Assembly: GCA_030828385.1 (NCBI GenBank)
Contig: JAURCS010000013.1
Location: forward strand, 1 to 64,000
Reading direction: 5' to 3'
Length of the DNA stretch: 64,000 nucleotides
From: Gammaproteobacteria bacterium
GTDB lineage: Bacteria; Pseudomonadota; Gammaproteobacteria; Pseudomonadales; Pseudohongiellaceae
Shown here: in pieces, positions 1 to 64,000 of the stretch
Position numbering within the stretch: position 1 is the stretch's first letter
Layout: each line of letters opens with the position of its first letter
Position numbers and translations under genes: made by a program
Notes under the pieces: model-generated
Told to the model about the DNA's origin: nothing
The model's database searches: none
The model's input: only the letters and a program-made list of their open reading frames with translations

Positions 1-2
1 CC

Positions 3-974
3 CGTTTTAACGAACTCAGTGAACAGGTTGATATTCTGCAAAACATTATTGCCATGCAGGATGAGCGTCTTGCTCAATTACAGGCCGATCTTGCTGCCCG
101 TAACGCGGAAGCAGCGCTGGCTGCTGCTGCGCAGCCTGTAGTAGATACCCCGGCTCAGCCACCGCAGGCTGACAATTCCATGATGGGTAAATTGAGTTCG
201 GTTTTTGAAAATACCCTTGTCCTCGTTTCCAGTTTGCTGGCGTTGATTCTGCTGGTAGTAGGCTTCCTGGTTTGGCGCAGGCGCGCGGCTCAGGATGCAA
301 TGGATGATTTTGATATAGCTGAAGCCGCCATGGCGGGTGGTGCGCCAGGTTCAGCTTCAAATGAAGACAATGCGCAGACCGAGTCTGAGGATGAGGACGT
401 AGAAACCTTTGATTTTGACGTAAGCTCGGTATCCTCCTTTGAGGAGGGCAGTAAGCCTGAAGCATCTGAGGCAGAGGCGCCACTTCTGAAAGATGAAGTT
501 AAAGAAGATGATCTGGAAACCTTTGATTTTGATCTGGGTGAAGTCTCCTTTGAGGATGAACAGGATAAGGGTGCTTCAGGGCAGCAAAGCGATGAAGATA
601 TCGTTATTGAAGAGCCTGACTCTGAAGATCATTCGCTTGAATCATTGGCAGCCTCACTGGGCCAGGTAGATACTGGTGACTCAGATGATGATTCAGATAC
701 TGCTGTCAGTGATGACCATGAATTTGATCTGGGCGAGATCAGTCTTGATGACAGTCTGTTCGAGATTGACGACGAAGATGAAGCTCAGGAAACCGGCGAG
801 GAGCCCATCTCTGATCGTGACGAAGCATCCACCAAACTGGATCTGGCTGTTGCCTACGAGGCGATGGGTGATCTGGACGGCGCGAAAGAAATTCTTAATG
901 AAGTAGTTGCTGAAGGTAATGCCGAGCAGATAGCAGAGGCTAACAAGCTTTTGCAAAAATGGTCTGCTTCCTGA
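3..974 (+). CDS. fimV: FimV family pilus-assembly/polarity protein, C-terminal part (truncated by the window edge)
   Basis: The reading frame is open from base 3, so the gene begins before the window; about 323 residues are visible. It shows a coiled-coil-like start, a single membrane segment (near SVFENTLVLVSSLLALILLV) followed by arginines, then a very acidic middle rich in D/E/S. It ends in a FimV C-terminal TPR-like motif (EASTKLDLAVAYEAMGDLDGA). FimV is an inner-membrane peptidoglycan-binding hub linked in Pseudomonas to type IV pili, polarity and cyclic-AMP control. The gene lies just before truA, as in Pseudomonas. The N-terminal LysM part is outside the window. The family call rests on the TPR ending, the architecture and the position. 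Confidence 0.88.
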   Translation, partial: RFNELSEQVDILQNIIAMQDERLAQLQADLAARNAEAALAAAAQPVVDTPAQPPQADNSMMGKLSSVFENTLVLVSSLLALILLVVGFLVWRRRAAQDAMDDFDIAEAAMAGGAPGSASNEDNAQTESEDEDVETFDFDVSSVSSFEEGSKPEASEAEAPLLKDEVKEDDLETFDFDLGEVSFEDEQDKGASGQQSDEDIVIEEPDSEDHSLESLAASLGQVDTGDSDDDSDTAVSDDHEFDLGEISLDDSLFEIDDEDEAQETGEEPISDRDEASTKLDLAVAYEAMGDLDGAKEILNEVVAEGNAEQIAEANKLLQKWSAS

Positions 975-995
975 GACCAGGAAAGGCTACCCAAG

Positions 996-1820
996 GTGAC
1001 AGGTTCTTCCCTATCTCCCGCTGATGTCAGCAGAATTGCCTTGGGCATTGAATACAATGGGAGTTGTTTCAATGGCTATCAGGCGCAAAAAAATGACAGC
1101 GTTATAACGATTCAGGAATCACTCGAATCAGCGCTGAGTGAAGTAGCCAATCACCCGGTGACCTTGCATTGCGCTGGACGCACCGATGCCGGTGTACATG
1201 CCACCGGGCAGGTTGTACATTTTGACGCGCAATTTGACAGGCCCGAAAGTGCCTGGGTCAGGGGCGCTAATGCCATATTGCCGCCAACTATCTCGATTTG
1301 CTGGTCCAGACAGGTAAGTTCTGACTTTCATGCCCGCTTTAGTGCTACCTCAAGATGTTATCGTTACATCTTTTACAACAATAAAGTGAAACCGGCGATT
1401 CTCAGTAATCTGGTCACCCATCATTACCGTACACTTGATGAGAAAGCCATGCATGAAGCTGCACAGTTGCTGTTGGGTGAAAATGACTTTACCTCGTTTC
1501 GCGGTGCTGCATGCCAATCCTCTACTCCAATGAGAAATATGATGCAATTGTCGGTAACCCGGCAAGGAGACTTTGTGATCATGGAAGTAACGGCGAATGC
1601 CTTTTTACTGCACATGGTGAGAAATATAGCAGGTGTTCTGCAGGCGATTGGCGCCGGCATGAAACCGGTTGAGTGGGCTGCCGAGGTGCTGGCAAGCAAG
1701 GACAGAAAGCTGGCCGGGGTTACTGCTCATGCCGATGGTCTATACCTGGTGAAAGTGACTTATCCAGAGCATTTTGGATTACCGGAACCTGCGCCTGGCC
1801 CGGCATTTCTGCGCTTTTGA
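996..1820 (+). CDS. truA: tRNA pseudouridine(38-40) synthase TruA
   Basis: This enzyme isomerises U38, U39 and U40 in tRNA anticodon arms. The 274-residue product is of normal family length. It carries the TruA catalytic segment GRTDAGVHATGQV, whose Asp is the nucleophile, and the conserved downstream segments FRYRY-like (SRCYRYIFYN) and HMVRNIAG. The start used is GTG, 21 bases after the fimV stop, which gives MTGSSLSP followed by the expected first beta strand (RIALGIEYNG). It sits between fimV and trpF, the usual pseudomonad-type order. Confidence 0.95.
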   Translation: MTGSSLSPADVSRIALGIEYNGSCFNGYQAQKNDSVITIQESLESALSEVANHPVTLHCAGRTDAGVHATGQVVHFDAQFDRPESAWVRGANAILPPTISICWSRQVSSDFHARFSATSRCYRYIFYNNKVKPAILSNLVTHHYRTLDEKAMHEAAQLLLGENDFTSFRGAACQSSTPMRNMMQLSVTRQGDFVIMEVTANAFLLHMVRNIAGVLQAIGAGMKPVEWAAEVLASKDRKLAGVTAHADGLYLVKVTYPEHFGLPEPAPGPAFLRF

Positions 1821-2051
1821 AAGTGACAAGAAAAGCCCGACTAATAGGGGGCTGGATATAGGCTTAACGGCGGTGCTTTGGTAGAATCAGCCTCGTTTTA
1901 TCCTTTTGGCTTACATCGATTCAGTCTTTGCCATTTAGCGCAGGTTTAAGCTCAATCAATCAGGAGAATGTCAGAAGGCCGCGTGACATCTACCGGTGCT
2001 GGCGGCCTGATTTGGCTTTTTGTTATGCAGAAAAAACGGGCAAACAGCCAT

Positions 2052-2681
2052 ATGCTGGTGAAATTCTGTGGTATTACGCGTGCCTGTGATGCGGTCTCGG
2101 CTTTAAGGGTCGGCGCTAATGCCCTGGGTATGGTGTTTTTTAACGGCAGCCCTCGTTTTGTTGGCGCTGAGCAGGCGGCAGAAATAAGTCAGGTTGTCGA
2201 TGACAGCGGGGCCAGTCAAAGGGTATTGAAGGTAGGCCTTTTTGTTGATGCGGCCACCGGAATGGTCCAAGAGGTACTCGATCAGGTGCCTTTGGATATT
2301 CTGCAATTTCATGGCAATGAACCAGCGCCATTTTGCGAACAATTCGGCCTCCCGTACTGGAAAGCTTTACGAGTCAGGAATGTCGGTGATATTGAAGATT
2401 TTATTCCAGCCTATACATCAGCTGCTGCCTTATTACTGGATGCCTGGCACCCAGACCAGCATGGCGGTACCGGCTTGTCATTTGACTGGGAATTGCTAGC
2501 CGGCATTAACCCGGATCAAAACATTGTGCTGGCTGGTGGTTTGACCCCGACTAATGTTGCTCAAGCCATCAGACAAGTGTCCCCCTGGGGCGTTGATGTG
2601 AGCAGTGGAATTGAAGAAGCACCCGGAATCAAATCAGAAAGTCTTATGAAGCAATTTATAGAAGAGGTTAGAAGTGTCTGA
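2052..2681 (+). CDS. trpF: phosphoribosylanthranilate isomerase TrpF
   Basis: TrpF catalyses the Amadori rearrangement of phosphoribosylanthranilate in tryptophan synthesis. The hallmark start VKFCGITR, the loop LQFHGNE and the C-terminal [10 protein letters not shown] and GVDVSSGIE phosphate-binding segments are all present. Starting at ATG 2052 gives 209 residues, the family length. The frame is open upstream with ATGs at 1968 and 2025; the one at 1968 has AGGAG only one base before it, and both add a non-conserved leader. The 3' end overlaps trpB by eight bases, so the two are probably translationally coupled. Confidence 0.93.
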
Positions 2682-3894
2682 ATCAAAAGTATTACATGGT
2701 GAATATAACAGTCCTGACGAACATGGACATTTTGGTCCTTATGGCGGGATTTTTGTCGGTGAAACCCTGATGCCGGCGCTCGATGAACTGAACAGGAAAT
2801 ATGCCGAACTAAAAGCGGATCCGGCTTTCTGGGCAGAATTTGATTATGACCTCAAACATTATGTAGGCAGACCATCACCGCTTTATTTTGCTGAGCGTCT
2901 AACCAACAAACTTGGTGGGGCAAGAGTATTTCTGAAACGTGAAGACCTTAACCATACCGGCGCTCACAAGGTGAACAATACTATTGGTCAGGCATTGCTG
3001 GCCAAAGCCATGGGCAAGACCCGCATTATTGCAGAAACCGGTGCCGGTCAACACGGTGTTGCATCAGCCACAGTTGCAGCTCGACTGGGACTTGAATGTC
3101 ATGTGTATATGGGCGTTGAGGATATCAAGCGCCAGTCGGCCAACGTTTACCGCATGAAGATGCTGGGCGCGAATGTAGTAGGGGTGGATTCAGGTTCATG
3201 CACCCTCAAGGATGCCATGAATGAAGCGCTTCGGGATTGGGCGACCAACGTGGACAACACTTACTACATTATTGGAACGGTTGCCGGCCCCCATCCTTAT
3301 CCGATGCTGGTACGGGATTTTCAGAGTGTTATCGGACGTGAAGCCCGCGAGCAATGTATTGAATTGACCGGTCGCCTGCCAGATACGCTGGTCGCCTGTG
3401 TTGGCGGTGGCTCTAATGCCATTGGCCTGTTTTATCCCTTTATTCCCGACGAGTCAGTGGCAATGGTCGGCGTAGAGGCAGGTGGTCATGGTCTGGAGAC
3501 CGGGGAACATGCGGCGCCGCTATGCACCGGTCAGCCGGGAGTACTGCATGGCAATCGCACTTACCTGATGAATGATGAAAATGGTCAGATTCTTGATACA
3601 CATTCTATTTCTGCCGGCCTTGATTATCCGGGTGTTGGGCCTGAACATTCCTGGCTCAAGGATTTACACCGTGCTACCTATACTTCGGTAACTGATGATG
3701 AAACTCTGGAAGCCTTTAGAATGCTAACGCGGGTAGAAGGGATTATTCCTGCTCTTGAAACCAGTCATGCCATTGCCTGGGTGATGAAAGAAGCCCCCAA
3801 GCTGCCCAGCGATCATATTATTATTGTGAACCTGTCAGGCAGGGGCGACAAAGATATGCATACTGTTGCTGAAATTGAAGGTATGACACTGTAG
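2674..3894 (+). CDS. trpB: tryptophan synthase beta chain
   Basis: TrpB condenses indole with serine, using pyridoxal phosphate, in the alpha2-beta2 tryptophan synthase complex. The 406-residue protein has the PLP lysine in GAHKVNNT (Lys99), the GAGQHGVA segment and the glycine-rich phosphate cradle GGGSNAIG. The start is GTG inside the end of trpF, followed by [12 protein letters not shown]. With trpF before it and trpA after it, this forms a trpFBA block placed between truA and accD; in Pseudomonas itself trpBA lies elsewhere. Confidence 0.97.
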
Positions 3895-3993
3895 TTGCCA
3901 ATCAGTGTGCTACCGGCTGTTGTTGTGTGATGGCAGTAATAAGCAAAAAATAACAATAAATCCTGAATCATCGGGTGTGTGGATAAAAGAAGT

Positions 3994-4806
3994 ATGAGCA
4001 GAATTGCTGGATGTTTTGAACAATTAAAAGCACAGGGACGCAAAGCATTGATTCCCTTCCTGACAGCAGGCGACCCTAATCTTGAGACCACGCTGTCTCT
4101 GATGCATGCCTTGGTGGCAAACGGGGCGGATATTATAGAGCTGGGATTTCCCTTTACTGATCCCACGTCCGATGGCCCGGTAATTCAGCGCGCCGTTGAA
4201 CGTGCTCTGGCTACAAATACCAGCCTGAAGGGGGTGCTTGAAACCGTTTCCCGTTTTCGCGAAGAAGATGACACTACGCCAGTGGTGCTGATGGGATACC
4301 TGAACCCGGTGGAATGCATGGGTTATCAGAAATTCACCGACGCAGCTGTCGCATCCGGTGTTGATGGTGTGCTTATTGTCGACATGCCCCCGGAAGAATC
4401 CCACGACCTTGAGGAAATCATTCATAGAACAGCGCTTGATGGAATCTTCCTGGTAGCGCCAACGACGTCAGATGCCAGGGTTAGTTATATTTGCAAGCAA
4501 AGTAGCGGTTATGTGTATTATGTCTCCCTGAAAGGGGTTACGGGCGCAGGAAATCTCGACATCGAATCGGTCAAGGAAAATCTGGCAAGGGTCAGGGCGA
4601 ATACTGATTTGCCGGTTGGTGTCGGTTTTGGTATCAAGGATGCCACAAGCGCCAGACTAATTTCCGAGATTGCTGACGCCGTGGTTGTTGGCAGTGCCTT
4701 GATTAATAATATTGAGGAACTTGATGCCAGTAAACACTATAGTCGGGAAGAGTTGCAGAGGCATATCTCCTTGATAAAAGAAATGCGTGATGCAATGGAT
4801 GCATAA
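3994..4806 (+). CDS. trpA: tryptophan synthase alpha chain
   Basis: TrpA cleaves indole-3-glycerol phosphate and channels indole to TrpB. ATG 3994 gives a 270-residue protein in which the catalytic acids fall at Glu49 and Asp60 (ELGFPFTDPTSDGP), the numbering of the E. coli enzyme; the GTG at 3979 would only add five residues. An AGAAG precedes the ATG. FLTAGDP near residue 22 and the phosphate-binding GVGFGIKD segment near 208 are also clear. The 99-base gap after trpB holds no gene. Confidence 0.96.
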   Translation: MSRIAGCFEQLKAQGRKALIPFLTAGDPNLETTLSLMHALVANGADIIELGFPFTDPTSDGPVIQRAVERALATNTSLKGVLETVSRFREEDDTTPVVLMGYLNPVECMGYQKFTDAAVASGVDGVLIVDMPPEESHDLEEIIHRTALDGIFLVAPTTSDARVSYICKQSSGYVYYVSLKGVTGAGNLDIESVKENLARVRANTDLPVGVGFGIKDATSARLISEIADAVVVGSALINNIEELDASKHYSREELQRHISLIKEMRDAMDA

Positions 4807-4909
4807 CTGGCATGATTTAGAGAGCAGCGTCGACTAACAATTCGGCCTTGCACATGTCAGATTACGGCTTGGTAAAATACAGTCACTTTTAAATTTTTAA
4901 CGGGTAACA

Positions 4910-5815
4910 ATGAGCTGGATAAATAAAATACTACCTTCTGTTGGGCGCTCTGACGACACAGGTAAATCGCGCAGCATTCCTGAAGGACTGTGGAAAAAAT
5001 GCCCTCGTTGTGAAGCGGTGCTTTATCGGGACAACCTCGATGAGAATTTGGATGTGTGTCCGAAATGCGACCATCATTTACGTATTTCGGCGCGCCGTCG
5101 CCTGCAAATTTTTCTTGATGAGGAAAACCAGGAAGAACTGGGTGCAGACATTGTGCCCAATGACAAACTTAAATTCCGTGATCTGAAGAGATACAAGGAT
5201 AGATTGGCTGCTGCCACTAAAGCCACTGGCGAAAACGATGCCATGGTGGTCAAAAAAGGCACCCTGAACGGCAGTCCTGTCGTTGTTGCGGCTTTTGAAT
5301 TTGGTTTTATCGGTGGTTCCATGGGTGCTGTAGTAGGCGAAAAATTCACCCTGGCGGTGGAGCGCTGTCTTGCTGAAAACTTACCGCTGGTATGTTTTGC
5401 TACCAGTGGCGGCGCGCGCATGCAGGAAGCGCTGATCTCTCTCATGCAAATGGCCAAGACAGCCGCTGCGCTGGAAAAAATGAAGCAAAAAGGGTTGTTG
5501 TATATATCTGTACTGGTAGATCCGGTCTATGGGGGTGTCTCTGCCAGTCTGGCTATGTTGGGTGATATTAATATTGCCGAGCCCAATGCCTTTATCGGTT
5601 TTGCCGGACAGGATGTCATTCGTCAGACTGTGCGGGAAAAACTGCCGGAAGGTTTTCAACGCAGCGAATTCCTGCTGGAACATGGGGCTATCGATATGAT
5701 TGTTCACCGTAAACAGCTTCGTGACCGTATCAGTGCCCTGATTAATAAACTCATGCACCGGTTCGGCGATGAATACACTCGCCAGGACCTTCAGGATACC
5801 CAGGAACTGGTCTGA
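4910..5815 (+). CDS. accD: acetyl-CoA carboxylase carboxyltransferase subunit beta
   Basis: AccD and AccA form the carboxyltransferase that moves CO2 from biotin to acetyl-CoA, the first step of fatty-acid synthesis. The 301-residue protein has the four-cysteine zinc finger (Cys31, Cys34, Cys50, Cys53). The carboxyltransferase segments [30 protein letters not shown] and [10 protein letters not shown] follow. Its position between trpFBA and folC matches the widespread trpF/accD/folC gene order. Confidence 0.97.
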
Positions 5816-5903
5816 TAAGCATTTTGATGACGCACTTATTGCTGGTCATACCAGATACTGGAATTACTATAATTCATTCCGTTAACTGTTTCAGGGGCAG
5901 GGC

Positions 5904-7202
5904 TTGAATCTTCCACAATGGCTTGAGTATCTTGAGCAATGTCATCCCAGTACTATTGAACTGGGCCTGGACCGCATAAAACAGGTAGCAGACAAACTTC
6001 CCATCTCTTTTGGAAACAGTAAGGTCATTACTATTGCCGGGACCAATGGCAAGGGATCTACGGTTACCATGCTGGCATCAATTCTGTCTGAGGCTGGCTT
6101 TACTACCTGCTGTTATACCTCGCCGCACCTCATCCATTACAACGAAAGAGTAAGGCTTGGTGAGCGCCTGGCCACTGATGAAGAGCTATGTGACTCTTTT
6201 GCAGCTGTGGAAGCCATGCGTGGCGATGTTCAGCTTACCTATTTTGAGTTTGGTACATTGGCAGCCTTCCAGATTTTTTCTACCTATGAGCCCGATTACA
6301 TCATTCTGGAAATTGGTCTTGGTGGTCGTCTTGATGCGGTCAATATTGTTGATCCTGATCTGGCGATACTGACCAACGTTGCGCTTGATCATACAGATTG
6401 GCTTGGTGATACAAGAGAGAAAATCGGCTTTGAGAAAGCGGGAATCTTTCGAGCGGACAAGCCCGCATTGATCGGGGAAAAGGATATTCCGGAAACAGTT
6501 TTAGCGCAGGCCGCGACGATCGGCGCGAAAGTTTTTGTCAACGGCCAGCAGTTCAGTGCCGAAATTGATGGGCAGAACTTGTCAGAGACTTCGCCAACCT
6601 GGAGCTGGCAAGGCAAAGATAATAAGGGCGGGAATAGACATCTCACCGCACTTCCACAAAATGATTTTCCGCTGGATAATTGCGCTGCTGTGGTTCAGGC
6701 TGTTTCCCTGCTTGAGCCAGCCATCGAGGCCGGGCAAATAGCTTCCGGCCTGCTGAAATCCAGTCTTTCAGGACGCTTTCAACAAGTGGACAGGGGCTAT
6801 CCGCTTATCCTGGATGTGGCTCATAATCCCCATGCTGCAAAACGCCTTGCATCACAGATTAGTCTGCGTTTCCCCGGGCAGAAAGTTCACCTGGTGCTTG
6901 CCATGCTTGCGGACAAAAACTACCGGGAAGTTATAGATGTTTTCCAGCAACTAAAGCCGCACTGGTATGTCGCTGGAATTGAGGAAGAGCGAGGACTGGA
7001 AGGAAAAATACTATATAATTACCTGCACGAATCAGGCGCCTCGGAAGTACATTGTTACTCTTCCATAGGTGAAGCCTTTAAAGCTGCAGAATCTGCACAA
7101 AAAGCGGCTGTAGAAGAAACAGCAATAGAGAATTCCAATTATGGCGTGGTACTGGTTACCGGATCGTTTTTTACAGTCACAGCGGTACTGGAGTTGATTT
7201 GA
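5904..7202 (+). CDS. folC: bifunctional dihydrofolate synthase / folylpolyglutamate synthase
   Basis: FolC joins glutamate to dihydropteroate and lengthens the polyglutamate tail of folates. The 432-residue protein has the Mur-ligase-type P-loop ITIAGTNGKGSTV (about residues 42-54), the FEFGTLAAF and GGRLDAVN segments, LDHTDWLG, and the C-terminal DVAHNPHAA motif. The start is TTG 5904, giving MNLPQWLEYLE with the family-typical N-terminus. The next gene begins within a few bases of its stop, indicating one transcript. Confidence 0.95.
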   Translation: MNLPQWLEYLEQCHPSTIELGLDRIKQVADKLPISFGNSKVITIAGTNGKGSTVTMLASILSEAGFTTCCYTSPHLIHYNERVRLGERLATDEELCDSFAAVEAMRGDVQLTYFEFGTLAAFQIFSTYEPDYIILEIGLGGRLDAVNIVDPDLAILTNVALDHTDWLGDTREKIGFEKAGIFRADKPALIGEKDIPETVLAQAATIGAKVFVNGQQFSAEIDGQNLSETSPTWSWQGKDNKGGNRHLTALPQNDFPLDNCAAVVQAVSLLEPAIEAGQIASGLLKSSLSGRFQQVDRGYPLILDVAHNPHAAKRLASQISLRFPGQKVHLVLAMLADKNYREVIDVFQQLKPHWYVAGIEEERGLEGKILYNYLHESGASEVHCYSSIGEAFKAAESAQKAAVEETAIENSNYGVVLVTGSFFTVTAVLELI

Positions 7203-7210
7203 ATACAGCG

Positions 7211-7762
7211 ATGAAACAGCGACTGGTAGGGACTGTTGTAATAGGTTGCCTTGCTATCATTTTCATCCCCGCCTTACTAGATGGCGAAGGCGTTTCACCC
7301 CCCGAAATGACGTCTTCAATGCCTGCACCTCCGGCTATGCCCGAGGTTCCCGTTATTCAGCAGGAGCGCCCGGAGATTACTGCAGATACCCTAAGCGCTT
7401 CAGAGCCTGATGCTGACGAGCAAGCGGCGGCACCATCCCAGGACACTGATACCACCACTTCCGCGCCTCCAGCGCCGGAAAGACCAAAACTCAACACGGC
7501 AGGCATTCCTGCAACCTGGACTGTGCGGCTTGGCTCATTTGGCGAAAAGGCCAACGCGGAAGGTCTTGTGGCAAGACTCCGGGAGCAGGGTTACAAGGGC
7601 TTTAACAGGCCCATCAATTCAAGCAGGGGGCCACTAACCGGTGTCTATGTAGGGCCTGTGCTGACTGAAGCAGAAGCCGACAGTTTACAGCGGCAGCTGG
7701 CGTCTGAATTTGAACTGGAAGGTGTGGTAGTTCAGTTCTCCATTGAAGAACTGGAACAATAA
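7211..7762 (+). CDS. dedD: SPOR-domain cell-division protein, DedD-like
   Basis: This is a single-pass inner-membrane protein. It has a short cytoplasmic start, one membrane helix (LVGTVVIGCLAIIFIPALL), a Pro/Ala/Glu-rich periplasmic linker and a C-terminal SPOR domain (about TWTVRLGSFGEKANAEGLV onward) of the kind that binds denuded septal peptidoglycan. ATG 7211 gives the typical MKQRLVG start; a TTG at 7199 would overlap the folC stop and adds four residues. It sits between folC and cvpA as in E. coli and Pseudomonas. Confidence 0.9.
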   Translation: MKQRLVGTVVIGCLAIIFIPALLDGEGVSPPEMTSSMPAPPAMPEVPVIQQERPEITADTLSASEPDADEQAAAPSQDTDTTTSAPPAPERPKLNTAGIPATWTVRLGSFGEKANAEGLVARLREQGYKGFNRPINSSRGPLTGVYVGPVLTEAEADSLQRQLASEFELEGVVVQFSIEELEQ

Positions 7763-7777
7763 GGGCTATCTGTTTTT

Positions 7778-8287
7778 ATGTCGATGGTCGATCTCATCAT
7801 TCTTGGCATTATTGTTATATCAGCATTGATCGGTGTGTTCAGGGGCCTTATAAAAGAGGCTTTGTCGCTGGCCAGCTGGTTTGCTGCCATAGTGGCGGGC
7901 ACCCTGTTTAGCGCACAGCTCGCCGGTGTGATGGAAAATTTGATTAATAATGACAGCTTACGCAGAATAGCAGCCTTTGCGATCCTGTTTATTGTCGTTA
8001 TTTTCGCTGGCACCATGCTCAGCAACCTGTTTTCAAAATTAACAGAAGCAGCGGGATTAAAAGGCGCAGACAGAACCCTGGGCGCCTTGTTCGGGATTTT
8101 TCGTGGCCTGATCATCGTTCTGGTTATTATTTTTATTGGTACCCAGTTTGATATATCGCAGCGCTGGTTTGAAGGTTCAAAACTGGTTCCCCTTGCGGTC
8201 ACCATGATTGACTATCTGCAGGGTGTTTTCGGCTTTGATGGCTTGCCGGGACAAACTGTAGAAACGGCGGAGGAAGTTACCGTTTAA
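7778..8287 (+). CDS. cvpA: CvpA family membrane protein
   Basis: The 169-residue protein has about four hydrophobic segments and the family start VDLIILGIIVISALIGVFRG, then GADRTLGALFGIFRG near residue 99. CvpA is named for its need in colicin V production and is usually found directly upstream of purF, as here; its biochemical role is unsettled, with links to envelope stress and bile tolerance in enterics. It lies 15 bases after the SPOR gene and probably shares its transcript. Confidence 0.93.
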   Translation: MSMVDLIILGIIVISALIGVFRGLIKEALSLASWFAAIVAGTLFSAQLAGVMENLINNDSLRRIAAFAILFIVVIFAGTMLSNLFSKLTEAAGLKGADRTLGALFGIFRGLIIVLVIIFIGTQFDISQRWFEGSKLVPLAVTMIDYLQGVFGFDGLPGQTVETAEEVTV

Positions 8288-8334
8288 TGGCTTTTTCATT
8301 CCACCATAACAGGAAAATATAAGGGCAAAATATC

Positions 8335-9873
8335 ATGTGTGGCATTGTTGGTTTAGTAGGTAAATCGAGTGTAAACCTCTCGCTTTATGATAGCCTGACC
8401 GTACTTCAGCATAGAGGCCAGGATGCCGCGGGCATTGTTACCAGTGACAATGGAAAGTTATACCTGCGAAAAGATAATGGCCTGGTGCGCGATGTGTTTC
8501 GAACCAGCCATATGCGCCAGTTAACTGGAAACATGGGAATTGGCCATGTGCGTTATCCTACAGCTGGCAGTAGCGGTCCAGCTCAGGCTCAGCCTCTATA
8601 TGTAAACTCGCCCTATGGTATAAGTCTCGCCCACAACGGCAATCTCACTAATTCAGAAGAACTTAGCAAGGACCTTTTTAGAGATGACCTGCGCCATCTC
8701 AATACTGATTCCGATTCAGAGGTGTTGCTTAACGTCTTTGCCCATGAGTTACAGGTTCTGAAAAAAATTCAGCCCACCGCAGAAGATGTCTTTACGGCGG
8801 TTGAGGGCGTTCATCGACGTTGTCGTGGGGCCTACGCTGCAGTGGCTATGCTGGTAGGTTATGGCATTGTCGGCTTTCGCGATAAATACGGTATACGGCC
8901 CCTGGTATTTGGCAAAAGACGCACAAGAAAGGGCGATGAATACATGATTGCCTCGGAAAGTGTCGCGCTTGATTCACAGGGCTTCAAATTGATCAGGGAT
9001 GTTGCGCCGGGTGAGGCCGTCTATATTGACCAGCACGGGAATATTGAAACCCGTATCTGTTCAGATGAAAGCAAGTTAACGCCCTGCATTTTTGAACACG
9101 TTTATTTTGCTCGTCCAGATTCAATGATCGATGGTGTCTCGGTTTATAAATCCCGTTTGCGTATGGGCGAAAAACTGGCTCAGAAAATCATGCACGAACG
9201 ACCCGATCATGATATCGATGTTGTGATCCCGATACCGGATACATCGCGCACTGCGGCAGTAGAATTGGCCAATGCGCTGGGCGTCAAGTACCGGGAAGGC
9301 TTTGTAAAGAATCGTTATATCGGCAGGACCTTTATCATGCCGGGACAGAGTCAACGAAAAAAATCGGTTAAACAAAAACTCAATGCAACGCCGCTTGAAT
9401 TTCAGGACAAGAATGTTTTGCTGGTGGACGACTCCATTGTCAGAGGGACAACCTGTAAGCAGATTATAGATATGGCTCGCGAAGCAGGTGCGCGTAATGT
9501 TTATTTTTGCTCTGCGGCTCCTCCGGTGCGTTATCCCAATGTTTATGGAATTGATATGCCGGCGGTTGATGAGCTGATTGCTCATGGTAAAACGGTTGAA
9601 CAAATTCGCGAGGCGATAGGCGCAGACTGGCTGATATTTCAGGAGCTGGAAGATCTGGTGGCATCATGCGCAGAAGGCAGCATTATTCCCATGGACTTTG
9701 AATGCTCAGTATTTAATGGTGAATATGTCACCAATGATGTCAGCCAACAGTATCTGTCAAATCTTGAACAGAAGCGGAGTGATGCGGTAAAACGCAAACG
9801 CGGCACCGGGAGTGCCATGCACTCAAATTCCGCTGAAGATGAAGATATACTTGATCTGCATAATGCCGGTTAA
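8335..9873 (+). CDS. purF: amidophosphoribosyltransferase
   Basis: PurF makes 5-phosphoribosylamine from PRPP and glutamine, the committed step of purine synthesis. The start MCGIVGLVG leaves Cys2 as the N-terminal nucleophile of the class II glutaminase domain, and QHRGQDAAG and GHVRYPTAG follow. The PRPP loop [13 protein letters not shown] begins near residue 361. The length of 512 residues is normal for the proteobacterial form. After this gene the conserved order breaks: in Pseudomonas metZ would follow, whereas here a chimeric gene does. Confidence 0.97.
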
Positions 9874-9936
9874 TGTGACGATCTGGTTCTAACCTCATAT
9901 GTAAAGCAGGCTATGTAAAAGGGTAGAAAAGGGTAA

Positions 9937-10431
9937 ATGGAACAAACAGCGAATAACAAAGAAGCACTGCCAATGACTGGCCTGGAGGCAATCAAAATCC
10001 AGGACCAGGTTGATGAAGCTGTCGCTGAAATTGGCAAAGTGGTTCTGGGCAAGGAAAAGCAGATTCGTCTGTCACTTTGCTGTCTTTTTGCCGGCGGCCA
10101 TCTACTTATGGAAGATAAGCCGGGCATGGGCAAGACGACCTTGTCCCAGGCCCTGATTAAAACAACAGGAAAATATTTGAGCGGTGAATTAATGAAATCC
10201 TTAATCGCAACAGGGCGTTATCGTCATTACAAAGGCCGGGATTACCAGGTTGTCGGGACTACCAGACATACAGAGACTGAAGAGGATCTGGTGCTTTATT
10301 ATCCGCTGTATGGCGAGGAAAGTGATCGACGTTACTGGGTACGACCACTTGATATGTTTACCGGGCAGGTCATGATTGAGGGTATACCCAGAGCAAGATT
10401 TGAGTACCTGCAGGACGACGAAACAAGTTAA
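9937..10431 (+). CDS. chimera: MoxR ATPase N-terminus joined to a DUF1653 domain
   Basis: Residues 1 to about 74 match the start of a MoxR-type AAA+ ATPase, with VVLGKEKQIRLSLCCLFAGGH and the Walker A loop KPGMGKTT (about 61-68). The match then stops; no Walker B, sensor or lid follows. From about residue 90 the protein is a complete DUF1653 domain (GRYRHYKGRDYQVVGTTRHT, then YWVRPLDMF near 133). The ATPase part cannot bind and hydrolyse ATP by itself. The simplest reading is a deletion that removed most of moxR and fused the remainder in frame to a DUF1653 gene, whose own start may be ATG 10192. An intact MoxR is encoded at 19287-20246. Confidence 0.8.
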   Translation: MEQTANNKEALPMTGLEAIKIQDQVDEAVAEIGKVVLGKEKQIRLSLCCLFAGGHLLMEDKPGMGKTTLSQALIKTTGKYLSGELMKSLIATGRYRHYKGRDYQVVGTTRHTETEEDLVLYYPLYGEESDRRYWVRPLDMFTGQVMIEGIPRARFEYLQDDETS

Positions 10432-10455
10432 TCATTCCAGGTACAGCAGGGGATC

Positions 10456-10722
10456 ATGCAAGTACAACTACCACTGTTTTTTTTCTGTTTACTGATTCAT
10501 GCCGGTATTTTCCTGACATCGAATAAATTCGACAGGAAGTCGCGCTTACTGGGCGGTGTTGCAGTACAGATGATGACCTGGCTGCTCTGGTATTGCGGAA
10601 CTCTGCTTGAGCCTGAAACAAACATTGCGCTTTTCTGGCTGGGTAGAATTCTGGTCAATGCGCCTTACTATTTTCCCTTCGTCAGCTTCCTTGTTTACAT
10701 TCGCCGGCTTAACGCGAAATAG
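10456..10722 (+). CDS. small inner-membrane protein of unknown function
   Basis: This 88-residue protein has three hydrophobic segments (about 4-20, 34-50 and 57-82) separated by short charged loops, such as NKFDRKSR near residue 24. A Shine-Dalgarno-like AGGGGA lies just before its ATG, and it follows the DUF1653 chimera by 24 bases, so it may be co-transcribed. I do not recognise the family. An overlapping frame (10607-10894) has no comparable composition and was not called. Confidence 0.6.
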   Translation: MQVQLPLFFFCLLIHAGIFLTSNKFDRKSRLLGGVAVQMMTWLLWYCGTLLEPETNIALFWLGRILVNAPYYFPFVSFLVYIRRLNAK

Positions 10723-10918
10723 TCATATTCCCCCAAGCTTTTCTCAGAGAAATTTCCCACTATTTTATTTCATGGCCTTGAATTTTTTCATGGTGGACAT
10801 ACTTATGTGTTGTGAAGGCTCAAATGAGCTTCATCTTGCCGGCCTTGAGCTGGCCCAGTGCCTGGTTCTGAGTGAACAGGCTTTAACTAAGTAATATTGC
10901 TTGAATGAGGATATACAC

Positions 10919-11380
10919 ATGACAACATTTGATTTTTCTCCCCTTTACCGATCAGCTATTGGTTTTGACCACCTGGGCTCACTACTTGACAGCATTTCTA
11001 CCAACGAAAGAACTGCGTCAACTTATCCCCCCTATAACATCGAATTATTAAGCGACGATGAGTATCGCATCACCATGGCAGTTGCGGGTTTTTCCGAAGC
11101 AGACATTAACGTGGAAGTAGAGAACAATACCCTGACGGTTTCTTCCACGAACTCGGAAGATAAAAGTGATAGTGAACGCAATTACCTGCATCGCGGTATT
11201 GCAGAACGGCATTTCAAACGTCAATTTAAATTGGCCGATCACATCAAGGTGAATGGCGCCAGCATGGAAAATGGCTTGCTACATATCGATCTGGAACGTG
11301 AAGTCCCGGAAGCCATGAAGCCAAGGCAGATAGCCATTAATAGTAATGTCGATAACAGCAGACTGCTGAAATCAGCCTGA
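10919..11380 (+). CDS. small heat-shock protein, Hsp20/IbpA family
   Basis: This is an ATP-independent holdase that binds unfolding proteins as oligomers. The 153-residue protein has the IbpA-type start (TTFDFSPLYRSAIGFD) and an alpha-crystallin domain with YPPYNIELLSDDEYRITMAV. The block AERHFKRQFKLADHIKV and a final IDLEREVPEAMKPRQIAI tail with the IxI/V-type end follow. ATG 10919 is preferred over TTG 10901 because GAGG lies 8-9 bases before it and IbpA proteins begin this way. A strong terminator follows directly. Confidence 0.94.
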   Translation: MTTFDFSPLYRSAIGFDHLGSLLDSISTNERTASTYPPYNIELLSDDEYRITMAVAGFSEADINVEVENNTLTVSSTNSEDKSDSERNYLHRGIAERHFKRQFKLADHIKVNGASMENGLLHIDLEREVPEAMKPRQIAINSNVDNSRLLKSA

Positions 11381-11384
11381 TCAG

Positions 11385-11415
11385 AAAAGCCCGGTGAAAA
11401 CCGGGCTTTTTTTTA
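11385..11415 (+). terminator. rho-independent terminator after the Hsp20 gene
   Basis: The stem is AAAAGCCCGG against CCGGGCTTTT with a short GTGAAAA-type loop, followed by an uninterrupted run of T. It begins five bases after the Hsp20 stop codon. Confidence 0.9.
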
Positions 11416-11424
11416 AGAGAGAGA

Positions 11425-11579
11425 CAAGAGGCAAGAGACAAGAGGCAAGCCACAAAATGAAGCCTGCTGATGAAATTGTCTTTTTTAAAAATCGAGAATT
11501 CTCGCTTTTTTTAATATGAATAACGGCAGGATCGATTCTCACTCACCTTTATCCTTTTATTCGTTTTACTTGCCTCTTT
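11425..11579. repeat. CAAGNNN heptad-repeat element, copy A
   Basis: The left arm has four CAAG words at exactly seven-base spacing (11425, 11432, 11439, 11446) with spacers agg/aga/agg. About 120 bases later the right arm carries the inverse: CTTG at 11569 and a degenerate CTTT at 11576. Just inside the right arm is a core reading CACCTTTATCC then TTTTATTCGTT (11544-11565). The same arms and core recur at 22790-22962 (copy B). It lies between the Hsp20 terminator and the 3' end of the dead gdhA. No coding capacity is seen. Confidence 0.75.
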
Positions 11580-11588
11580 CCTCCGGGG

Positions 11589-12931
<1,343 letters not shown>

Positions 12932-13089
12932 GAGGAATTGCCTTAATCAAAATTTTCCGGGTAGCAGATTAAGCCTGTTGCCAGACTCTGCAAACAATAG
13001 ATAACTATAATAATGCTGTACGGATATATAAATAATCAGATTACTTAAAGAGAAAAGGAGTCAGGTACAAGATAGCTGTTCCGTAAGTT

Positions 13090-14874
13090 TTAATTCTTAT
13101 ACAGGGGAGGCAAGCTGTAATCTTTACCTGTTTTCCCTTTTACCACCCCTTGTTTATGGAGACTGCTGATAATGAAAAACAGAGTCTTGTGATCGGCCTG
13201 TCCCTTGTCCTGATGATTGTCGCTTTTGTCACTGTACAGTGACTGTTCCAGTTGCTTTAAAGGGTCATTAAGCTCATCTTTGCCTGAGCGTTGTGCCAGT
13301 TGGGAAAGTGTCAGCAATGTTTCATCTTCGTAAAAGGCCTGGGCCCAGGCAATCAGGCAGCGTCTGATATCAGCAGCATTGCCTTTATCAATGGCTGTCT
13401 TCAGGACTTTCAATGCCATGTTGGCATTTGCCGAGACAGGTTTGTCCTGTTTACGTTGTTTTTGCTGCGGCATCATGGCCGGTGTGGCGGTACTGATGAA
13501 AGCGAGCTGGCGTCTACTACGCAGCCACATTGCCGTGGAGAAAAACCACGCCACAGCAAATACTGCAGTAGTGGTGATCCAGAACAGATACAGTCCCGAT
13601 GTTTGCGTTGCCGGTAATGCGATTGCGCTGTCGAGCACCGGCTGATTCAGCGGGATGTTCGGTAAATTGTTGCTAAAGGACTGGTTGCTGGTGACTCCGG
13701 GCTGGACCGTCAGGGTGCGTGCTGGAATCACGGCGCGTTCGAGAGAATCCGTGGTGGTATTCCACCAGGGAATAACCACTTCCGGAATGACAAAATCACC
13801 CGCTTGGGAAGGCACAATAGCAGAGCCTTCCGTGCGTGAACCAGTGACGCCGAGTTCATTGGCTGAATCTTCACTGCTCGGTTGGTCGGGATAAAATTTG
13901 AGACCCGGTAAATCGGCATAAGTTATTCCCGGCAGTAGCGAGCTGCTCAGGCCACTGGCACTGATCTGAATATTACGCGTTACTGACTCGCCAATGGAGA
14001 GATCATCAACCGGACCACTCCAGCTTTCAATAATGGCGATATTGGCCGCCGGTAGCCAGGTTTGCCCCGGGAAGCTGGCAGGCTTTCCCAGTACTTCAAT
14101 GGCATGCAGGTCACTGCCCAGATTGATTTCACGAACAGTGGTGCGGTTGTTGAAAAAACGGGTAAGCCCGCCACGCCGGCCCACGGTAGCAGTGAAATAA
14201 ACCGGCGGGATGGTCAGCTCGCCACTGCTCTGGGGAAAAATAACAAACTTGCGTTCGGTAACGTTATAGCGCACACCATCGACGATTTCGGAGTAGGTTT
14301 CGTCGCTGCCCAGCTGCTGTACTACGGCATCAGCGACCTGTGGCGAAGTAAGTTGTGCGCCCTGATCAAAGCTGATGGAGTAATACAGTTTGATGGTGTA
14401 CAGCAGCTGTTCCTGCACGTAGACAGTTTCTTTGCTCACATCGGATAAAATAAATATTTCATCGCTCCCGCTGTTACTTAACTGGTCAGCTTCACCAACT
14501 GAGATGGTAATAGGGCTGGAGACTTCACCACCGATTCTGAACGAGGGGATCGTCAGGGTGCCGGCAGAGCGAGGCCTAAGTTGTACGATGTAATCGACAA
14601 AGGACTGCACGGTGCCATTAATATTGGTGTAGGAGCTGCGCGTACTGACATTGCCTATTTGTTCAAAATCACGGTTAAGGCCGGCAAGGGAGGGACGTGC
14701 ATTGCCCAATGAACTGTCAATCCTGATGGTCAGGGTGAGCAGTTCGTTCAGGCTGATGTCATTTCTGTCAACAAAGGCACTTAGCGGCTGGGTTTCAGTC
14801 TGACTCACAGCCAGCAAGCTGGTCAACAGCATGCAACTTGCGAGAAACAATTTCACTATTGATCGGTTCACCAT
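13090..14874 (-). CDS. batD: BatD family protein
   Basis: The 594-residue protein has an N-terminal signal peptide (LFLASCMLLTSLLAVSQT), then a long beta-rich periplasmic region starting AFVDRNDISLNELLTLTIRID. A transmembrane helix lies near residue 435 (TSGLYLFWITTTAVFAVAWFF), followed by a cytoplasmic tail. This is the BatD layout. Bat proteins are encoded with MoxR ATPases and linked to aerotolerance and stress resistance in Bacteroides and Leptospira, where the exact role is unsettled. It is the last gene of the operon and overlaps the BatB/C gene by seven bases. Confidence 0.9.
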   Translation of the reverse strand: MVNRSIVKLFLASCMLLTSLLAVSQTETQPLSAFVDRNDISLNELLTLTIRIDSSLGNARPSLAGLNRDFEQIGNVSTRSSYTNINGTVQSFVDYIVQLRPRSAGTLTIPSFRIGGEVSSPITISVGEADQLSNSGSDEIFILSDVSKETVYVQEQLLYTIKLYYSISFDQGAQLTSPQVADAVVQQLGSDETYSEIVDGVRYNVTERKFVIFPQSSGELTIPPVYFTATVGRRGGLTRFFNNRTTVREINLGSDLHAIEVLGKPASFPGQTWLPAANIAIIESWSGPVDDLSIGESVTRNIQISASGLSSSLLPGITYADLPGLKFYPDQPSSEDSANELGVTGSRTEGSAIVPSQAGDFVIPEVVIPWWNTTTDSLERAVIPARTLTVQPGVTSNQSFSNNLPNIPLNQPVLDSAIALPATQTSGLYLFWITTTAVFAVAWFFSTAMWLRSRRQLAFISTATPAMMPQQKQRKQDKPVSANANMALKVLKTAIDKGNAADIRRCLIAWAQAFYEDETLLTLSQLAQRSGKDELNDPLKQLEQSLYSDKSDNHQDKGQADHKTLFFIISSLHKQGVVKGKTGKDYSLPPLYKN

Positions 14875-16670
14875 ATCTGTCCGTTTTCTTCCTGTTCAGC
14901 AAGGCTGGGGTTTTGAATCTGTTCAAAGCGGCGGCGTGCAGCCTGGTATTGAAATTTTCGCCTTAGAAGCTCACCGGGATCATCAGGAATTCTTCTCAAC
15001 CATTGCTGCATAGCCTGTTCTTCCTCTGAATCTGGCTGTTCACCTTCCTGGGGTTCCTGACTTTCCTGGTCCTGTGGCTCATTTTCACTATCCTGCTCGG
15101 ATTCCTGCTGCTCCTGATCCTGCTGCTGTTGTTGCTGCTGATCCTGCTCGGATTGCTCAGACTGCTGCTCCTGGTTTTGCTGCTGCTGTTCCTGATTTTC
15201 CTGTTGCTGACTTTCCTGCTCCTGATCCTGGTTTTCGCCTTCGCTGTCCTGCTGTTGTTGCTCTTGCTGCTGTTGTTCCTGTTCTTCCATGATCTTTTCC
15301 AGCAGTTCCTTGTTGAACTGTGCATCTTCATGGTCAGGAGCCAGTGCCAGTGTCTGGTCATAGGCCGCAATGGCTTCAGGATAGCGATTCATGCGGGCCA
15401 GGGCATTACCACGATTATAATGGGACTCGGCATCTTCAAGAAGTCCAAGATCGGCCACAGCATTTTCATAATTACCCACACGGTAATTGGCCGCCGCACG
15501 CCATTCCTTATCCTGAAACAGATTGGCGGCTTGCTCGAAATCTTCTTCGCTAAACGCTTCTGTGCCCTGGACATCCTTTTTCACCCATAGGTCTTTCAAC
15601 TCCCAGGCATAGGCATCACGCTCCGGCACAAAGATGAAGGCCAGACATAAACCCAGCAACCAGCCGCGTCGAAAGGTGAGCGCTGCCAGCGGCAGTACCA
15701 GCAGTAATAACCAGGGGCCGGCTTCGTACCAGATATCAAATTCGCGTTCCACATCAATGAGGTTTTCATTTTCGTCAAACACGCTCTGATCCAGCAGGTA
15801 ATTAATGTCCTCATCGATTAACAAGGCATCAGCATAGCGACCGCTGGTTTCCCGGGCGAGCTCCTGCAACAGACTGCGCTGCAGTCTTGGGATCACAATG
15901 GCGTTGTTGTTATCACGCAGGAAACCACCCTCGGCCATGGGGATTGGCGCACCGTCTTCGGTCCCGACACCCAGTACGGACAGGGTATGTTGAGTTCCGC
16001 GCAGGGTATTGCGAATGGCACCAATATCATTGGCATTGATGCCATCAGTGATAAGCAGGATCTGGGCCTGGGGCAGGCTGCTGTTTTCCAGCAATTCAAT
16101 GGCCAGTTCAATACCACTATCGGGCCTGCTTCCCATCATCGGCATGATATTGGGCTCCAGCGATGACACCAGATTATTGATGGTTTCCACATCGTCAGTT
16201 AGTGGCGTAACCGCATGGGCATCACCGGCATAAACCACCAGCGCGGTCTGACCTTCTTCCTTGCGGGTAGTCAGTACATCAATAATCTTGCGCTGGGTAC
16301 GAATTGCCCGATTCGGAGCAACATCATTGGCATACATGGACAGTGACATATCTGCCACGATGACCAGCGCATCTTCACGTTCCTGAACCGGCACGGGAAT
16401 CTGTTGCCACACCGGCCCGGCTAGCGCAATAAGTCCCAGAGTCCATAACAGCAACAAGCCAAATAGCGGATAGATGCGACGTGGAGAGCTGTTTTTATCC
16501 AGCAGAAATGGCAGCAGGGAAGGGTCAATAGCCCTTGACCAGGTACTGCGGGTACTTCGGATAAACAGCAGTAAAAATATCAGGATGAGGGCAGGAATCA
16601 GTCCGTATAAAAATACCGGTCTGAGAAAATGGAAATTCTCCAGCATTTCGGCACTCAGGAGGGGGTTCAT
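14868..16670 (-). CDS. BatB/BatC fusion: von Willebrand A domain plus TPR and Q/E-rich tail
   Basis: The 600-residue protein starts with two membrane helices (about 17-37 and 67-85). A von Willebrand A domain follows with an intact MIDAS motif DMSLS (Asp107, Ser109, Ser111) and a later ITDGINAND. A further membrane segment occurs near residue 315. TPR repeats (about 385-460) end in AIAAYDQTLALAPDHEDAQFNKELLEKI. After that comes a stretch of about 100 residues of almost only Q, E, S, D and N, then a short C-terminal block. The TPR part corresponds to BatC, so this is a BatB-BatC fusion, common in gammaproteobacteria. Both ends overlap neighbouring genes. Confidence 0.9.
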   Translation of the reverse strand: MNPLLSAEMLENFHFLRPVFLYGLIPALILIFLLLFIRSTRSTWSRAIDPSLLPFLLDKNSSPRRIYPLFGLLLLWTLGLIALAGPVWQQIPVPVQEREDALVIVADMSLSMYANDVAPNRAIRTQRKIIDVLTTRKEEGQTALVVYAGDAHAVTPLTDDVETINNLVSSLEPNIMPMMGSRPDSGIELAIELLENSSLPQAQILLITDGINANDIGAIRNTLRGTQHTLSVLGVGTEDGAPIPMAEGGFLRDNNNAIVIPRLQRSLLQELARETSGRYADALLIDEDINYLLDQSVFDENENLIDVEREFDIWYEAGPWLLLLVLPLAALTFRRGWLLGLCLAFIFVPERDAYAWELKDLWVKKDVQGTEAFSEEDFEQAANLFQDKEWRAAANYRVGNYENAVADLGLLEDAESHYNRGNALARMNRYPEAIAAYDQTLALAPDHEDAQFNKELLEKIMEEQEQQQQEQQQQDSEGENQDQEQESQQQENQEQQQQNQEQQSEQSEQDQQQQQQQDQEQQESEQDSENEPQDQESQEPQEGEQPDSEEEQAMQQWLRRIPDDPGELLRRKFQYQAARRRFEQIQNPSLAEQEENGQIW

Positions 16671-17731
16671 GCCTTGACCTCCATGCTGCTTTCTTCAGTC
16701 GCAGGGTTTTGGGGCGTGGCAGACTGACGGCCGCCGGCGAACAATATGCCCCAGGGCATGCGCAATAGTGCAATGAGAAAGCTAAGAGCAACGGCTATGC
16801 CAAGTGGCCAGTAAAACAGGGCAGAGGTAGGACGAAAAGTTTCAGCTTCCTGTTCTACCGGCTCCAGTTCGTCAAGCAGACCATAAATGTTTTCCAGTTC
16901 CTCGCGGTCCCTGGCCCTGAAATACTGGCCGCCGGTATTCACGGCTATCTGGGTCAGGCTGTCTTCGTCCAGATCAGCTGATGGATTGATGGTACGCGGT
17001 CCAAACAGTGAGTTTGAGCTTGAAGCATCGGCGCCAATACCGATGGTATAAATTTTAATATTTTCCCGCGCCGCCAGATCACCAGCCTGGGTAGGAGAGA
17101 CTTCACCGGCATTGTTTACGCCATCGGTGAGAAGAATCAGAATACGACTGGCTTCTGGCCGCTCGCGCAAGTGTTTCACGCCCAGCCCGATAGCATCGCC
17201 AATGGCGGTCGCGTTTTCTTCGATAATGCCGATCTCGGCTTCAAAGAGCAGGGTTTCAACAGTTTCCCGGTCGAAGGTCAGTGGTGCCTGGGTATAGGCC
17301 CGGGCAGCAAACAGAATCAGACCAAGACGATCGCCAGTGCGCCGTTCAACAAAGTCGCCTACTACCGATTTCACCACTTGCAGGCGCGTCGCATTCTGAC
17401 CGCCCAATTGGATGTCCTGGGCTTCCATGGAACCGGAAATATCCACCGCCAGCATCAAGTCACGACCGGTAGTAGGGAGCTGGATGGGTTCGCCCACCCA
17501 TTGTGGTCGGCTGGCAGCGGTGACAAGCAGCAACCAGCTGAGGATGGCCAGCACGGCGATCAGACGATTGCGAGCACCGATTTTCGGCGCTGTTTTTTCG
17601 ATGCTTGAAAGTGACTTGAAAAACGGCACATAGAGGGACGCATCACGGTTGGCAGCCCTTGGCAGCAGGCGATGAAAAAACCAGGGCAGCGGCAAAAACA
17701 GAAAAGCCCAAAGCCAGACAAACTGAATCAT
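16667..17731 (-). CDS. batA: BatA family von Willebrand A protein
   Basis: This 354-residue protein has membrane helices near residues 3-18, 57-73 and 315-335. Its VWA domain has a complete MIDAS, VDISGSM (Asp97, Ser99, Ser101), and LLTDGVNNAG as the second metal-site loop. The metal-ion-dependent adhesion site suggests a protein-binding role at the inner membrane with BatB. Four-base overlaps with both neighbouring genes point to one transcript led by moxR. Confidence 0.9.
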   Translation of the reverse strand: MIQFVWLWAFLFLPLPWFFHRLLPRAANRDASLYVPFFKSLSSIEKTAPKIGARNRLIAVLAILSWLLLVTAASRPQWVGEPIQLPTTGRDLMLAVDISGSMEAQDIQLGGQNATRLQVVKSVVGDFVERRTGDRLGLILFAARAYTQAPLTFDRETVETLLFEAEIGIIEENATAIGDAIGLGVKHLRERPEASRILILLTDGVNNAGEVSPTQAGDLAARENIKIYTIGIGADASSSNSLFGPRTINPSADLDEDSLTQIAVNTGGQYFRARDREELENIYGLLDELEPVEQEAETFRPTSALFYWPLGIAVALSFLIALLRMPWGILFAGGRQSATPQNPATEESSMEVKA

Positions 17732-18279
17732 GATGGTGACTCCGTTTGCGTAAGGCGTTGAGCATGAGCTTGCCGTTTTTCCTGGTAACGTTTCTCAACC
17801 CAGCCTTTGACCAGGGCATAAAGCGCCTCGGTATCGGCATCGAAACGGCGTTGATAAACGCCATCGGCCAGCACCCGGCCAGCACCCTGGGAAAAATCAG
17901 AGCCAGCGTCAAAGCTGTCGAGAAATTCAAGCCATTGTGAGCCACTGAGCTTTTCTGAAGGTGAGTCAGGAAACATGACAATCGCCACTCTGTTTAACAG
18001 GACGTTGATGCTGGCAAGAAATTCCAGACCCGCCGCATTACGCTTATGGTCAAAGGCTGCCTGTTCATTGTAATGGCTGTAGGCCTGCTCCAGTTCATCC
18101 AGCACATTGGCCAGTTTACGCCGCTGAATCATGGCAATAATTGCTTGCCGGTAGATAAAACCCAGGCCAATAAAAATTAACAGCAGTAATAACCACCAGC
18201 CAGGGGCGGGCGGCCAGAAGGTAACGGCTTCCGGTAAATGGATATCGCGCAGTTGGCTTAACGGGTCTTCTGCTTCCAT
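17728..18279 (-). CDS. DUF4381 domain membrane protein
   Basis: The 183-residue protein begins DPLSQLRDIHLPEAVTFWPPAPGWW, then a single membrane helix (about residues 27-46), then a cytoplasmic part. This is the DUF4381 pattern found in MoxR/DUF58/Bat operons. Its function is unknown; the position suggests a partner of the VWA proteins. It overlaps the upstream DUF58 gene by 22 bases and batA by four. Confidence 0.88.
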   Translation of the reverse strand: MEAEDPLSQLRDIHLPEAVTFWPPAPGWWLLLLLIFIGLGFIYRQAIIAMIQRRKLANVLDELEQAYSHYNEQAAFDHKRNAAGLEFLASINVLLNRVAIVMFPDSPSEKLSGSQWLEFLDSFDAGSDFSQGAGRVLADGVYQRRFDADTEALYALVKGWVEKRYQEKRQAHAQRLTQTESPS

Positions 18280-19223
18280 GTTTCCATTTGTTCCAGTACC
18301 ACCTGGTCAGTCCGCAAGGGAATCAGAGGTACTTTCATTTTGTTAAATTCATTTCTAAGCATGTCCAGGCGCAACTCAAATTGCTCGTGATAGTGGGTTC
18401 TGACACTATTTTTGAAAGTATTGATGATACTGCGCTGCTGACCGTCGGTAATGCTATAGACACCGGGAATCGGTAAGTTTTCTTCCAGCGCGTCATAGAC
18501 AAAAATACAGGTGACACTGTTATGTAGAGCCAGTTGATGCAGGTACTGGCGGCATTTGTCATCAAAAGTCTGAAAGTCGCTGATCAGGTAAACGTTGGAG
18601 CCGGGGCGGGTAATACGATACATCTGTTCAAGGGCGCCGAGCAGATAGTTTTTTTCACTCAGGGCGGGATCGGTATGGTGTTCCACCAGCTCCTGATTGT
18701 AACGCGCCAGGGTGTCCAGAAATCGCAGGGCAGAGCGTTTACTGCGACGGGGTTTGATGAGTTCATTGGTGGTGTCGTTGAACACTACGCCACCAACCCG
18801 ATCGCCATTATCGACCGTAGTCCAGCAGATAATAGCAGCAGCCTCAGTGGCCACCACTGACTTGAATGCCACCTGACTGCCAAAAAACATATTGTGGCAT
18901 TGATCAATGCCGATAATCACCGGGCGTTCGCGTTCTTCGCGAAAAACCTTGGTAAAAGGGCGTCCGACCCGGGCTGTAACACGCCAGTCAATCTGTCTGA
19001 TATCGTCACCGGCCTGATAGGCCCGGTATTCCTCAAAATCGACGCCGCGTCCCTTGTGCTTGGAAATATGGGAACCGGACATCCCCAGTCGACTGCGCGA
19101 CTGGTAATCCAGTTCAAAGGATTTAGCGACATGACGCTGGTCAAATAATTGCTCCAGCGTAATGAACGCACCGCGACTGCGATACTGATCATGTGGAATG
19201 TTTAGCTGACGTTTACGAGACAA
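18258..19223 (-). CDS. DUF58 domain protein of the MoxR operon
   Basis: The 321-residue protein has the DUF58 core GRGVDFEEYRAYQAGDDIRQIDWRVTAR near residues 58-85, and a degenerate VWA-like fold after it (VIIGIDQCHNMFFG). DUF58 proteins are almost always paired with MoxR ATPases and are thought to be their substrates or adaptors. The gene follows moxR by 63 bases and starts the overlapping chain DUF58-DUF4381-batA-batB/C-batD. Confidence 0.92.
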   Translation of the reverse strand: MSRKRQLNIPHDQYRSRGAFITLEQLFDQRHVAKSFELDYQSRSRLGMSGSHISKHKGRGVDFEEYRAYQAGDDIRQIDWRVTARVGRPFTKVFREERERPVIIGIDQCHNMFFGSQVAFKSVVATEAAAIICWTTVDNGDRVGGVVFNDTTNELIKPRRSKRSALRFLDTLARYNQELVEHHTDPALSEKNYLLGALEQMYRITRPGSNVYLISDFQTFDDKCRQYLHQLALHNSVTCIFVYDALEENLPIPGVYSITDGQQRSIINTFKNSVRTHYHEQFELRLDMLRNEFNKMKVPLIPLRTDQVVLEQMETWKQKTR

Positions 19224-19286
19224 TGCTTTCCTCTTGGTCCAGTGGACTTGATGGGGCTGGGTCAGGAAAATTCAATATATTCAGGT

Positions 19287-20246
19287 CTAGGCTGAAGGTA
19301 CGAGTTCCAGAATCCTGTTCAGCACACTGTCAGGGTCGACGCCGGCAGCTTCAGCTTCAAAGCTCAACAATACGCGATGGCGCAGGACATCATGAAAAAC
19401 CTCATGGATATCTTCCGGACTGACGAAATCCTTGCCCTTGAGCCAGGCATGGGCACGGGCGCACAGATCAAGAGAAATAGTACCGCGAGGACTGGCGCCA
19501 AAGTCGATCCATTTCTCCAGTTCCTCGGAATAAGGGCCTGGATTACGGGTCGCCATTACCAGCTGCAGGATATATTCCTCAACTGTTTCCGCCATATGAA
19601 TATTCAGCACTTCCTGGCGTGCCTGAAAAAGGGCTTCCTGGGGAACTATCGCGGGCGGCTCCATCACTTCATTGCGCGCCTCGTTTCTCACCAAGTTAAG
19701 AATTTTGCGTTCAGATTCAGTATCCGGATAGCCTACGGTGACATGCATCAGGAAACGGTCAAGCTGGGCTTCAGGTAATGGATAGGTGCCTTCCTGCTCA
19801 ATCGGGTTCTGGGTTGCCATCACCAGAAACAGCTTGGGCAGTTGAAAAGTTTCGCGACCTACACTGACCTGATGTTCTGCCATCGCCTCGAGCAGGGCAG
19901 ACTGAACTTTGGCAGGGGCACGGTTGATCTCGTCGGCAAGTACCAGGTTATGGAAGATCGGGCCTTGCTGAAAACGAAAACTGCCATCTTCCGGACGGTA
20001 GATTTCTGTTCCGGTAATGTCGCTGGGTAGCAGGTCAGGCGTGAACTGGATGCGATGAAAGTCACCCTCGATGCCTTCCGAGAGATTCTTGATGGCCTTG
20101 GTCTTGGCCAGCCCGGGGGCGCCTTCCACCAGCAGATGGCCATCCGCAAGGAGCGCAATCAATAACCGGTCGATCAGTTTTTCCTGGCCAATAATCTGTT
20201 GTGACATCCAGGTTTGCAGTGTGGTAATTACTTCGAATTGCGTCAT
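19287..20246 (-). CDS. MoxR family AAA+ ATPase
   Basis: The 319-residue protein shows Walker A GAPGLAKT (Lys48), Walker B VLADEINRAPAKVQSALLEAM (about 108-128), the sensor region ATQNPIEQEGTYPLPEAQLDRF and the C-terminal lid. MoxR ATPases act as chaperone-like machines that assemble or activate partner complexes, often with VWA proteins. It is the first gene of the minus-strand Bat operon and probably carries its promoter upstream. Confidence 0.94.
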   Translation of the reverse strand: MTQFEVITTLQTWMSQQIIGQEKLIDRLLIALLADGHLLVEGAPGLAKTKAIKNLSEGIEGDFHRIQFTPDLLPSDITGTEIYRPEDGSFRFQQGPIFHNLVLADEINRAPAKVQSALLEAMAEHQVSVGRETFQLPKLFLVMATQNPIEQEGTYPLPEAQLDRFLMHVTVGYPDTESERKILNLVRNEARNEVMEPPAIVPQEALFQARQEVLNIHMAETVEEYILQLVMATRNPGPYSEELEKWIDFGASPRGTISLDLCARAHAWLKGKDFVSPEDIHEVFHDVLRHRVLLSFEAEAAGVDPDSVLNRILELVPSA

Positions 20247-20633
20247 GTGGTAAGTCTCTTACTTCTTTATTAGTTCATTAGTTCTTATTTAATCAATCTC
20301 AAGTCAAATTTTGCTCAAAAGATGTCTGCTGTGTGGCATGCCAGCGGCATATCGCTCTATTACAAAAATGCCCAGGCCATAAAGCGCCGTAGGGCTGGGA
20401 GTAAAAAGGAGGCTATGCCTTTGATTGGTTGGGCAGCTTGCCCGGGTAAAACGTCGATTCTATAGTGAATCCCTGCGTATTGAAAATTGAAAATGGTCGC
20501 AACTGTCATATATGTGGGCAGTCAGGTCCGGTTGACAGCGCTACTTGAGGACAATCTGCCTGCTCTATATAGTGTGACCGCCAATACACTCTGTCTATCC
20601 CTGTATTGTGATTATTTTAAGGAAAAAAAAACC
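20247..20633. other. 387-base intergenic region between divergent moxR and thioredoxin-fold genes
   Basis: No gene is seen. It should hold the promoter of the minus-strand moxR/bat operon and that of the plus-strand glutaredoxin-like gene. A TTGACA at 20532-20537 is visible but has no well-spaced -10 box. The inverted repeat GGGCAGCTTGCCC near 20430-20442 could form a short hairpin. Confidence 0.5.
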
Positions 20634-20891
20634 ATGCCTGCCACCAGGAAAACTCTGATTCTATATTCAACACCGGCATGTCATCTGTGTGAAACGGCCC
20701 ATGAGCTTATCAGGCCGTTTCTAAGTCAGCTCGAGATGGATATTGAGGAAGTGGATATCAGCGAATCGGACGCTCTTATTGAGCGTTACGGGGTTCGTAT
20801 TCCGATTATAAAGTTTGCAGATGGGGAGAAAGAGCTGGGCTGGCCATTTAGTGTAGAGAGCTTCCTGGCTTTTGTCTCTGATGAGGTCTAG
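20634..20891 (+). CDS. glutaredoxin-like (DUF836-type) thioredoxin-fold protein
   Basis: The 85-residue protein has the thioredoxin-fold start LILYSTPACHLCE with a CxxC pair (Cys16, Cys19), then EVDISESDALIERYGVRIPII, where Pro is the expected cis-proline. This matches small glutaredoxin-like proteins of the DUF836 family. ATG 20634 is chosen because AAGGA lies about 10 bases before it and the family begins here; the longer open frame (from 20487) adds unrelated residues. Its stop overlaps the end of the convergent peptidase gene by four bases. Confidence 0.88.
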   Translation: MPATRKTLILYSTPACHLCETAHELIRPFLSQLEMDIEEVDISESDALIERYGVRIPIIKFADGEKELGWPFSVESFLAFVSDEV

Positions 20892-21915
20892 ATAATCTTG
20901 ATATGCCAGGGTTCATAACGGACCCCGCAGCGATTGGTATCGGTATAACGGATGTCCACATAACCCAGCGTAATCAGACGCTGGAACTCTTCGGTATTGG
21001 AAAAGTCGATAGTGAAATTCGCCTCCCCAAGACCGATTTTACCTACATCAAAGTCGCCGATGCCATGGAAGGAGTAGCCTGGAGGCGCCAGGGAACGTGA
21101 GGCCTTGGAGAGGTTGCCGTTGGACTGCCGGGTTTTGGAGAGAAACAGGTGCATTTGTTTCACTACGTTGCGAATGCCCGAAGTGAGCAGCAGTTTTTCC
21201 CCCACATCTTTATGGATTAGCTGGTATTGGTTCAGGGAATCGCCCTTGAGCAGGTAATGGCCACTGCCACCAATCTTTTCTACTTCATTCTGGTTAATAC
21301 GATGGGTCAGTTCGGGATTGACCTTTTCGCCAAAGAAGCCGTAATCGGTGGCATCGTTGAAAAAGATCTCTTCCATGAAAGCCAGTTCGGCAGGGTCAAA
21401 CGCGCCAATCTCTTCGTAATTACGGGCAAAATAGAGCATTTCATCAAAAGCAATCAAGTTGAAGTTGCCGTGACCGATAAAGCGTTGTACCCGTTCCAGA
21501 CGATCAATTGTAGGTTGAAGTAAAAGCTGGTTGATTTCGCTCAGGTAAACATCACCGGGAAAGTCGCCGTCGAAGTTACGAATTTTCTCCAGGTAGAAAT
21601 TGACTCCTCATCTTCAAGTTGATCAATACCTTCAACATCCAATACCCGTTCAGTGTGTTTGAAACCATCCTGCAGATCGTTTTCCGGCGCCACTACAATG
21701 CCAGAATCATTGGGGTCGGGTATGTCATCAATATTCACCGATGGCATGGACGCAATTTCTGCAGGGTCCCTGTCACCATTGGGATTAAAAGGAGCAAGAT
21801 CGGGCAAGTCAGAGAAGGAGAGGCGATTATTCTTGTACTGATCAAACAGGCGTGAACTCAGGAAGGAAATGCCTCCTCCTGCCATCAGTGCTGCCAAGAC
21901 ATCTCGTTTTTTCAT
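20888..21915 (-). pseudogene. M15 family (VanY-like) D-Ala-D-Ala carboxypeptidase, frameshifted
   Basis: The C-terminal frame (from about 21602 down) has the full M15B zinc site: SFHGIGDFDVG gives the His and Asp ligands and EPWHI the Glu-His pair. Reading that frame upstream gives FYLEKIRNFDGDFPGDVYL. The N-terminal frame (21915 to about 21605) begins MKKRDVLAALMAGGG, a membrane-targeting start, and runs to DQLEDEES. The two halves are offset by one base near 21600-21606, inside one gene that is otherwise intact. Peptidases of this family trim cell-wall stem peptides. This is either a recent loss of function or a base-calling error; no other damage is seen. Confidence 0.82.
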
Positions 21916-21938
21916 AATTGCGACGAATATAGCAGAGT

Positions 21939-22742
21939 TTATAGAGCGAAAAAATCCCTAGCGTTCGTTGTTGTCAATTCAGCGATAATTTTTTCACTTC
22001 TACCCAAACATTGGGCCACTGTGGCCAGCACATGGACAAGGTTAGCCGGTACGTTTCTGCGCGAAGCGGGCTTCGGTCGAATGGTTCGTGGCAGCAGATA
22101 AGGGGCATCCGTTTCCAGCATCAGCCGGTTTTCCGGAATCAGCTGAATGAATTCATGCAGGTGATGCCCTCGGCGCTCATCACAGATCCAGCCGGTGATG
22201 CCAATATGCATATCCAGGTCAAGATAATCACGTAATTCTGCTTCCGTGCCGGTAAAGCAATGGACCACGCCCCGTGGCAGTGAATTACGGTATTCACGCA
22301 AAATCTGCATAAAGTCTTCATGACCGTCACGCTGATGCAGAAATACCGGCATCTGGAGGTCCACTGCCAGCTGCAGTTGTTGTGCCAGCGCGCTTTTCTG
22401 GTCATCACGGGGAGAATAGTCGCGAAAATAATCCAGCCCGGTTTCGCCAATGGCTTTTACACAATCCTGCTCTGCAAGAGCCTTCAGCTCTACCGGCATG
22501 CGATCATGAAAGCTCTCGGCTTCATGGGGATGTACCCCTGCCGTGGCGGAGAGATAGCCATCAAACTGACTGCTCAGTGCCGCAGCATCCTGACTGCTAC
22601 TGACCGTGGTGCCGGTCACCATTATATGCTCAATCCCGACCTGCTGCGCCTCATCAATGATCTGATCAAGATCGCCACTGAAACTTTCATGGCTTAAATT
22701 GGCGCCAATATCGATCAGCGGATAGGAGTTTTTCGTGTTCAT
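21939..22742 (-). CDS. TatD family metal-dependent deoxyribonuclease
   Basis: This is a TIM-barrel metallo-nuclease. Present are the family start LIDIGANLSHESF, ATAGVHPHEA, AIGETGLDYFRDYSPRDDQ, VFLHQRDGHEDF, VHCFTG and the C-terminal LETDAPYLLPR, which together supply the His/Glu/Asp metal ligands. TatD enzymes are 3'-exonucleases associated with DNA repair and turnover. ATG 22742 gives 267 residues with the normal N-terminus; a second ATG at 22778 would add 12 residues without conservation. Heptad-repeat element B begins about 48 bases upstream. Confidence 0.92.
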   Translation of the reverse strand: MNTKNSYPLIDIGANLSHESFSGDLDQIIDEAQQVGIEHIMVTGTTVSSSQDAAALSSQFDGYLSATAGVHPHEAESFHDRMPVELKALAEQDCVKAIGETGLDYFRDYSPRDDQKSALAQQLQLAVDLQMPVFLHQRDGHEDFMQILREYRNSLPRGVVHCFTGTEAELRDYLDLDMHIGITGWICDERRGHHLHEFIQLIPENRLMLETDAPYLLPRTIRPKPASRRNVPANLVHVLATVAQCLGRSEKIIAELTTTNARDFFAL

Positions 22743-22789
22743 GGGAGAATATTCGGTGCAGCTAAATATTTTGTGCATGGTACTTGTTC

Positions 22790-22962
22790 CAAGTCTCAAG
22801 TTACAAGTTACAAGTTACAAGTCTCAAGCACCAACATCGTCAGAAAGCAGAGTCAAACCCCCTGGCTAAACGCCCACCTTTATCCTTTTTCTTTTTTTCG
22901 TTACTCGAAACCTCCCGTATCTTCTTGCGACTTGAGACTTGAGACTTGTAACTTGCGACTTC
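22790..22962. repeat. CAAGNNN heptad-repeat element, copy B
   Basis: The left arm has six CAAG words in perfect seven-base register (22790, 22797, 22804, 22811, 22818, 22825), with spacers tct, tta, tta, tta, tct. The right arm is the inverse, with CTTG at 22924, 22931, 22938, 22945 and 22952 and a degenerate CTTC at 22959. Between them, near the right arm, is the core CACCTTTATCC then TTTTTTTCGTTAC (22875-22904) also present in copy A at 11544. It fills the space between the divergent tatD and ilvE genes. The arms could pair into a long stem. Confidence 0.85.
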
Positions 22963-23004
22963 TATTTTTTGACAAAAAAATAGAGGTTTAATCCGCATGC
23001 TCTG

Positions 23005-23010
23005 TATAAT
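23005..23010 (+). promoter_or_regulatory. candidate -10 box for ilvE
   Basis: A perfect TATAAT lies 34 bases before the ilvE ATG, just after the heptad-repeat element. No good -35 box is at normal spacing; a TTGACA at 22969-22974 is about 30 bases away, too far. Confidence 0.35.
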
Positions 23011-23044
23011 GAGCGCTTTTTTGAATCAGTCAAATCAGGATCCC

Positions 23045-24088
23045 ATGAACGCGCAAGAGAAAAAGGCCATAGACTGGAAAAGCCTCGGGTTTGAGTACAC
23101 GAAAACCGATTATCGGTTTAGTGCGCTTTATGAAAATGGCCAATGGTCAGAAGGGGAGTTGTCCACGGACGAGTTCCTTCATCTCCATGAAGGCTCACCG
23201 GCCCTGCATTATGCCCAGCAATGTTTCGAGGGCATGAAGGCACAGACCGCCAAAGATGGTCGCGTGCTGCTGTTTCGTCCGCAAATGAATTGCCAGCGTA
23301 TGCAAAATACCTCAGACCGCCTGTCCATGCCGCGGGTTCCGGAAGAGTTGTTCCTGCATGGAGTGAAAGAGGCGGTACGTGCCAATATCAATTGGGTTCC
23401 TCCCTATGGTAGCGGCGCCTCACTTTATATTCGTCCACTGCTGATCGGTATAGGTGAGAACATGGGGCTGCGTCCGGCCAAGCAATACATGTTCCGTGTC
23501 ATGGTTTCTCCGGTTGGCCCGTATTACAAAAGCGGCGGGCTTTCCGTCATCAAGCTGGCAGTGTCGGATTTTGACCGGGCAGCGCCCCATGGCACAGGTG
23601 ATGTAAAGGCTGGTGCCAATTACCCTGGCGGACTTTATGCCACTCGCAAAGCCCAGGAACTGGGTGCGAATGAGGCACTTTATCTTGATGCGGCAGAACG
23701 TCGCTATATAGAAGAAGCAGGATCGGCGAATATCATTATCTGTACCCGTGATAATAAGCTGATCACGCCCAGGTCTGCGGCCATTTTGCCCAGCATTACC
23801 CGCCGTTCAATCATGGATATCGCCAGGCAAGAACTGGGCATGGAAACCGAGGAGCGCGCCATCGATCTGCGCGCCGAACTGGACTCATTTGTTGAGGTTG
23901 CCGCCTGTGGAACTGCCGCTGTGCTGTCTCCTGTCGGGAAAATATGGTTTGATGATGCCTGGCACAGCTTCTATGGTGAAGGCGAGGAGGTCGGTCCAGT
24001 GATGCAGCAGTTGTATGATCTTCTTTGTCAGATTCAAAGTGGCGAAAAGGAAGATAATTTCGGCTGGACCATGGAAGTGCCGATGTAA
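23045..24088 (+). CDS. ilvE: branched-chain amino acid aminotransferase (class IV PLP enzyme)
   Basis: This enzyme transfers amino groups between glutamate and the keto acids of Leu, Ile and Val. The 347-residue protein matches the longer IlvE type, with QQCFEGMKAQ, LYIRPLLIGIG, the PLP-lysine region GANYPGGLYATRKAQE, and EEAGSANIII. The ATG at 23045 is preferred (AGGA upstream, family-like start); the frame extends back to 22997. It lies alone, divergent from tatD. Confidence 0.94.
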   Translation: MNAQEKKAIDWKSLGFEYTKTDYRFSALYENGQWSEGELSTDEFLHLHEGSPALHYAQQCFEGMKAQTAKDGRVLLFRPQMNCQRMQNTSDRLSMPRVPEELFLHGVKEAVRANINWVPPYGSGASLYIRPLLIGIGENMGLRPAKQYMFRVMVSPVGPYYKSGGLSVIKLAVSDFDRAAPHGTGDVKAGANYPGGLYATRKAQELGANEALYLDAAERRYIEEAGSANIIICTRDNKLITPRSAAILPSITRRSIMDIARQELGMETEERAIDLRAELDSFVEVAACGTAAVLSPVGKIWFDDAWHSFYGEGEEVGPVMQQLYDLLCQIQSGEKEDNFGWTMEVPM

Positions 24089-24311
24089 TTTTCCCTGTCC
24101 GGCAAAATATTTTTCACTTTTCTTTTCTTAAATCCGATGGTTTAATGCCCGCCTTTTTAAAGGAGAGGCTATTAAATTTTTTTTGTGTCAAAAAATGCCT
24201 GTATTTAAAGCATATTTCTGTTTGTAGATGTATGCCGCCAGACACTTTTTTGATTTTTTTTCAATACAGCTCTTGACCGAACATACGCTTGTCATTAATG
24301 ATGGCGCCTGT

Positions 24312-24346
24312 TTTTGCCGCCATAAGTAATAAAAAATGGCGGAAAA
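24312..24346. repeat. inverted repeat upstream of topA
   Basis: CCGCCAT (24317-24323) and ATGGCGG (24336-24342) face each other across 12 bases, with TTTT and AAAA extending the stem past one bulged base. It lies 32 bases before the topA start, so it would be in the leader or near the promoter. No T run follows on the plus strand, so it does not look like a terminator. It could be an operator or a leader hairpin. Confidence 0.45.
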
Positions 24347-24377
24347 CTACTGAATTCAAATGGGATATAAACGCTAA

Positions 24378-27056
24378 ATGGGTAAATCACTGGTTATTGT
24401 TGAGTCGCCTGCCAAGGCCAAGACAATTAACAAATATCTAGGAAATGACTTCATCGTTAAGTCATCCGTAGGCCATATTCGTGATCTGCCCACTAGTGGC
24501 TCCAGTGGTGCTGTTGACACCAAAGCCAGAGCAAAAGCGGCTGCTGAAACCCGCAAGATGGATCCCGAACAGAAGAAAGTTCATAAAGCTAAAAAAGCCA
24601 AAGCCCAGTTAATTGCCCGCATGGGTATCGATCCTGAACACAGCTGGAAAGCCAACTATAAAATCCTTCCTGGTAAGGAGAAAGTGGTTAACGAGCTGAA
24701 AAAGTTTGCCAAGGATTCCGACACCATCTATCTCGCAACTGACCTTGACCGTGAAGGGGAGGCCATTGCCTGGCATCTGAGAGAAGCCATCGGTGGTGAT
24801 GATTCCCGCTATAAGCGCGTGGTATTTAACGAAATTACCAAAAAGGCGATAGAGGAAGCATTCTCCGATCCCGGTGAAGTGGACATGAAGCATGTTGAAG
24901 CCCAGCAGGCCCGACGCTTTCTCGACCGCGTTGTCGGTTTTATGGTTTCGCCCTTGCTTTGGGCCAAAGTGGCCCGAGGGCTTTCTGCCGGTCGTGTTCA
25001 GTCCGTAGCCGTGCGCTTGCTGGTAGAGCGAGAGAATGAAATCCGCGCTTTTGTGCCCGAAGAATACTGGGAATTGTTTGCCAACCTGCTGACGCCCGAG
25101 AATGCGGCGAAAAAATCCAGCGCAGATGAGACTGACCCCCTGCGGTTTGAAGTAGTGAAATACCAGAACAAGGAATTCAAGCCGAAAAACGAAGAGCAGA
25201 CCCGCGCTGCCATGGCGGCACTGGAACCGGCGGACTATATTGTTACTGACCGCGAAGACAAGCCGACCTCATCAAAACCACGTGCCCCTTTTATTACCTC
25301 GACCCTGCAGCAGGCCGCCTCAACCCGGCTTGGTTATAGCGTTAAAAAAACCATGACCATGGCCCAGCGCCTTTATGAAGCAGGCTTTATTACCTATATG
25401 CGTACGGACTCCACGGCATTGAGCAATGATGCCCTGGCAATGGCCCGTGATTACATCGAGAAACAGTTTGGTGACAAGTATCTGCCGGATAACGCCATTC
25501 GTTACAGCAGCCGCGAAGGGGCCCAGGAAGCGCATGAAGCGATCCGTCCTTCCGATGTCAATGTGCTTGAGAACTCCAGCCGTATGGATGGCCTGGACCG
25601 TGATGCCGTGCGTCTTTACAACCTGATCTGGCAGCAGTTCCTGGCCTGTCAGATGACACCGGCGCGCTATAAAAGCAGCACGATTAAAGTAGAAGCGTCC
25701 GGCTACAGCATGCGCATCAAAGGCCGCATTATGGAATTTGATGGTTATACCCGGGTATTGCCGGTAAGCAAGGATGGCGATGTGGAGCTGCCTGATCTGA
25801 AAGTGGGGGACAAACTCTTGCTGCAGACCCTGGATCCGGTACAGCATTTTACCAAGCCACCACCGCGTTACACCGAGGCCAGCCTGGTAAAAGAACTGGA
25901 AAAACGCAGTATTGGCCGACCCTCTACCTATGCCGCGATTATTTCCACGATTCAGGATCGCGGTTATGTGAAGCTGGAAAACCGCCGTTTCTATGCCCAG
26001 AAAATGGGGGATATCGTCACCGATCGGCTGGTAGAAAACTTCAAGGACCTGATGGATTATGAATTTACCGCCCGCATGGAAGATAACCTGGACGATATCG
26101 CCAAGGGCAAGCGCCAATGGCTGGATGTATTGAATGCATTTTATGATGACTTTACCCGTCAACTGAAACAGGCGCAGTCAGAAGAAGGCGGTATGCGGGA
26201 AAATAATCCCACTGAAACTGACATCAAATGTCCAACCTGTGAACGCAATATGCAGATTCGTACCGGGTCTACCGGCGTCTTCCTGGGTTGTTCAGGCTAT
26301 AACCTGCCACCGAAGGAACGATGTAAAACCACACTGAATCTGACACCCGGTAATGAAGCCATCAGCGTGGATGCCGATGATGAAGCCGAATCACGTCTTT
26401 TGCTAGACAAACATCGCTGCAAGATTTGTGACACCGCCATGGATTCATACCTGATCGACGAGGAAAGGAAACTACACGTTTGTGGTAATAATCCGGGTTG
26501 CTCCGGCTTTGAAGTGGAAGTCGGCAAGTTCAAGCTGAAAGGTTATGACGGGCCAATCCTGGAATGTGACAAGTGTGGCGCCGAGATGCAGCTGAAGAAC
26601 GGCCGCTTTGGTAAATACTTTGGCTGCATGTCAGAAGACTGCAAGAATACGCGCAAACTGCTGCGTAACGGTGAAGCCGCACCACCTAAAATGACACCGG
26701 TACCGATGCCTGAACTGGAATGCGAAAAGGTGGAAGACACCTATATCCTACGTGATGGCGCTGCGGGTCTGTTTCTGGCCGCCAGCCAGTTCCCGAAAAA
26801 CCGGGAAACCCGTGCGCCTCTGGTGGAAGAACTGCTTCCCCACAAGGACGAGATCGATAAAAAATATGCCTTCCTGATGAAAGCGCCTACAGAAGATCCC
26901 GATGGTCATAAGACCGTGGTCAAGTTCAGCCGCAAGAATAAAGAGCAGTATGTGCAAAGTGAAATCGACAAGAAGCCTACCGGCTGGAAATCATTTTATC
27001 GCAAGAGCGTCTGGACTACAGACAGTGAAGGCACGCCAGCGACTATCAAATACTAG
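24378..27056 (+). CDS. topA: DNA topoisomerase I (type IA)
   Basis: TopA relaxes negative supercoils through a transient 5'-phosphotyrosine bond. The 892-residue protein has the TOPRIM domain ([14 protein letters not shown], then [16 protein letters not shown]), and the catalytic tyrosine in ITYMRTDST at about residue 340. The C-terminal part has four-cysteine zinc modules beginning CPTCERN, CKICDTA and CDKCGAEM. The length fits the Pseudomonas-type enzyme. The ATG is preceded by 289 bases with no gene. Confidence 0.97.
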
Positions 27057-27095
27057 GACCTATTCATCAGCAATGACTGAATCTCGGCAGCATTA

Positions 27096-28175
27096 ATGGA
27101 ATCACTACTCAACTGGATCGAACAGAACAACTGGGTAATCCATGTCTTTGGCGTGGTGCTGGCTACCGTACTGACCAACTTTATCCTGCGTCGCATTCTT
27201 CATCGTCTTCACCTCAAAGCTGAAGCAACAGACAGCCTTTGGGATGACACTTTTCTTGAGTCCGCCAAACGCCCGATGTTGCTGTTCGTCTGGGTCATTG
27301 GCTTGTCTATTGCCGCAGAAATAGTCGAAGCGGTTTCTCAAAATCAGCTTTTCCAGCTGACCCCGCTGGTCCGTCATATCGCCATTATTTTGTTGCTGGT
27401 AATGTTTCTGGTCAAGTTGATCAGCAATGTCGAAGTATCCATCATAAAAAAACGTACCCTGATAGAGATGGATGCCGATGAAGTCACGGTGAAAGTCATT
27501 GGTCGCCTGTTACGCATCACCGTGCTTATTACCGGCACCCTGGTCATCCTGCAAACTCTTGGCATCAGCATCAGTGGCGTTTTGGCCTTCAGTGGTATTG
27601 GGGGTATCGCAGTAGGTTTTGCGGCCAAAGACTTGTTGGCCAACTTCTTCGGTGGCCTGATGATCTATCTTGATCGACCGTTTTCCATTGGCGACTGGGT
27701 ACGCTCCCCCGACCGGGAAATCGAAGGCACTGTGGAAGATATCGGCTGGCGTCTTACCAAGATCCGCACCTTCGACAAGCGTCCCTTGTATATACCCAAC
27801 TCCATGTTCAATACCATCGTGGTAGAAAATCCATCGCGCATGACCAATCGCCGCATCTACGAAACCTTCGGCTTGCGCTACTGTGATTCTGCAAAAATAG
27901 GTGACATCGTCGCCGACGTAAAAAAGATGCTACAGGCCCATAAAGAAATCGATACCGAACAAACCATGATTGTAAACTTTGTCACGCTATCTGCCTCAAG
28001 TCTGGATTTCTTTGTCTACACTTTTACCAAGACCACCAACTGGGTGCATTTCCATGAAGTGAAACAGGATGTGTTGTTAAAAATAATCGAGATCATTCAT
28101 AGTCATGGCGCTGATATTGCTTTTCCCACACGGACCCTGGATGGTCTGGATTCTCTGGTCCCACCTCAACAATGA
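27096..28175 (+). CDS. mechanosensitive ion channel, MscS family
   Basis: The 359-residue membrane protein has four N-terminal hydrophobic helices and then the MscS pore helix and beta domain (SGIGGIAVGFAAKDLLANFFGGLMIY, about residues 166-191). FSIGDWVRSPDREIEGTVEDIGWR follows, then a cytoplasmic alpha/beta tail. Such channels release solutes on osmotic downshift. It begins 39 bases after topA, suggesting possible read-through. Confidence 0.93.
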   Translation: MESLLNWIEQNNWVIHVFGVVLATVLTNFILRRILHRLHLKAEATDSLWDDTFLESAKRPMLLFVWVIGLSIAAEIVEAVSQNQLFQLTPLVRHIAIILLLVMFLVKLISNVEVSIIKKRTLIEMDADEVTVKVIGRLLRITVLITGTLVILQTLGISISGVLAFSGIGGIAVGFAAKDLLANFFGGLMIYLDRPFSIGDWVRSPDREIEGTVEDIGWRLTKIRTFDKRPLYIPNSMFNTIVVENPSRMTNRRIYETFGLRYCDSAKIGDIVADVKKMLQAHKEIDTEQTMIVNFVTLSASSLDFFVYTFTKTTNWVHFHEVKQDVLLKIIEIIHSHGADIAFPTRTLDGLDSLVPPQQ

Positions 28176-28196
28176 TGCTTTTTTACCTGCCGCATT

Positions 28197-28427
28197 GTGA
28201 GTGAGCAGGGTAATAACCCGGCGCAGTTCAGTTTGACCTTGAACAAGCCCCCCGATGACGCCATGGATGACATCAGTCAGTCAAATATTCGCAAGTTGAA
28301 AAAGATGGGCGACTTCCGGTTCCAGCAATATGGCGATGCCTTTGTAGGATTGTTGATAGATAAGTGCCAGGTGCCATCACTGGACAGGATTGATGCCGAA
28401 ACCGGACAGCCAAAGGTCTGGCAGTAA
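28197..28427 (+). CDS. hypothetical small protein
   Basis: This is a 76-residue frame from a GTG with no clear ribosome-binding site, 21 bases after the MscS gene. The composition is protein-like and hydrophilic with no membrane segment (DISQSNIRKLKKMGDFRFQQ in the centre). An ATG at 28263 would give a shorter form. No family is recognised; it may be real because of its position and orderly codon use. Confidence 0.4.
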   Translation: MSEQGNNPAQFSLTLNKPPDDAMDDISQSNIRKLKKMGDFRFQQYGDAFVGLLIDKCQVPSLDRIDAETGQPKVWQ

Positions 28428-28604
28428 AAACACTTTCCTGGATATCCATCCCCTCAGTGTGTTCACCCTGAGCACATAGAGCGTTTTACCTGTTTCGCTC
28501 GGTCAGCAAGAACGTTAACATAGCATCCGCAAAATTACCCGACCTTATGGGGGCTAAAACAGCTGACCAGCCATTAAACCGGAACAAATAAAACCAATAT
28601 ACTT

Positions 28605-29354
28605 ATGCCCAAATCTGCTCCTCGCACGCTTACTGTTATTCGCTCGCATCAGCTTACCCCCAATATGAAACGCATTACTCTGGGCGGGTCTGAGCTGAAA
28701 GGTTTTCCTGTAGATCAGGAAAGCGCCTATATCAAGCTGCAAATTCCGGCCGATAATGGTGAATCACTGGTGACACGTACCTATACTGTGCGTAAACACA
28801 GGAAAGCATTGAATGAGATTGATGTGGATTTCATGGTGCATGGCGACAGCGGCCCCGCATCTGCGTGGGCGCTTCGTGCCCAGCCCGGTGATTGCATAAC
28901 CCTTGCAGGCCCTGGCGGTAAAAAATTACTGGATTTCTCTGCTGACTGGCTGGTACTGGTAGGTGACATGACAGCGCTACCCGCAATCAGTGTCAATCTG
29001 GAACAGTTACCAGCCAATGCACAGGGCTATGCGGTAATCGAAATTCTTGATGAAAGTGATATTCAGGCTTTCGAAATCCCGGAAAGCTTTGAAATTCACT
29101 GGGTTATCAATCCTGCTCCTGGAATAGAAAATACCCATCTGCTGGATAAGCTAAAACAATTACCCTGGCTGAAAGGAGAGCCGTCTATCTGGGCGGCCTG
29201 TGAATTTAATACCATGCGTGCTTTGCGCCAGTATTTTAAACAGGAAAAGAATGTTGATAAAAAAGCGGTTTATGTCTCTAGTTACTGGAAGCGTGGACTG
29301 AGTGAAGAAGAGCATAAAAAAGTTAAACGTACCGACGCTGAAACAACGGCTTAG
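28605..29354 (+). CDS. siderophore-interacting protein (FAD-dependent ferric reductase family)
   Basis: The 249-residue protein matches ViuB/YqjH-type flavoreductases that release iron from ferric siderophores in the cytoplasm. An N-terminal FAD-binding barrel contains TRTYTVRKHRK, and GPASAWALRAQPGD, GPGGK and GDMTALPAISVNLE follow. The C-terminal NAD(P)-binding part ends in the typical YVSSYWKRGLSEEEH. No receptor or siderophore genes are nearby. A Rid protein gene follows 32 bases later. Confidence 0.93.
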   Translation: MPKSAPRTLTVIRSHQLTPNMKRITLGGSELKGFPVDQESAYIKLQIPADNGESLVTRTYTVRKHRKALNEIDVDFMVHGDSGPASAWALRAQPGDCITLAGPGGKKLLDFSADWLVLVGDMTALPAISVNLEQLPANAQGYAVIEILDESDIQAFEIPESFEIHWVINPAPGIENTHLLDKLKQLPWLKGEPSIWAACEFNTMRALRQYFKQEKNVDKKAVYVSSYWKRGLSEEEHKKVKRTDAETTA

Positions 29355-29386
29355 GACAAACCTTATCTATCCGGAGTAAGACAAAC

Positions 29387-29773
29387 ATGAGCAGGAAATT
29401 AATCTCAAGTGGTTCTGATTTTGAAAGCAAAATCGGCTATTCACGTGCCGTAGTCCAGGGGGATTATGTATTTATGTCAGGCACCACTGGTTACGATTAT
29501 GACACCATGACTATTTCAGAAAATGTTGTAGAGCAGGCAGAGCAGTGTTTTCAGAATATAGAAAAAGCCTTGCTTGAAGCAGGTAGCAATGTTTCCAACA
29601 TTGTTCGAGTCACATATGTGTTTGCCGACAAGAACGATTTCGAACCTTGCTGGCCAGTGCTGCAGAAGTATCTTGGTGATGTGCGACCGGCGATCATGAT
29701 GCTTGAAGCGGGCTTGCTTGATGAAAAAATGAAACTGGAAATTGAAGTGACTGCCGTGTGTGGTAATGACTAA
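29387..29773 (+). CDS. RidA/YjgF/YER057c/UK114 family protein
   Basis: The 128-residue protein has the Rid-family fold markers YSRAVVQGDYVFMSGTTG, then NIVRVTYVFADKNDFEPCWPV, VRPAIMMLEAGLLDEKMKLEIEVTA. Rid proteins hydrolyse reactive enamine/imine intermediates made by PLP enzymes. The usual C-terminal Arg of true RidA (in a xxPARxxxE pattern) is replaced: the motif here reads VRPAIMMLEAG, so it belongs to another Rid subgroup and may lack deaminase activity. Confidence 0.9.
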   Translation: MSRKLISSGSDFESKIGYSRAVVQGDYVFMSGTTGYDYDTMTISENVVEQAEQCFQNIEKALLEAGSNVSNIVRVTYVFADKNDFEPCWPVLQKYLGDVRPAIMMLEAGLLDEKMKLEIEVTAVCGND

Positions 29774-29797
29774 ATAGAAAAGTAAAAAAGGGCAAAA

Positions 29798-29836
29798 AAG
29801 GAGACGAAGGGATTTGACTTTAATCCCTCTGTCCAC
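29798..29836. repeat. REP-like palindrome, diverged
   Basis: The sequence GGAGACGAAGGGATT is followed by a short AT-rich loop and AATCCCTCTGTCC. It is a diverged copy of the perfect palindrome at 38891-38927 and of the ends bounding the transposase remnant at 35475-36289. It lies 25 bases after the Rid gene, where it could also form an mRNA 3' hairpin. Confidence 0.65.
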
Positions 29837-29874
29837 TTTTTTATTGTGCAAAATCCTATCTGCTGTATTCCTAG

Positions 29875-30090
29875 GATTTTAATTCCCTGCCCGGGTATGC
29901 CAGGGATTATGTTTATGCACGGCTCGCGGCTTATCTGGTAGGGCGCAAACTCTATCCTGGTCGACAAGCCTTTAGCGACAGCGAACGCGATCAGGCGCTT
30001 TAAATTCTGCTTGTCACCCTGTCAGGCTTTGCCGACTATACTGATATCATTTCTGCGCCTGAGCTGATATCGAATACGCCTGTTTTCTAA
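29875..30090 (+). pseudogene. unidentified coding remnant in a 585-base gene-poor stretch
   Basis: The stretch 29774-30358 has no intact gene. In one frame it reads as protein-like sequence (YARLAAYLVGRKLYPGRQAF, then SDSERDQAL), is stopped by TAA at 30001-30003, and continues in the same frame as ILLVTLSGFADYTDII before ending at 30088. The composition resembles the C-terminal end of a real protein with one nonsense change, but I do not recognise the family. From 30091 to 30358 only AT-rich sequence, which should carry the promoter of the next operon, is seen. Confidence 0.25.
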
Positions 30091-30358
30091 TAATCCTGAT
30101 TTCACTTACCTGGCGTTATTTACCCGACGTAATTTGCCTAGGCCGTTTTTTTTGCAGGACTGGTCTCGTTAATCATATTTAACCTTACCACCTGAAAGTT
30201 TTGCCAATGATTGAGGAGAAACTGATCCACTTTCCCTGTTTGTGCATTTATCAGGTAAATAATTGCAAACCTGATCTGTGATTTAAGCGCGTGTCGAAAA
30301 TAGCACTCTATGCCGCAATGCTTTACCGTTACTGTCGAAAAACGTATTATTGCCCACT

Positions 30359-31015
30359 ATGTCTAATCTCTCCGTCACCCGTGCTGTCAGTGCCCGTATT
30401 CCTACCGAGTACGGGGAATTCGAGCTTGTCTATTACACGAATACCTCCGACAACAAGGCCCACCTTGCCTTTTATATGGGCGACCTCAGTTCAGGAGAGG
30501 ATATTCTGGTTCGACTGCATTCGGAATGTCTTACCGGTGATATCTTCGGCTCTCTTAGGTGCGACTGCGGTGAGCAGCTAGATCGCTCTCTGCAGGTAAT
30601 CGCGGAGGAAGGGTGTGGGGTAGTTGTCTATCTGCGCCAGGAAGGCAGAGGTATTGGTCTGCTGCAAAAAATTCATGCATATAATCTGCAGGATGCCGGG
30701 CATGATACTGTTGATGCCAACCTGCTACTTGGACATCAGGCAGACGAGCGAGATTATACGATAGCTGTTCGCATTCTGGAAAATCTCGGTATAAAGTCGG
30801 TTCGCCTGATCACTAATAACCCTCTGAAAATCAGTGCGCTTGAGGAGCAGGGGATCAAGGTTAACGAGCGCGTTGAGCTTGATAATTTCGTCAACCCTGA
30901 AAACTCCCAGTATTTAACAACCAAGGCCCAACGCATGAACCACCTGCTAAGCCTGACAAATATACCTCCCTCGATAGCCAACAGTGACTCCCATAAACCT
31001 CAATCAGCAGATTGA
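30359..31015 (+). CDS. ribA: GTP cyclohydrolase II, stand-alone, in a specialised cluster
   Basis: The enzyme opens the imidazole ring of GTP to give 2,5-diamino-6-ribosylamino-pyrimidinone phosphate, formate and pyrophosphate. The 218-residue protein has all key residues: zinc ligands Cys57, Cys68 and Cys70 (SECLTGDIFGSLRCDCG), the phosphate loop LRQEGRGIGL, Tyr108 (KIHAY) and Arg131 (DERDY). There is no RibB domain. ATG 30359 is preferred to the TTG nine bases earlier. It overlaps the next gene by 32 bases. It is probably dedicated to this cluster and not to riboflavin, because no other rib genes are present; this is inference. Confidence 0.92.
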   Translation: MSNLSVTRAVSARIPTEYGEFELVYYTNTSDNKAHLAFYMGDLSSGEDILVRLHSECLTGDIFGSLRCDCGEQLDRSLQVIAEEGCGVVVYLRQEGRGIGLLQKIHAYNLQDAGHDTVDANLLLGHQADERDYTIAVRILENLGIKSVRLITNNPLKISALEEQGIKVNERVELDNFVNPENSQYLTTKAQRMNHLLSLTNIPPSIANSDSHKPQSAD

Positions 31016-31748
31016 AGAGTGGCTGCATTCACGTGCCACTACTTTCCAAGCTGACAACAGACCTTTCATAACGCTCTCCTACGCGCAAAGCTGGGACGGC
31101 AGTATTACTACCCGCAGTGGCGAAGTCATTAATTTTAGTGGCGAGCAGGCCATGAGTCTGACGCATCAGCTGCGTAGTCTTCATGATGGAATTTTGGTTG
31201 GCATTGGTACAGTGCTCAGTGATGATCCGCAGCTGACAGTCAGGCAGTGGACTGGTTTAAACCCGCAACCAATTGTGCTGGATAGTCAATTACGCACGCC
31301 AAAGTCCGCGAGGATTTGCCATCACCCCGATAAGCAATGCTGGATTTTAACGATCAAACCTGTATCCGCTTCACTGGGAGAGCAGGTTGATATCTTGCCT
31401 ATGCAAGGTACCGACGTAGACCCTCAGCGAGTACCTCTGGTGGCTGCCATGAGTCTGCTGCGTGAGCGTGGTATTAAAACCCTCATGGTTGAGGGCGGTG
31501 CTACAGTAATAACCGCATTCCTGAAGGCGCGTCTGGCTGATGCGCTGGTGTTAACCGTCGCCCCCCGGCTTGTGGGCGGCTATAAGGCGGTAGGGAGTTT
31601 GCAAAGTGAACGCTGTGATGATCAGTTGCGTATCGATCCGCTACATTGTGCATCTGCAGGCAAGGATCTTATCGTGTGGGGGGATTTACAATACGACATG
31701 GCCGATGAGGAGAATGAGGAAAATGGCGAAAATGGAGTAGACCAATGA
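30984..31748 (+). CDS. RibD C-terminal-type (DHFR-fold) pyrimidine reductase without a deaminase domain
   Basis: The 254-residue protein is a single RibD_C domain: FITLSYAQSWDGSITTRSGE, then LRSLHDGILVGIGTVLSDDPQLTVR and LMVEGGATVITAFL. In riboflavin synthesis this domain reduces the ribose side chain to ribityl with NADPH. The zinc deaminase domain of RibD is absent, as in fungal and archaeal reductases, so the 2-amino group would be kept. The start is GTG inside the end of the cyclohydrolase gene. The acidic tail (ADEENEENGENG) is unusual. It overlaps the next gene by four bases. Confidence 0.88.
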   Translation: MTPINLNQQIEEWLHSRATTFQADNRPFITLSYAQSWDGSITTRSGEVINFSGEQAMSLTHQLRSLHDGILVGIGTVLSDDPQLTVRQWTGLNPQPIVLDSQLRTPKSARICHHPDKQCWILTIKPVSASLGEQVDILPMQGTDVDPQRVPLVAAMSLLRERGIKTLMVEGGATVITAFLKARLADALVLTVAPRLVGGYKAVGSLQSERCDDQLRIDPLHCASAGKDLIVWGDLQYDMADEENEENGENGVDQ

Positions 31749-32785
31749 ATGCACATCAGCTCTGGTTCGTCAAACCTCATGAGGTCGAAATACGCGAACA
31801 ACATTTACCAGCGCTGCTAAGCAATGAAGTGCTGGTAAAGAACCTTTATTCGGCGATCAGTGCCGGCACCGAGATGCTGGTCTACCGCGGTCAGCTGCCC
31901 GCTGACATGCCTCTAGATGAAACTCTTGCAGGGCTTGGACAACAAAAGATCAGTTATCCTTTACCCTATGGCTATGCCTGTGTCGGTCAGATAGAAGCGG
32001 CGGGTGATAGCGTTGCCCCTGACTGCGTTGGCAAAACAGTTTTCTCGTTTCAACCCCATGCCAGCCATCACGTTTGCACTATCGACGCCGTTATTCCGGT
32101 ACCGCAGAGAATAGATCCAAAGGAGGCTGTGTTTCTGGCAAACATGGAAACCGCTGTGAATCTGGTACAGGATGGCAATCCGCGAGTCGGTGAACGGGTA
32201 GTAGTGCTGGGACAGGGTATCGTCGGGCTACTGACTTCCAGTGTCCTGGCCCAATTTCCTCTCGCGTGTCTTTACGGCGTAGATGCCATCGCTGGCCGAC
32301 GCAGTTTGTCAGGGCGCTCTGGTGTGCAAGCGACCTTTGATCCTGATTCTGATAACGACATCAAGATGCTTCAGGAGAAACTGAATGTTGGTGAACCATA
32401 CGGCGGCGCGGATGTAGTCTTTGAGTTAAGCGGTTCCCCGGTAGCGTTGAATCTGGCGGTTGATTTATGTGCTTACTCCGGTCGCATCGTCGTTGGTAGC
32501 TGGTACGGTACCAAGAGCGCCGAAATAAATCTGGGCGAGAGATTTCATCGCAACCGCATCACAATCGTTAGCAGTCAGGTCAGTAGTATTGCTCCTGAGC
32601 TTGTTGGACGCTGGGATAAAGCCAGACGTTTCTCTGTGGTATGGGACATGATAAAAACATGCAGGCCTGCGCAGTTTGTTAGTCACACGCTGCCATTTAC
32701 AAAAGCGAGTGAAGCTTACCAGCTGCTGGACCAATCCCCTCGAGACACTACACAGATAATTCTTGATTATCAAAGCCAGTTTTGA
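31745..32785 (+). CDS. medium-chain dehydrogenase/reductase lacking the catalytic zinc motif
   Basis: The 346-residue protein has the MDR layout: a GroES-like part with SAISAGTEMLVYRG and YGYACVGQIEAAG, then a Rossmann domain with VVLGQGIVGLLTSSVLAQ (about residues 154-171) and ADVVFELSGSPVAL. The usual catalytic-zinc signature GHE is replaced by YGYACVG, as in BchC-like and related MDR groups. The substrate is unknown; the position suggests oxidation or reduction of a polyol or sugar side chain of the pyrimidine product. Its ATG overlaps the reductase stop (ATGA). Confidence 0.85.
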   Translation: MNAHQLWFVKPHEVEIREQHLPALLSNEVLVKNLYSAISAGTEMLVYRGQLPADMPLDETLAGLGQQKISYPLPYGYACVGQIEAAGDSVAPDCVGKTVFSFQPHASHHVCTIDAVIPVPQRIDPKEAVFLANMETAVNLVQDGNPRVGERVVVLGQGIVGLLTSSVLAQFPLACLYGVDAIAGRRSLSGRSGVQATFDPDSDNDIKMLQEKLNVGEPYGGADVVFELSGSPVALNLAVDLCAYSGRIVVGSWYGTKSAEINLGERFHRNRITIVSSQVSSIAPELVGRWDKARRFSVVWDMIKTCRPAQFVSHTLPFTKASEAYQLLDQSPRDTTQIILDYQSQF

Positions 32786-32843
32786 TGTTTGCCGTTTTTA
32801 TAACAGTTTTAGAATAAACGTTTTCAGTATAGAGGAATACTAG

Positions 32844-33230
32844 ATGTATACAGTTTCAGTAAGTCGTGAGCTGATTGCCAGGCATTATCTTGTCGGAGGA
32901 GATTGGGGAGCGGAGAACTATCCCCATTCCCATCCTTACAAGATCGAAGTCCGTCTTGAAGCAGCTGATCTGGATCAGCATGGCTATCTTGTGGATATCG
33001 TAAAAATTGAGGAAGAATTTCAGGCCGTTGTCGATTATTTTGGTGAGAGCATGTTAAATGATCTACCTGAATTCGAGGGTCTTAACCCCAGTATTGAACA
33101 TTTCAGTCGCATTGTTTGTGGCAAGTTGCTGGATGGTATTCAGCCGCCGGGTTCGGGCCGCTTCAGCGTGAGAATCTGGGAGAACGACACTTGCTGGGCC
33201 GCTTACGTCACGGATTATAAAGCAGGCTGA
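32844..33230 (+). CDS. 6-pyruvoyl-tetrahydropterin synthase/QueD-fold protein lacking the usual catalytic Cys
   Basis: The 128-residue protein has the three zinc histidines of the family at His14 and His28/His30 (ARHYL, then YPHSHPY), the substrate-loop VDIVKIEEEF, and the acid in RIWENDTCWAAY near residue 113. In QueD and PTPS a catalytic Cys lies just before the HxH pair; here that stretch reads GGDWGAENY with no Cys. The chemistry may therefore differ from known pterin synthases. It ends 14 bases from the convergent membrane-protein gene. Confidence 0.85.
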   Translation: MYTVSVSRELIARHYLVGGDWGAENYPHSHPYKIEVRLEAADLDQHGYLVDIVKIEEEFQAVVDYFGESMLNDLPEFEGLNPSIEHFSRIVCGKLLDGIQPPGSGRFSVRIWENDTCWAAYVTDYKAG

Positions 33231-33244
33231 CAAGACTTAGGCAC

Positions 33245-34276
33245 TCATGACTCCCTAGCTGTAGAGCGGTTATTGGCAGACTGCAGCCCGGGCAAGAGTA
33301 CTGCACCGGTCAATAGAATTATTACGTCACGCAGACGAATCAGCACGATCAAAGCGGCGGCTACCGGCAATGGCAAAGTCAGTGCCTGAAATGCCCAGAA
33401 CAGCCCCGCCTCAACACTGCCAATCCCGCCGGGCAGAGGCAGCAGAAAGGCTAGACGCACCACCGTAAATAGAAACACAAATGTTGCCAGGTCTGTCGGG
33501 ACATCGAGTAGACTAAGCAGGAACCAGAACTCTCCTGTCATTGCGGCCCATGCCAATAATGAAATAGTGAGGGCGACGCCAAGTTTAGGGCGTTGTGTTG
33601 TCATCACCCGTTGCAGTGATTCATTAAGGTGTGTGAGATGGGTATCCAGATTGCCCAGACGTTTGTTGTCATGCCAGCTCTGCGTCAAACGTTTTATCCA
33701 GACCTTAATACGCGATGGCTGACGCAGAACAAACCAGCCAAATAGCCCCATCAGCCCTATCAATCCCAGTAGAACAAATGCGATGAGGTGCCAGTCGACA
33801 AAGGTTGCAGAGCGGGTCGTCAACAAAGTAAGCGCGGCTAATAAAAGTACAGCAAAATTAATCCATAGCTCATAGAATCGATCCAGTCCAAGCGCCAGGA
33901 AGGCACTGTGTATCGGTACAGAATAATTTCGCCATAACCAGTAGATCTGTAGCGGTTCACCACCAAACTGGGGGCCGGGTGTCACAAAACTGATGAGCTG
34001 GCCGGCCTGACGTACCCTTAGAAGCTGCAGGAAGCTGCAAGGCAGTGCCATGGCGCGAGTCAGCACCAGCCAGCGTCCGGTAAGCAGGGCAATGACGAGC
34101 AGGTTGAGACAAGTCCAAACCATCCACTGTGGCAGCTGCAGATTTGAAATAGTCTGTATCAGTTCGGTGAATGGTAGTCTGGACAGTATCCATGTCGCCA
34201 GTGCGAAGGCTATGAACCATGTCATGTAGCGGGACATGAAACCGGCAAAGCGAAAAAAGTCAGTCGAAGCTTTCAA
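33245..34276 (-). CDS. flippase-like membrane protein (lysylphosphatidylglycerol synthase TM region / UPF0104)
   Basis: The 343-residue protein has about eight hydrophobic helices and the family signature near RQAGQLISFVTPGPQFGGEP and the glycine-rich LPLPGGIGSVEAGLFWAF close to the end. It lacks the soluble aminoacyl transferase domain of MprF. Related proteins move lipids or lipid-linked precursors across membranes. Its start overlaps the stop of the CDP-alcohol phosphotransferase gene by four bases, so the two are probably translated together. Confidence 0.87.
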   Translation of the reverse strand: MKASTDFFRFAGFMSRYMTWFIAFALATWILSRLPFTELIQTISNLQLPQWMVWTCLNLLVIALLTGRWLVLTRAMALPCSFLQLLRVRQAGQLISFVTPGPQFGGEPLQIYWLWRNYSVPIHSAFLALGLDRFYELWINFAVLLLAALTLLTTRSATFVDWHLIAFVLLGLIGLMGLFGWFVLRQPSRIKVWIKRLTQSWHDNKRLGNLDTHLTHLNESLQRVMTTQRPKLGVALTISLLAWAAMTGEFWFLLSLLDVPTDLATFVFLFTVVRLAFLLPLPGGIGSVEAGLFWAFQALTLPLPVAAALIVLIRLRDVIILLTGAVLLPGLQSANNRSTARES

Positions 34277-35454
34277 GCGCCGTCGTACCGGTTAAGCCAG
34301 TGATCATCCTCTGCCCACATGCTGAAGCGCCCGGTACCCAGAAGCAGTAACCAGACTACACAGCAAAATAGAACATAGTCCACCGGTAGTAACGGGTTGC
34401 TCATGTAATACCAGCTAAGCAGGCCAACCAGGATGAGGCTGAAGTAGCGCCCAGCAATTCCCAGCAAGAGCATGGCAGATGCCATAATAAAACCGCCGAG
34501 CATGACATTGTTCATCCATGCCAGGCTGTTACCCGTTAGCGGTGGCAGCCCAGATTGAAACAGGGATGTCGCCAGCGTTACCACAATTACCAGACGTAAG
34601 CCTGGTTGAAACAAAGTCAGACTGAATTTAGTTAGACGCTGAAAGATCTTGTCTACGACCTCTGCCTCTCGGTTGATGCGCCCACTGACAATAAGCCAGT
34701 CAATCAAGAACCCCATTAGAGCAGGTAGCATGAAAGCAAAGCCGGCTAGGGTTGTCAGTGGTGGATGAAACAGTGGCCACAGCGCCACGACCAGAAAGCC
34801 CATCTGAAAGCCGGCCCAGGTGCGACGGTGCAATGCTGGCGGCAGGGGGTAGATGGGCAAGCCTTGCCAGTTGCGCCACAATATTCCGGCGTGAAAAAGA
34901 TAATAGGCAATGCCAAACAGCAGGTAACTCAAATGAATTTGGCCATAAGCGAATGCCAGCAAGGAGGCTATTGCCAAGCCAAGCGCATCGGCAACCGTAT
35001 CCAGTTCATTGCCAAGCAGACTGCTTTGTCCTGTGCGGCGCGCAACGTAGCCGTCTACTCGATCCAGCACGGCGGCAAAGAAATAGAGCATGCCAGGTAG
35101 CCACGCCAGTATTGCGCCATCAGACCAGGGCTGAAACAGGAAGCCGGCGACGCTAGCGATCAACCAGGACCGTAACAAGGTGAGCTTGTTAGCCCAGCCA
35201 AGAGTTTTGTAAAGTGGAGCTTCGGGAGTTTCATGATTAATAGGCAAGCGCCGCCTGGTCTGGTAACAGATAAAGCCCCAGACTAACACGGCCTGTATAA
35301 ACCATTGTATTGCCCCTTGCCAAAACCAGCTCAGGCCCAGCAAAACACACTCGCCTGCCAGAGCAGCCATACCCAACCAGCCTAGGCGAGTGGATTCGCG
35401 CTTGAGCGATTCATATACCGCTTGTTGTTTCCCGGGATTTAAAGTGTCTGACAT
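34273..35454 (-). CDS. CDP-alcohol phosphatidyltransferase family membrane protein
   Basis: The polytopic protein of 393 residues has a complete CDP-OH-P active site: DGYVARRTGQSSLLGNELD followed by TVAD, i.e. DG-x2-AR-x8-G-x3-D-x3-D. This family transfers a phospho-alcohol from a CDP-activated donor. A long C-terminal set of helices extends beyond the catalytic core. ATG 35454 (MSDTLNPGKQ) is preferred; the frame reaches 35475, where the REP end begins. The substrate is unknown. Confidence 0.87.
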   Translation of the reverse strand: MSDTLNPGKQQAVYESLKRESTRLGWLGMAALAGECVLLGLSWFWQGAIQWFIQAVLVWGFICYQTRRRLPINHETPEAPLYKTLGWANKLTLLRSWLIASVAGFLFQPWSDGAILAWLPGMLYFFAAVLDRVDGYVARRTGQSSLLGNELDTVADALGLAIASLLAFAYGQIHLSYLLFGIAYYLFHAGILWRNWQGLPIYPLPPALHRRTWAGFQMGFLVVALWPLFHPPLTTLAGFAFMLPALMGFLIDWLIVSGRINREAEVVDKIFQRLTKFSLTLFQPGLRLVIVVTLATSLFQSGLPPLTGNSLAWMNNVMLGGFIMASAMLLLGIAGRYFSLILVGLLSWYYMSNPLLPVDYVLFCCVVWLLLLGTGRFSMWAEDDHWLNRYDGA

Positions 35455-35474
35455 TTGCCAACAATACCAAACCA

Positions 35475-35499
35475 AAGGGGATGGAGGGATTTATTTTTC
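35475..35499. repeat. left REP end of the dead RAYT unit
   Basis: AAGGGGATGGAGGGATTTAT followed by T-rich sequence. Its reverse complement is matched at 36265-36289, on the other side of the transposase remnant. Both resemble one arm of the full palindrome at 38891. Confidence 0.7.
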
Positions 35500-35579
35500 A
35501 TCAGTTTTACGCATTTGTAAAAAAAGTCATCTAGACTTCTAACATCAGTCTCTCACAAAAACCGCATAAGGAAATTCAA

Positions 35580-36294
35580 TGCCCCGTCGAGCCAGAATGA
35601 ATATACCAGGTTAGGCCTGCCATATTGTTCAAGGCGTAAATAATCGGCAAACGCGCTTTTTTGAAGTAGAAATCTATCGTGTATTTTTAAGATACATGGG
35701 CCAATTGCTGCCGCGTTATGAAAACAGTCTCCATGCCTATTGTTTTATGACAAACCATGTGCATTTATTGATTACGCCTGAATGTGTAGGTTTTATTTCC
35801 ACCTTATGAAAGTGGTGTGTAGCCGCTATGCACAATACATAAATAAAAAATATTCTCGTACAGGATCACTCTGAGAATGACCACATAAGGCCAGCGTCAT
35901 TGATTTTGAAAGCTATTTGCTGAAATGCTATCGCTATATTGAACTTAATCGCTAACGGTAGATATGGTAAAGCGCCCCGAAGCATATGTATGGAGCAGTT
36001 ATCATTACAACGCTTGGAGAGGTCAGAATAAGTTGATCTCAGGGCATGAATCCTATTTGGCCCTTGGAAAAAATCAAGCATAGAGATGTTCAAACTACCG
36101 AAAGTTTTTAATGAAACGCTGTCTACTGGAGATTACCAAGCAATTGGAAAGGCATTGCACTTTTCGTTGCCGCTGGGGTCTGAGGAATTTATGAAACAGA
36201 TTGAGAAACGAACAGGTCGAAAGATAGATTATGCGCATCGTGGTAGACCTTGTGCTAAATTGGTAAAAAATAAATCCCTCCGGCTCCTTAAATG
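35580..36294 (+). pseudogene. REP-associated tyrosine transposase (RAYT, Y1_Tnp), decayed
   Basis: Translated with interruptions, the sequence follows the RAYT pattern: MPRRARMNIPG, stop, CHIVQGVNNRQTRFFEVEIY, then HAYCFMTNHVHLLITPE with the HUH metal-binding pair. Later pieces are CYRYIELN, an ENDHIRPASLI stretch, and the tail SLPLGSEEFMKQIEKRTGR followed by KIDYAHRGRP. At least five stops or frameshifts break it, so it is not functional. The last 70 codons (36086-36295) remain open. It has inverted REP ends on both sides and splits a divergent gene pair. Confidence 0.88.
36265..36289. repeat. right REP end of the dead RAYT unit
   Basis: AAAAAATAAATCCCTCC then GGCTCCTT is the inverse of the left end, with three to four mismatches. 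It stops two bases before the ATG of the glycosyltransferase gene, so it occupies that gene's ribosome-binding region. Confidence 0.7.
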
Positions 36295-37332
36295 ATCTAT
36301 TTCGCATACCCTGGTGATCTCGACACCCCAACGGGTGGTTATCATTATGATCGCCGTCTTATTGGTGAGCTTCGCCGTATGGGGGTGAGAGTGGAAACAC
36401 TGGCCTTGCCGGATTGCTCTTGCATGCCCGATCAGCAGACTTTGGTCAGCGTTCAGGAGATATTGGCAGCTATTCCGGATCAGTCTGTGCTTGTGATTGA
36501 TGGCCTGGCGTTCGGGGTTCTTGATCAGTTGGCAATGGCAGAGGCACAGCGACTGCAACTGGTTGCCCTGTGTCATCATCCGCTGGCGCTGGAAACAGGA
36601 CTTGATGCACAAAGTCGTCAGGCTTTGCTGGTTTCAGAGCGCCGGGCTTTGAGTTGTGCTCGTGCAACTGTAGTGACCAGCGAGCATACTCGTCAGATCC
36701 TCATAGAGCACTATGACGTACCCATTGATAAGATCACTGTAGCGCTTCCTGGTACTGATCGAGTTACTTTTGCGCCCTGTGAAGGCGATCCGATCCGACT
36801 GCTCACTGTGGCATCACTGATCCCGCGCAAAGCCCATGACATCCTTATCGATGCGCTTGAGCCGCTTACATCCCTGCCTTGGCAAGCGCGCTTTGTGGGT
36901 GGTGAGGATTTCGATCCTGACTGGGCTGCAAGCTTGCAGGAACAGGTAAACAGCAGTGGTTTGTCGCAGCGAATTGAATTTGCTGGCAGGGTAGCTGATA
37001 CAGGCCTTGAATATCAGCAGGCTGATGTGTTTGTCTTACCCTCGCGATTCGAGGGTTACGGCATGGTATTCGCCGAAGCGCTGGCGGCGGGATTACCGGT
37101 GATCGCGGCGCGATCCGGCGCAGTACCAGACGTCGTGCCTGAAACGGCAGGCATGCTGGTATACCCGAACGATACCAAAGACTTAAGCGAGGCCCTGATG
37201 CAGATTATAAGCAGTGAACCATTACGCCGGCGACTACAATACGGTGCCAGGAAGGCCGCCGCAGCTCTGCCTGACTGGGCAGATACTGCAGTTATTGTTG
37301 CCAGCAAGCTCGATGAGATAAATAACTTATGA
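36292..37332 (+). CDS. glycosyltransferase family 4 (GT-B fold)
   Basis: The 346-residue protein has a GT-B N-terminal half beginning IYFAYPGDLDTPTGGYHYDRRL (donor/acceptor loop with GG) and a Rossmann-type C-terminal half. The latter has ITVALPGTDR, LLTVASLIPRKAHDILIDAL and the retaining GT4 signature FVLPSRFEGYGMVFAEALAA, in which the two Glu residues are spaced as in EX7E. It would transfer a sugar from a nucleotide donor. Its ATG directly follows the REP end of the transposase remnant; no clear ribosome-binding site is seen. It overlaps the next gene by four bases. Confidence 0.9.
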   Translation: MIYFAYPGDLDTPTGGYHYDRRLIGELRRMGVRVETLALPDCSCMPDQQTLVSVQEILAAIPDQSVLVIDGLAFGVLDQLAMAEAQRLQLVALCHHPLALETGLDAQSRQALLVSERRALSCARATVVTSEHTRQILIEHYDVPIDKITVALPGTDRVTFAPCEGDPIRLLTVASLIPRKAHDILIDALEPLTSLPWQARFVGGEDFDPDWAASLQEQVNSSGLSQRIEFAGRVADTGLEYQQADVFVLPSRFEGYGMVFAEALAAGLPVIAARSGAVPDVVPETAGMLVYPNDTKDLSEALMQIISSEPLRRRLQYGARKAAAALPDWADTAVIVASKLDEINNL

Positions 37333-38150
37333 GCGGTTTCAGCATCAACTGGCTGGACTTGCGCGAGGCAGCAGATTGGCGCGCACGCGACGATAAATTG
37401 CTGAAGCAAGCCAGAAAGTGGTTAACCAGCAGTTTTGCTCTGGAAACAGACAAGACCGTGGTGGATTTTGGTGCCGGCACAGGTTCCACGCTGCGTGCTT
37501 TCGCCGACGCTTTAAATACTGATCTACAGGCACTGTGCTGGCGACTGTTGGATCAGGATCCTGGACTGCTTGCAGAGGCTCGTCTTCGTCATGGTCATTC
37601 GCATCGTCTGGAGACTTATGAACTCGATCTCGCAAAGATTTCTGCATTGCCGCTGGCAGACGCACATCTCATTACCGCCTCGGCGTTATTTGACCTGGTC
37701 TCTGCCGTTTTCGTCGATACACTAGTTGTCGCGTTGCAGAGTCAACAACCCCCAGCTGGTTTTTACGCGGCATTAAACTACGATGGCACGACTATCTGGA
37801 CGCCTGCGCATCCTCTTGATGATGTCGTGCTTGAAGCGTTCAATCGAGATCAGCAACGAGACAAGGGATTTGGTGTGGCGCTGGGGCCAGGGGCAGGCTC
37901 TTATCTGGAGCGGGAGTTCAGTGCAGCAGGATTCAAGGTGTTTGTTGCCGCGAGTCCCTGGGTACTGAATGGAGCCGACAGCAAATTAGTAGATGCACTG
38001 ATTAGCGGCATAGCCGACGCGGTCGCTCAAGGCTCGACAATTGACACGGCTTCGCTTCAGGACTGGATTGAATTTAGAAAAGCCAATATAGTTATTGGGA
38101 CTTGTATAGTAGGGCATACTGACCTGTTGGCATTGCCAGATGCGGATTAA
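37329..38150 (+). CDS. class I SAM-dependent methyltransferase
   Basis: The 273-residue protein has the SAM-binding motif I TVVDFGAGTGSTLRAF (about residues 43-58) and an acidic residue in WRLLDQDPG as motif II. ADAHLITASALFDLVS and a C-terminal lid follow. The acceptor is unknown. The ATGA overlap with the glycosyltransferase indicates coupling, so methylation and glycosylation probably act on one product. Confidence 0.87.
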   Translation: MSGFSINWLDLREAADWRARDDKLLKQARKWLTSSFALETDKTVVDFGAGTGSTLRAFADALNTDLQALCWRLLDQDPGLLAEARLRHGHSHRLETYELDLAKISALPLADAHLITASALFDLVSAVFVDTLVVALQSQQPPAGFYAALNYDGTTIWTPAHPLDDVVLEAFNRDQQRDKGFGVALGPGAGSYLEREFSAAGFKVFVAASPWVLNGADSKLVDALISGIADAVAQGSTIDTASLQDWIEFRKANIVIGTCIVGHTDLLALPDAD

Positions 38151-38273
38151 TGCATTCTTAGACCTGAAAAGATTTCTAGGCCCATTTAACCGAGTAGCCG
38201 CACTGTCCTGTTTTTGTTTGCATAATTGACTGTCGCAGCAACACCGATTGATCACTAATTGCCAGGAAGCTCC

Positions 38274-38882
38274 ATGCAGAAATTATACTCAAGTTCATTC
38301 CTATCAAGCGTGGCCCTTTTGCTTTCGATGATGTTACCAACCGGAGTCGCCCAGGCAGAACCGGCCGATTGGAAAATTGATCCCGAACATTTCTCGATTG
38401 CCTTTGAAGCCAGCCATGTTGGTTATCAGAATCAGATGGGTCTGTTTCTCGAGGGCTCCGGGAGCTTCCGCTATGATGCCGCAACCCATGATCTAAGTGC
38501 TGGTCGGGTGGAGATACAGGCAGACAGCATCTTCACCAATCACGATGGCCGTGACAATCACCTCAGTGGAAGAGATTTTTTGAATGCAAGGCGTAACCCG
38601 CTGATTGTCTTTGAAGCGACGGATTATGCCCCTGGGGATGACGATGCAGATGCAACCCTGACTGGCAACCTGACGCTACTGGGTGAAACCCATCCGATTG
38701 TGCTTGATGTCATCATCAACAAACGTGCGGATTATCCTTTCGGACATGGTCGCGAGACGCTTGGAATATCTGCCAATACCACAATCACCCGCAGTGACTG
38801 GGGTATGGACTACGGTGTGGCTGATAACCTTGTTGGAGATGAGGTAACACTGCGTTTCGAGCTTGAAGCGATAAGGCAGTAA
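38274..38882 (+). CDS. YceI family periplasmic protein
   Basis: The protein has a signal peptide ending in GVAQA (about residue 28), then a YceI lipocalin-like barrel starting WKIDPEHFSIAFEASHVG and ending WGMDYGVADNLVGDEVTLRFELEA. YceI proteins bind polyisoprenoids or other amphiphiles. ATG 38274 has AGGAAG seven bases upstream. It may belong with the lipid-linked cluster before it, or be independent; the gap is 123 bases. A perfect REP palindrome follows. Confidence 0.92.
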   Translation: MQKLYSSSFLSSVALLLSMMLPTGVAQAEPADWKIDPEHFSIAFEASHVGYQNQMGLFLEGSGSFRYDAATHDLSAGRVEIQADSIFTNHDGRDNHLSGRDFLNARRNPLIVFEATDYAPGDDDADATLTGNLTLLGETHPIVLDVIINKRADYPFGHGRETLGISANTTITRSDWGMDYGVADNLVGDEVTLRFELEAIRQ

Positions 38883-38890
38883 TAAATAAA

Positions 38891-38927
38891 GGGGACGTAG
38901 GGATTTATTTTTAATCCCTACGTCCCC
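38891..38927. repeat. perfect REP palindrome
   Basis: GGGGACGTAGGGATT (38891-38905) and its exact complement AATCCCTACGTCCCC (38913-38927) face each other across seven AT bases. It is the best-preserved of four related sites here (29798, 35475, 36265). It starts eight bases after the YceI stop and may also protect or end the mRNA. Confidence 0.85.
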
Positions 38928-39019
38928 ATGTAGGGCTGGTTTCCTCGTCCAAGCCTACTTATACTTATCTGCATAATTACATCAATCTGAACATTAATCA
39001 TTTGAACAGGGCTCTTCTA

Positions 39020-40903
39020 ATGTCGTCGACATCCCGTTTTTTAACCTCACCTGTATTCATCGCACTGGCTTACCTGTTGCCGGTATCGCTTCTCTACGCA
39101 CAGGAGCCAGTGGTCAGCACTGATATCAATGCTGCGGGCATGGCAATCTATGAAGAAACCTGTTCCTCCTGCCATGACATGCCGGTGGAAACCAAATCGC
39201 CACCCATTGATACCCTCAAGCGTATGGGACCACGTGCGGTACGTTATGCCCTGACCAATGGCAAGATGAAAGTACAGGCAGCTGCACTGAGTGAGAACGA
39301 TATAGATAATGTGGTGGCTTATCTGTCAGCTACCGCCGACGTTGATAACAGCTGGATTAGCGACAACATTTGCCCAGCCGAGCGCATGGATGTGGATACC
39401 GGCGAGCCTACCATCTGGACCCAGGGCTTTGATCGCATGAATCACCGCAATCTTACTGCTGAGCAGGCCGGCCTGACTACCAGTGATATGGGTAATCTGA
39501 AACTGGCGTGGTCCATGGGGTTTCCGTCCACGGCGAATATGCGTTCCCAGCCAGCCATTGTCGGTAACACCATGTATTTCCCCATTGTGGATTCCGGTCA
39601 ATTGTTTGCACTGGATATTGGCGGTGATGCTCCCTGTGTCAAATGGGTTTACGAACATGATATTCCCCTGCGTACCACCATCGGCTATCACACCCTTAAA
39701 GACGGGCGTCCGGTCCTAGTTTTCGCAGACAACTCAGCCCATACCCTGTTAATGGACGCCATCACCGCGGAAGTGATCTGGGATGTCAGCGTACAGGTCA
39801 CCAGTGTATCCAATGTCACTGCCATGCCGGTGCTTTATGGCGATCGTGTCTATGTGGCGATTTCCTCCGGTGAACTGAATATGGGCGCGGCGCCGGATTA
39901 TGAATGCTGTACCAGTCATGGCGCCGTAGTGGCGCTGGATCTGGCGACCGGAGCCCGTGAATGGGTCTATCACACCATGGAAGATGCCAAACCGACCACG
40001 GTCAGCCGTGTTGGCACTCAGCAATACGGGCCCAGTGGCGCACCGATCTGGACCGCACCAGCCGTGGATGAAAAACGTGGCTTGCTTTATGTGGGGACCG
40101 GGGAAAACACCTCGGCACCGCCCACCGATACCAGTGATGCGATTCTGGCACTGCGTCTTGAAGACGGCTCACTGGCATGGAAATTTCAGGCCACGCCCAA
40201 TGATATTTATCTGACTGGCTGTGACAGAAACCCCGGTGGCCCCAATTGTCCGCCGGCTTACAGCATAAACAAGGATGTGGATTTTGGCGCCGCCATCATG
40301 CTGGCACAGACCCGGGATGGCAGTGATCTGGTTTTGGGCGGTCAGAAAAGTGGCGATGTATGGGCACTGAATCCCGACACCGGTGAACTGGTGTGGAATA
40401 CCAAGATCGGTCCCGGTGGCGCCATGGGCGGCATTCACTGGGGCATGGCCTTTGACGGCGAACGGTTGTTTGCCGGCAACAACCAGAGTACCGGTCAGTC
40501 TGCAGACGGCAATGACCCCGGCTTGTTTGCTCTGGATATCAATAACGGTAGCATGCTCTGGGAATACCATCACACGCCGGATTGCTCAGGTAATCGCCGT
40601 GAGCAATTGCCTAGTTGTGATCGCAGTTGGGGCATGTCAGCCGCGACTATGATTGTCGATGAGGCAGTTGTGCAGGGCACGATGGATGGATTGATCAAGG
40701 TCTTCAGCACTACCAATGGCGAACCCATCTTTGCCTATGACACCGCTCATCCTTTCACCACCATGAATGGTGTGGAGGCGCGGGGTGGCGCAATCGATAA
40801 CTTTTCCGTGTGGGCGGCAAACGGCACATTATTTGTGCAGTCCGGATATGGCCTGTTTGGCATTCCCGGTAATGTACTGTTGGCATTCAAACCCGTCAGA
40901 TAA
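39020..40903 (+). CDS. cytochrome c / PQQ-dependent dehydrogenase fusion (polyvinyl-alcohol-dehydrogenase-like)
   Basis: From ATG 39020 the 627-residue protein has a signal peptide (to about residue 27), then a class I cytochrome c domain with heme motif CSSCH (Cys48, Cys51, His52). A beta-propeller of the PQQ quinoprotein type follows, with repeated W-docking elements such as ALDLATGAREWVYH and ALNPDTGELVWNTK. A Cys-Cys pair is seen in DYECCTSHG, as the vicinal disulfide of PQQ alcohol dehydrogenases. The order cytochrome-then-propeller is that of PVA dehydrogenase. It would oxidise an alcohol in the periplasm; the substrate is unknown. Confidence 0.85.
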   Translation: MSSTSRFLTSPVFIALAYLLPVSLLYAQEPVVSTDINAAGMAIYEETCSSCHDMPVETKSPPIDTLKRMGPRAVRYALTNGKMKVQAAALSENDIDNVVAYLSATADVDNSWISDNICPAERMDVDTGEPTIWTQGFDRMNHRNLTAEQAGLTTSDMGNLKLAWSMGFPSTANMRSQPAIVGNTMYFPIVDSGQLFALDIGGDAPCVKWVYEHDIPLRTTIGYHTLKDGRPVLVFADNSAHTLLMDAITAEVIWDVSVQVTSVSNVTAMPVLYGDRVYVAISSGELNMGAAPDYECCTSHGAVVALDLATGAREWVYHTMEDAKPTTVSRVGTQQYGPSGAPIWTAPAVDEKRGLLYVGTGENTSAPPTDTSDAILALRLEDGSLAWKFQATPNDIYLTGCDRNPGGPNCPPAYSINKDVDFGAAIMLAQTRDGSDLVLGGQKSGDVWALNPDTGELVWNTKIGPGGAMGGIHWGMAFDGERLFAGNNQSTGQSADGNDPGLFALDINNGSMLWEYHHTPDCSGNRREQLPSCDRSWGMSAATMIVDEAVVQGTMDGLIKVFSTTNGEPIFAYDTAHPFTTMNGVEARGGAIDNFSVWAANGTLFVQSGYGLFGIPGNVLLAFKPVR

Positions 40904-40978
40904 AGCTTATTGAAAACTGCTTTACAGTTTCATTGAACGACCGTTGAAACCGGGGATGATACCGATTTCAATGCTTGC

Positions 40979-41128
40979 CTAATCAAAACCCAGATGCTGA
41001 TTCAAGATTGCTGCAAATATCTCATGGGTGGCCAGGATGGGCGCCAGATCACGACCCTCAAATAGATACCCGGCAGACAGTCCCAGCCATTGTGCATGGA
41101 TCCTGCCACCATTAACGGCGCCTTCCAT
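40979..41128 (-). pseudogene. DUF1501 protein, C-terminal remnant
   Basis: On the minus strand the frame EGAVNGGRIHAQWLGLSAG then YLFEGRDLAPILATHEIFAA and ILNQHLGFD ends at TAG 40981-40979. It matches the C-terminal end of DUF1501 secreted proteins (sulfatase-like fold), where a GG-x-W-PGL and a GRDL-x-TTD pattern precede a final LG.D. Only about 49 codons remain; the rest of the gene is gone. Confidence 0.6.
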
Positions 41129-41170
41129 CAGAAAACTCTCATCGGCAGTGCATTTTCAAGCGCAATAGAT

Positions 41171-42238
41171 TTAACGAGCAAGTAGCACGTCTTTCAGTTT
41201 CTTATGGGTATCGCGAATACAAGTCTCGGTAGTTTCCCAATCTATGCAGGCATCAGTGACAGACACGCCATATTTCAGTTCACCCAGATCAGTGGGAATA
41301 TCCTGGCGACCGGCATGAAGATTACTTTCAATCATCAGGCCGATAATGGACTTGTTACCGTCAACAATTTGCTGCACCACATCCTTTAATACCTCGGGCT
41401 GACGGTTGTGATCCTTGTTGGAATTGGCATGGCTGCAGTCGATCATGATATTGCTGGAAACGCCGGCTTTTTCACATAGTGCTTCACACTGGGCCACGCT
41501 TTCAGCATCGTAATTTTGCAGATCGTTACCGCCGCGTAGTACCACATGGGCATAGGGATTGCCCTTTGTGTGTACGATACTGACTTTACCCTTGGGGTCG
41601 ATGCCCAGGAATCGATGGGGGCTGCTGACTGCTTTCATGGCATTGATAACCACATCCAGTCCACCGTCAGTACCATTCTTGAAGCCCACTGGCGAAGACA
41701 GGCCGCTCGACATTTCGCGATGGGTCTGTGATTCGGTAGTACGGGCACCAATGGCAGACCAGGTAATGATGTCATGCAGGTACTGCGGGGAAATGGGATC
41801 CAGCGCTTCCGTGGAAGTGGGTAGTCCCATGGCGCTGAGTTTAAGCAGCAGGCGTCGCCCCATATGCAGGCCTTCCTCAATATGGAAGCTGTCATTCATA
41901 TGAGGGTCATTGATAAGCCCTTTCCAGCCGGTAGAGGTGCGCGGTTTTTCAAAATAGACACGCATTACGAGAACAATGGTATCGCTGACTTCATCCGCCA
42001 GTTTTTTCAGGCGCTCGGCATAATCCAGGGCAGCGTCCACATCATGGATGGAGCAGGGACCGATAACGATGAAAATACGGTGATCCTTGCGATCAAGAAT
42101 ATCGCGAATCACCTGGCGGTTTTTTTCCAGAATTTCCCGCGTTTCACCAAACAGAGGTAAACGTTCCTTTAATTCATCTGGTGTGATCAAGGTCTGGTAT
42201 TCACCAATATTGAGGTTTTCAGTGAGCCCTGTTGTCAT
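41171..42238 (-). CDS. 3-deoxy-7-phosphoheptulonate (DAHP) synthase, class I
   Basis: This enzyme joins phosphoenolpyruvate and erythrose 4-phosphate to start the shikimate pathway. The 355-residue protein has IVIGPCSIHDVDAALDYAERL, RVYFEKPRTSTGWKGLINDP, IGARTTESQTHREMSSGLSSPVGFKNGTDG and the metal-site IDCSHANSNKDH. It is of the AroFGH (type I-alpha) kind; which aromatic amino acid inhibits it cannot be told. ATG 42238 is chosen since earlier in-frame ATGs add 24-26 poorly conserved residues. Confidence 0.95.
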   Translation of the reverse strand: MTTGLTENLNIGEYQTLITPDELKERLPLFGETREILEKNRQVIRDILDRKDHRIFIVIGPCSIHDVDAALDYAERLKKLADEVSDTIVLVMRVYFEKPRTSTGWKGLINDPHMNDSFHIEEGLHMGRRLLLKLSAMGLPTSTEALDPISPQYLHDIITWSAIGARTTESQTHREMSSGLSSPVGFKNGTDGGLDVVINAMKAVSSPHRFLGIDPKGKVSIVHTKGNPYAHVVLRGGNDLQNYDAESVAQCEALCEKAGVSSNIMIDCSHANSNKDHNRQPEVLKDVVQQIVDGNKSIIGLMIESNLHAGRQDIPTDLGELKYGVSVTDACIDWETTETCIRDTHKKLKDVLLAR

Positions 42239-42328
42239 GTCTATATACCCGGTTTTTCGCGAAAGGCGCGCATTATAAAGGGGTTTGGCCCTTGAAACAC
42301 CCGTAATCATGGTCAATTTTAGAAAAAA

Positions 42329-45300
42329 CTAGAAAAGCGTGTCCTGTGCAGGATTGTTAACAGCTGTTTTCGGGGATTCCGGGAATGCCGGTAAGGTCAC
42401 TTCATGGAAAGCGGGCAGGGCAGTAAAAAACAATGCCGTTCTGATTTCTCGGTTTTCCATGGCGCGATACAGTGCTGCATAACGGGCCAGTTGCGGCGCA
42501 TATTTTTCAGCCTGCTCCTGTCTGAAGGCGTTTTCCTTGGCTGCTTTTGGCAACTGACTGGTTTTATAGTCAATGATCCAGCGTACATCATTTTCATCAA
42601 CAAAAGTTCTGTCGATGATTGATTCCTTTCGAAAGCCGGAGCCATAGTCACTGAGACTGATTTCGCTGGCGACCTGCTGGTGTGAATCAGAAATAAGCCA
42701 CTGGAATTTTTCGTTGGCAATACAGCTACGCAACTGTCTGGTAATTTCTGCTATTGCGGTATCAGGATCCTCTGTGAGTGGCTCAAGCACCTGTCGCCAT
42801 GTATTGGCCAGACTGGAGAGCTGTCCGTCATTAGCCCCATCCAGTGTTTTGTCAGCCAGCATCAACAGGCAATGATGAATGATATCGCCCATTTCCCTTT
42901 CCACCAGATTGTCATGGACACTCTCTGGCAGCAATATTGTTTCACTATCCTCACTATGATCACTGTCCCTGGTTGCAGGATAATCAGAGTGTGAAACAGG
43001 AATGGCTGGTTGCCATTCAGGGGCCAGACGCCGGCTTGATAAAGTATGTTTATCCGTTGTTGTGGATTCAACAAGGCTTGCTTGATCAAGCGGGACAAGT
43101 TCGGCAAGCGCTGAGGGGTTTTCTTCCAGTTGTGGCCATAACGCGGCCAGCAGGGAGTTTTTGTCCGGCGCCTTGAAACTGTCATTATCAATTTTGATGC
43201 TGGCGAACAGTGTGGCACTTTTTATAGCGCGAGTAACAGCGATATAAAACAAGCGGTTGGTTTCCAGACGCTGTTGCAAGGTAGCTTCGTATTTCAGGTA
43301 CTGATAACTGGCGTCCTGCTTCTGGCCTCGTTGTGGTGGCATACTGATCACCAGTTCCTCGTGGCCTCTCGGATTAATATGTTCGCGCCAGCGTAGTAGA
43401 GGATTGTCATCGGCACGGGGTTTGCGCTCAAGTGCCGGCAGAATCACGGTATCAAACTGCAGCCCCTTGGATTTATGAATGGTCATAATGGTGACCGGTG
43501 CTGTGGGGTCCAGACCATCGGCGAATTTCCTGTTCACCTTCTCTTCAAAGCGGTGAATATCACTAATATCACCGTTCTCATCATGCTCCTGTAGCAACTT
43601 GAAATATACCATGACGCTGTCCAGGTAATGGCTGTCATCCAGTGCTGCAGGGCCGCCGAGAGCAAGCCAGCTATTTTCTACCCATTGTCTCAAGGGCAGG
43701 CGTCTGCGTTGCCAGCGTGCCGTGACGAGGATTGGCACACTACGCTGCAGGATTTTCCGCGCCTGTGCGGACAAGCCATTAATTTGTTCATGTTCCTGCA
43801 GTTTTTGCCACAGGGGTTTTTCGCTTTCCCGTGCTGCCAATGCCAGGGTATGAATGTCTTGCAGGGGCAAGCCAAACCAGGGCGTGCGCAGTAATGCAAA
43901 CCAGGCTGTCACATCCGCAGGGTTAAGCAGGGCACGAGTCAGCATTAGCAGGTCTTTGACTACCGCATAGGAAGCCAGGGGGTCAATTTCAGCGGCATTC
44001 CAGCGAATGCCACGTTGGCGCAAAACAGGGATGATGGACTGTAAATGGCTGCGTGTGCGCACCAGTATGGCCACTGTGTCGGAGGGGTAGCGGGCGCAGG
44101 TTGTCTGAATTTTTTCTGCCAGCAGTGACGCCTCCTGCTGTTGCAGCAGTTGTTTGGCATCATCAAGTTCCTGTTCTGCGGTAAGCAGGAAGGTATTGAT
44201 GCCAAGTCCCGGTAATTCATCATGGATAGCAATGGCCGGGCTGTAACGAACAGCACCACGAGCTATATCATCATGTAATGGGAATGCCGAGGCAAAGCTG
44301 GTGTTAACCCAATCAACTACGGCGGTCTGGCTACGAAAATTGGTACTTAACTGTAGGCTCTGGAGTTTGACCTGGCCAATACCATGATCCCGTGCCTCGA
44401 GAAAAAGGCCGACATTGGCGTTTCGAAAACCGTAACAGCTTTGCATACCATCGCCGACTATAAAAAGTGTGCGACCGTCACCGGGCTGCCAGCCAAAGGT
44501 CAGTTTTTCCAGTAACTGTTTTTGCAGACTGGAGGTGTCCTGAAACTCATCCACGAGTATATGTTTTAGCTGGTAGTCCAGTCGCAAGGCAAGGTCGGTG
44601 GGTTGTTCATCGTTACCCAGAGCTGCCAGCGCAGCAATACTGATCTGCGTGTAATCAGTCTGGCCATGGTTGCCAAAAACCACCGTCAGTCGACTGACCA
44701 GGGCGGGCAGAAGCGCCGTAAGACTTTCCAGGATTTGCCATTGACTGTCACTGTAAAACGGATCCGGTAAATGTCGGAATTCTTCAAGCAGTCGGCTCAG
44801 TTCCGTGTCGTCGCCCATGCTTTTCAGCAATACCAGCATGCTGTCTTTCATCTCCTGGCGCAGAGCTTTTTCTTCCTGGTCTGCAGCATCCCCGGGTGCA
44901 GGAAAACCGCTGCGTTTGTCGACTGTTTTTCGTAAGGTGTGAGCCGTTGTCAGCAGTAGATTGCCAATTTCCTGCCATTGGGACAATGCCTTGTCAGATG
45001 CGGGGGGTAGGCCATTGCGCAGATCACACTGACTCAATGCATCATTACCCTGGTTTTTTAAATTGTTACCAGCAAAATCCAGCAGGGGTAACAATTGTGT
45101 CTGATAGGGGGATAAAGCCTGTGCCAGTTCACTCAGTTTTTGACTGACCAGCCCTTGTAATGTGGACTCAAGAATCTGGCGGGCTTTGTCGGAATGGCGC
45201 TGAATATAAAATATATTGGTTAGCCATTGATCACGTTTACCAAGCAAGTTAACCAGTAATCCACTCAGGATATGCCACTGGTTATTTACATGGGCAAGGA

Positions 45301-45835
45301 GTTTTTGCAGATGTCGGGACAGCGTGTTGTTATTTTCCAATTCGCCTAATAACTCCATCACAGCTTCTTCATACATCAGGCTGGCATCATCGACGACGCC
45401 GGGAGTAACCCCCAGTGCTGAAACTACGGGTAGCTGATTGGTGAGTTGGGCATTGAAACTGTCGATAGTAAGAATTTTTAGGCGCGTGGTGTTTTCCAGT
45501 AACTGCCATTGTAATGCCTGATCCCGCGAAATGACTTTTTCAGCAAGCTTGATAGTCAGTCGTTCATGATCCGCCATCGCGGTTATTTCTGTTTTTGACA
45601 AGTGCCGGGCCTGGGTCATTTTTTCAAGAATGCGATTGCGCATTTCCGAGGCGGCCTTGCGGGTAAAAGTGATTGCAAGGATTTCTTCGGGACGTTCGCA
45701 ACGGGAAAGTAATGAAAGGTAACGTTGGGTCAGCAGTTCTGTTTTGCCAGAGCCCGCGGGTGCCTGCACACAAAATGAAGCTTCAATATCAAGTGCCAGG
45801 CATCTTTCTTTGTGATCTGCTGGAAGCTGACTCAT
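42329..45835 (-). CDS. addA: AddA-type helicase-nuclease subunit
   Basis: The 1168-residue protein is a UvrD-like SF1 helicase: Walker A APAGSGKTELL (Lys31), ILAITFTRKAASEMR, the Walker B-type LVDEFQDTSSLQ, and TIHKSKGLQFDTVILP. A RecB-type nuclease domain is at the end with IIDYKTSQLP. Together with AddB it resects double-strand ends for RecA loading. It overlaps the addB stop region by four bases, as in a two-gene operon transcribed addB-addA. Confidence 0.93.
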   Translation of the reverse strand: MSQLPADHKERCLALDIEASFCVQAPAGSGKTELLTQRYLSLLSRCERPEEILAITFTRKAASEMRNRILEKMTQARHLSKTEITAMADHERLTIKLAEKVISRDQALQWQLLENTTRLKILTIDSFNAQLTNQLPVVSALGVTPGVVDDASLMYEEAVMELLGELENNNTLSRHLQKLLAHVNNQWHILSGLLVNLLGKRDQWLTNIFYIQRHSDKARQILESTLQGLVSQKLSELAQALSPYQTQLLPLLDFAGNNLKNQGNDALSQCDLRNGLPPASDKALSQWQEIGNLLLTTAHTLRKTVDKRSGFPAPGDAADQEEKALRQEMKDSMLVLLKSMGDDTELSRLLEEFRHLPDPFYSDSQWQILESLTALLPALVSRLTVVFGNHGQTDYTQISIAALAALGNDEQPTDLALRLDYQLKHILVDEFQDTSSLQKQLLEKLTFGWQPGDGRTLFIVGDGMQSCYGFRNANVGLFLEARDHGIGQVKLQSLQLSTNFRSQTAVVDWVNTSFASAFPLHDDIARGAVRYSPAIAIHDELPGLGINTFLLTAEQELDDAKQLLQQQEASLLAEKIQTTCARYPSDTVAILVRTRSHLQSIIPVLRQRGIRWNAAEIDPLASYAVVKDLLMLTRALLNPADVTAWFALLRTPWFGLPLQDIHTLALAARESEKPLWQKLQEHEQINGLSAQARKILQRSVPILVTARWQRRRLPLRQWVENSWLALGGPAALDDSHYLDSVMVYFKLLQEHDENGDISDIHRFEEKVNRKFADGLDPTAPVTIMTIHKSKGLQFDTVILPALERKPRADDNPLLRWREHINPRGHEELVISMPPQRGQKQDASYQYLKYEATLQQRLETNRLFYIAVTRAIKSATLFASIKIDNDSFKAPDKNSLLAALWPQLEENPSALAELVPLDQASLVESTTTDKHTLSSRRLAPEWQPAIPVSHSDYPATRDSDHSEDSETILLPESVHDNLVEREMGDIIHHCLLMLADKTLDGANDGQLSSLANTWRQVLEPLTEDPDTAIAEITRQLRSCIANEKFQWLISDSHQQVASEISLSDYGSGFRKESIIDRTFVDENDVRWIIDYKTSQLPKAAKENAFRQEQAEKYAPQLARYAALYRAMENREIRTALFFTALPAFHEVTLPAFPESPKTAVNNPAQDTLF

Positions 45836-48573
45836 ACCTGAACCTCATCATTAATTCGGCACAAGCCATCCAGATGACACCAGCTACAACTTGAGCTGAT
45901 CTGTTTTGGACCGACGGCGGCAAAGCCCTGCAGATATTCGTTGGCTACAGCGGTCAGTGATTGTTGCCAAAACTGGCGCAGGTTATCCCAACTGCTGTCT
46001 TCAGCAATGGTTGATTTATTATTGAAGCGGCTTTTTGGATAGATGATATCGTCATTGCTGATGCCTTTGTAGCGTGACTCTTCCACATGAATTTGCGCAA
46101 TAAACAAGCCATCAACCTGCTGTGCCTGTTCAGCCTCTACCGCCTGCATATAGAGCATAAGTTGTGGATCGGTCTGACGTTCATCGGTCCATTTGATCTC
46201 GCTGTTTTTGGAGGACTTGTAGTCAACTACTACCAGAGTGCCTGCTGCCGTTTCATCGAGACGATCGACTCTCAGGTTCAGCGATAGATTGGCGTGTTGC
46301 CAGACATAGCGTGCTTCACTACTGAGTACCTTGAAGCTACCCCGCTTTTTTTCTTCCTCAAGCCAGGAAAATAACAGGGTACTGAGCCGCTGACTTTCCA
46401 GCGCAATAAATTCTTCCGTCATGGTGTGACGGTAATGACGTGCTTTATCCTGCAGTGCGGCGTTAACAATTCTGAAGGTCATATCTTCAATAGTTTGTGT
46501 ACTGGCATCCAGCAATCCTTGCTGGGTTTTAATCTGCTGCCAGAACCTTTCCATGATTTCATGCAGCAGGCTGCCCAAGACATGGGCAGGCAGACCAATG
46601 GCTGGCCTGGGTAAAGGGGTAGCACCGAGTCGATGCATGGCAAAGGCTTTGAAAGGACAGTCTGCCTGGTGTGCCAACAAAGAAACGCCGCCATTGCTGT
46701 ATTCATTGTCTGAAAGTGGAACGGTGGCGTTATCGCAGAACAACTCGGTGCTGTCAGCCTCGAGCATTGCCATGGCAGGATCTGACAGTGGCGCAAGCGC
46801 TGCCGGTTTATCCTCAGCAGGCACCAAGCCGGTAAGGGACTCAAGCATGGCACTGGGTTTTAAGCTGAGTTCGTCATCCTGACAGGGAAAACTGAAGACT
46901 ATATGTGACTGAGTATTATCACTGTATTGCTGCAATTGTTGCTTGGCCAGGGTGGTAAGCACATTAATATCACTTTCCGGAATACCAGCTGCTTTCTGCA
47001 AGGCCCGTGGAATAAAAGGGGAAGCATGTGCTGTGGCTGGCCAGTGCTGCTCTGACAATCCCATCACCCAGCAATGGGTGAAATGCAGGCCGTCAGCTTC
47101 TGTGGGATTGAGTACCTGAACCGGTGCCGCGTCAGTACCGCTATTGGCTGAAAGTGCTCTTATAATCTGTCCGAGATGGGAAAGGGCGGAATCAATACTG
47201 ACGCGGCCATGCCAGTGGCTGGTCTGCTTGAAAAGTTTTAGCGCTCTCGACCAGGCTTTCAATTGTTGCGTTTCTGCATGATTCAGCTCGCGCGTGCCCG
47301 GCCACCCCAGACACTGCAGTTGCGCCTCAAAAACATCACACCACTGTGTGCAAGGTGCTTTCGCGGGCACCGCTCGGCGCAGGGTGTCCAGTGTCAGAAG
47401 TGAAGATGAAAGCAATGGCGAAAATTCAGCTCTACCTTCGCGCCCACTCAGTTCTCTGACCAGTGAAAGCTGTATTTTTAATTCCCCTTTGTCACGCAGA
47501 TTTATTTCAAGTGCAGCGCAGGCGGACTCCTCGGTATCTGAAAATATCAGGAAAGGGGAGCGTAGCAGTTTGCAAAATGACAAGGTATCCAGCCAGCGGC
47601 TGTTCAGCCCCAGTGCTCCCAGGGCTGTCTCTATAACAGGCATCTCCTGCAGCGGGTTTTGCAGGGAAAGACTGATTGTCTTATTGTCCCGGCTAGTAAG
47701 TGAAACAGTGTCATCAACACTGAAAACCGAGGAAAACAGGCGCTGTAGTGATGCTGCCTGCTGATTGATTTTAGGATTGATGATGGCAATTTTAGCAGAG
47801 GGATTTTTTGCCAGAATTCCTTTAGCCCAACGGGCGGCTTTTTGTATTTCGTCCTCGGCATCAAAGCAGGGAATAATCTTCTGTTCCGGCTTGTGTCTGG
47901 CAGGGGTGAAGTGTTGCAGGTTTTTACTGTTGTTTTTAAGGCTGCTGATCAGGTCACTGTATAGCGGTGGCGGCATCTGAAATCCGGCCAGTACAATATT
48001 TTCCGGGACCCTGATTTTCCCTTCCGTGATTTTTTCAATGACCTGCCCCACCAGTTCGGAAAGACTGATCAGGCCATGTGTGTCACAAAACTTTTCAAAA
48101 CTGTCGATCCATGACAGAAAAGCGGATAGGTCATCGGCATTATTTGCCGCACTATTTATGGCATTATGAAAATGACTCTGCCTGCGCACATCGGCCAGGC
48201 TGATTTTCCAGATATGTATAAGTCGCCATGCTTCCTGAGCAGAACGCGCGGTGCCCTGTTTGTTAACCAGTGCGGCGCCTGAATCGGATTGCGCGATGAT
48301 GTCCTGCCAGACGGAAGACTCTAGCATCGGCTCAAGAATCTGTTTTCGACTATCCATGGTGGTGACAATAATTTGCTGCCATTGACGACGTATCCAGATA
48401 TCAACGGGAAAAACCTGCGGGGTAAGACAAACTGATGGCAGCTTTTGCTGTTGGCGCCATTGGCCATAGAAATCCAGCAGCTGGATGTGGGTCCGATGAT
48501 TTGGCGTGAGCACAAGATGTCCCTGAGCCATCGCTTGCAGAAGAGTGGAATATTCCTTCAGGTGATCTGTCAT
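45832..48573 (-). CDS. addB: AddB-type nuclease/inactivated helicase subunit with iron-sulfur cysteines
   Basis: The 913-residue protein lacks Walker A (start VLTPNHRTHIQLLDFYGQWR) as expected for the gammaproteobacterial AddB-like family. It ends in a RecB-type nuclease domain with VVDYKSSK and QLMLYMQAVEAEQ-like segment. Iron-sulfur cysteines are apparent: one in HQADCPFKAF and three in SSCSWCHLDGLC, the pattern that clamps the nuclease domain. AddB supplies the second nuclease and Chi recognition in AddAB. Confidence 0.9.
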   Translation of the reverse strand: MTDHLKEYSTLLQAMAQGHLVLTPNHRTHIQLLDFYGQWRQQQKLPSVCLTPQVFPVDIWIRRQWQQIIVTTMDSRKQILEPMLESSVWQDIIAQSDSGAALVNKQGTARSAQEAWRLIHIWKISLADVRRQSHFHNAINSAANNADDLSAFLSWIDSFEKFCDTHGLISLSELVGQVIEKITEGKIRVPENIVLAGFQMPPPLYSDLISSLKNNSKNLQHFTPARHKPEQKIIPCFDAEDEIQKAARWAKGILAKNPSAKIAIINPKINQQAASLQRLFSSVFSVDDTVSLTSRDNKTISLSLQNPLQEMPVIETALGALGLNSRWLDTLSFCKLLRSPFLIFSDTEESACAALEINLRDKGELKIQLSLVRELSGREGRAEFSPLLSSSLLTLDTLRRAVPAKAPCTQWCDVFEAQLQCLGWPGTRELNHAETQQLKAWSRALKLFKQTSHWHGRVSIDSALSHLGQIIRALSANSGTDAAPVQVLNPTEADGLHFTHCWVMGLSEQHWPATAHASPFIPRALQKAAGIPESDINVLTTLAKQQLQQYSDNTQSHIVFSFPCQDDELSLKPSAMLESLTGLVPAEDKPAALAPLSDPAMAMLEADSTELFCDNATVPLSDNEYSNGGVSLLAHQADCPFKAFAMHRLGATPLPRPAIGLPAHVLGSLLHEIMERFWQQIKTQQGLLDASTQTIEDMTFRIVNAALQDKARHYRHTMTEEFIALESQRLSTLLFSWLEEEKKRGSFKVLSSEARYVWQHANLSLNLRVDRLDETAAGTLVVVDYKSSKNSEIKWTDERQTDPQLMLYMQAVEAEQAQQVDGLFIAQIHVEESRYKGISNDDIIYPKSRFNNKSTIAEDSSWDNLRQFWQQSLTAVANEYLQGFAAVGPKQISSSCSWCHLDGLCRINDEVQV

Positions 48574-48663
48574 CAGTCCTTGCTCAGTGTATTCCGGTAG
48601 CGCGTCTGCACATTACCCATAAATCGAAGCCCATTTTATCCAGTTAAAAACAGACGCAAAGAA

Positions 48664-50322
48664 TTACATATTGGGATAGTTGGGGCCTCCGCCGCCTTCA
48701 GGACTTACCCAGTTAATATTTTGCGTGGGGTCCTTGATGTCACAGGTTTTGCAATGCACACAATTCTGGGCATTAATCTGAAAGCGTGACTCACCATTGG
48801 CACGGATAATCTCATAGACACCCGCCGGGCAATAACGTTGTGCGGGTTCATCATACTCTGGCAGATTAAAATCCAGTGGTGTCTGCGGGTCAAACAGTTG
48901 CAGATGACAGGGCTGGTCTTCCTCATGGTTGGTGTTTGACAGGTATACGGAACTTAGACGGTCAAAGCTGATTTCGTTGTCTGGTTTCGGGTATTGAATT
49001 TTTACGCTCGATTCTGCGGACTTCAGACAGGCATGATCCGGAGTACTGTCGATCAGGGTGAAAGGTAATTTTCCCCTGAACAGAACCTGATCAACAAAGC
49101 TGAAGAGTGAACCCAGCAGGGTACCAAAACGATGCATGGCGGGGGCGGTATTACGCGCCTGATAAAGCTCACTTTGCAGCCAGGATAGTTCCACTTTTTC
49201 CTGGTAGGAAGACAGCAGGCGATCAGCGCCTATGCCATCTTCGTGAAAGGCTGAAAATATACTGTCAGCGGCGAGCATACCTGACTTCATCGCCGTATGA
49301 GTACCCTTTAGCTTGAGAAAATTAAGAAAGCCGGCGTTATCACCTGCCAGCAAGCCCCCGGGGAAAGCCAGGGCAGGCAGGGATTGAATACCTCCCTTGA
49401 CCAGTGCTCTGGCACCATAGGAAATTCGTTTGCCGCCCTTCAGCAGGGGCTTGATCAGCGCATGATGTTTAAGACGCTGAAACTCCTGAAATGGGTCCAG
49501 CCAGGGATTGCTGTAGTTTAGATCAGTTATCAGGCCGACGGCTACCTGGTTATTCTCCAGGTGGTAGACAAAGCTGCCGCCGGTTGTTTTACCCATGCCC
49601 AGAGGCCAGCCCAGGCCATGAACTATTTTTCCAGGTTGATGCAGGGCAGGATCAATTTCCCATAATTCTTTTATACCGAGGCCGTAGTGTTGTGGCGCCT
49701 TGCCTTTATCCAGTTTGAATTTCCTGTTTAGCTGCTTGCCCAGATGGCCGCGGCAGCCTTCAGAAAAGACGGTATATTTAGCCTGTAATTCATAACCCGC
49801 CTCAAAAGAGCCTTTCTCATTGCCGTCCTTGTCACGCCCCATATCGCCGGTAGCAACACCGATAACAGCCCCGTATTGGTCATAAAGTATTTCCGCCGCA
49901 CTGAAGCCGGTAAAAACCTGTACGCCTAGATTTTCAGCCTGTTCACCCAGCCAGCGACACAGGTTGGCCAGGCTGACGACATAATTGCCCTTGTTGTGCA
50001 GTCCTGCAGGGGTCAGAAAGTTGGGAACTTTGATGGCGCCCAGTTTGCTGGTTAAAAAATGAATTTCCTCCTCGCTGACGGGGGTGGTCAGCGGTGCTCC
50101 CATGGCTTTCCAGTCAGGGAATAGTTCATCCAGGGCAGTGGTTTCAATGACGGCGCCGGAAAGAATATGGGCACCGATTTCCGAGCCTTTTTCTATCAGA
50201 CAGATATCCAGTGATAAATTATGTTGCTGGCACATCTGTGCCAGTCTGCATGCTGTGGCTAATCCGGCAGGACCCCCGCCTACGATGACAACATCAAAGG
50301 GCATTACTTCGCGGTGTGACAA
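48664..50322 (-). CDS. electron-transfer flavoprotein-ubiquinone oxidoreductase (ETF-QO)
   Basis: ETF-QO passes electrons from reduced ETF to ubiquinone in the inner membrane. The 552-residue protein starts with the FAD-binding FDVVIVGGGPAGLATACRLAQ and has the quinone-binding middle. It ends in a 4Fe-4S ferredoxin-like domain (RYCPAGVYEI, then CVHCKTCDIKDPTQNINW and EGGGGPNYPNM). The start is TTG 50322 giving MSHREVMPFD, the family-like beginning; the ATG at 50304 would remove six residues. It is divergent from etfBA, 127 bases away. Confidence 0.96.
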   Translation of the reverse strand: MSHREVMPFDVVIVGGGPAGLATACRLAQMCQQHNLSLDICLIEKGSEIGAHILSGAVIETTALDELFPDWKAMGAPLTTPVSEEEIHFLTSKLGAIKVPNFLTPAGLHNKGNYVVSLANLCRWLGEQAENLGVQVFTGFSAAEILYDQYGAVIGVATGDMGRDKDGNEKGSFEAGYELQAKYTVFSEGCRGHLGKQLNRKFKLDKGKAPQHYGLGIKELWEIDPALHQPGKIVHGLGWPLGMGKTTGGSFVYHLENNQVAVGLITDLNYSNPWLDPFQEFQRLKHHALIKPLLKGGKRISYGARALVKGGIQSLPALAFPGGLLAGDNAGFLNFLKLKGTHTAMKSGMLAADSIFSAFHEDGIGADRLLSSYQEKVELSWLQSELYQARNTAPAMHRFGTLLGSLFSFVDQVLFRGKLPFTLIDSTPDHACLKSAESSVKIQYPKPDNEISFDRLSSVYLSNTNHEEDQPCHLQLFDPQTPLDFNLPEYDEPAQRYCPAGVYEIIRANGESRFQINAQNCVHCKTCDIKDPTQNINWVSPEGGGGPNYPNM

Positions 50323-50449
50323 TGCTAGCTCATCCGTTCAATTAAAAGACTTTTTATTGTGAGGGCATTATAATTGCCTGAATCTTAATATCATAAGAAT
50401 ATATAAAAACTCTTACTTTTATTCCCATAACCCACTTAAGCTGAGCTCT

Positions 50450-51202
50450 ATGAAAATCCTTGTGCCCATCAAGCGTGTCGTTGATGCCAATATAAAAGTC
50501 CGTGTTGCGGCGGATAATACTGGCGTTGATTTGAATAATGTCAAAATGTCGATGAACCCTTTTTGTGAAATCGCCGTGGAAGAGGCGGTGCGCCTGAAGG
50601 AACAGGGAATTGCAACGGAAGTGATCGCAGTAACTATTGGCGAGGACAAAGCCCAGGAGCAGTTGCGCACGGCCATGGCCCTGGGCGCGGATCGCAGCAT
50701 CTGGATTGAAAAGTCAGGGGTGGTGGAACCACTGGCTATAGCCAAGTTGCTGCAGGCAGTAGTGGAAAAGGAAGCGCCTGACCTGGTCATTCTGGGTAAA
50801 CAAAGTATTGATGGCGATAACAATCAGGTTGGACAGATGTTGGCAGCGCTTTGTGACATGCCCCAGGGGACTTTTGCCTTCAAACTAGTGATTCAAGATG
50901 GCCGGGCAATTGTCAGCAGGGAAGTCGATGGTGGTGAGCAGGTGGTCAGCCTTGCCCTGCCAGCAATTGTCACCACGGACCTGCGTTTAAATGAACCTCG
51001 CTACGCCAAACTGCCGGATATTATGAAAGCGAAAAAGAAACCGGTGGAGCATATGACACCGGAAACACTTGGAGTGACAGTGAAGAGTAGTCTGAAAACC
51101 CTGTCAGTGGATGAACCCAAAGGTCGCTCTGCGGGTGTAATGGTTGGCAGTGCCGGGGAACTGGTGGAAAAACTACGCCATGAGGCAAAAGTACTTCCTT
51201 GA
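50450..51202 (+). CDS. etfB: electron-transfer flavoprotein subunit beta
   Basis: The 250-residue protein has the EtfB start MKILVPIKRVVDANIKVRV, the family signature VAVEEAVRLKE-type (IAVEEAVRLKEQGIATEVIA) and QSIDGDNNQVGQMLAALCD. With EtfA it carries electrons from acyl-CoA and other dehydrogenases to ETF-QO. It is directly followed by etfA. Confidence 0.97.
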   Translation: MKILVPIKRVVDANIKVRVAADNTGVDLNNVKMSMNPFCEIAVEEAVRLKEQGIATEVIAVTIGEDKAQEQLRTAMALGADRSIWIEKSGVVEPLAIAKLLQAVVEKEAPDLVILGKQSIDGDNNQVGQMLAALCDMPQGTFAFKLVIQDGRAIVSREVDGGEQVVSLALPAIVTTDLRLNEPRYAKLPDIMKAKKKPVEHMTPETLGVTVKSSLKTLSVDEPKGRSAGVMVGSAGELVEKLRHEAKVLP

Positions 51203-51263
51203 TGGATGCTTGCCTACTGAATCAGCACCTGCAAGACCGATAATAACCAGGAATTAAAAATAT

Positions 51264-52193
51264 ATGAGCGTACTCGTCATCGCGGAACATAATAATCTCA
51301 CCCTGAACCCGGTGACCGGAAGTGTTATCAGTGCCGCAGGACTGATCGATTCGGAAGTACATGTGCTGGTAGCCGGAACCGGCTGTCAGGCTGTGGCGGC
51401 AGCTGCGGCACAATATCAGGGTGTTACCAAGGTCTTGCTCGCTGACAACCCGGTATATGAGCATCAATTGCCAGAGACATTAACGGGACTGTTACTGGCC
51501 ATCAGCGACGATTATGCCGCGATCCTGGCAGCAGCCAGTACCGGCGGTAAAAATCTGCTGCCAAGAGTTGCGGCTTTACTGGATGTGGCACAGATATCCG
51601 ATATTGTTGACGTGCATTCAGCTAACACTTTTGTGCGCCCCATCTATGCGGGTAATGCACTGGCGACGGTAGAGTCATCCGATGCGATCAAGATTATTAC
51701 CGTTCGTACCTCTGCCTTTGATGAAGTCGAAAAGGGGGAAGCGAGTGCGCTTATTGAGCCGCTCGACCAGGTAATTACGCAGCACAAGAGTCAGTTTGTC
51801 AGTGAAAATCTTTCTACCAGTGAGCGCCCGGAGCTTGCGGGGGCTGCTATTGTGGTTTCCGGAGGCAGGGGGCTCGGTAGTGCCGAGAATTTCCACCTGC
51901 TGGAAAAGCTGGCAGACAAACTCGGCGCTGCTGTCGGTGCCTCACGGGCAGCTGTTGATGCCGGTTATGTGGGCAATGATCTTCAGGTTGGTCAGACCGG
52001 CAAAATCGTCGCCCCCGATCTCTATATTGCCGTAGGTATCTCCGGGGCTATTCAGCATCTTGCCGGAATGAAAGACAGCAAAGTCATAGTTGCCATTAAT
52101 AATGATGCGGACGCGCCCATCTTTCAGGTAGCCGATTATGGTCTGGTTGCCGACCTGTTTCAGGTCCTGCCGGAACTGGAAGCCTTGTTATAG
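51264..52193 (+). CDS. etfA: electron-transfer flavoprotein subunit alpha
   Basis: The 309-residue protein starts [18 protein letters not shown] and has the C-terminal FAD-binding domain with [14 protein letters not shown], then [32 protein letters not shown] and [21 protein letters not shown]. It forms the ETF heterodimer with the upstream EtfB; the gap is 61 bases. Its stop is followed by 142 bases with no gene before the second YceI. Confidence 0.97.
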
Positions 52194-52335
52194 TTTAGCC
52201 GCTTGACCTACCCTGTTCAGCTCCAGATTTTCTGGCTGATCCGCCTGCCCTGTGCTTTGCGTAGCAATAGCATATAATCGGCCCTTCGCCGCACCATTAA
52301 TTTTGCGCGATCCCAACCATTTACAGGAGTAAGTT

Positions 52336-52938
52336 ATGCCCAATTGTAAACGCTTTCGAATCCCGGCCATGTCATCACTTGTGTTGTTGTTACTGACTTT
52401 TAGTCAGGCAGGATTCGCAGGCTGGACACTTAATTCGGAAGGTTCCTCTCTTTATTACGTTACCAGCAAGGCCGCAGCAATATCAGAGCTGAATACATTT
52501 GGCGAGTTGAATGGTGCGATAGATGATGCCGGTAATGCCAGCGTAGCCATAAGTCTGGCCAGTGTCGATACCGCCATTGATATTCGAAATGAACGTATGC
52601 GCGATATTGTATTTCAGGTGGCTAATTATCCGCTTGCAGAAATTTCACTGAGCGCCAGTGGTGCAATGCTGGCAGCGTCGAATCCGGGACAGAGTTTTAT
52701 GCAGTCCTATGATGCCACCATCGAAATTGGCGGCATGCAACAGACTATGAATATTGAGCTGGCAGTTACGAAATTGCGTGGCGGTGGCCTGTTGGTCTCT
52801 CTTGCCAAACCATTGATTGTCAATGCCGCTTCATTTGGATTGGCAGAAAGTGTTGAGCAGTTACGGGAGATCGCCGGCCTGCCAAGTATCAATAATAACG
52901 TGGTTATTGATTTTACCCTGCAATTCGACGCTCAATAA
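52336..52938 (+). CDS. YceI family periplasmic protein (second copy)
   Basis: The 200-residue protein has a signal peptide (MSSLVLLLLTFSQAGFA) and a YceI-like barrel: GWTLNSEGSSLYYVTSKAAA, the SVDTAIDIRNERMRDIVFQV segment and QQTMNIELAV. It is diverged from the copy at 38274, sharing only the fold-level motifs. A TATAAT at 52273-52278 may belong to its promoter. Two hairpins follow its stop, between it and the convergent rne. Confidence 0.85.
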   Translation: MPNCKRFRIPAMSSLVLLLLTFSQAGFAGWTLNSEGSSLYYVTSKAAAISELNTFGELNGAIDDAGNASVAISLASVDTAIDIRNERMRDIVFQVANYPLAEISLSASGAMLAASNPGQSFMQSYDATIEIGGMQQTMNIELAVTKLRGGGLLVSLAKPLIVNAASFGLAESVEQLREIAGLPSINNNVVIDFTLQFDAQ

Positions 52939-52973
52939 AATAGAAATTTTAGATAGCTCGAACACAACATGTC

Positions 52974-53031
52974 ATTCGGCATAAAGCCGAATAAATCGTT
53001 GGTCTGCATGAGTAGTTTACCCATGCAGACC
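52974..53031. terminator. two hairpins between convergent yceI and rne
   Basis: Hairpin 1 is ATTCGGC/GCCGAAT with a five-base loop (52974-52992). Hairpin 2 is a perfect ten-base stem, GGTCTGCATG/CATGCAGACC, with an eleven-base loop (53001-53031). No T run follows on either strand, so a two-way terminator or mRNA-end stabiliser is possible but not proven. Confidence 0.45.
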
Positions 53032-53058
53032 AATCCCCAGAATTCAATTACTTCATGA

Positions 53059-56000
53059 CTAACTTGAGCCAGGGTTATCCTTCTTATCAGCCTGGTTTGA
53101 AGAATCCTGCGTTTCCTGACTTGGCGTAAAGGGGCTTCCCTGTAAGCCGGTATCTGCTTTCATGCGATTCCTTGGATCATTTGGTGCGCGCTGACGCTCT
53201 CTCTTCGGCGCCGGTGGTGTTGATGCAGTTGATGCATCCGCTTGTGTATTCACTGCTGGAGCCGCAAAACTATCGGTATTCCCTGCACTTTCGAATTTAT
53301 CATTCTGGTTATTCTGGATGTCAGCTTGAGCAGAGTTACTGCTGGCTTCACTGGCAACACTAGCCGCAGGATTCTCAGCGGGCTTGTTTTCGCTTCCAGT
53401 GTTCGCACTTTCGGCTACGGGCTTACTATTGTTGCTGGCCATATTTTCCTGACCCATGTTTGCCGATACCGGGCTGCTTTGGGCAGAACTTTCCTGAGCA
53501 AAACTATCTGCGGAAGCGCTTTCCTGTGCTGAGGAAGCTGAGCTGTTTTGATATGAGTTTTCATTTGAGCTTTCAGAAGCACTTGTAGCAGAGCTGGCAG
53601 AAACATCAGTGCTTTCTGTTTTTATGGGAGCTTTTTCTGCAGCATCTTGAGAGCTGCTACTGGAAACCGGAGACTCAGCTGTTGTAGAAACATTAGTAGA
53701 AACATTAGTAGAAACATTAGTAGAAACATTAGTAGCAACAGGAGTAGTAACAGAAGTATCAGCAGGAGAGGCAACAGGTGACTCAGCAGGCGAGGGAGAC
53801 TGTTGTTCTGCACTGGCAGTGTTATTGTTTATAGCATTGCCGGGTTCGGCAACGGCGCCAGACATGACATTTTCTGCTTCAGCTGGAGCAGGGCTGGAAT
53901 TACCCGAATTCTGTGCCACAGCAGAATCAGTCTGCTGTTTTTCTGTGCTGGCATCAGTGTTGCCCGAACTCTTTCGATTTCTTGGCGGGCGTTGTCGGCG
54001 CGCCGGCTTTTTCTCAACTTCATTGTTGCCAGACGGGCCATCATTTAAGGCTACATTGCCGTTAACATCCGCTTTCACAATGGCATCGGTAGAGGCGTCT
54101 GCTGAGATCGTTGCTGTCTCCTGCGACACTTCAGTGTTTTGCTGAGCATCCAGTTTTCCACGCTTTCGCTCTCTTGGTGGACGCTGACGTTTTTCTGAAG
54201 GACGTTTGCGTGGTTTATCTTTATTATCCGACGCCGTTTTTGCTTCAACAGGGCTGTCGCCATTTGCCGCATTATCGCCAGCCACCTGGTTAGCATTGCC
54301 TTCATTGCTGGCCGTCTGTGGTTTGCGGGTGCGTTTTCGGTTGCCACCGTTGCGCGAGTCTTCGTTGCTGGCTGGGTCGCGGGAAGCGTTTCTGTCTGCT
54401 TTTCCTGCTTCGGCATTCCTGCCTGACTTACGTCTTGGGTTATCTCCCTTGGCGGGACGTTTTCTATTGCGCGAAGGTCTGGCTGCGCCTTTGTCAGCAC
54501 TATCTTTTGTCTCGTCCCTGGCCTCTGTACGAGCTTTCTTGGGCTCCTCAGAAGTTACCGCAGGACTGAACAGACTGCCAATTGCTGCACTGATACTGCC
54601 CAGAAGACCACCGCTTTGTTTCTGCTCAGTGTTCTTGACAGATTTTGCCGGTGCTTTAGCGGTGGCTGATGTGGGTGGTGTAGCAGGAACCATATGTGGA
54701 GCCTGAATGGCAGGGGCGTCTGCGCGCTCAGGTTGCTTTGGAAGGAACTCATCAATTTCCTCCTCATCATCGGCATGTATGTTGTAGCTTCTTTCCTCAC
54801 TGTCATCCGTAATATTCTGGATTTCATAGTGCGGTGTATCCATATTGGGGTTGGGAATGACTACAACCTTGGTATTACTTACACTTTCAATTGCACCAAT
54901 AACTTCACGCTTTTCATTTAACAGGTACGAGGAAACGCTGATAGGCACAATGGCGCGCACTTCTTTTGAATTGCTTTTATTGGACTCTTCTTCAAGAATT
55001 CTGAGGATGGAGAGCGCCAGTGATTCGATATCACGGATGCTGCCCTGACCATTACAGCGGGGGCAAACTATGGCACTAGTTTCTCCCAGTGAAGGCCGTA
55101 AACGCTGCCGGGACATTTCAAGCAGGCCAAAACGGGAAATCCGGCCGACCTGAACACGGGCCCGGTCCATGGTGAGGGCATCACGCATGCGGTTTTCAAC
55201 TTCACGCTGGTTTTTCTGTGACATCATATCGATGAAGTCGATTACTGCCAGTCCCCCCAGATCCCGCAGACGCATTTGACGTGCGACTTCATCAGCCGCC
55301 TCCAGATTGGTCTGTAGCGCCGTTTCCTCAATATCCGCACCACGGGTGGCTCGTGAAGAGTTAATGTCGATGGAAATCAGCGCTTCGGTAGGGTCGATAA
55401 CGATAGAGCCGCCGCTGGGTAATTTAACTTCACGCTGGAAAGCCGTCTCAATCTGGGTTTCAACCTGGTAATTGGTAAACAAAGGCACTTTGCCTTCATA
55501 CAGTTTTACCTTATCCTCATACTGAGGCATGACCTGGCGAATAAAGTTTCTGGCTTCTTCAAAGGTTTCCGGTGTGTCGAGGATGACTTCACCGATATCC
55601 TGACGCAGATAGTCCCGGATGGTTCGTATAATGACGTTACTTTCCTGGAAAATCAGGAAGGGGGCGCTTTTTTCCCCGGCAGCTTTCTTCACCGATGCCC
55701 ATAACTGCAGCAGGTAGTCCAGGTCCCACTGTAATTCTTCAGGCGCCTTGCCAACGCCGGCAGTGCGCACAATAGTTCCCATGCCGTCAGGCAGATTGAG
55801 GCTGCTCAAGGCGTCACGCAGATCAGCGCGTTCTTCACCTTCAATGCGACGGGAAATGCCGCCAGCTCTTGGATTGTTGGGCATCAGAACAAGATAGCGG
55901 CCCGCCAGTGAAATCATGGTGGTAAGAGCTGCGCCTTTGTTGCCGCGTTCTTCCTTGTCGACCTGAACGATGACTTCGGTGCCTTCGTTGACGACATCCT

Positions 56001-56274
56001 TGATATTGATGCGACCGCTTATATCTTTAGGCTGCTTGGAGAAATATTCCTTGGAAATTTCCTTAAGGGGGAGAAAACCATGACGATCGGCGCCAAAATT
56101 GACAAAGGCAGCCTCCAGGCTGGGTTCAATACGGGTGATTCGGCCTTTATAAATATTGGCCTTTTTCTGGACTCTGGCACGGTTTTCTATATCCAGGTCA
56201 TAAAGTTTTTGACCATCTACCAGGGCAACGCGCAACTCTTCTTTCTGAGTTGCATTGATTAGCATTCTTTTCAT
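53059..56274 (-). CDS. rne: ribonuclease E
   Basis: RNase E starts decay of many mRNAs and processes rRNA and tRNA. The 1071-residue protein has the N-terminal S1 domain ([20 protein letters not shown]), the 5'-sensor and DNase-like catalytic part and the zinc link CPRC at Cys404/Cys407, the numbering of E. coli. After about residue 520 comes a long low-complexity tail rich in R/K, then S/A/N/E, with a tandem 12-mer at 53684-53731 (TNVS repeats). The tail should be the degradosome scaffold but shows no motif I can name. About 1.17 kb of non-coding DNA precedes the gene. Confidence 0.96.
53684..53731. repeat. 12-base tandem repeat inside the rne tail
   Basis: GTAGAAACATTA is repeated four times without error (53684-53731), giving a TNVSTNVS repeat in the protein. 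The unit is a multiple of three, so copy-number change keeps the frame. Confidence 0.9.
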
Positions 56275-57442
56275 ATTACCTTCTACTTTTCTCTGTGGGA
56301 AAAGCAGGGTAAAAGATAATAGAATAGGTTAACTATATAATATAACTTATTGATTTATATACTATTAAGAGTTTTAAGGTGCAGAGATAAAGGTTCATGC
56401 AGAATTTCGCCGGGACGCTTTGCGACATCTTAAAGGCCGGGATAGCTGGCAATTGGCATTAAGAGCGTGGATTTACCACTACAAGAGTTATCCTGTGGGC
56501 TGATCCTGCGATTTGCTTTGCTCTTAATGACTCCCTTTACTGATTGAATCACCTGACCAGGCACTTATGCTTGCGGGATTCGGGGTTTGCCTTCATTTCC
56601 AGGATTCTCCTGGTATCCTAAATACAACCAAACCGAAGTTTTTAACTTCTTGACTGGATCTGTCTGATCATTCTGTTAGATCTATCAATCTGAATTATCT
56701 GATTGATCCTGGTTGTCTGTCTTAGCCAATAGCTGCCAATTTCCCGGCGCTGTTAATTCTGTTTTACCTTTGCCAATTCTTGCCGGGAAAATGTCACCGC
56801 AAGAAATTGCTCTTAAACTCCTGTCCGCTTCAGTGCGGTGTTAATCCTGTTCAAAACTAGTGTTTATATCTTTTACCCGAGCTTTTCGGGATTTAACTGG
56901 CCCTGTTTTAAGGCAAGGCATAAATACTGTATTTTTACGCTTTCTTGTTAAGCCATCAACTTAACAATTAGCTACTTGGCTCAGGGCCTGATTCAGCTGC
57001 TTATCTTTAAAGCCGCAGCCATCAGGCTCTGATGAAATTCGTTTTTACTGTTTCGTCCTGTAATAATTCCTTGTAGCTTGCCGGTTTGCAACCGTATGTT
57101 TAGCGGCTAAATATTAATAATAAAGACAGCTTCGGGTTAACCTGATCCCGCCAGAAGGGACTTTATTCTTCGTTAACCTGTTATCTGCCTGCTGTATTAC
57201 TACTGACTTGTTTCCCAATTAGAAACGCTTGCTCCTGTTTTGCCTCAGCGCTTTTGGGCTTCAAGGTCATCTGGAAACCGTAGCAGGCCAGCAATATAGC
57301 AGTAAATTATAGTCCCTTCAATGATTTACAGTACTTTACTCCAGTGTCACAGCAACAATTAACATGGCAATACAAGCTTCCAGACCATGCTGCGAGGTAT
57401 ACTCATGGTTTTTATGGTTCATGTTTCCCAGAGTAGCAGATT
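56275..57442 (-). promoter_or_regulatory. 1.17-kb gene-free region upstream of rne: probable leader and promoter
   Basis: No open frame of note lies here on either strand. RNase E mRNAs have long 5' leaders that bind the enzyme for autoregulation, so much of this is probably leader. A structure is visible on the minus strand: CATTAAGAGC and its exact complement (plus coordinates 56457-56466 and 56520-56529) enclose a smaller GTGG/CCAC hairpin (56467-56479). A minus-strand TATAAT near 57312 lies on the far side and could be the -10 box. The same region must hold the rluC promoter on the plus strand. Confidence 0.5.
56457..56529 (-). promoter_or_regulatory. candidate structured element in the rne leader
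   Basis: A perfect 10-base inverted repeat, CATTAAGAGC/GCTCTTAATG, spans 53 bases that include a GTGG-ATTTA-CCAC stem-loop, on the side transcribed with rne. It resembles in layout, not sequence, the stem-loops of the E. coli rne leader. Confidence 0.4.
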
Positions 57443-58426
57443 TTGAGCACTAACAATTCCAGTACTTCGTCCCCTGATGAGGTAAAGCCGGCAGTGTCCT
57501 TTCAGGAGGTTAGCCAGGAACAGGAAGGTCAGCGTCTGGATAATTTTCTCCTCTCCAGACTCAAAGGCGTTCCGAAATCCAGAATCTATCGCATAATCCG
57601 TAAGGGTGAGGTGAGGGTCAATAAAAAGCGGGAAAAACCCGAATATAAGCTGAAAACTGGGGATATTGTCCGCATTCCGCCGGTACGGGTGGCTGCGCCA
57701 AAAGAGCAAATTCCGCCTTCGGCAGCCTTGCAGGAACTATTGAGTGAATCCGTGCTTTATCAGGATGAGCACATTCTGGTCTTGAACAAGCCAGCGGGCC
57801 TGGCAGTTCATGCCGGTACCGGCGTTAAAACCGGCTTGATCGAGGCTTTGCGCCATATGTACCCGGAGTTGGCTGGTCTGGAACTGGTGCACAGACTTGA
57901 TAAGGGGACCTCCGGCTGCCTGCTGCTGGCAAAAAACAGCAAAAGTCTGAAACTGCTGTCGGCACAATTCAAGTCTGGTCAGACGAAAAAGATATACCAC
58001 GCCCTGGTGCAGGGGAAATGGTCGCCACAGCAAACAGAGATTGATGCGCCCTTGTTACGTCAGCAGGAAAAAAATGGTGAGCGCTTTGTAGTGGTTTCAC
58101 CTGAGGGCAAATCAGCCCGCACGCTGTTTTCTGTGCTAGAGGGGTTTCACCACGCTACGCTGGTTGAAGCCAGTCCGTTGACCGGAAGAACCCATCAGAT
58201 TCGTGTTCATGCCAGCTTCGCCAATTGCCCGATAATTGGTGACGAGAAGTACTCAGAGGATTCAGCAAGGCAGGCTTTTGCCCGTCAGGGCATCAAACGG
58301 CTCTGTTTGCATGCGGCGTCACTGACTTTTGTACATCCCGAGACGGGCCAAAGCATGACGCTGACAGCACCCCCGCAGAGGCAGTTTGATGCAGCTCTCA
58401 AGGTACTGCGGCAAGCAGGGGATTAA
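57443..58426 (+). CDS. rluC: 23S rRNA pseudouridine synthase RluC
   Basis: RluC makes pseudouridines at 955, 2504 and 2580 of 23S rRNA (E. coli numbering). The 327-residue protein has an N-terminal S4 RNA-binding domain (EGQRLDNFLLSRLKGVPKS) and the catalytic HRLDKGTSGCLLLAK with Asp153. HQIRVHASFANCPIIGDEKY follows. The start is TTG at 57443. As usual in gammaproteobacteria it is divergent from rne. Its 3' end overlaps the convergent maf by 29 bases. Confidence 0.93.
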   Translation: MSTNNSSTSSPDEVKPAVSFQEVSQEQEGQRLDNFLLSRLKGVPKSRIYRIIRKGEVRVNKKREKPEYKLKTGDIVRIPPVRVAAPKEQIPPSAALQELLSESVLYQDEHILVLNKPAGLAVHAGTGVKTGLIEALRHMYPELAGLELVHRLDKGTSGCLLLAKNSKSLKLLSAQFKSGQTKKIYHALVQGKWSPQQTEIDAPLLRQQEKNGERFVVVSPEGKSARTLFSVLEGFHHATLVEASPLTGRTHQIRVHASFANCPIIGDEKYSEDSARQAFARQGIKRLCLHAASLTFVHPETGQSMTLTAPPQRQFDAALKVLRQAGD

Positions 58427-58988
58427 GACCTTCTTCTTTCAGCAGGCTTACCAGGGTGATGATGGGCAGACCGAGCAAAGTGTTGTAATCCTTGCCTTCA
58501 AGTGCCTCGAACAAGGCAATTCCGGCGGCTTCCACCTTGAAACAGCCGGCGCAGTCTAGGGGCTTGTCGAGCTTGATATAGGCACGTATTTCTTCGTCGC
58601 TTAAGCAGCGAAATTTGACCCGGAACGAGTCATAAGTGACATGTTCCTTTCCGGTACGCGTGTTAATCAAGGCTAGGCCGGTCTGGAATTGTACCCAGTT
58701 TCCCGAGCACAACTTCAAATGCTTGATTCCCGCCTCCTCGGATCCTGGTTTGCCCAGGATCAGGCCATTCATTGAGCAGGCCTGATCGGAGCCAATTATC
58801 AGGCTATCGGGGTATTGATTACTGACTGCCCGGGCTTTTTCCAGGGATAATCGCTTCACGTAATCCAGCGTTGTCTCGCCATTGAGCGGACTTTCATTGA
58901 TGTCCGGAGAGTAGGTAATAAAGGGAAGTTGCAGTTGCTGCAGGATTTTACTGCGGGTGGGTGAGGAAGATGCCAGCACTAGATTCAT
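58398..58988 (-). CDS. Maf-like nucleoside triphosphate pyrophosphatase
   Basis: The protein of 196 residues begins MNLVLASSSPTRSKILQQL, the standard Maf start with the phosphate-binding S-S-S-x-x-R, and has SLIIGSDQACSMNG, ITGTGLA-like (VQFQTGLALINTR), and AGCFKVEAAGIALFEALEGKDYNTLLGLPI. It hydrolyses modified or non-canonical nucleotides. ATG 58988 is chosen; the longer frame (to 59150) overlaps yceD on the other strand. Of the two Maf types this looks YceF-like, in line with its position by rluC. Confidence 0.9.
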   Translation of the reverse strand: MNLVLASSSPTRSKILQQLQLPFITYSPDINESPLNGETTLDYVKRLSLEKARAVSNQYPDSLIIGSDQACSMNGLILGKPGSEEAGIKHLKLCSGNWVQFQTGLALINTRTGKEHVTYDSFRVKFRCLSDEEIRAYIKLDKPLDCAGCFKVEAAGIALFEALEGKDYNTLLGLPIITLVSLLKEEGLNPLLAAVP

Positions 58989-59076
58989 AACAATCCAAGT
59001 ATAATCAATAGGTTTCAGGCTAAAATCAGGCAAATTTCTTTGACAGGAAGCCCCTTCATGCATATTATGCGCGCCT

Positions 59077-59652
59077 ATGTCGATTGACCCATTTCCAGAG
59101 CGCGTGTCGCCGCGCAAATTGTGTAACAGGAATGACTCAATTAACAGCACTTTACCTGTTGAAAAACTCCTGCGATTAAGTGAGTTTCTGCATGATGATC
59201 ACGGGCAGGCACAGGTAAGTTTAAGTTTTGAAAAGGATGATGCAGGGCATTGCCTGATTTCAGGAAGTCTGACGGCTGACGTCAGAATGCTTTGCCAGCG
59301 TTGTCTTGAAGCAACCGAGGTAAAACTTGCGTCAGATTTTGTCACTAAAGTGGCTGAAACTGACAAGGAAGCTCAGGACATAGCGCAATCAAGTGCCAAT
59401 AACCTGGAACAGCTCGAAGTTGTTCGCAGTGAAGAAGGTGAACTTGACCTGTTATCTCTGGTAGAGGACGAGCTGATCATGAGCTTGCCCATTGTCGCCA
59501 GGCACGCCGATAAAGACTGCAGCAAGACACTGCAGTCACTTCAGCAAAAGGCAAGGCAGGCCGGGGAAAACCAGACATCTGGCTCAATCCAGGGGCTCGA
59601 AGCTCTGGCAGAACTTAAACAGGCGCTGAAAGAAGAAAACGACAAGAAATAG
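59077..59652 (+). CDS. yceD: YceD family (DUF177) protein
   Basis: The 191-residue acidic protein has the DUF177 core LTADVRMLCQRCLEATEVKL with paired cysteines (CxxC) and the later DLLSLVEDELIMSLPIVARH with a final Cys. In E. coli YceD is tied to 23S rRNA accumulation and always lies before rpmF. It is 148 bases from rpmF here. Confidence 0.92.
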   Translation: MSIDPFPERVSPRKLCNRNDSINSTLPVEKLLRLSEFLHDDHGQAQVSLSFEKDDAGHCLISGSLTADVRMLCQRCLEATEVKLASDFVTKVAETDKEAQDIAQSSANNLEQLEVVRSEEGELDLLSLVEDELIMSLPIVARHADKDCSKTLQSLQQKARQAGENQTSGSIQGLEALAELKQALKEENDKK

Positions 59653-59800
59653 CAGTTTTAGACGTATTAGCAGTGTCTGGAAGACACTTTAAAACTTATG
59701 TAGATCTTATAGTTAGCTCCCAGGCTATATAATGCATACAAAAGTTGGCTAGAAAGAATAGAATCAGAATATAAACAGGATACAATCGAGGTAGTTAACC

Positions 59801-59980
59801 ATGGCCGTACAAAAAAGTAAGGTTTCACGATCCAGACGTAACATGCGTCGTAGCCACGATTCACTTGGTGCCGTTACGATTACAACAGATGCTGAAACCG
59901 GTGAAAGACATCGTCGTCATCATATGACACCCGATGGCTTTTACAAAGGCAGACAGATAGTCAGAAATAACGAAGACTAA
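59801..59980 (+). CDS. rpmF: 50S ribosomal protein L32
   Basis: The 59-residue protein begins [20 protein letters not shown], the standard bL32 start, and ends [14 protein letters not shown] then RNNED. It lacks the four-cysteine zinc finger of some L32 types, as in E. coli. It is preceded by yceD and followed by a strong terminator. Confidence 0.96.
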
Positions 59981-60074
59981 TCCTGTTGCAAGACCCTCGA
60001 GGCTCTTGATTCAGATGCTTAAACAGCGAATCAAGACATTCAAATCGGGAAGATCAATCAGGATAGTGACTCCA

Positions 60075-60108
60075 GAAAGCAGCCTCGCAAAGGCTGCTTT
60101 CTGTTTTA
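60075..60108 (+). terminator. rho-independent terminator after rpmF
   Basis: A perfect 12-base stem, AGAAAGCAGCCT/AGGCTGCTTTCT, has a five-base loop and is followed by GTTTT. It lies between rpmF and fabD and should separate the ribosomal-protein transcript from the fab genes. Confidence 0.8.
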
Positions 60109-60175
60109 TGTAGTTAGCGCACCCAGTCAGCGGCTCAAGGTAGCTGGTTGGGAACCGGGAAAAGGACTCTAACTG

Positions 60176-61126
60176 ATGAATCCCAGTCATACAGGCTTTA
60201 TTTTTCCAGGGCAGGGCTCCCAGAAAGTAGGCATGCTCGCGGAACTGGCTGATTCTTTCGCTCTGGTGAAAGAAACCTTTGCGCAAGCAAGTGATGTCCT
60301 GGGCTATGATCTTTGGGCATTGACCCAGAGCGGCCCCGCTGAAGAACTCGCCAAGACCCATATCACTCAACCCACAATACTGACCGCATCTGTCGCCATC
60401 TGGCGACTCTGGCAAGACCAGGGCGGTATAAAACCCGGACTTATGGCTGGCCATAGCCTTGGCGAATATTCCGCACTCACCTGCGCCGGTGTCATGGATT
60501 TTGCGGATGCCGTTAGTCTGGTGCAACAGCGTGGGCAGTTTATGCAAAGCGCCGTTCCGCTCGGAGTTGGTGGGATGGCTGCCATTATTGGTCTGGAAGA
60601 GGCTAAGGTGATAGCTGCCTGCGAACAGGCAAAACAGGGTGAAGAAGTTGCGGCAGTTAATTTCAACTGTCCCGGACAGATTGTCATTGCCGGCCATAGT
60701 GATGCCGTCACGCGGGCAGGGGAGTTATGCAAGGAAGCGGGCGCCAAGCGTGCGCTACCGTTACCTGTTAGTGCTCCCTTTCATTCCGTGCTGATGAAAC
60801 CCGCTGCCGAAAAGTTTGCCGCTGTACTCGATGTCGTTAGCTTCAATTCTCCTGACATCCCTGTACTACAGAACTTTGGCCTGGACTGCGCTACTGATCC
60901 TGATGTCATCCGTAACAACCTGGTAAACCAGATATTCAGCCCGGTTCCCTGGATAGACACGATCAATAAATTCGACAGTTCGGGGATAAAACGGGTGCTG
61001 GAAATAGGGCCTGGAAATGTACTTGCCGGCTTTAACAAGCGAATCCAGCCTGAAATGGATGCATTATCAGTAAATGATCTTGCCAGCCTCGAAAAGGCGA
61101 AGTCTTTAGGCGAGTCTGCCGCATAA
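60176..61126 (+). CDS. fabD: malonyl-CoA:ACP transacylase
   Basis: FabD loads malonate onto acyl carrier protein. The 316-residue protein has FIFPGQGSQKVGM, the nucleophile Ser94 in AGHSLGEYSAL, the histidine partner His203 in APFHSVLM, and GPGNVLAGFNKR near the end. The ATG follows GGACTCTAACTG; the ribosome-binding site is weak. fabG follows after 15 bases. Confidence 0.96.
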   Translation: MNPSHTGFIFPGQGSQKVGMLAELADSFALVKETFAQASDVLGYDLWALTQSGPAEELAKTHITQPTILTASVAIWRLWQDQGGIKPGLMAGHSLGEYSALTCAGVMDFADAVSLVQQRGQFMQSAVPLGVGGMAAIIGLEEAKVIAACEQAKQGEEVAAVNFNCPGQIVIAGHSDAVTRAGELCKEAGAKRALPLPVSAPFHSVLMKPAAEKFAAVLDVVSFNSPDIPVLQNFGLDCATDPDVIRNNLVNQIFSPVPWIDTINKFDSSGIKRVLEIGPGNVLAGFNKRIQPEMDALSVNDLASLEKAKSLGESAA

Positions 61127-61141
61127 ATCGGAAAACTAACT

Positions 61142-61885
61142 ATGAGTGATGAAAACAGGAAAGTAGCGCTGGTCACCGGGGCCAGTCGAGGCATAGGCAA
61201 GGCCATCGCGCTGGAGCTGGGACAACATAATATTGTGCTGGGTACCGCAACCAGTGAAGCCGGTGCGGAAAAAATTTCGGCCTATCTTGCTGAAGCAGGT
61301 ATTAGTGGCAAGGGTTATTGTCTGGACGTCTCTTCTGAAGAGTCCATTGAAGCCATGTCAAAACAGATTCAGGAAGAGTTTGGAGCAGTGGCAATTCTTG
61401 TCAATAATGCCGGCATCACTCGGGATAATATTCTGATGCGCATGAAGGCAGAGGAATGGGATCAGGTAATTAATACCAACCTCAGCTCAATATTCCGGAT
61501 GACCAAGGCCATTGTGCGTGGTATGACCAAGGCTCGTTGGGGGCGCATTATCAGTATTAGTTCAGTGGTAGGTTCCAGTGGCAATATAGGACAATCAAAC
61601 TATGCTGCAGCAAAAGCCGGCCTGGAAGGATTTTCCAGGGCCCTGGCGATGGAAATTGGTTCTCGTGGAATAACTGTAAATACAGTGGCGCCGGGGTTTA
61701 TAGATACAGATATGACCCGTGAGCTGTCTGAAGAGCAGACGCAGGCCTTATTGGGCAAAATCCCGCTGGGACGTTATGGAATGCCTGAAGAAATAGCCGC
61801 CGTCGTGGCTTTTCTTGCGTCAGATCAAGCCGGATATATAAGTGGCGAAACAGTCCATGTAAATGGTGGGATGTACATGGCATAA
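61142..61885 (+). CDS. fabG: 3-oxoacyl-ACP reductase
   Basis: FabG reduces 3-ketoacyl-ACP with NADPH. The 247-residue protein has the SDR cofactor motif TGASRGIG (12-19), NNAG (88-91), and the catalytic triad Ser141, Tyr154 and Lys158 (SNYAAAKAG). MARELSEEQ-type (MTRELSEEQ) substrate loop follows. It is in the fabD-fabG-acpP-fabF order. Confidence 0.97.
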   Translation: MSDENRKVALVTGASRGIGKAIALELGQHNIVLGTATSEAGAEKISAYLAEAGISGKGYCLDVSSEESIEAMSKQIQEEFGAVAILVNNAGITRDNILMRMKAEEWDQVINTNLSSIFRMTKAIVRGMTKARWGRIISISSVVGSSGNIGQSNYAAAKAGLEGFSRALAMEIGSRGITVNTVAPGFIDTDMTRELSEEQTQALLGKIPLGRYGMPEEIAAVVAFLASDQAGYISGETVHVNGGMYMA

Positions 61886-61928
61886 TGGCCACCGATTTTA
61901 CCTTTGGCATTAGTCTTGTTAGCAAAGC

Positions 61929-61954
61929 AAAACCCGAAAAACAAGGGTTTTTTC
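61929..61954 (+). terminator. terminator-like hairpin between fabG and acpP
   Basis: The stem AAAACCC/GGGTTTT has a nine-base loop and is followed by TT. It lies 44 bases after fabG and could partly uncouple the abundant acpP transcript from fabDG. Confidence 0.6.
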
Positions 61955-62156
61955 AAAGATAAAATTAAAGGTTTTTTAACATTACATAATTAATTAAGTT
62001 ACGGTAAACTGCGCTCAATATCGGGTCAGTCCCCGTTGCCAGTTAACACTGTTATTGATGTAAATATTAGTCTAGATGTCAGGCTAAACTGTAGTCTGAA
62101 TTATTTATTTTTATACTTATAAAAAGAAACTTTGTAATCCAGGAGCTAGAAAAAAT

Positions 62157-62390
62157 ATGAGTAGCGTTGAAGAACGAGTAAAAAAGATTGTCGCTGAGCA
62201 ACTCGGAGTTAAAGAGGAAGAGGTGAACACAGGGTCATCATTCGTTGAAGACCTGGGTGCCGACTCTCTCGATACAGTGGAACTGGTTATGGCTCTGGAA
62301 GAAGAATTCGAAACCGAAATTCCTGACGAGGAAGCCGAGAAGATCACCACTGTTCAGCTGGCAATCAATTACGTTAACGAACACCTGTAA
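62157..62390 (+). CDS. acpP: acyl carrier protein
   Basis: The 77-residue acidic protein is AcpP. Ser37 in [18 protein letters not shown] is the 4'-phosphopantetheine site. It is the carrier of growing fatty acids. AGGAG lies about ten bases before the ATG. It has a gene-free leader of 271 bases and a strong terminator after it, consistent with a separate, highly expressed transcript. Confidence 0.97.
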
Positions 62391-62431
62391 CACTATTTGT
62401 TTCAGGGACTGTTCAGCGTTAGTGAACAATA

Positions 62432-62468
62432 AAAGCTACTTCCGGGATAACCGGAAGTAGCTTTTTTA
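62432..62468 (+). terminator. rho-independent terminator after acpP
   Basis: A perfect 15-base stem, AAAAGCTACTTCCGG with its complement, has a five-base loop (GATAA) and ends in TTTTTT. It is 42 bases after the acpP stop. Confidence 0.93.
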
Positions 62469-62668
62469 TTGGCGCTTTTGTTTCCGGGGAGTCGCTCTGG
62501 ATTTCAGACGCCAAATAAAAAAGGGTTGATTAACTCTATTGACGCCAATGAAGAAAAAACATTCAGGCAAGCAAGCAGGTTAACGGGCTTGCCACGTTGT
62601 TTAATCGCAAGATAATTCAGTATAGTTAGCAGCTAGCCACCAGGCATTGAGTTCCAGAGGATTCACAA

Positions 62669-63907
62669 TTGTCCAAAAGAAGAGTAGTAATAACTGGTAT
62701 GGGGGCCATCACCCCGCTGGGTAACAGTGTAGAAGAAACCTGGTCAGCCCTGAAAGAAGGCAAGAGCGGTATTTCTGCTATCGATGAGTTTGACGTCTCC
62801 GCCTATAGCACTCGCTTTGGTGGCCTGATCAAAAACTTCAATGTTGAAGACTACATGCCTCTCAAGGAAGCTCGTCGCATGGATGAGTTTCTGCATTATG
62901 GATTGGCAGCGGGAAAACAGGCCATCATCGATGCTGGCATACAGGACGCCAACTATTCCCCACTTCGTATCGGTGTGGCTATTGGTTCGGGTATTGGCGG
63001 TATTACCAATATCGAGAATACTGTTGAGCTAATTAGTGGCAGTGGTCCACGCAAGGTATCCCCATTTTTTGTGCCGGGTTCCATTATCAATATGATTTCC
63101 GGTTCACTCTCCATTGAATTTGGTCTTCAGGGGCCCAATCTCGCGATTGCCACAGCCTGCACTACCGGTACTCACTGTATTGGACTGGCAGCACGTATGA
63201 TCGCCTATGGCGATGCGGATGCGATGGTGGCCGGTGGAGGCGAGAAATCAATTTCAAAAGCTGGTCTTGCCGGTTTTTGCGCTGCACGGGCTTTATCAAC
63301 ACGCAACGACGATCCAACCAAAGCCAGTCGACCCTGGGATGCAGATCGCGACGGCTTTGTTCTGAGTGACGGTGCCGGAGTGCTGATACTGGAAGAATAT
63401 GAAGCTGCAAAAAAACGGGGAGCGAACATTCTTGCGGAAGTCGCAGGCTTTGGCATGAGTGGTGACGCCTATCACATTACCTCTCCCTCGGAGAATGGTG
63501 AAGGGGCTGCCCGGTGCATGGTTAATGCCCTCAGTGATGCTGGCCTGAATAACGAGCAGCTCCACTACATTAATGCTCATGGCACCTCTACACTTGCTGG
63601 CGACCAGGCTGAAACGATGGCGATCAAGTCTGTATTTAAAGAGCACAGCAAAAATCTGCCAATCAGCTCCACCAAGTCGATGATGGGTCATTCTCTGGGT
63701 GCCACCGGCGCGGTAGAAGCCATATTTTCTATCAAGAGTCTGCTGGACAATATTGCGCCGCCCACCATCAATCTTGATCAGGCGGGTGAAGGCTGTGATC
63801 TGGACTATGTGCCCAATAGTGCACGGGACGTCAAAATAGATGCCGTTATGAGCAATTCATTCGGCTTTGGCGGTACCAATGGCAGTCTTATTTTTACCAG
63901 AGTCTGA
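62669..63907 (+). CDS. fabF: 3-oxoacyl-ACP synthase II
   Basis: FabF elongates acyl-ACP with malonyl-ACP. The 412-residue protein has the Cys-His-His triad: Cys164 ([10 protein letters not shown]), His304 ([12 protein letters not shown]) and His341 ([14 protein letters not shown]). [12 protein letters not shown] is at the C-terminus. The start is TTG 62669, directly giving [17 protein letters not shown]. pabC follows by nine bases. Confidence 0.97.
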
Positions 63908-63916
63908 GGACAGGTA

Positions 63917-64000
63917 ATGATCGTCAATGGATCAAGTCAGGATACCATTGCCATCAATGACAGAGGGCTGGCTTATGGTGATGGTGTCTTTGAAACCATC
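63917..64000 (+). CDS. pabC: aminodeoxychorismate lyase, N-terminal part (cut by the window edge)
   Basis: Only 28 codons are visible: MIVNGSSQDTIAINDRGLAY then GDGVFETI. The DRGLAYGDGVFETI motif is the family start of PabC, a class IV PLP enzyme that makes 4-aminobenzoate for folate. It follows fabF by nine bases, the usual position. Confidence 0.9.
   Translation, partial: MIVNGSSQDTIAINDRGLAYGDGVFETI

Follow-up and report, generated by a model that had tools for sequence, protein, structure and literature searches.

An eight-gene unit in a gammaproteobacterial genome that may convert GTP to a decorated pterin-like compound

Analysis of the window, a 64,000-nucleotide stretch from a Pseudohongiellaceae genome, revealed eight genes that, together with a neighboring YceI gene, almost certainly form one unit with a single function. 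The pathway encoded by the unit very probably starts at a diamino-ribitylamino-pyrimidinone. As to its end point, our working proposal, put forward tentatively, is a dedicated biosynthetic unit that might lead from GTP to a decorated, possibly lipid-linked pterin-like compound.

Results

Organization of the Unit

The unit opens on the forward strand with a Tyr-type GTP cyclohydrolase II (GCH2; 30359..31015; PF00925, 5.3e-69; TIGR00505, over cut-off), followed by a RibD C-terminal-type reductase without a deaminase domain (30984..31748; PF01872, 8.2e-42), a BchC-like MDR dehydrogenase (31745..32785; PF00107, 8.3e-10; TIGR01202 bchC, 1.2e-18, below cut-off) and a PTPS-fold protein in which Glu replaces the catalytic Cys (32844..33230; PF01242, 1.7e-23). 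The reverse strand encodes an LPG-synthase-TM/flippase-like membrane protein (33245..34276; PF03706, 1e-30; TIGR00374, over cut-off) and a long CDP-alcohol phosphotransferase (34273..35475; PF01066, 3.8e-15). Back on the forward strand are a GT4 glycosyltransferase (36292..37332; PF00534, 3.2e-30) and a class I SAM methyltransferase of a family without a name (37329..38150; Methyltransf_12, 8e-5, below cut-off; no NCBIfam match). All eight frames lie where the original prediction had placed them and each matches a family, the methyltransferase weakly; the overlaps of 32, 4, 4 and 4 bases that it listed are exact, with the 32-base overlap joining the GCH2 and reductase genes. Inspection of the alignment by eye agreed that the zinc ligands are absent from the MDR dehydrogenase, as had been claimed. 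The 0.8-kb stretch from the CDP-alcohol gene to the GT4 gene, which separates two gene pairs, corresponds to a decayed IS200-like transposase remnant (35476..36291), with a PF01797 match of 2.6e-6 on 35615-35806 and interruptions in all six frames.

The whole unit (30053..38932) is missing as a single piece from the sister genome G009. Alignment to region L139 places the flanks of this empty site at 970-1169 and 1263-3466, corresponding to window positions 29854-30052 and 38933-41136, respectively, and the site holds neither the eight-gene block nor a YceI gene. The YceI-family gene of the window (38259..38882, forward strand; PF04264, 4.3e-38) lies inside this mobile unit, and a close copy of it is present in only two of the seven genomes of the genus, the two with the cluster.

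The Genes Cluster and Co-occur Across Relatives

The original prediction had left it to be checked whether homologues of the eight genes co-occur or are scattered. In the 80 loci that we surveyed on genome contigs, the best 80 of 461 relatives, they are clustered: all eight genes lie within 6.4-8.7 kb in 38 of the 80, in five gene orders. Within the same best 80 of 461, the dehydrogenase is found in 79, the GT4 glycosyltransferase in 67, the flippase-like gene in 64, the CDP-alcohol phosphotransferase in 63, the methyltransferase in 50 and a YceI gene near the cluster in 18. Across 100 family genomes, the PTPS-like, methyltransferase and CDP-alcohol genes are either all found or all missing. 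Indeed, in raw counts that ignore kinship, the methyltransferase occurs in 49 of 56 PTPS-positive versus 1 of 44 PTPS-negative genomes, and the CDP-alcohol enzyme in 54 of 56 versus 2 of 44. In this tally, weak PTPS matches in G027, G038 and G081, a weak methyltransferase match in G010 and CDP-alcohol matches weaker than ~1e-40 were scored as absent, and G085, in which the PTPS gene is broken, was scored as present. Some draft genomes carry the core (the BchC-like dehydrogenase, PTPS-like protein and methyltransferase) and CDP-alcohol genes on different contigs, which may reflect assembly breaks. Collectively, the clustering among the best 80 of 461 relatives and the co-occurrence across family genomes rule out a chance neighborhood.

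The Entry Step and Its Replacement in Other Lineages

The window GCH2 belongs to the curated cyclohydrolase II family (TIGR00505, 261.5 bits versus a cut-off of 205.85), and its Y108 falls in the column of the E. coli RibA Tyr (2bz0). A Tyr occupies this position in 52 of the 53 aligned rows, proteins far from the expected length having been omitted from the family alignments. Pyrimidinone-phosphate reductases from archaea and B. subtilis are among the best solved relatives of the window reductase, and its score against the diamino-pyrimidinone reductase model TIGR01508 is 119.7 bits, below the cut-off of 186.45. At the position of a Lys shared by B. subtilis RibD and the RibD encoded elsewhere in the window genome, none of the 65 cluster reductases has a Lys; the residues found there are Ser (41), Cys (8), Thr (7), Ala (7) and Gln (2).

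The core is also present in alphaproteobacteria, actinobacteria and haloarchaea. Two overlapping searches matched 12 and 102 plasmid records, from which 17 regions were picked by hand, nine from the PTPS list and the other eight from among the leading dehydrogenase matches. Methyltransferase homologues are found in 15 of these 17 plasmid regions, five of which fed the profile. Among the 11 plasmid regions outside the profile, the reductase was found in only 3 and cyclohydrolase II in none of these. In 4 of the 9 haloarchaeal regions examined (L115, L116, L126 and L134), a GTP cyclohydrolase IIa/III adjoins the dehydrogenase, and all four of these cyclohydrolases match PF05165. One Streptomyces region (L119) carries a creatininase-family gene beside a gene for a cyclohydrolase II in which Met replaces the Tyr. 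A Tyr-to-Met cyclohydrolase II was reportedly found by Spoonamore and Bandarian to yield a formylated product. Deformylation of a formylated intermediate by a creatininase-family enzyme is described in a passage of PMC9478397. The Streptomyces creatininase-family protein itself scores under every NCBIfam cut-off, the best model being the mycofactocin peptidase (141 versus 172 bits), and reaches only 37 bits against the ArfB model. That the first step is in some cases carried out by other enzymes elsewhere points to one shared intermediate, a diamino-ribosyl(ribityl)amino-pyrimidinone, and this non-orthologous replacement lends strong support to the earlier proposal that the intermediate made by cyclohydrolase II and the reductase is diverted.

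In Microbacterium and in a haloarchaeon, the core occurs together with GT4, methyltransferase and CDP-alcohol genes. In Methylosinus trichosporium OB3b, the core sits on plasmid pOB3b1, with no CDP-alcohol gene found there. A profile search for LPG-TM-type genes found none around the haloarchaeal cores, but it also missed the Microbacterium copy. Profile searches of Nonomuraea region L133 gave no PTPS or methyltransferase match, and an L115 protein without annotation, encoded next to the dehydrogenase, matched no Pfam family.

The Dehydrogenase and the PTPS-like Protein

The closest NCBIfam model to the dehydrogenase is bchC (TIGR01202), against which it scores 67.3 bits versus a cut-off of 291.25, placing it outside BchC proper. 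MDR enzymes that lack zinc frequently use C=C bonds or quinones as substrates rather than alcohols, which speaks against the oxidation of a hydroxyl by this one. The PTPS-like protein, whose nearest solved relative is SCO6650 (PDB 3d7j), retains the three zinc-type His residues and has the catalytic Cys replaced by Glu; H14, E24, H28, H30 and E113 are kept in 75, 72, 74, 72 and 74 of 75 rows, respectively. The Cys found in PTPS and QueD is therefore missing, and the alphaproteobacterial/Streptomyces branch lacks the third His as well. The sequence ENYPHSH stands in place of the CxxxHGH of QueD (PTPS-I), and TIGR03367 gives 42.6 versus 89.25 bits, whereas the QueD of the same genome, encoded on contig C95, has the motif CARLHGH. 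The arrangement E-x-x-x-H-S-H also differs from ExxHGH, given as the PTPS-III (folate) motif in a passage of PMC5041015. Where PTPS-IV has its FGPAQ signature, the window protein has WGAEN; only L117, L118 and L119, 3 of the 75 rows in the alignment, carry FGPAQ. The neighborhood of PTPS-IV, PF00925 plus PF01872, is present in the window at 30359-31748.

Discussion

In the proposed pathway, GCH2 would convert GTP to 2,5-diamino-6-ribosylamino-pyrimidinone 5'-phosphate, a well supported step, and the reductase, as its family suggests, would convert the ribosyl to a ribityl chain; the lack of a deaminase in the unit would leave a pterin with its 2-amino group. The BchC-like dehydrogenase may then oxidize the ribityl 2'-hydroxyl to a ketone, and the resulting open-chain keto-amine would be the one that GTP cyclohydrolase I produces via an Amadori rearrangement. 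Closure of the 5-amino group on this keto-amine could give a 7,8-dihydropterin whose trihydroxypropyl chain is phosphorylated, although we regard pterin ring closure as somewhat less likely than not. The PTPS-like protein, which has three zinc-type histidines, would hold the 2-amino-4-oxo ring by its conserved Glu and rework or cleave the side chain, and the GT4 enzyme and methyltransferase would decorate the product. The CDP-alcohol enzyme and flippase-like protein might couple it to a phospholipid and present it at the periplasmic face; we place such lipid linkage a little short of an even chance. Periplasmic handling might fall to YceI or, in other lineages, to a sulfatase-type protein. The ring chemistry, methylation, glycosylation, lipid coupling and translocation envisaged earlier are putative steps that agree with the gene families and their co-occurrence.

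Since 98 of the 100 family genomes encode GTP cyclohydrolase I, making plain dihydroneopterin in another way looks wasteful, and the real product may have another configuration or retain the ribityl-nitrogen bond. The latter reading, which we consider unlikely but the most credible of the alternatives, has the same start and first two enzymes and would lead either to an N-ribityl pyrimidine or to a 2-amino counterpart of lumazine or flavin, namely an 8-ribityl-pteridine; the dehydrogenase and the PTPS-like protein would then work at other sites of the chain. It would account for the non-use of GTP cyclohydrolase I, which is present; however, its second ring needs a source of carbon, and we saw no donor enzyme of the RibB or RibH type among the genes of the unit.

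The lipid and glycan genes might instead serve a separate envelope function and merely share the locus with a pterin-type pathway. An example would be decoration of osmoregulated periplasmic glucans (OpgB type), in line with which some relatives have CDP-alcohol, flippase-like and sulfatase-type genes beside opgGH. Among the best 80 of 461 relatives, opgH is near the core in 10 (and in Methylosinus and Neorhizobium), opgG in 9 and a sulfatase-type membrane protein in 29 (and in Thiodictyon), and MdoG is commoner in cluster-positive family genomes (17 of 56 versus 2 of 44). Nonetheless, the window genome keeps the unit without opgG (MdoG), for which reason we set glucan decoration aside as the general function, and a search run without a positive control detected no sulfatase-type partner there. 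The CDP-alcohol gene, moreover, tracks the core in family genomes (54 of 56 versus 2 of 44) and accompanies it, with GT4 and methyltransferase genes, in Microbacterium and a haloarchaeon. We know of no role for the core genes in glucan decoration and judge a separate envelope function improbable.

A spare or regulated supply of riboflavin or folate seems very improbable. Cyclohydrolase II and RibD-type enzymes are riboflavin families, and Glu for the catalytic Cys recalls folate-type PTPS-III, but the PTPS-III motif is absent and the unit lacks the deaminase, RibB, RibH and RibE of a riboflavin operon. A check for separate rib genes, proposed along with the original prediction, uncovered a ribD-ribE-ribBA operon on contig C76, its ribD with a deaminase, and a second cyclohydrolase II gene on C32, which rule out that the unit holds the only riboflavin genes of the organism. 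FolE is encoded on C108, and its presence in 98 of 100 family genomes excludes the unit as a replacement for GTP cyclohydrolase I in folate synthesis. A part in cofactor F420 synthesis is less credible still: this pathway requires a deaminated uracil. PTPS-IV was placed in it on unpublished work, according to a passage of PMC5041015, but the window genome (G000) has no CofH over cut-off, and a comparison of 40 family genomes found the cluster in 8 of 14 CofH-positive and 18 of 26 CofH-negative ones (Fisher p 0.50), findings that led us to reject this role. An anti-phage system, for which there was only one match (2e-4, on the methyltransferase), and a structured RNA, for which no Rfam match rose above the gathering score across the window, were likewise rejected.

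Returning to the decorated pterin-like product, its fullest form, a GTP cyclohydrolase I-independent pterin that is glycosylated, methylated, phospholipid-anchored, flipped to the periplasmic face and common to bacteria and haloarchaea, is a speculation that we think unlikely to hold in every part. Such a membrane-bound pterin could be a cofactor, either redox-active or light-absorbing, or provide an exit route for cytoplasmic pterins. If the proposal is correct, it would define, to the first intermediate, the gene set for a metabolite common to marine, methane-oxidizing, soil and hypersaline microbes, and would give a real role to cluster genes now labeled "6-carboxytetrahydropterin synthase", "zinc-binding alcohol dehydrogenase" and "RibD family protein". 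The proposal may further be relevant to the membrane passage of pterin-type compounds, for which a passage of a 2026 review (PMC13259868) states that no efflux system has been identified.

Comparison with Known Systems

The routes to toxoflavin, roseoflavin and F420 (FO) all branch from riboflavin synthesis; to our knowledge none of them includes a PTPS-like protein, BchC-like dehydrogenase or CDP-alcohol enzyme. The pterin glycosides of cyanobacteria arise via GTP cyclohydrolase I and PTPS-II, whose motif CxxxxxHGH is missing from the window protein. These compounds, cyanopterin and others (described in part of PMC13259868), are glycosylated bacterial pterins, like the proposed product.

Our literature search for the gene set returned nothing relevant, in keeping with the earlier claim that no characterized pathway has it, but PTPS-IV had been linked to PF00925 and PF01872 before, in a portion of PMC5445326 (2017). 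There, AGeNNT cluster-node 62 comprises 561 PTPS-family sequences with this neighborhood, PF00925 is labeled as FolE2, and that portion names no dehydrogenase, GT4, methyltransferase or CDP-alcohol partners and no product. The FGPAQ of PTPS-IV is shared by the Methylosinus, Palleronia and Streptomyces relatives of the window protein.

We also compared the unit with SCO6650 and SCO6655 of Streptomyces coelicolor. We know of no function for SCO6650, and its branch has HGATF and has lost the third His, unlike the window protein. The related Streptomyces plasmid region L119 combines dehydrogenase, PTPS-like, GT4, methyltransferase and CDP-alcohol genes with the creatininase-family gene and Met-type cyclohydrolase II.

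The eight genes form a conserved unit

The eight genes at window positions 30359–38150 lie where the original prediction placed them. Family searches confirmed its assignments (GTP cyclohydrolase II, RibD-type reductase, BchC-like MDR dehydrogenase, PTPS-like protein, flippase-like LPG-TM protein, CDP-alcohol enzyme, GT4, and methyltransferase), and the gene overlaps it listed (32, 4, 4, and 4 bases) proved exact. The 0.8-kb gap between the CDP-alcohol and GT4 genes (35476–36291) contains a decayed IS200-type (Y1_Tnp) transposase remnant, and a YceI-family gene (38259–38882) begins 108 bases past the methyltransferase gene.

A contig scan that used a PTPS-like protein alignment as query gave 461 relatives, and the best 80 were retained; as the loci were picked via this protein, its own count is by construction. 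tblastn around these best 80 of 461, many on short contigs, gave counts of 79 for the dehydrogenase, 71 for the RibD-type reductase, 67 for GT4, 64 for the flippase-like protein, 63 for the CDP-alcohol enzyme, 59 for cyclohydrolase II, and 50 for the methyltransferase. In the 41 stretches of at least 20 kb, the methyltransferase is found in 33, cyclohydrolase II in 35, and all eight genes in 26. Co-occurrence of the eight families within 10 kb, which the original prediction had named as a check, is observed in 38 of the best 80 relatives, every time within 6.4–8.7 kb. These 38 full sets show five orders and orientations; in all of them the inner order of the four-gene core (cyclohydrolase, reductase, dehydrogenase, PTPS) and that of the GT4–methyltransferase pair are constant, while the blocks shift against each other. 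The eight genes are a unit.

Distribution in the family and an empty site

Among 100 genomes of the family, window genome included, the PTPS-like gene matched in 59, of which three with weak matches were set aside, leaving 56 positive. The methyltransferase is present in 49/56 PTPS-positive genomes versus 1/44 others, and the long CDP-alcohol enzyme in 54/56 versus 2/44 (Fisher values of 2e-19 and 3e-23, respectively, which are descriptive and uncorrected for kinship). G052 and G056, the two genomes with the CDP-alcohol gene and no PTPS gene, have completeness values of 73% and 77%; the reverse pattern is seen twice, in G085, which has a broken PTPS gene, and in G048, whose assembly is split into 500 contigs. 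Seven PTPS-positive genomes have no close methyltransferase, five of them (G002, G010, G016, G022, and G028, with a weak match in G010) from one genus. The core and the CDP-alcohol gene lie on separate contigs in several drafts, which may reflect assembly breaks.

Within the window's genus the cluster occurs in only two of seven genomes, the window genome (G000) and G015, and a close YceI copy is likewise confined to these carriers. The PQQ-type beta-propeller protein with a cytochrome domain encoded downstream of the unit (39002–40903) is found in all seven, with several paralogues per genome. In the sister genome G009, the window flanks 29854–30052 and 38933 onward are separated by 93 bases (stretch L139, 970–1263), which makes this a clean empty site for window 30053–38932. 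Because this site spans the eight genes plus YceI, the YceI-family gene is a member of the unit, and since the whole is missing from a close relative, it was gained or lost as one block. At locus L142, in G033, another member of the genus, a TopA/mechanosensitive-channel flank directly adjoins the PQQ-type gene, and siderophore-interacting and Rid genes are absent from that place too.

Spread on plasmids

Nine plasmid regions were fetched for the PTPS-like protein and eight for the dehydrogenase. The dehydrogenase is present in 9/9 of the former and the PTPS-like gene in 6/8 of the latter (absent: L115, haloarchaeal, and L133, Nonomuraea); the PTPS-like gene and the methyltransferase are each in 15 of the 17. 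Six regions (L114–L119) had supplied rows to several profiles; of the other 11, the PTPS-like gene and the methyltransferase each occur in 10, 6 carry the CDP-alcohol gene and 3 the reductase, and none has cyclohydrolase II. A Microbacterium plasmid carries the window's set minus the cyclohydrolase (CDP-alcohol, dehydrogenase, PTPS-like, GT4, methyltransferase, LPG-TM, and RibD-type). Thiodictyon lacks both the cyclohydrolase and the flippase-like gene of that set and has, in addition, cytochrome b561 and a protein of the sulfatase type. The flippase profile matched in 0/17 plasmid regions, but it is insensitive, having also missed the Pfam-recognised Microbacterium gene; L115 carries a flippase from another family.

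The PTPS-like protein

The zinc-type histidines H14, H28, and H30 are kept in 75, 74, and 72 of 75 aligned rows. E113, the ring-binding glutamate of the PTPS fold, is present in 74/75, and E24, at the position of the catalytic cysteine of QueD, in 72/75. Among solved structures, SCO6650 (3d7j) is the nearest relative; it reportedly has neither zinc nor PTPS activity but does have a pterin-type pocket. Three rows deviate at E24 and H30, those of Palleronia, Methylosinus, and Streptomyces, which read FGPAQ...HGATF; the available text of PMC5445326 gives FGPAQ as the signature of PTPS-IV. On this alignment, the window group is best regarded as a sister variant of PTPS-IV with the metal ligands kept.

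Exchanged first enzymes point to the starting compound

In other lineages the dehydrogenase and PTPS-like protein are kept and the first enzyme is in some cases swapped. Nine haloarchaeal plasmid regions were viewed, with the PTPS-like gene and the methyltransferase each in eight and the CDP-alcohol gene in five (L116, L126, L127, L128, and L134). In four (L115, L116, L126, and L134) a GTP cyclohydrolase IIa/III adjoins the dehydrogenase, with PF05165 in 4/4; L116, L126, and L134 have their GT4 genes 4–5 kb off, and these are distant relatives only. No cyclohydrolase is annotated in the viewed stretch of the remaining five, including L128, the one region with a creatininase-family gene nearby.

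The Streptomyces region combines a creatininase-family gene, whose product is under every NCBIfam cut-off with the mycofactocin type as best match, and a cyclohydrolase II carrying methionine at a position that is tyrosine in 52 of 53 aligned sequences. In the work of Spoonamore and Bandarian, this methionine reportedly halts cyclohydrolase II at the formylated pyrimidine. Archaeal cyclohydrolase III also halts there, and in Sinorhizobium a creatininase-family enzyme takes off the formyl group (PMC9478397, available text). The swapped arrangements would converge on diamino-ribosylamino-pyrimidinone phosphate, which is the best evidence that the pathway starts at this compound.

A proposed pathway and its partner genes

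As the unit has no deaminase, the reductase step would retain the 2-amino group. If, by analogy with known reactions, the dehydrogenase oxidises the ribityl C2' hydroxyl, the 1-amino-1-deoxy-ribulose form would result, the same as the Amadori rearrangement product of GTP cyclohydrolase I, and the neighbouring 5-amino group could close a second ring to give a dihydroneopterin-type phosphate. Such a compound would suit a PTPS-fold enzyme with a ring-binding glutamate. Decoration of this product would fall to GT4 and the methyltransferase, with anchoring and turning left to the CDP-alcohol enzyme together with the flippase-like protein. A weak point of the ring-closure proposal is that GTP cyclohydrolase I is present in 98/100 family genomes.

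Partner genes near the best 80 relatives include a sulfatase-type membrane protein (29/80), opgH (10/80), opgG (9/80), and YceI (18/80). In the window genome YceI is present, MdoG (the opgG product) was not found, and the sulfatase-type partner was not detected; thus, the opg and sulfatase-type partners are lineage-specific. The sulfatase-superfamily gene (29 loci between L060 and L113, plus L131:13855–15711) often adjoins the methyltransferase gene; PF00884 is recognised in the L080 copy, which has no NCBIfam match, and is slightly under cut-off in L131. A cytochrome b561-type gene lies near the cluster in L061, L064, L066, L068, L080, L084, L087, L103, and L131 (11506–12063), with Pfam checked in L061 and L131. 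In E. coli yceI and yceJ are paired, a pairing that this gene, with YceI in other lineages, resembles.

Comparison with known systems

A role in F420, with which PTPS-IV is credited on unpublished work (PMC5041015, available text), does not fit the cluster, which is present in 8/14 CofH-positive versus 18/26 CofH-negative family genomes (n = 40). The unit is also ruled out as the genome's vitamin or tRNA genes: the separate riboflavin set, another check named in the original prediction, is found on contig C76, where a ribD that retains its deaminase domain is grouped with ribBA and a RibE-type (lumazine-binding) gene, with an additional cyclohydrolase II gene on C32, FolE on C108, and QueD with CxxxHGH on C95.

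Long frames (817–1048 aa) with a full CofH match plus a weaker second match occur patchily in 14 of 40 family genomes (G005, G013, G016, G022, G025, G030, G035, G039, and six cluster-negative genomes) and are perhaps, from their matches, CofG–CofH fusions of the F420 pathway. Besides the intact FolE, the window genome holds an additional GTP cyclohydrolase I-like copy interrupted by three in-frame stop codons (G000:C59:3057–3584); second copies free of stops are found in G009, G015, and G033.

The claim that no characterised pathway has this gene set holds for the whole set, for which our literature search, with subscription papers largely outside its reach, recognised no published description. 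It is narrowed by the available text of PMC5445326, which already reports PF00925 and PF01872 as genomic neighbours of 561 PTPS-IV sequences and there puts forward no pathway. We rate the unit, with its putative product, among the riboflavin-branch diversions.
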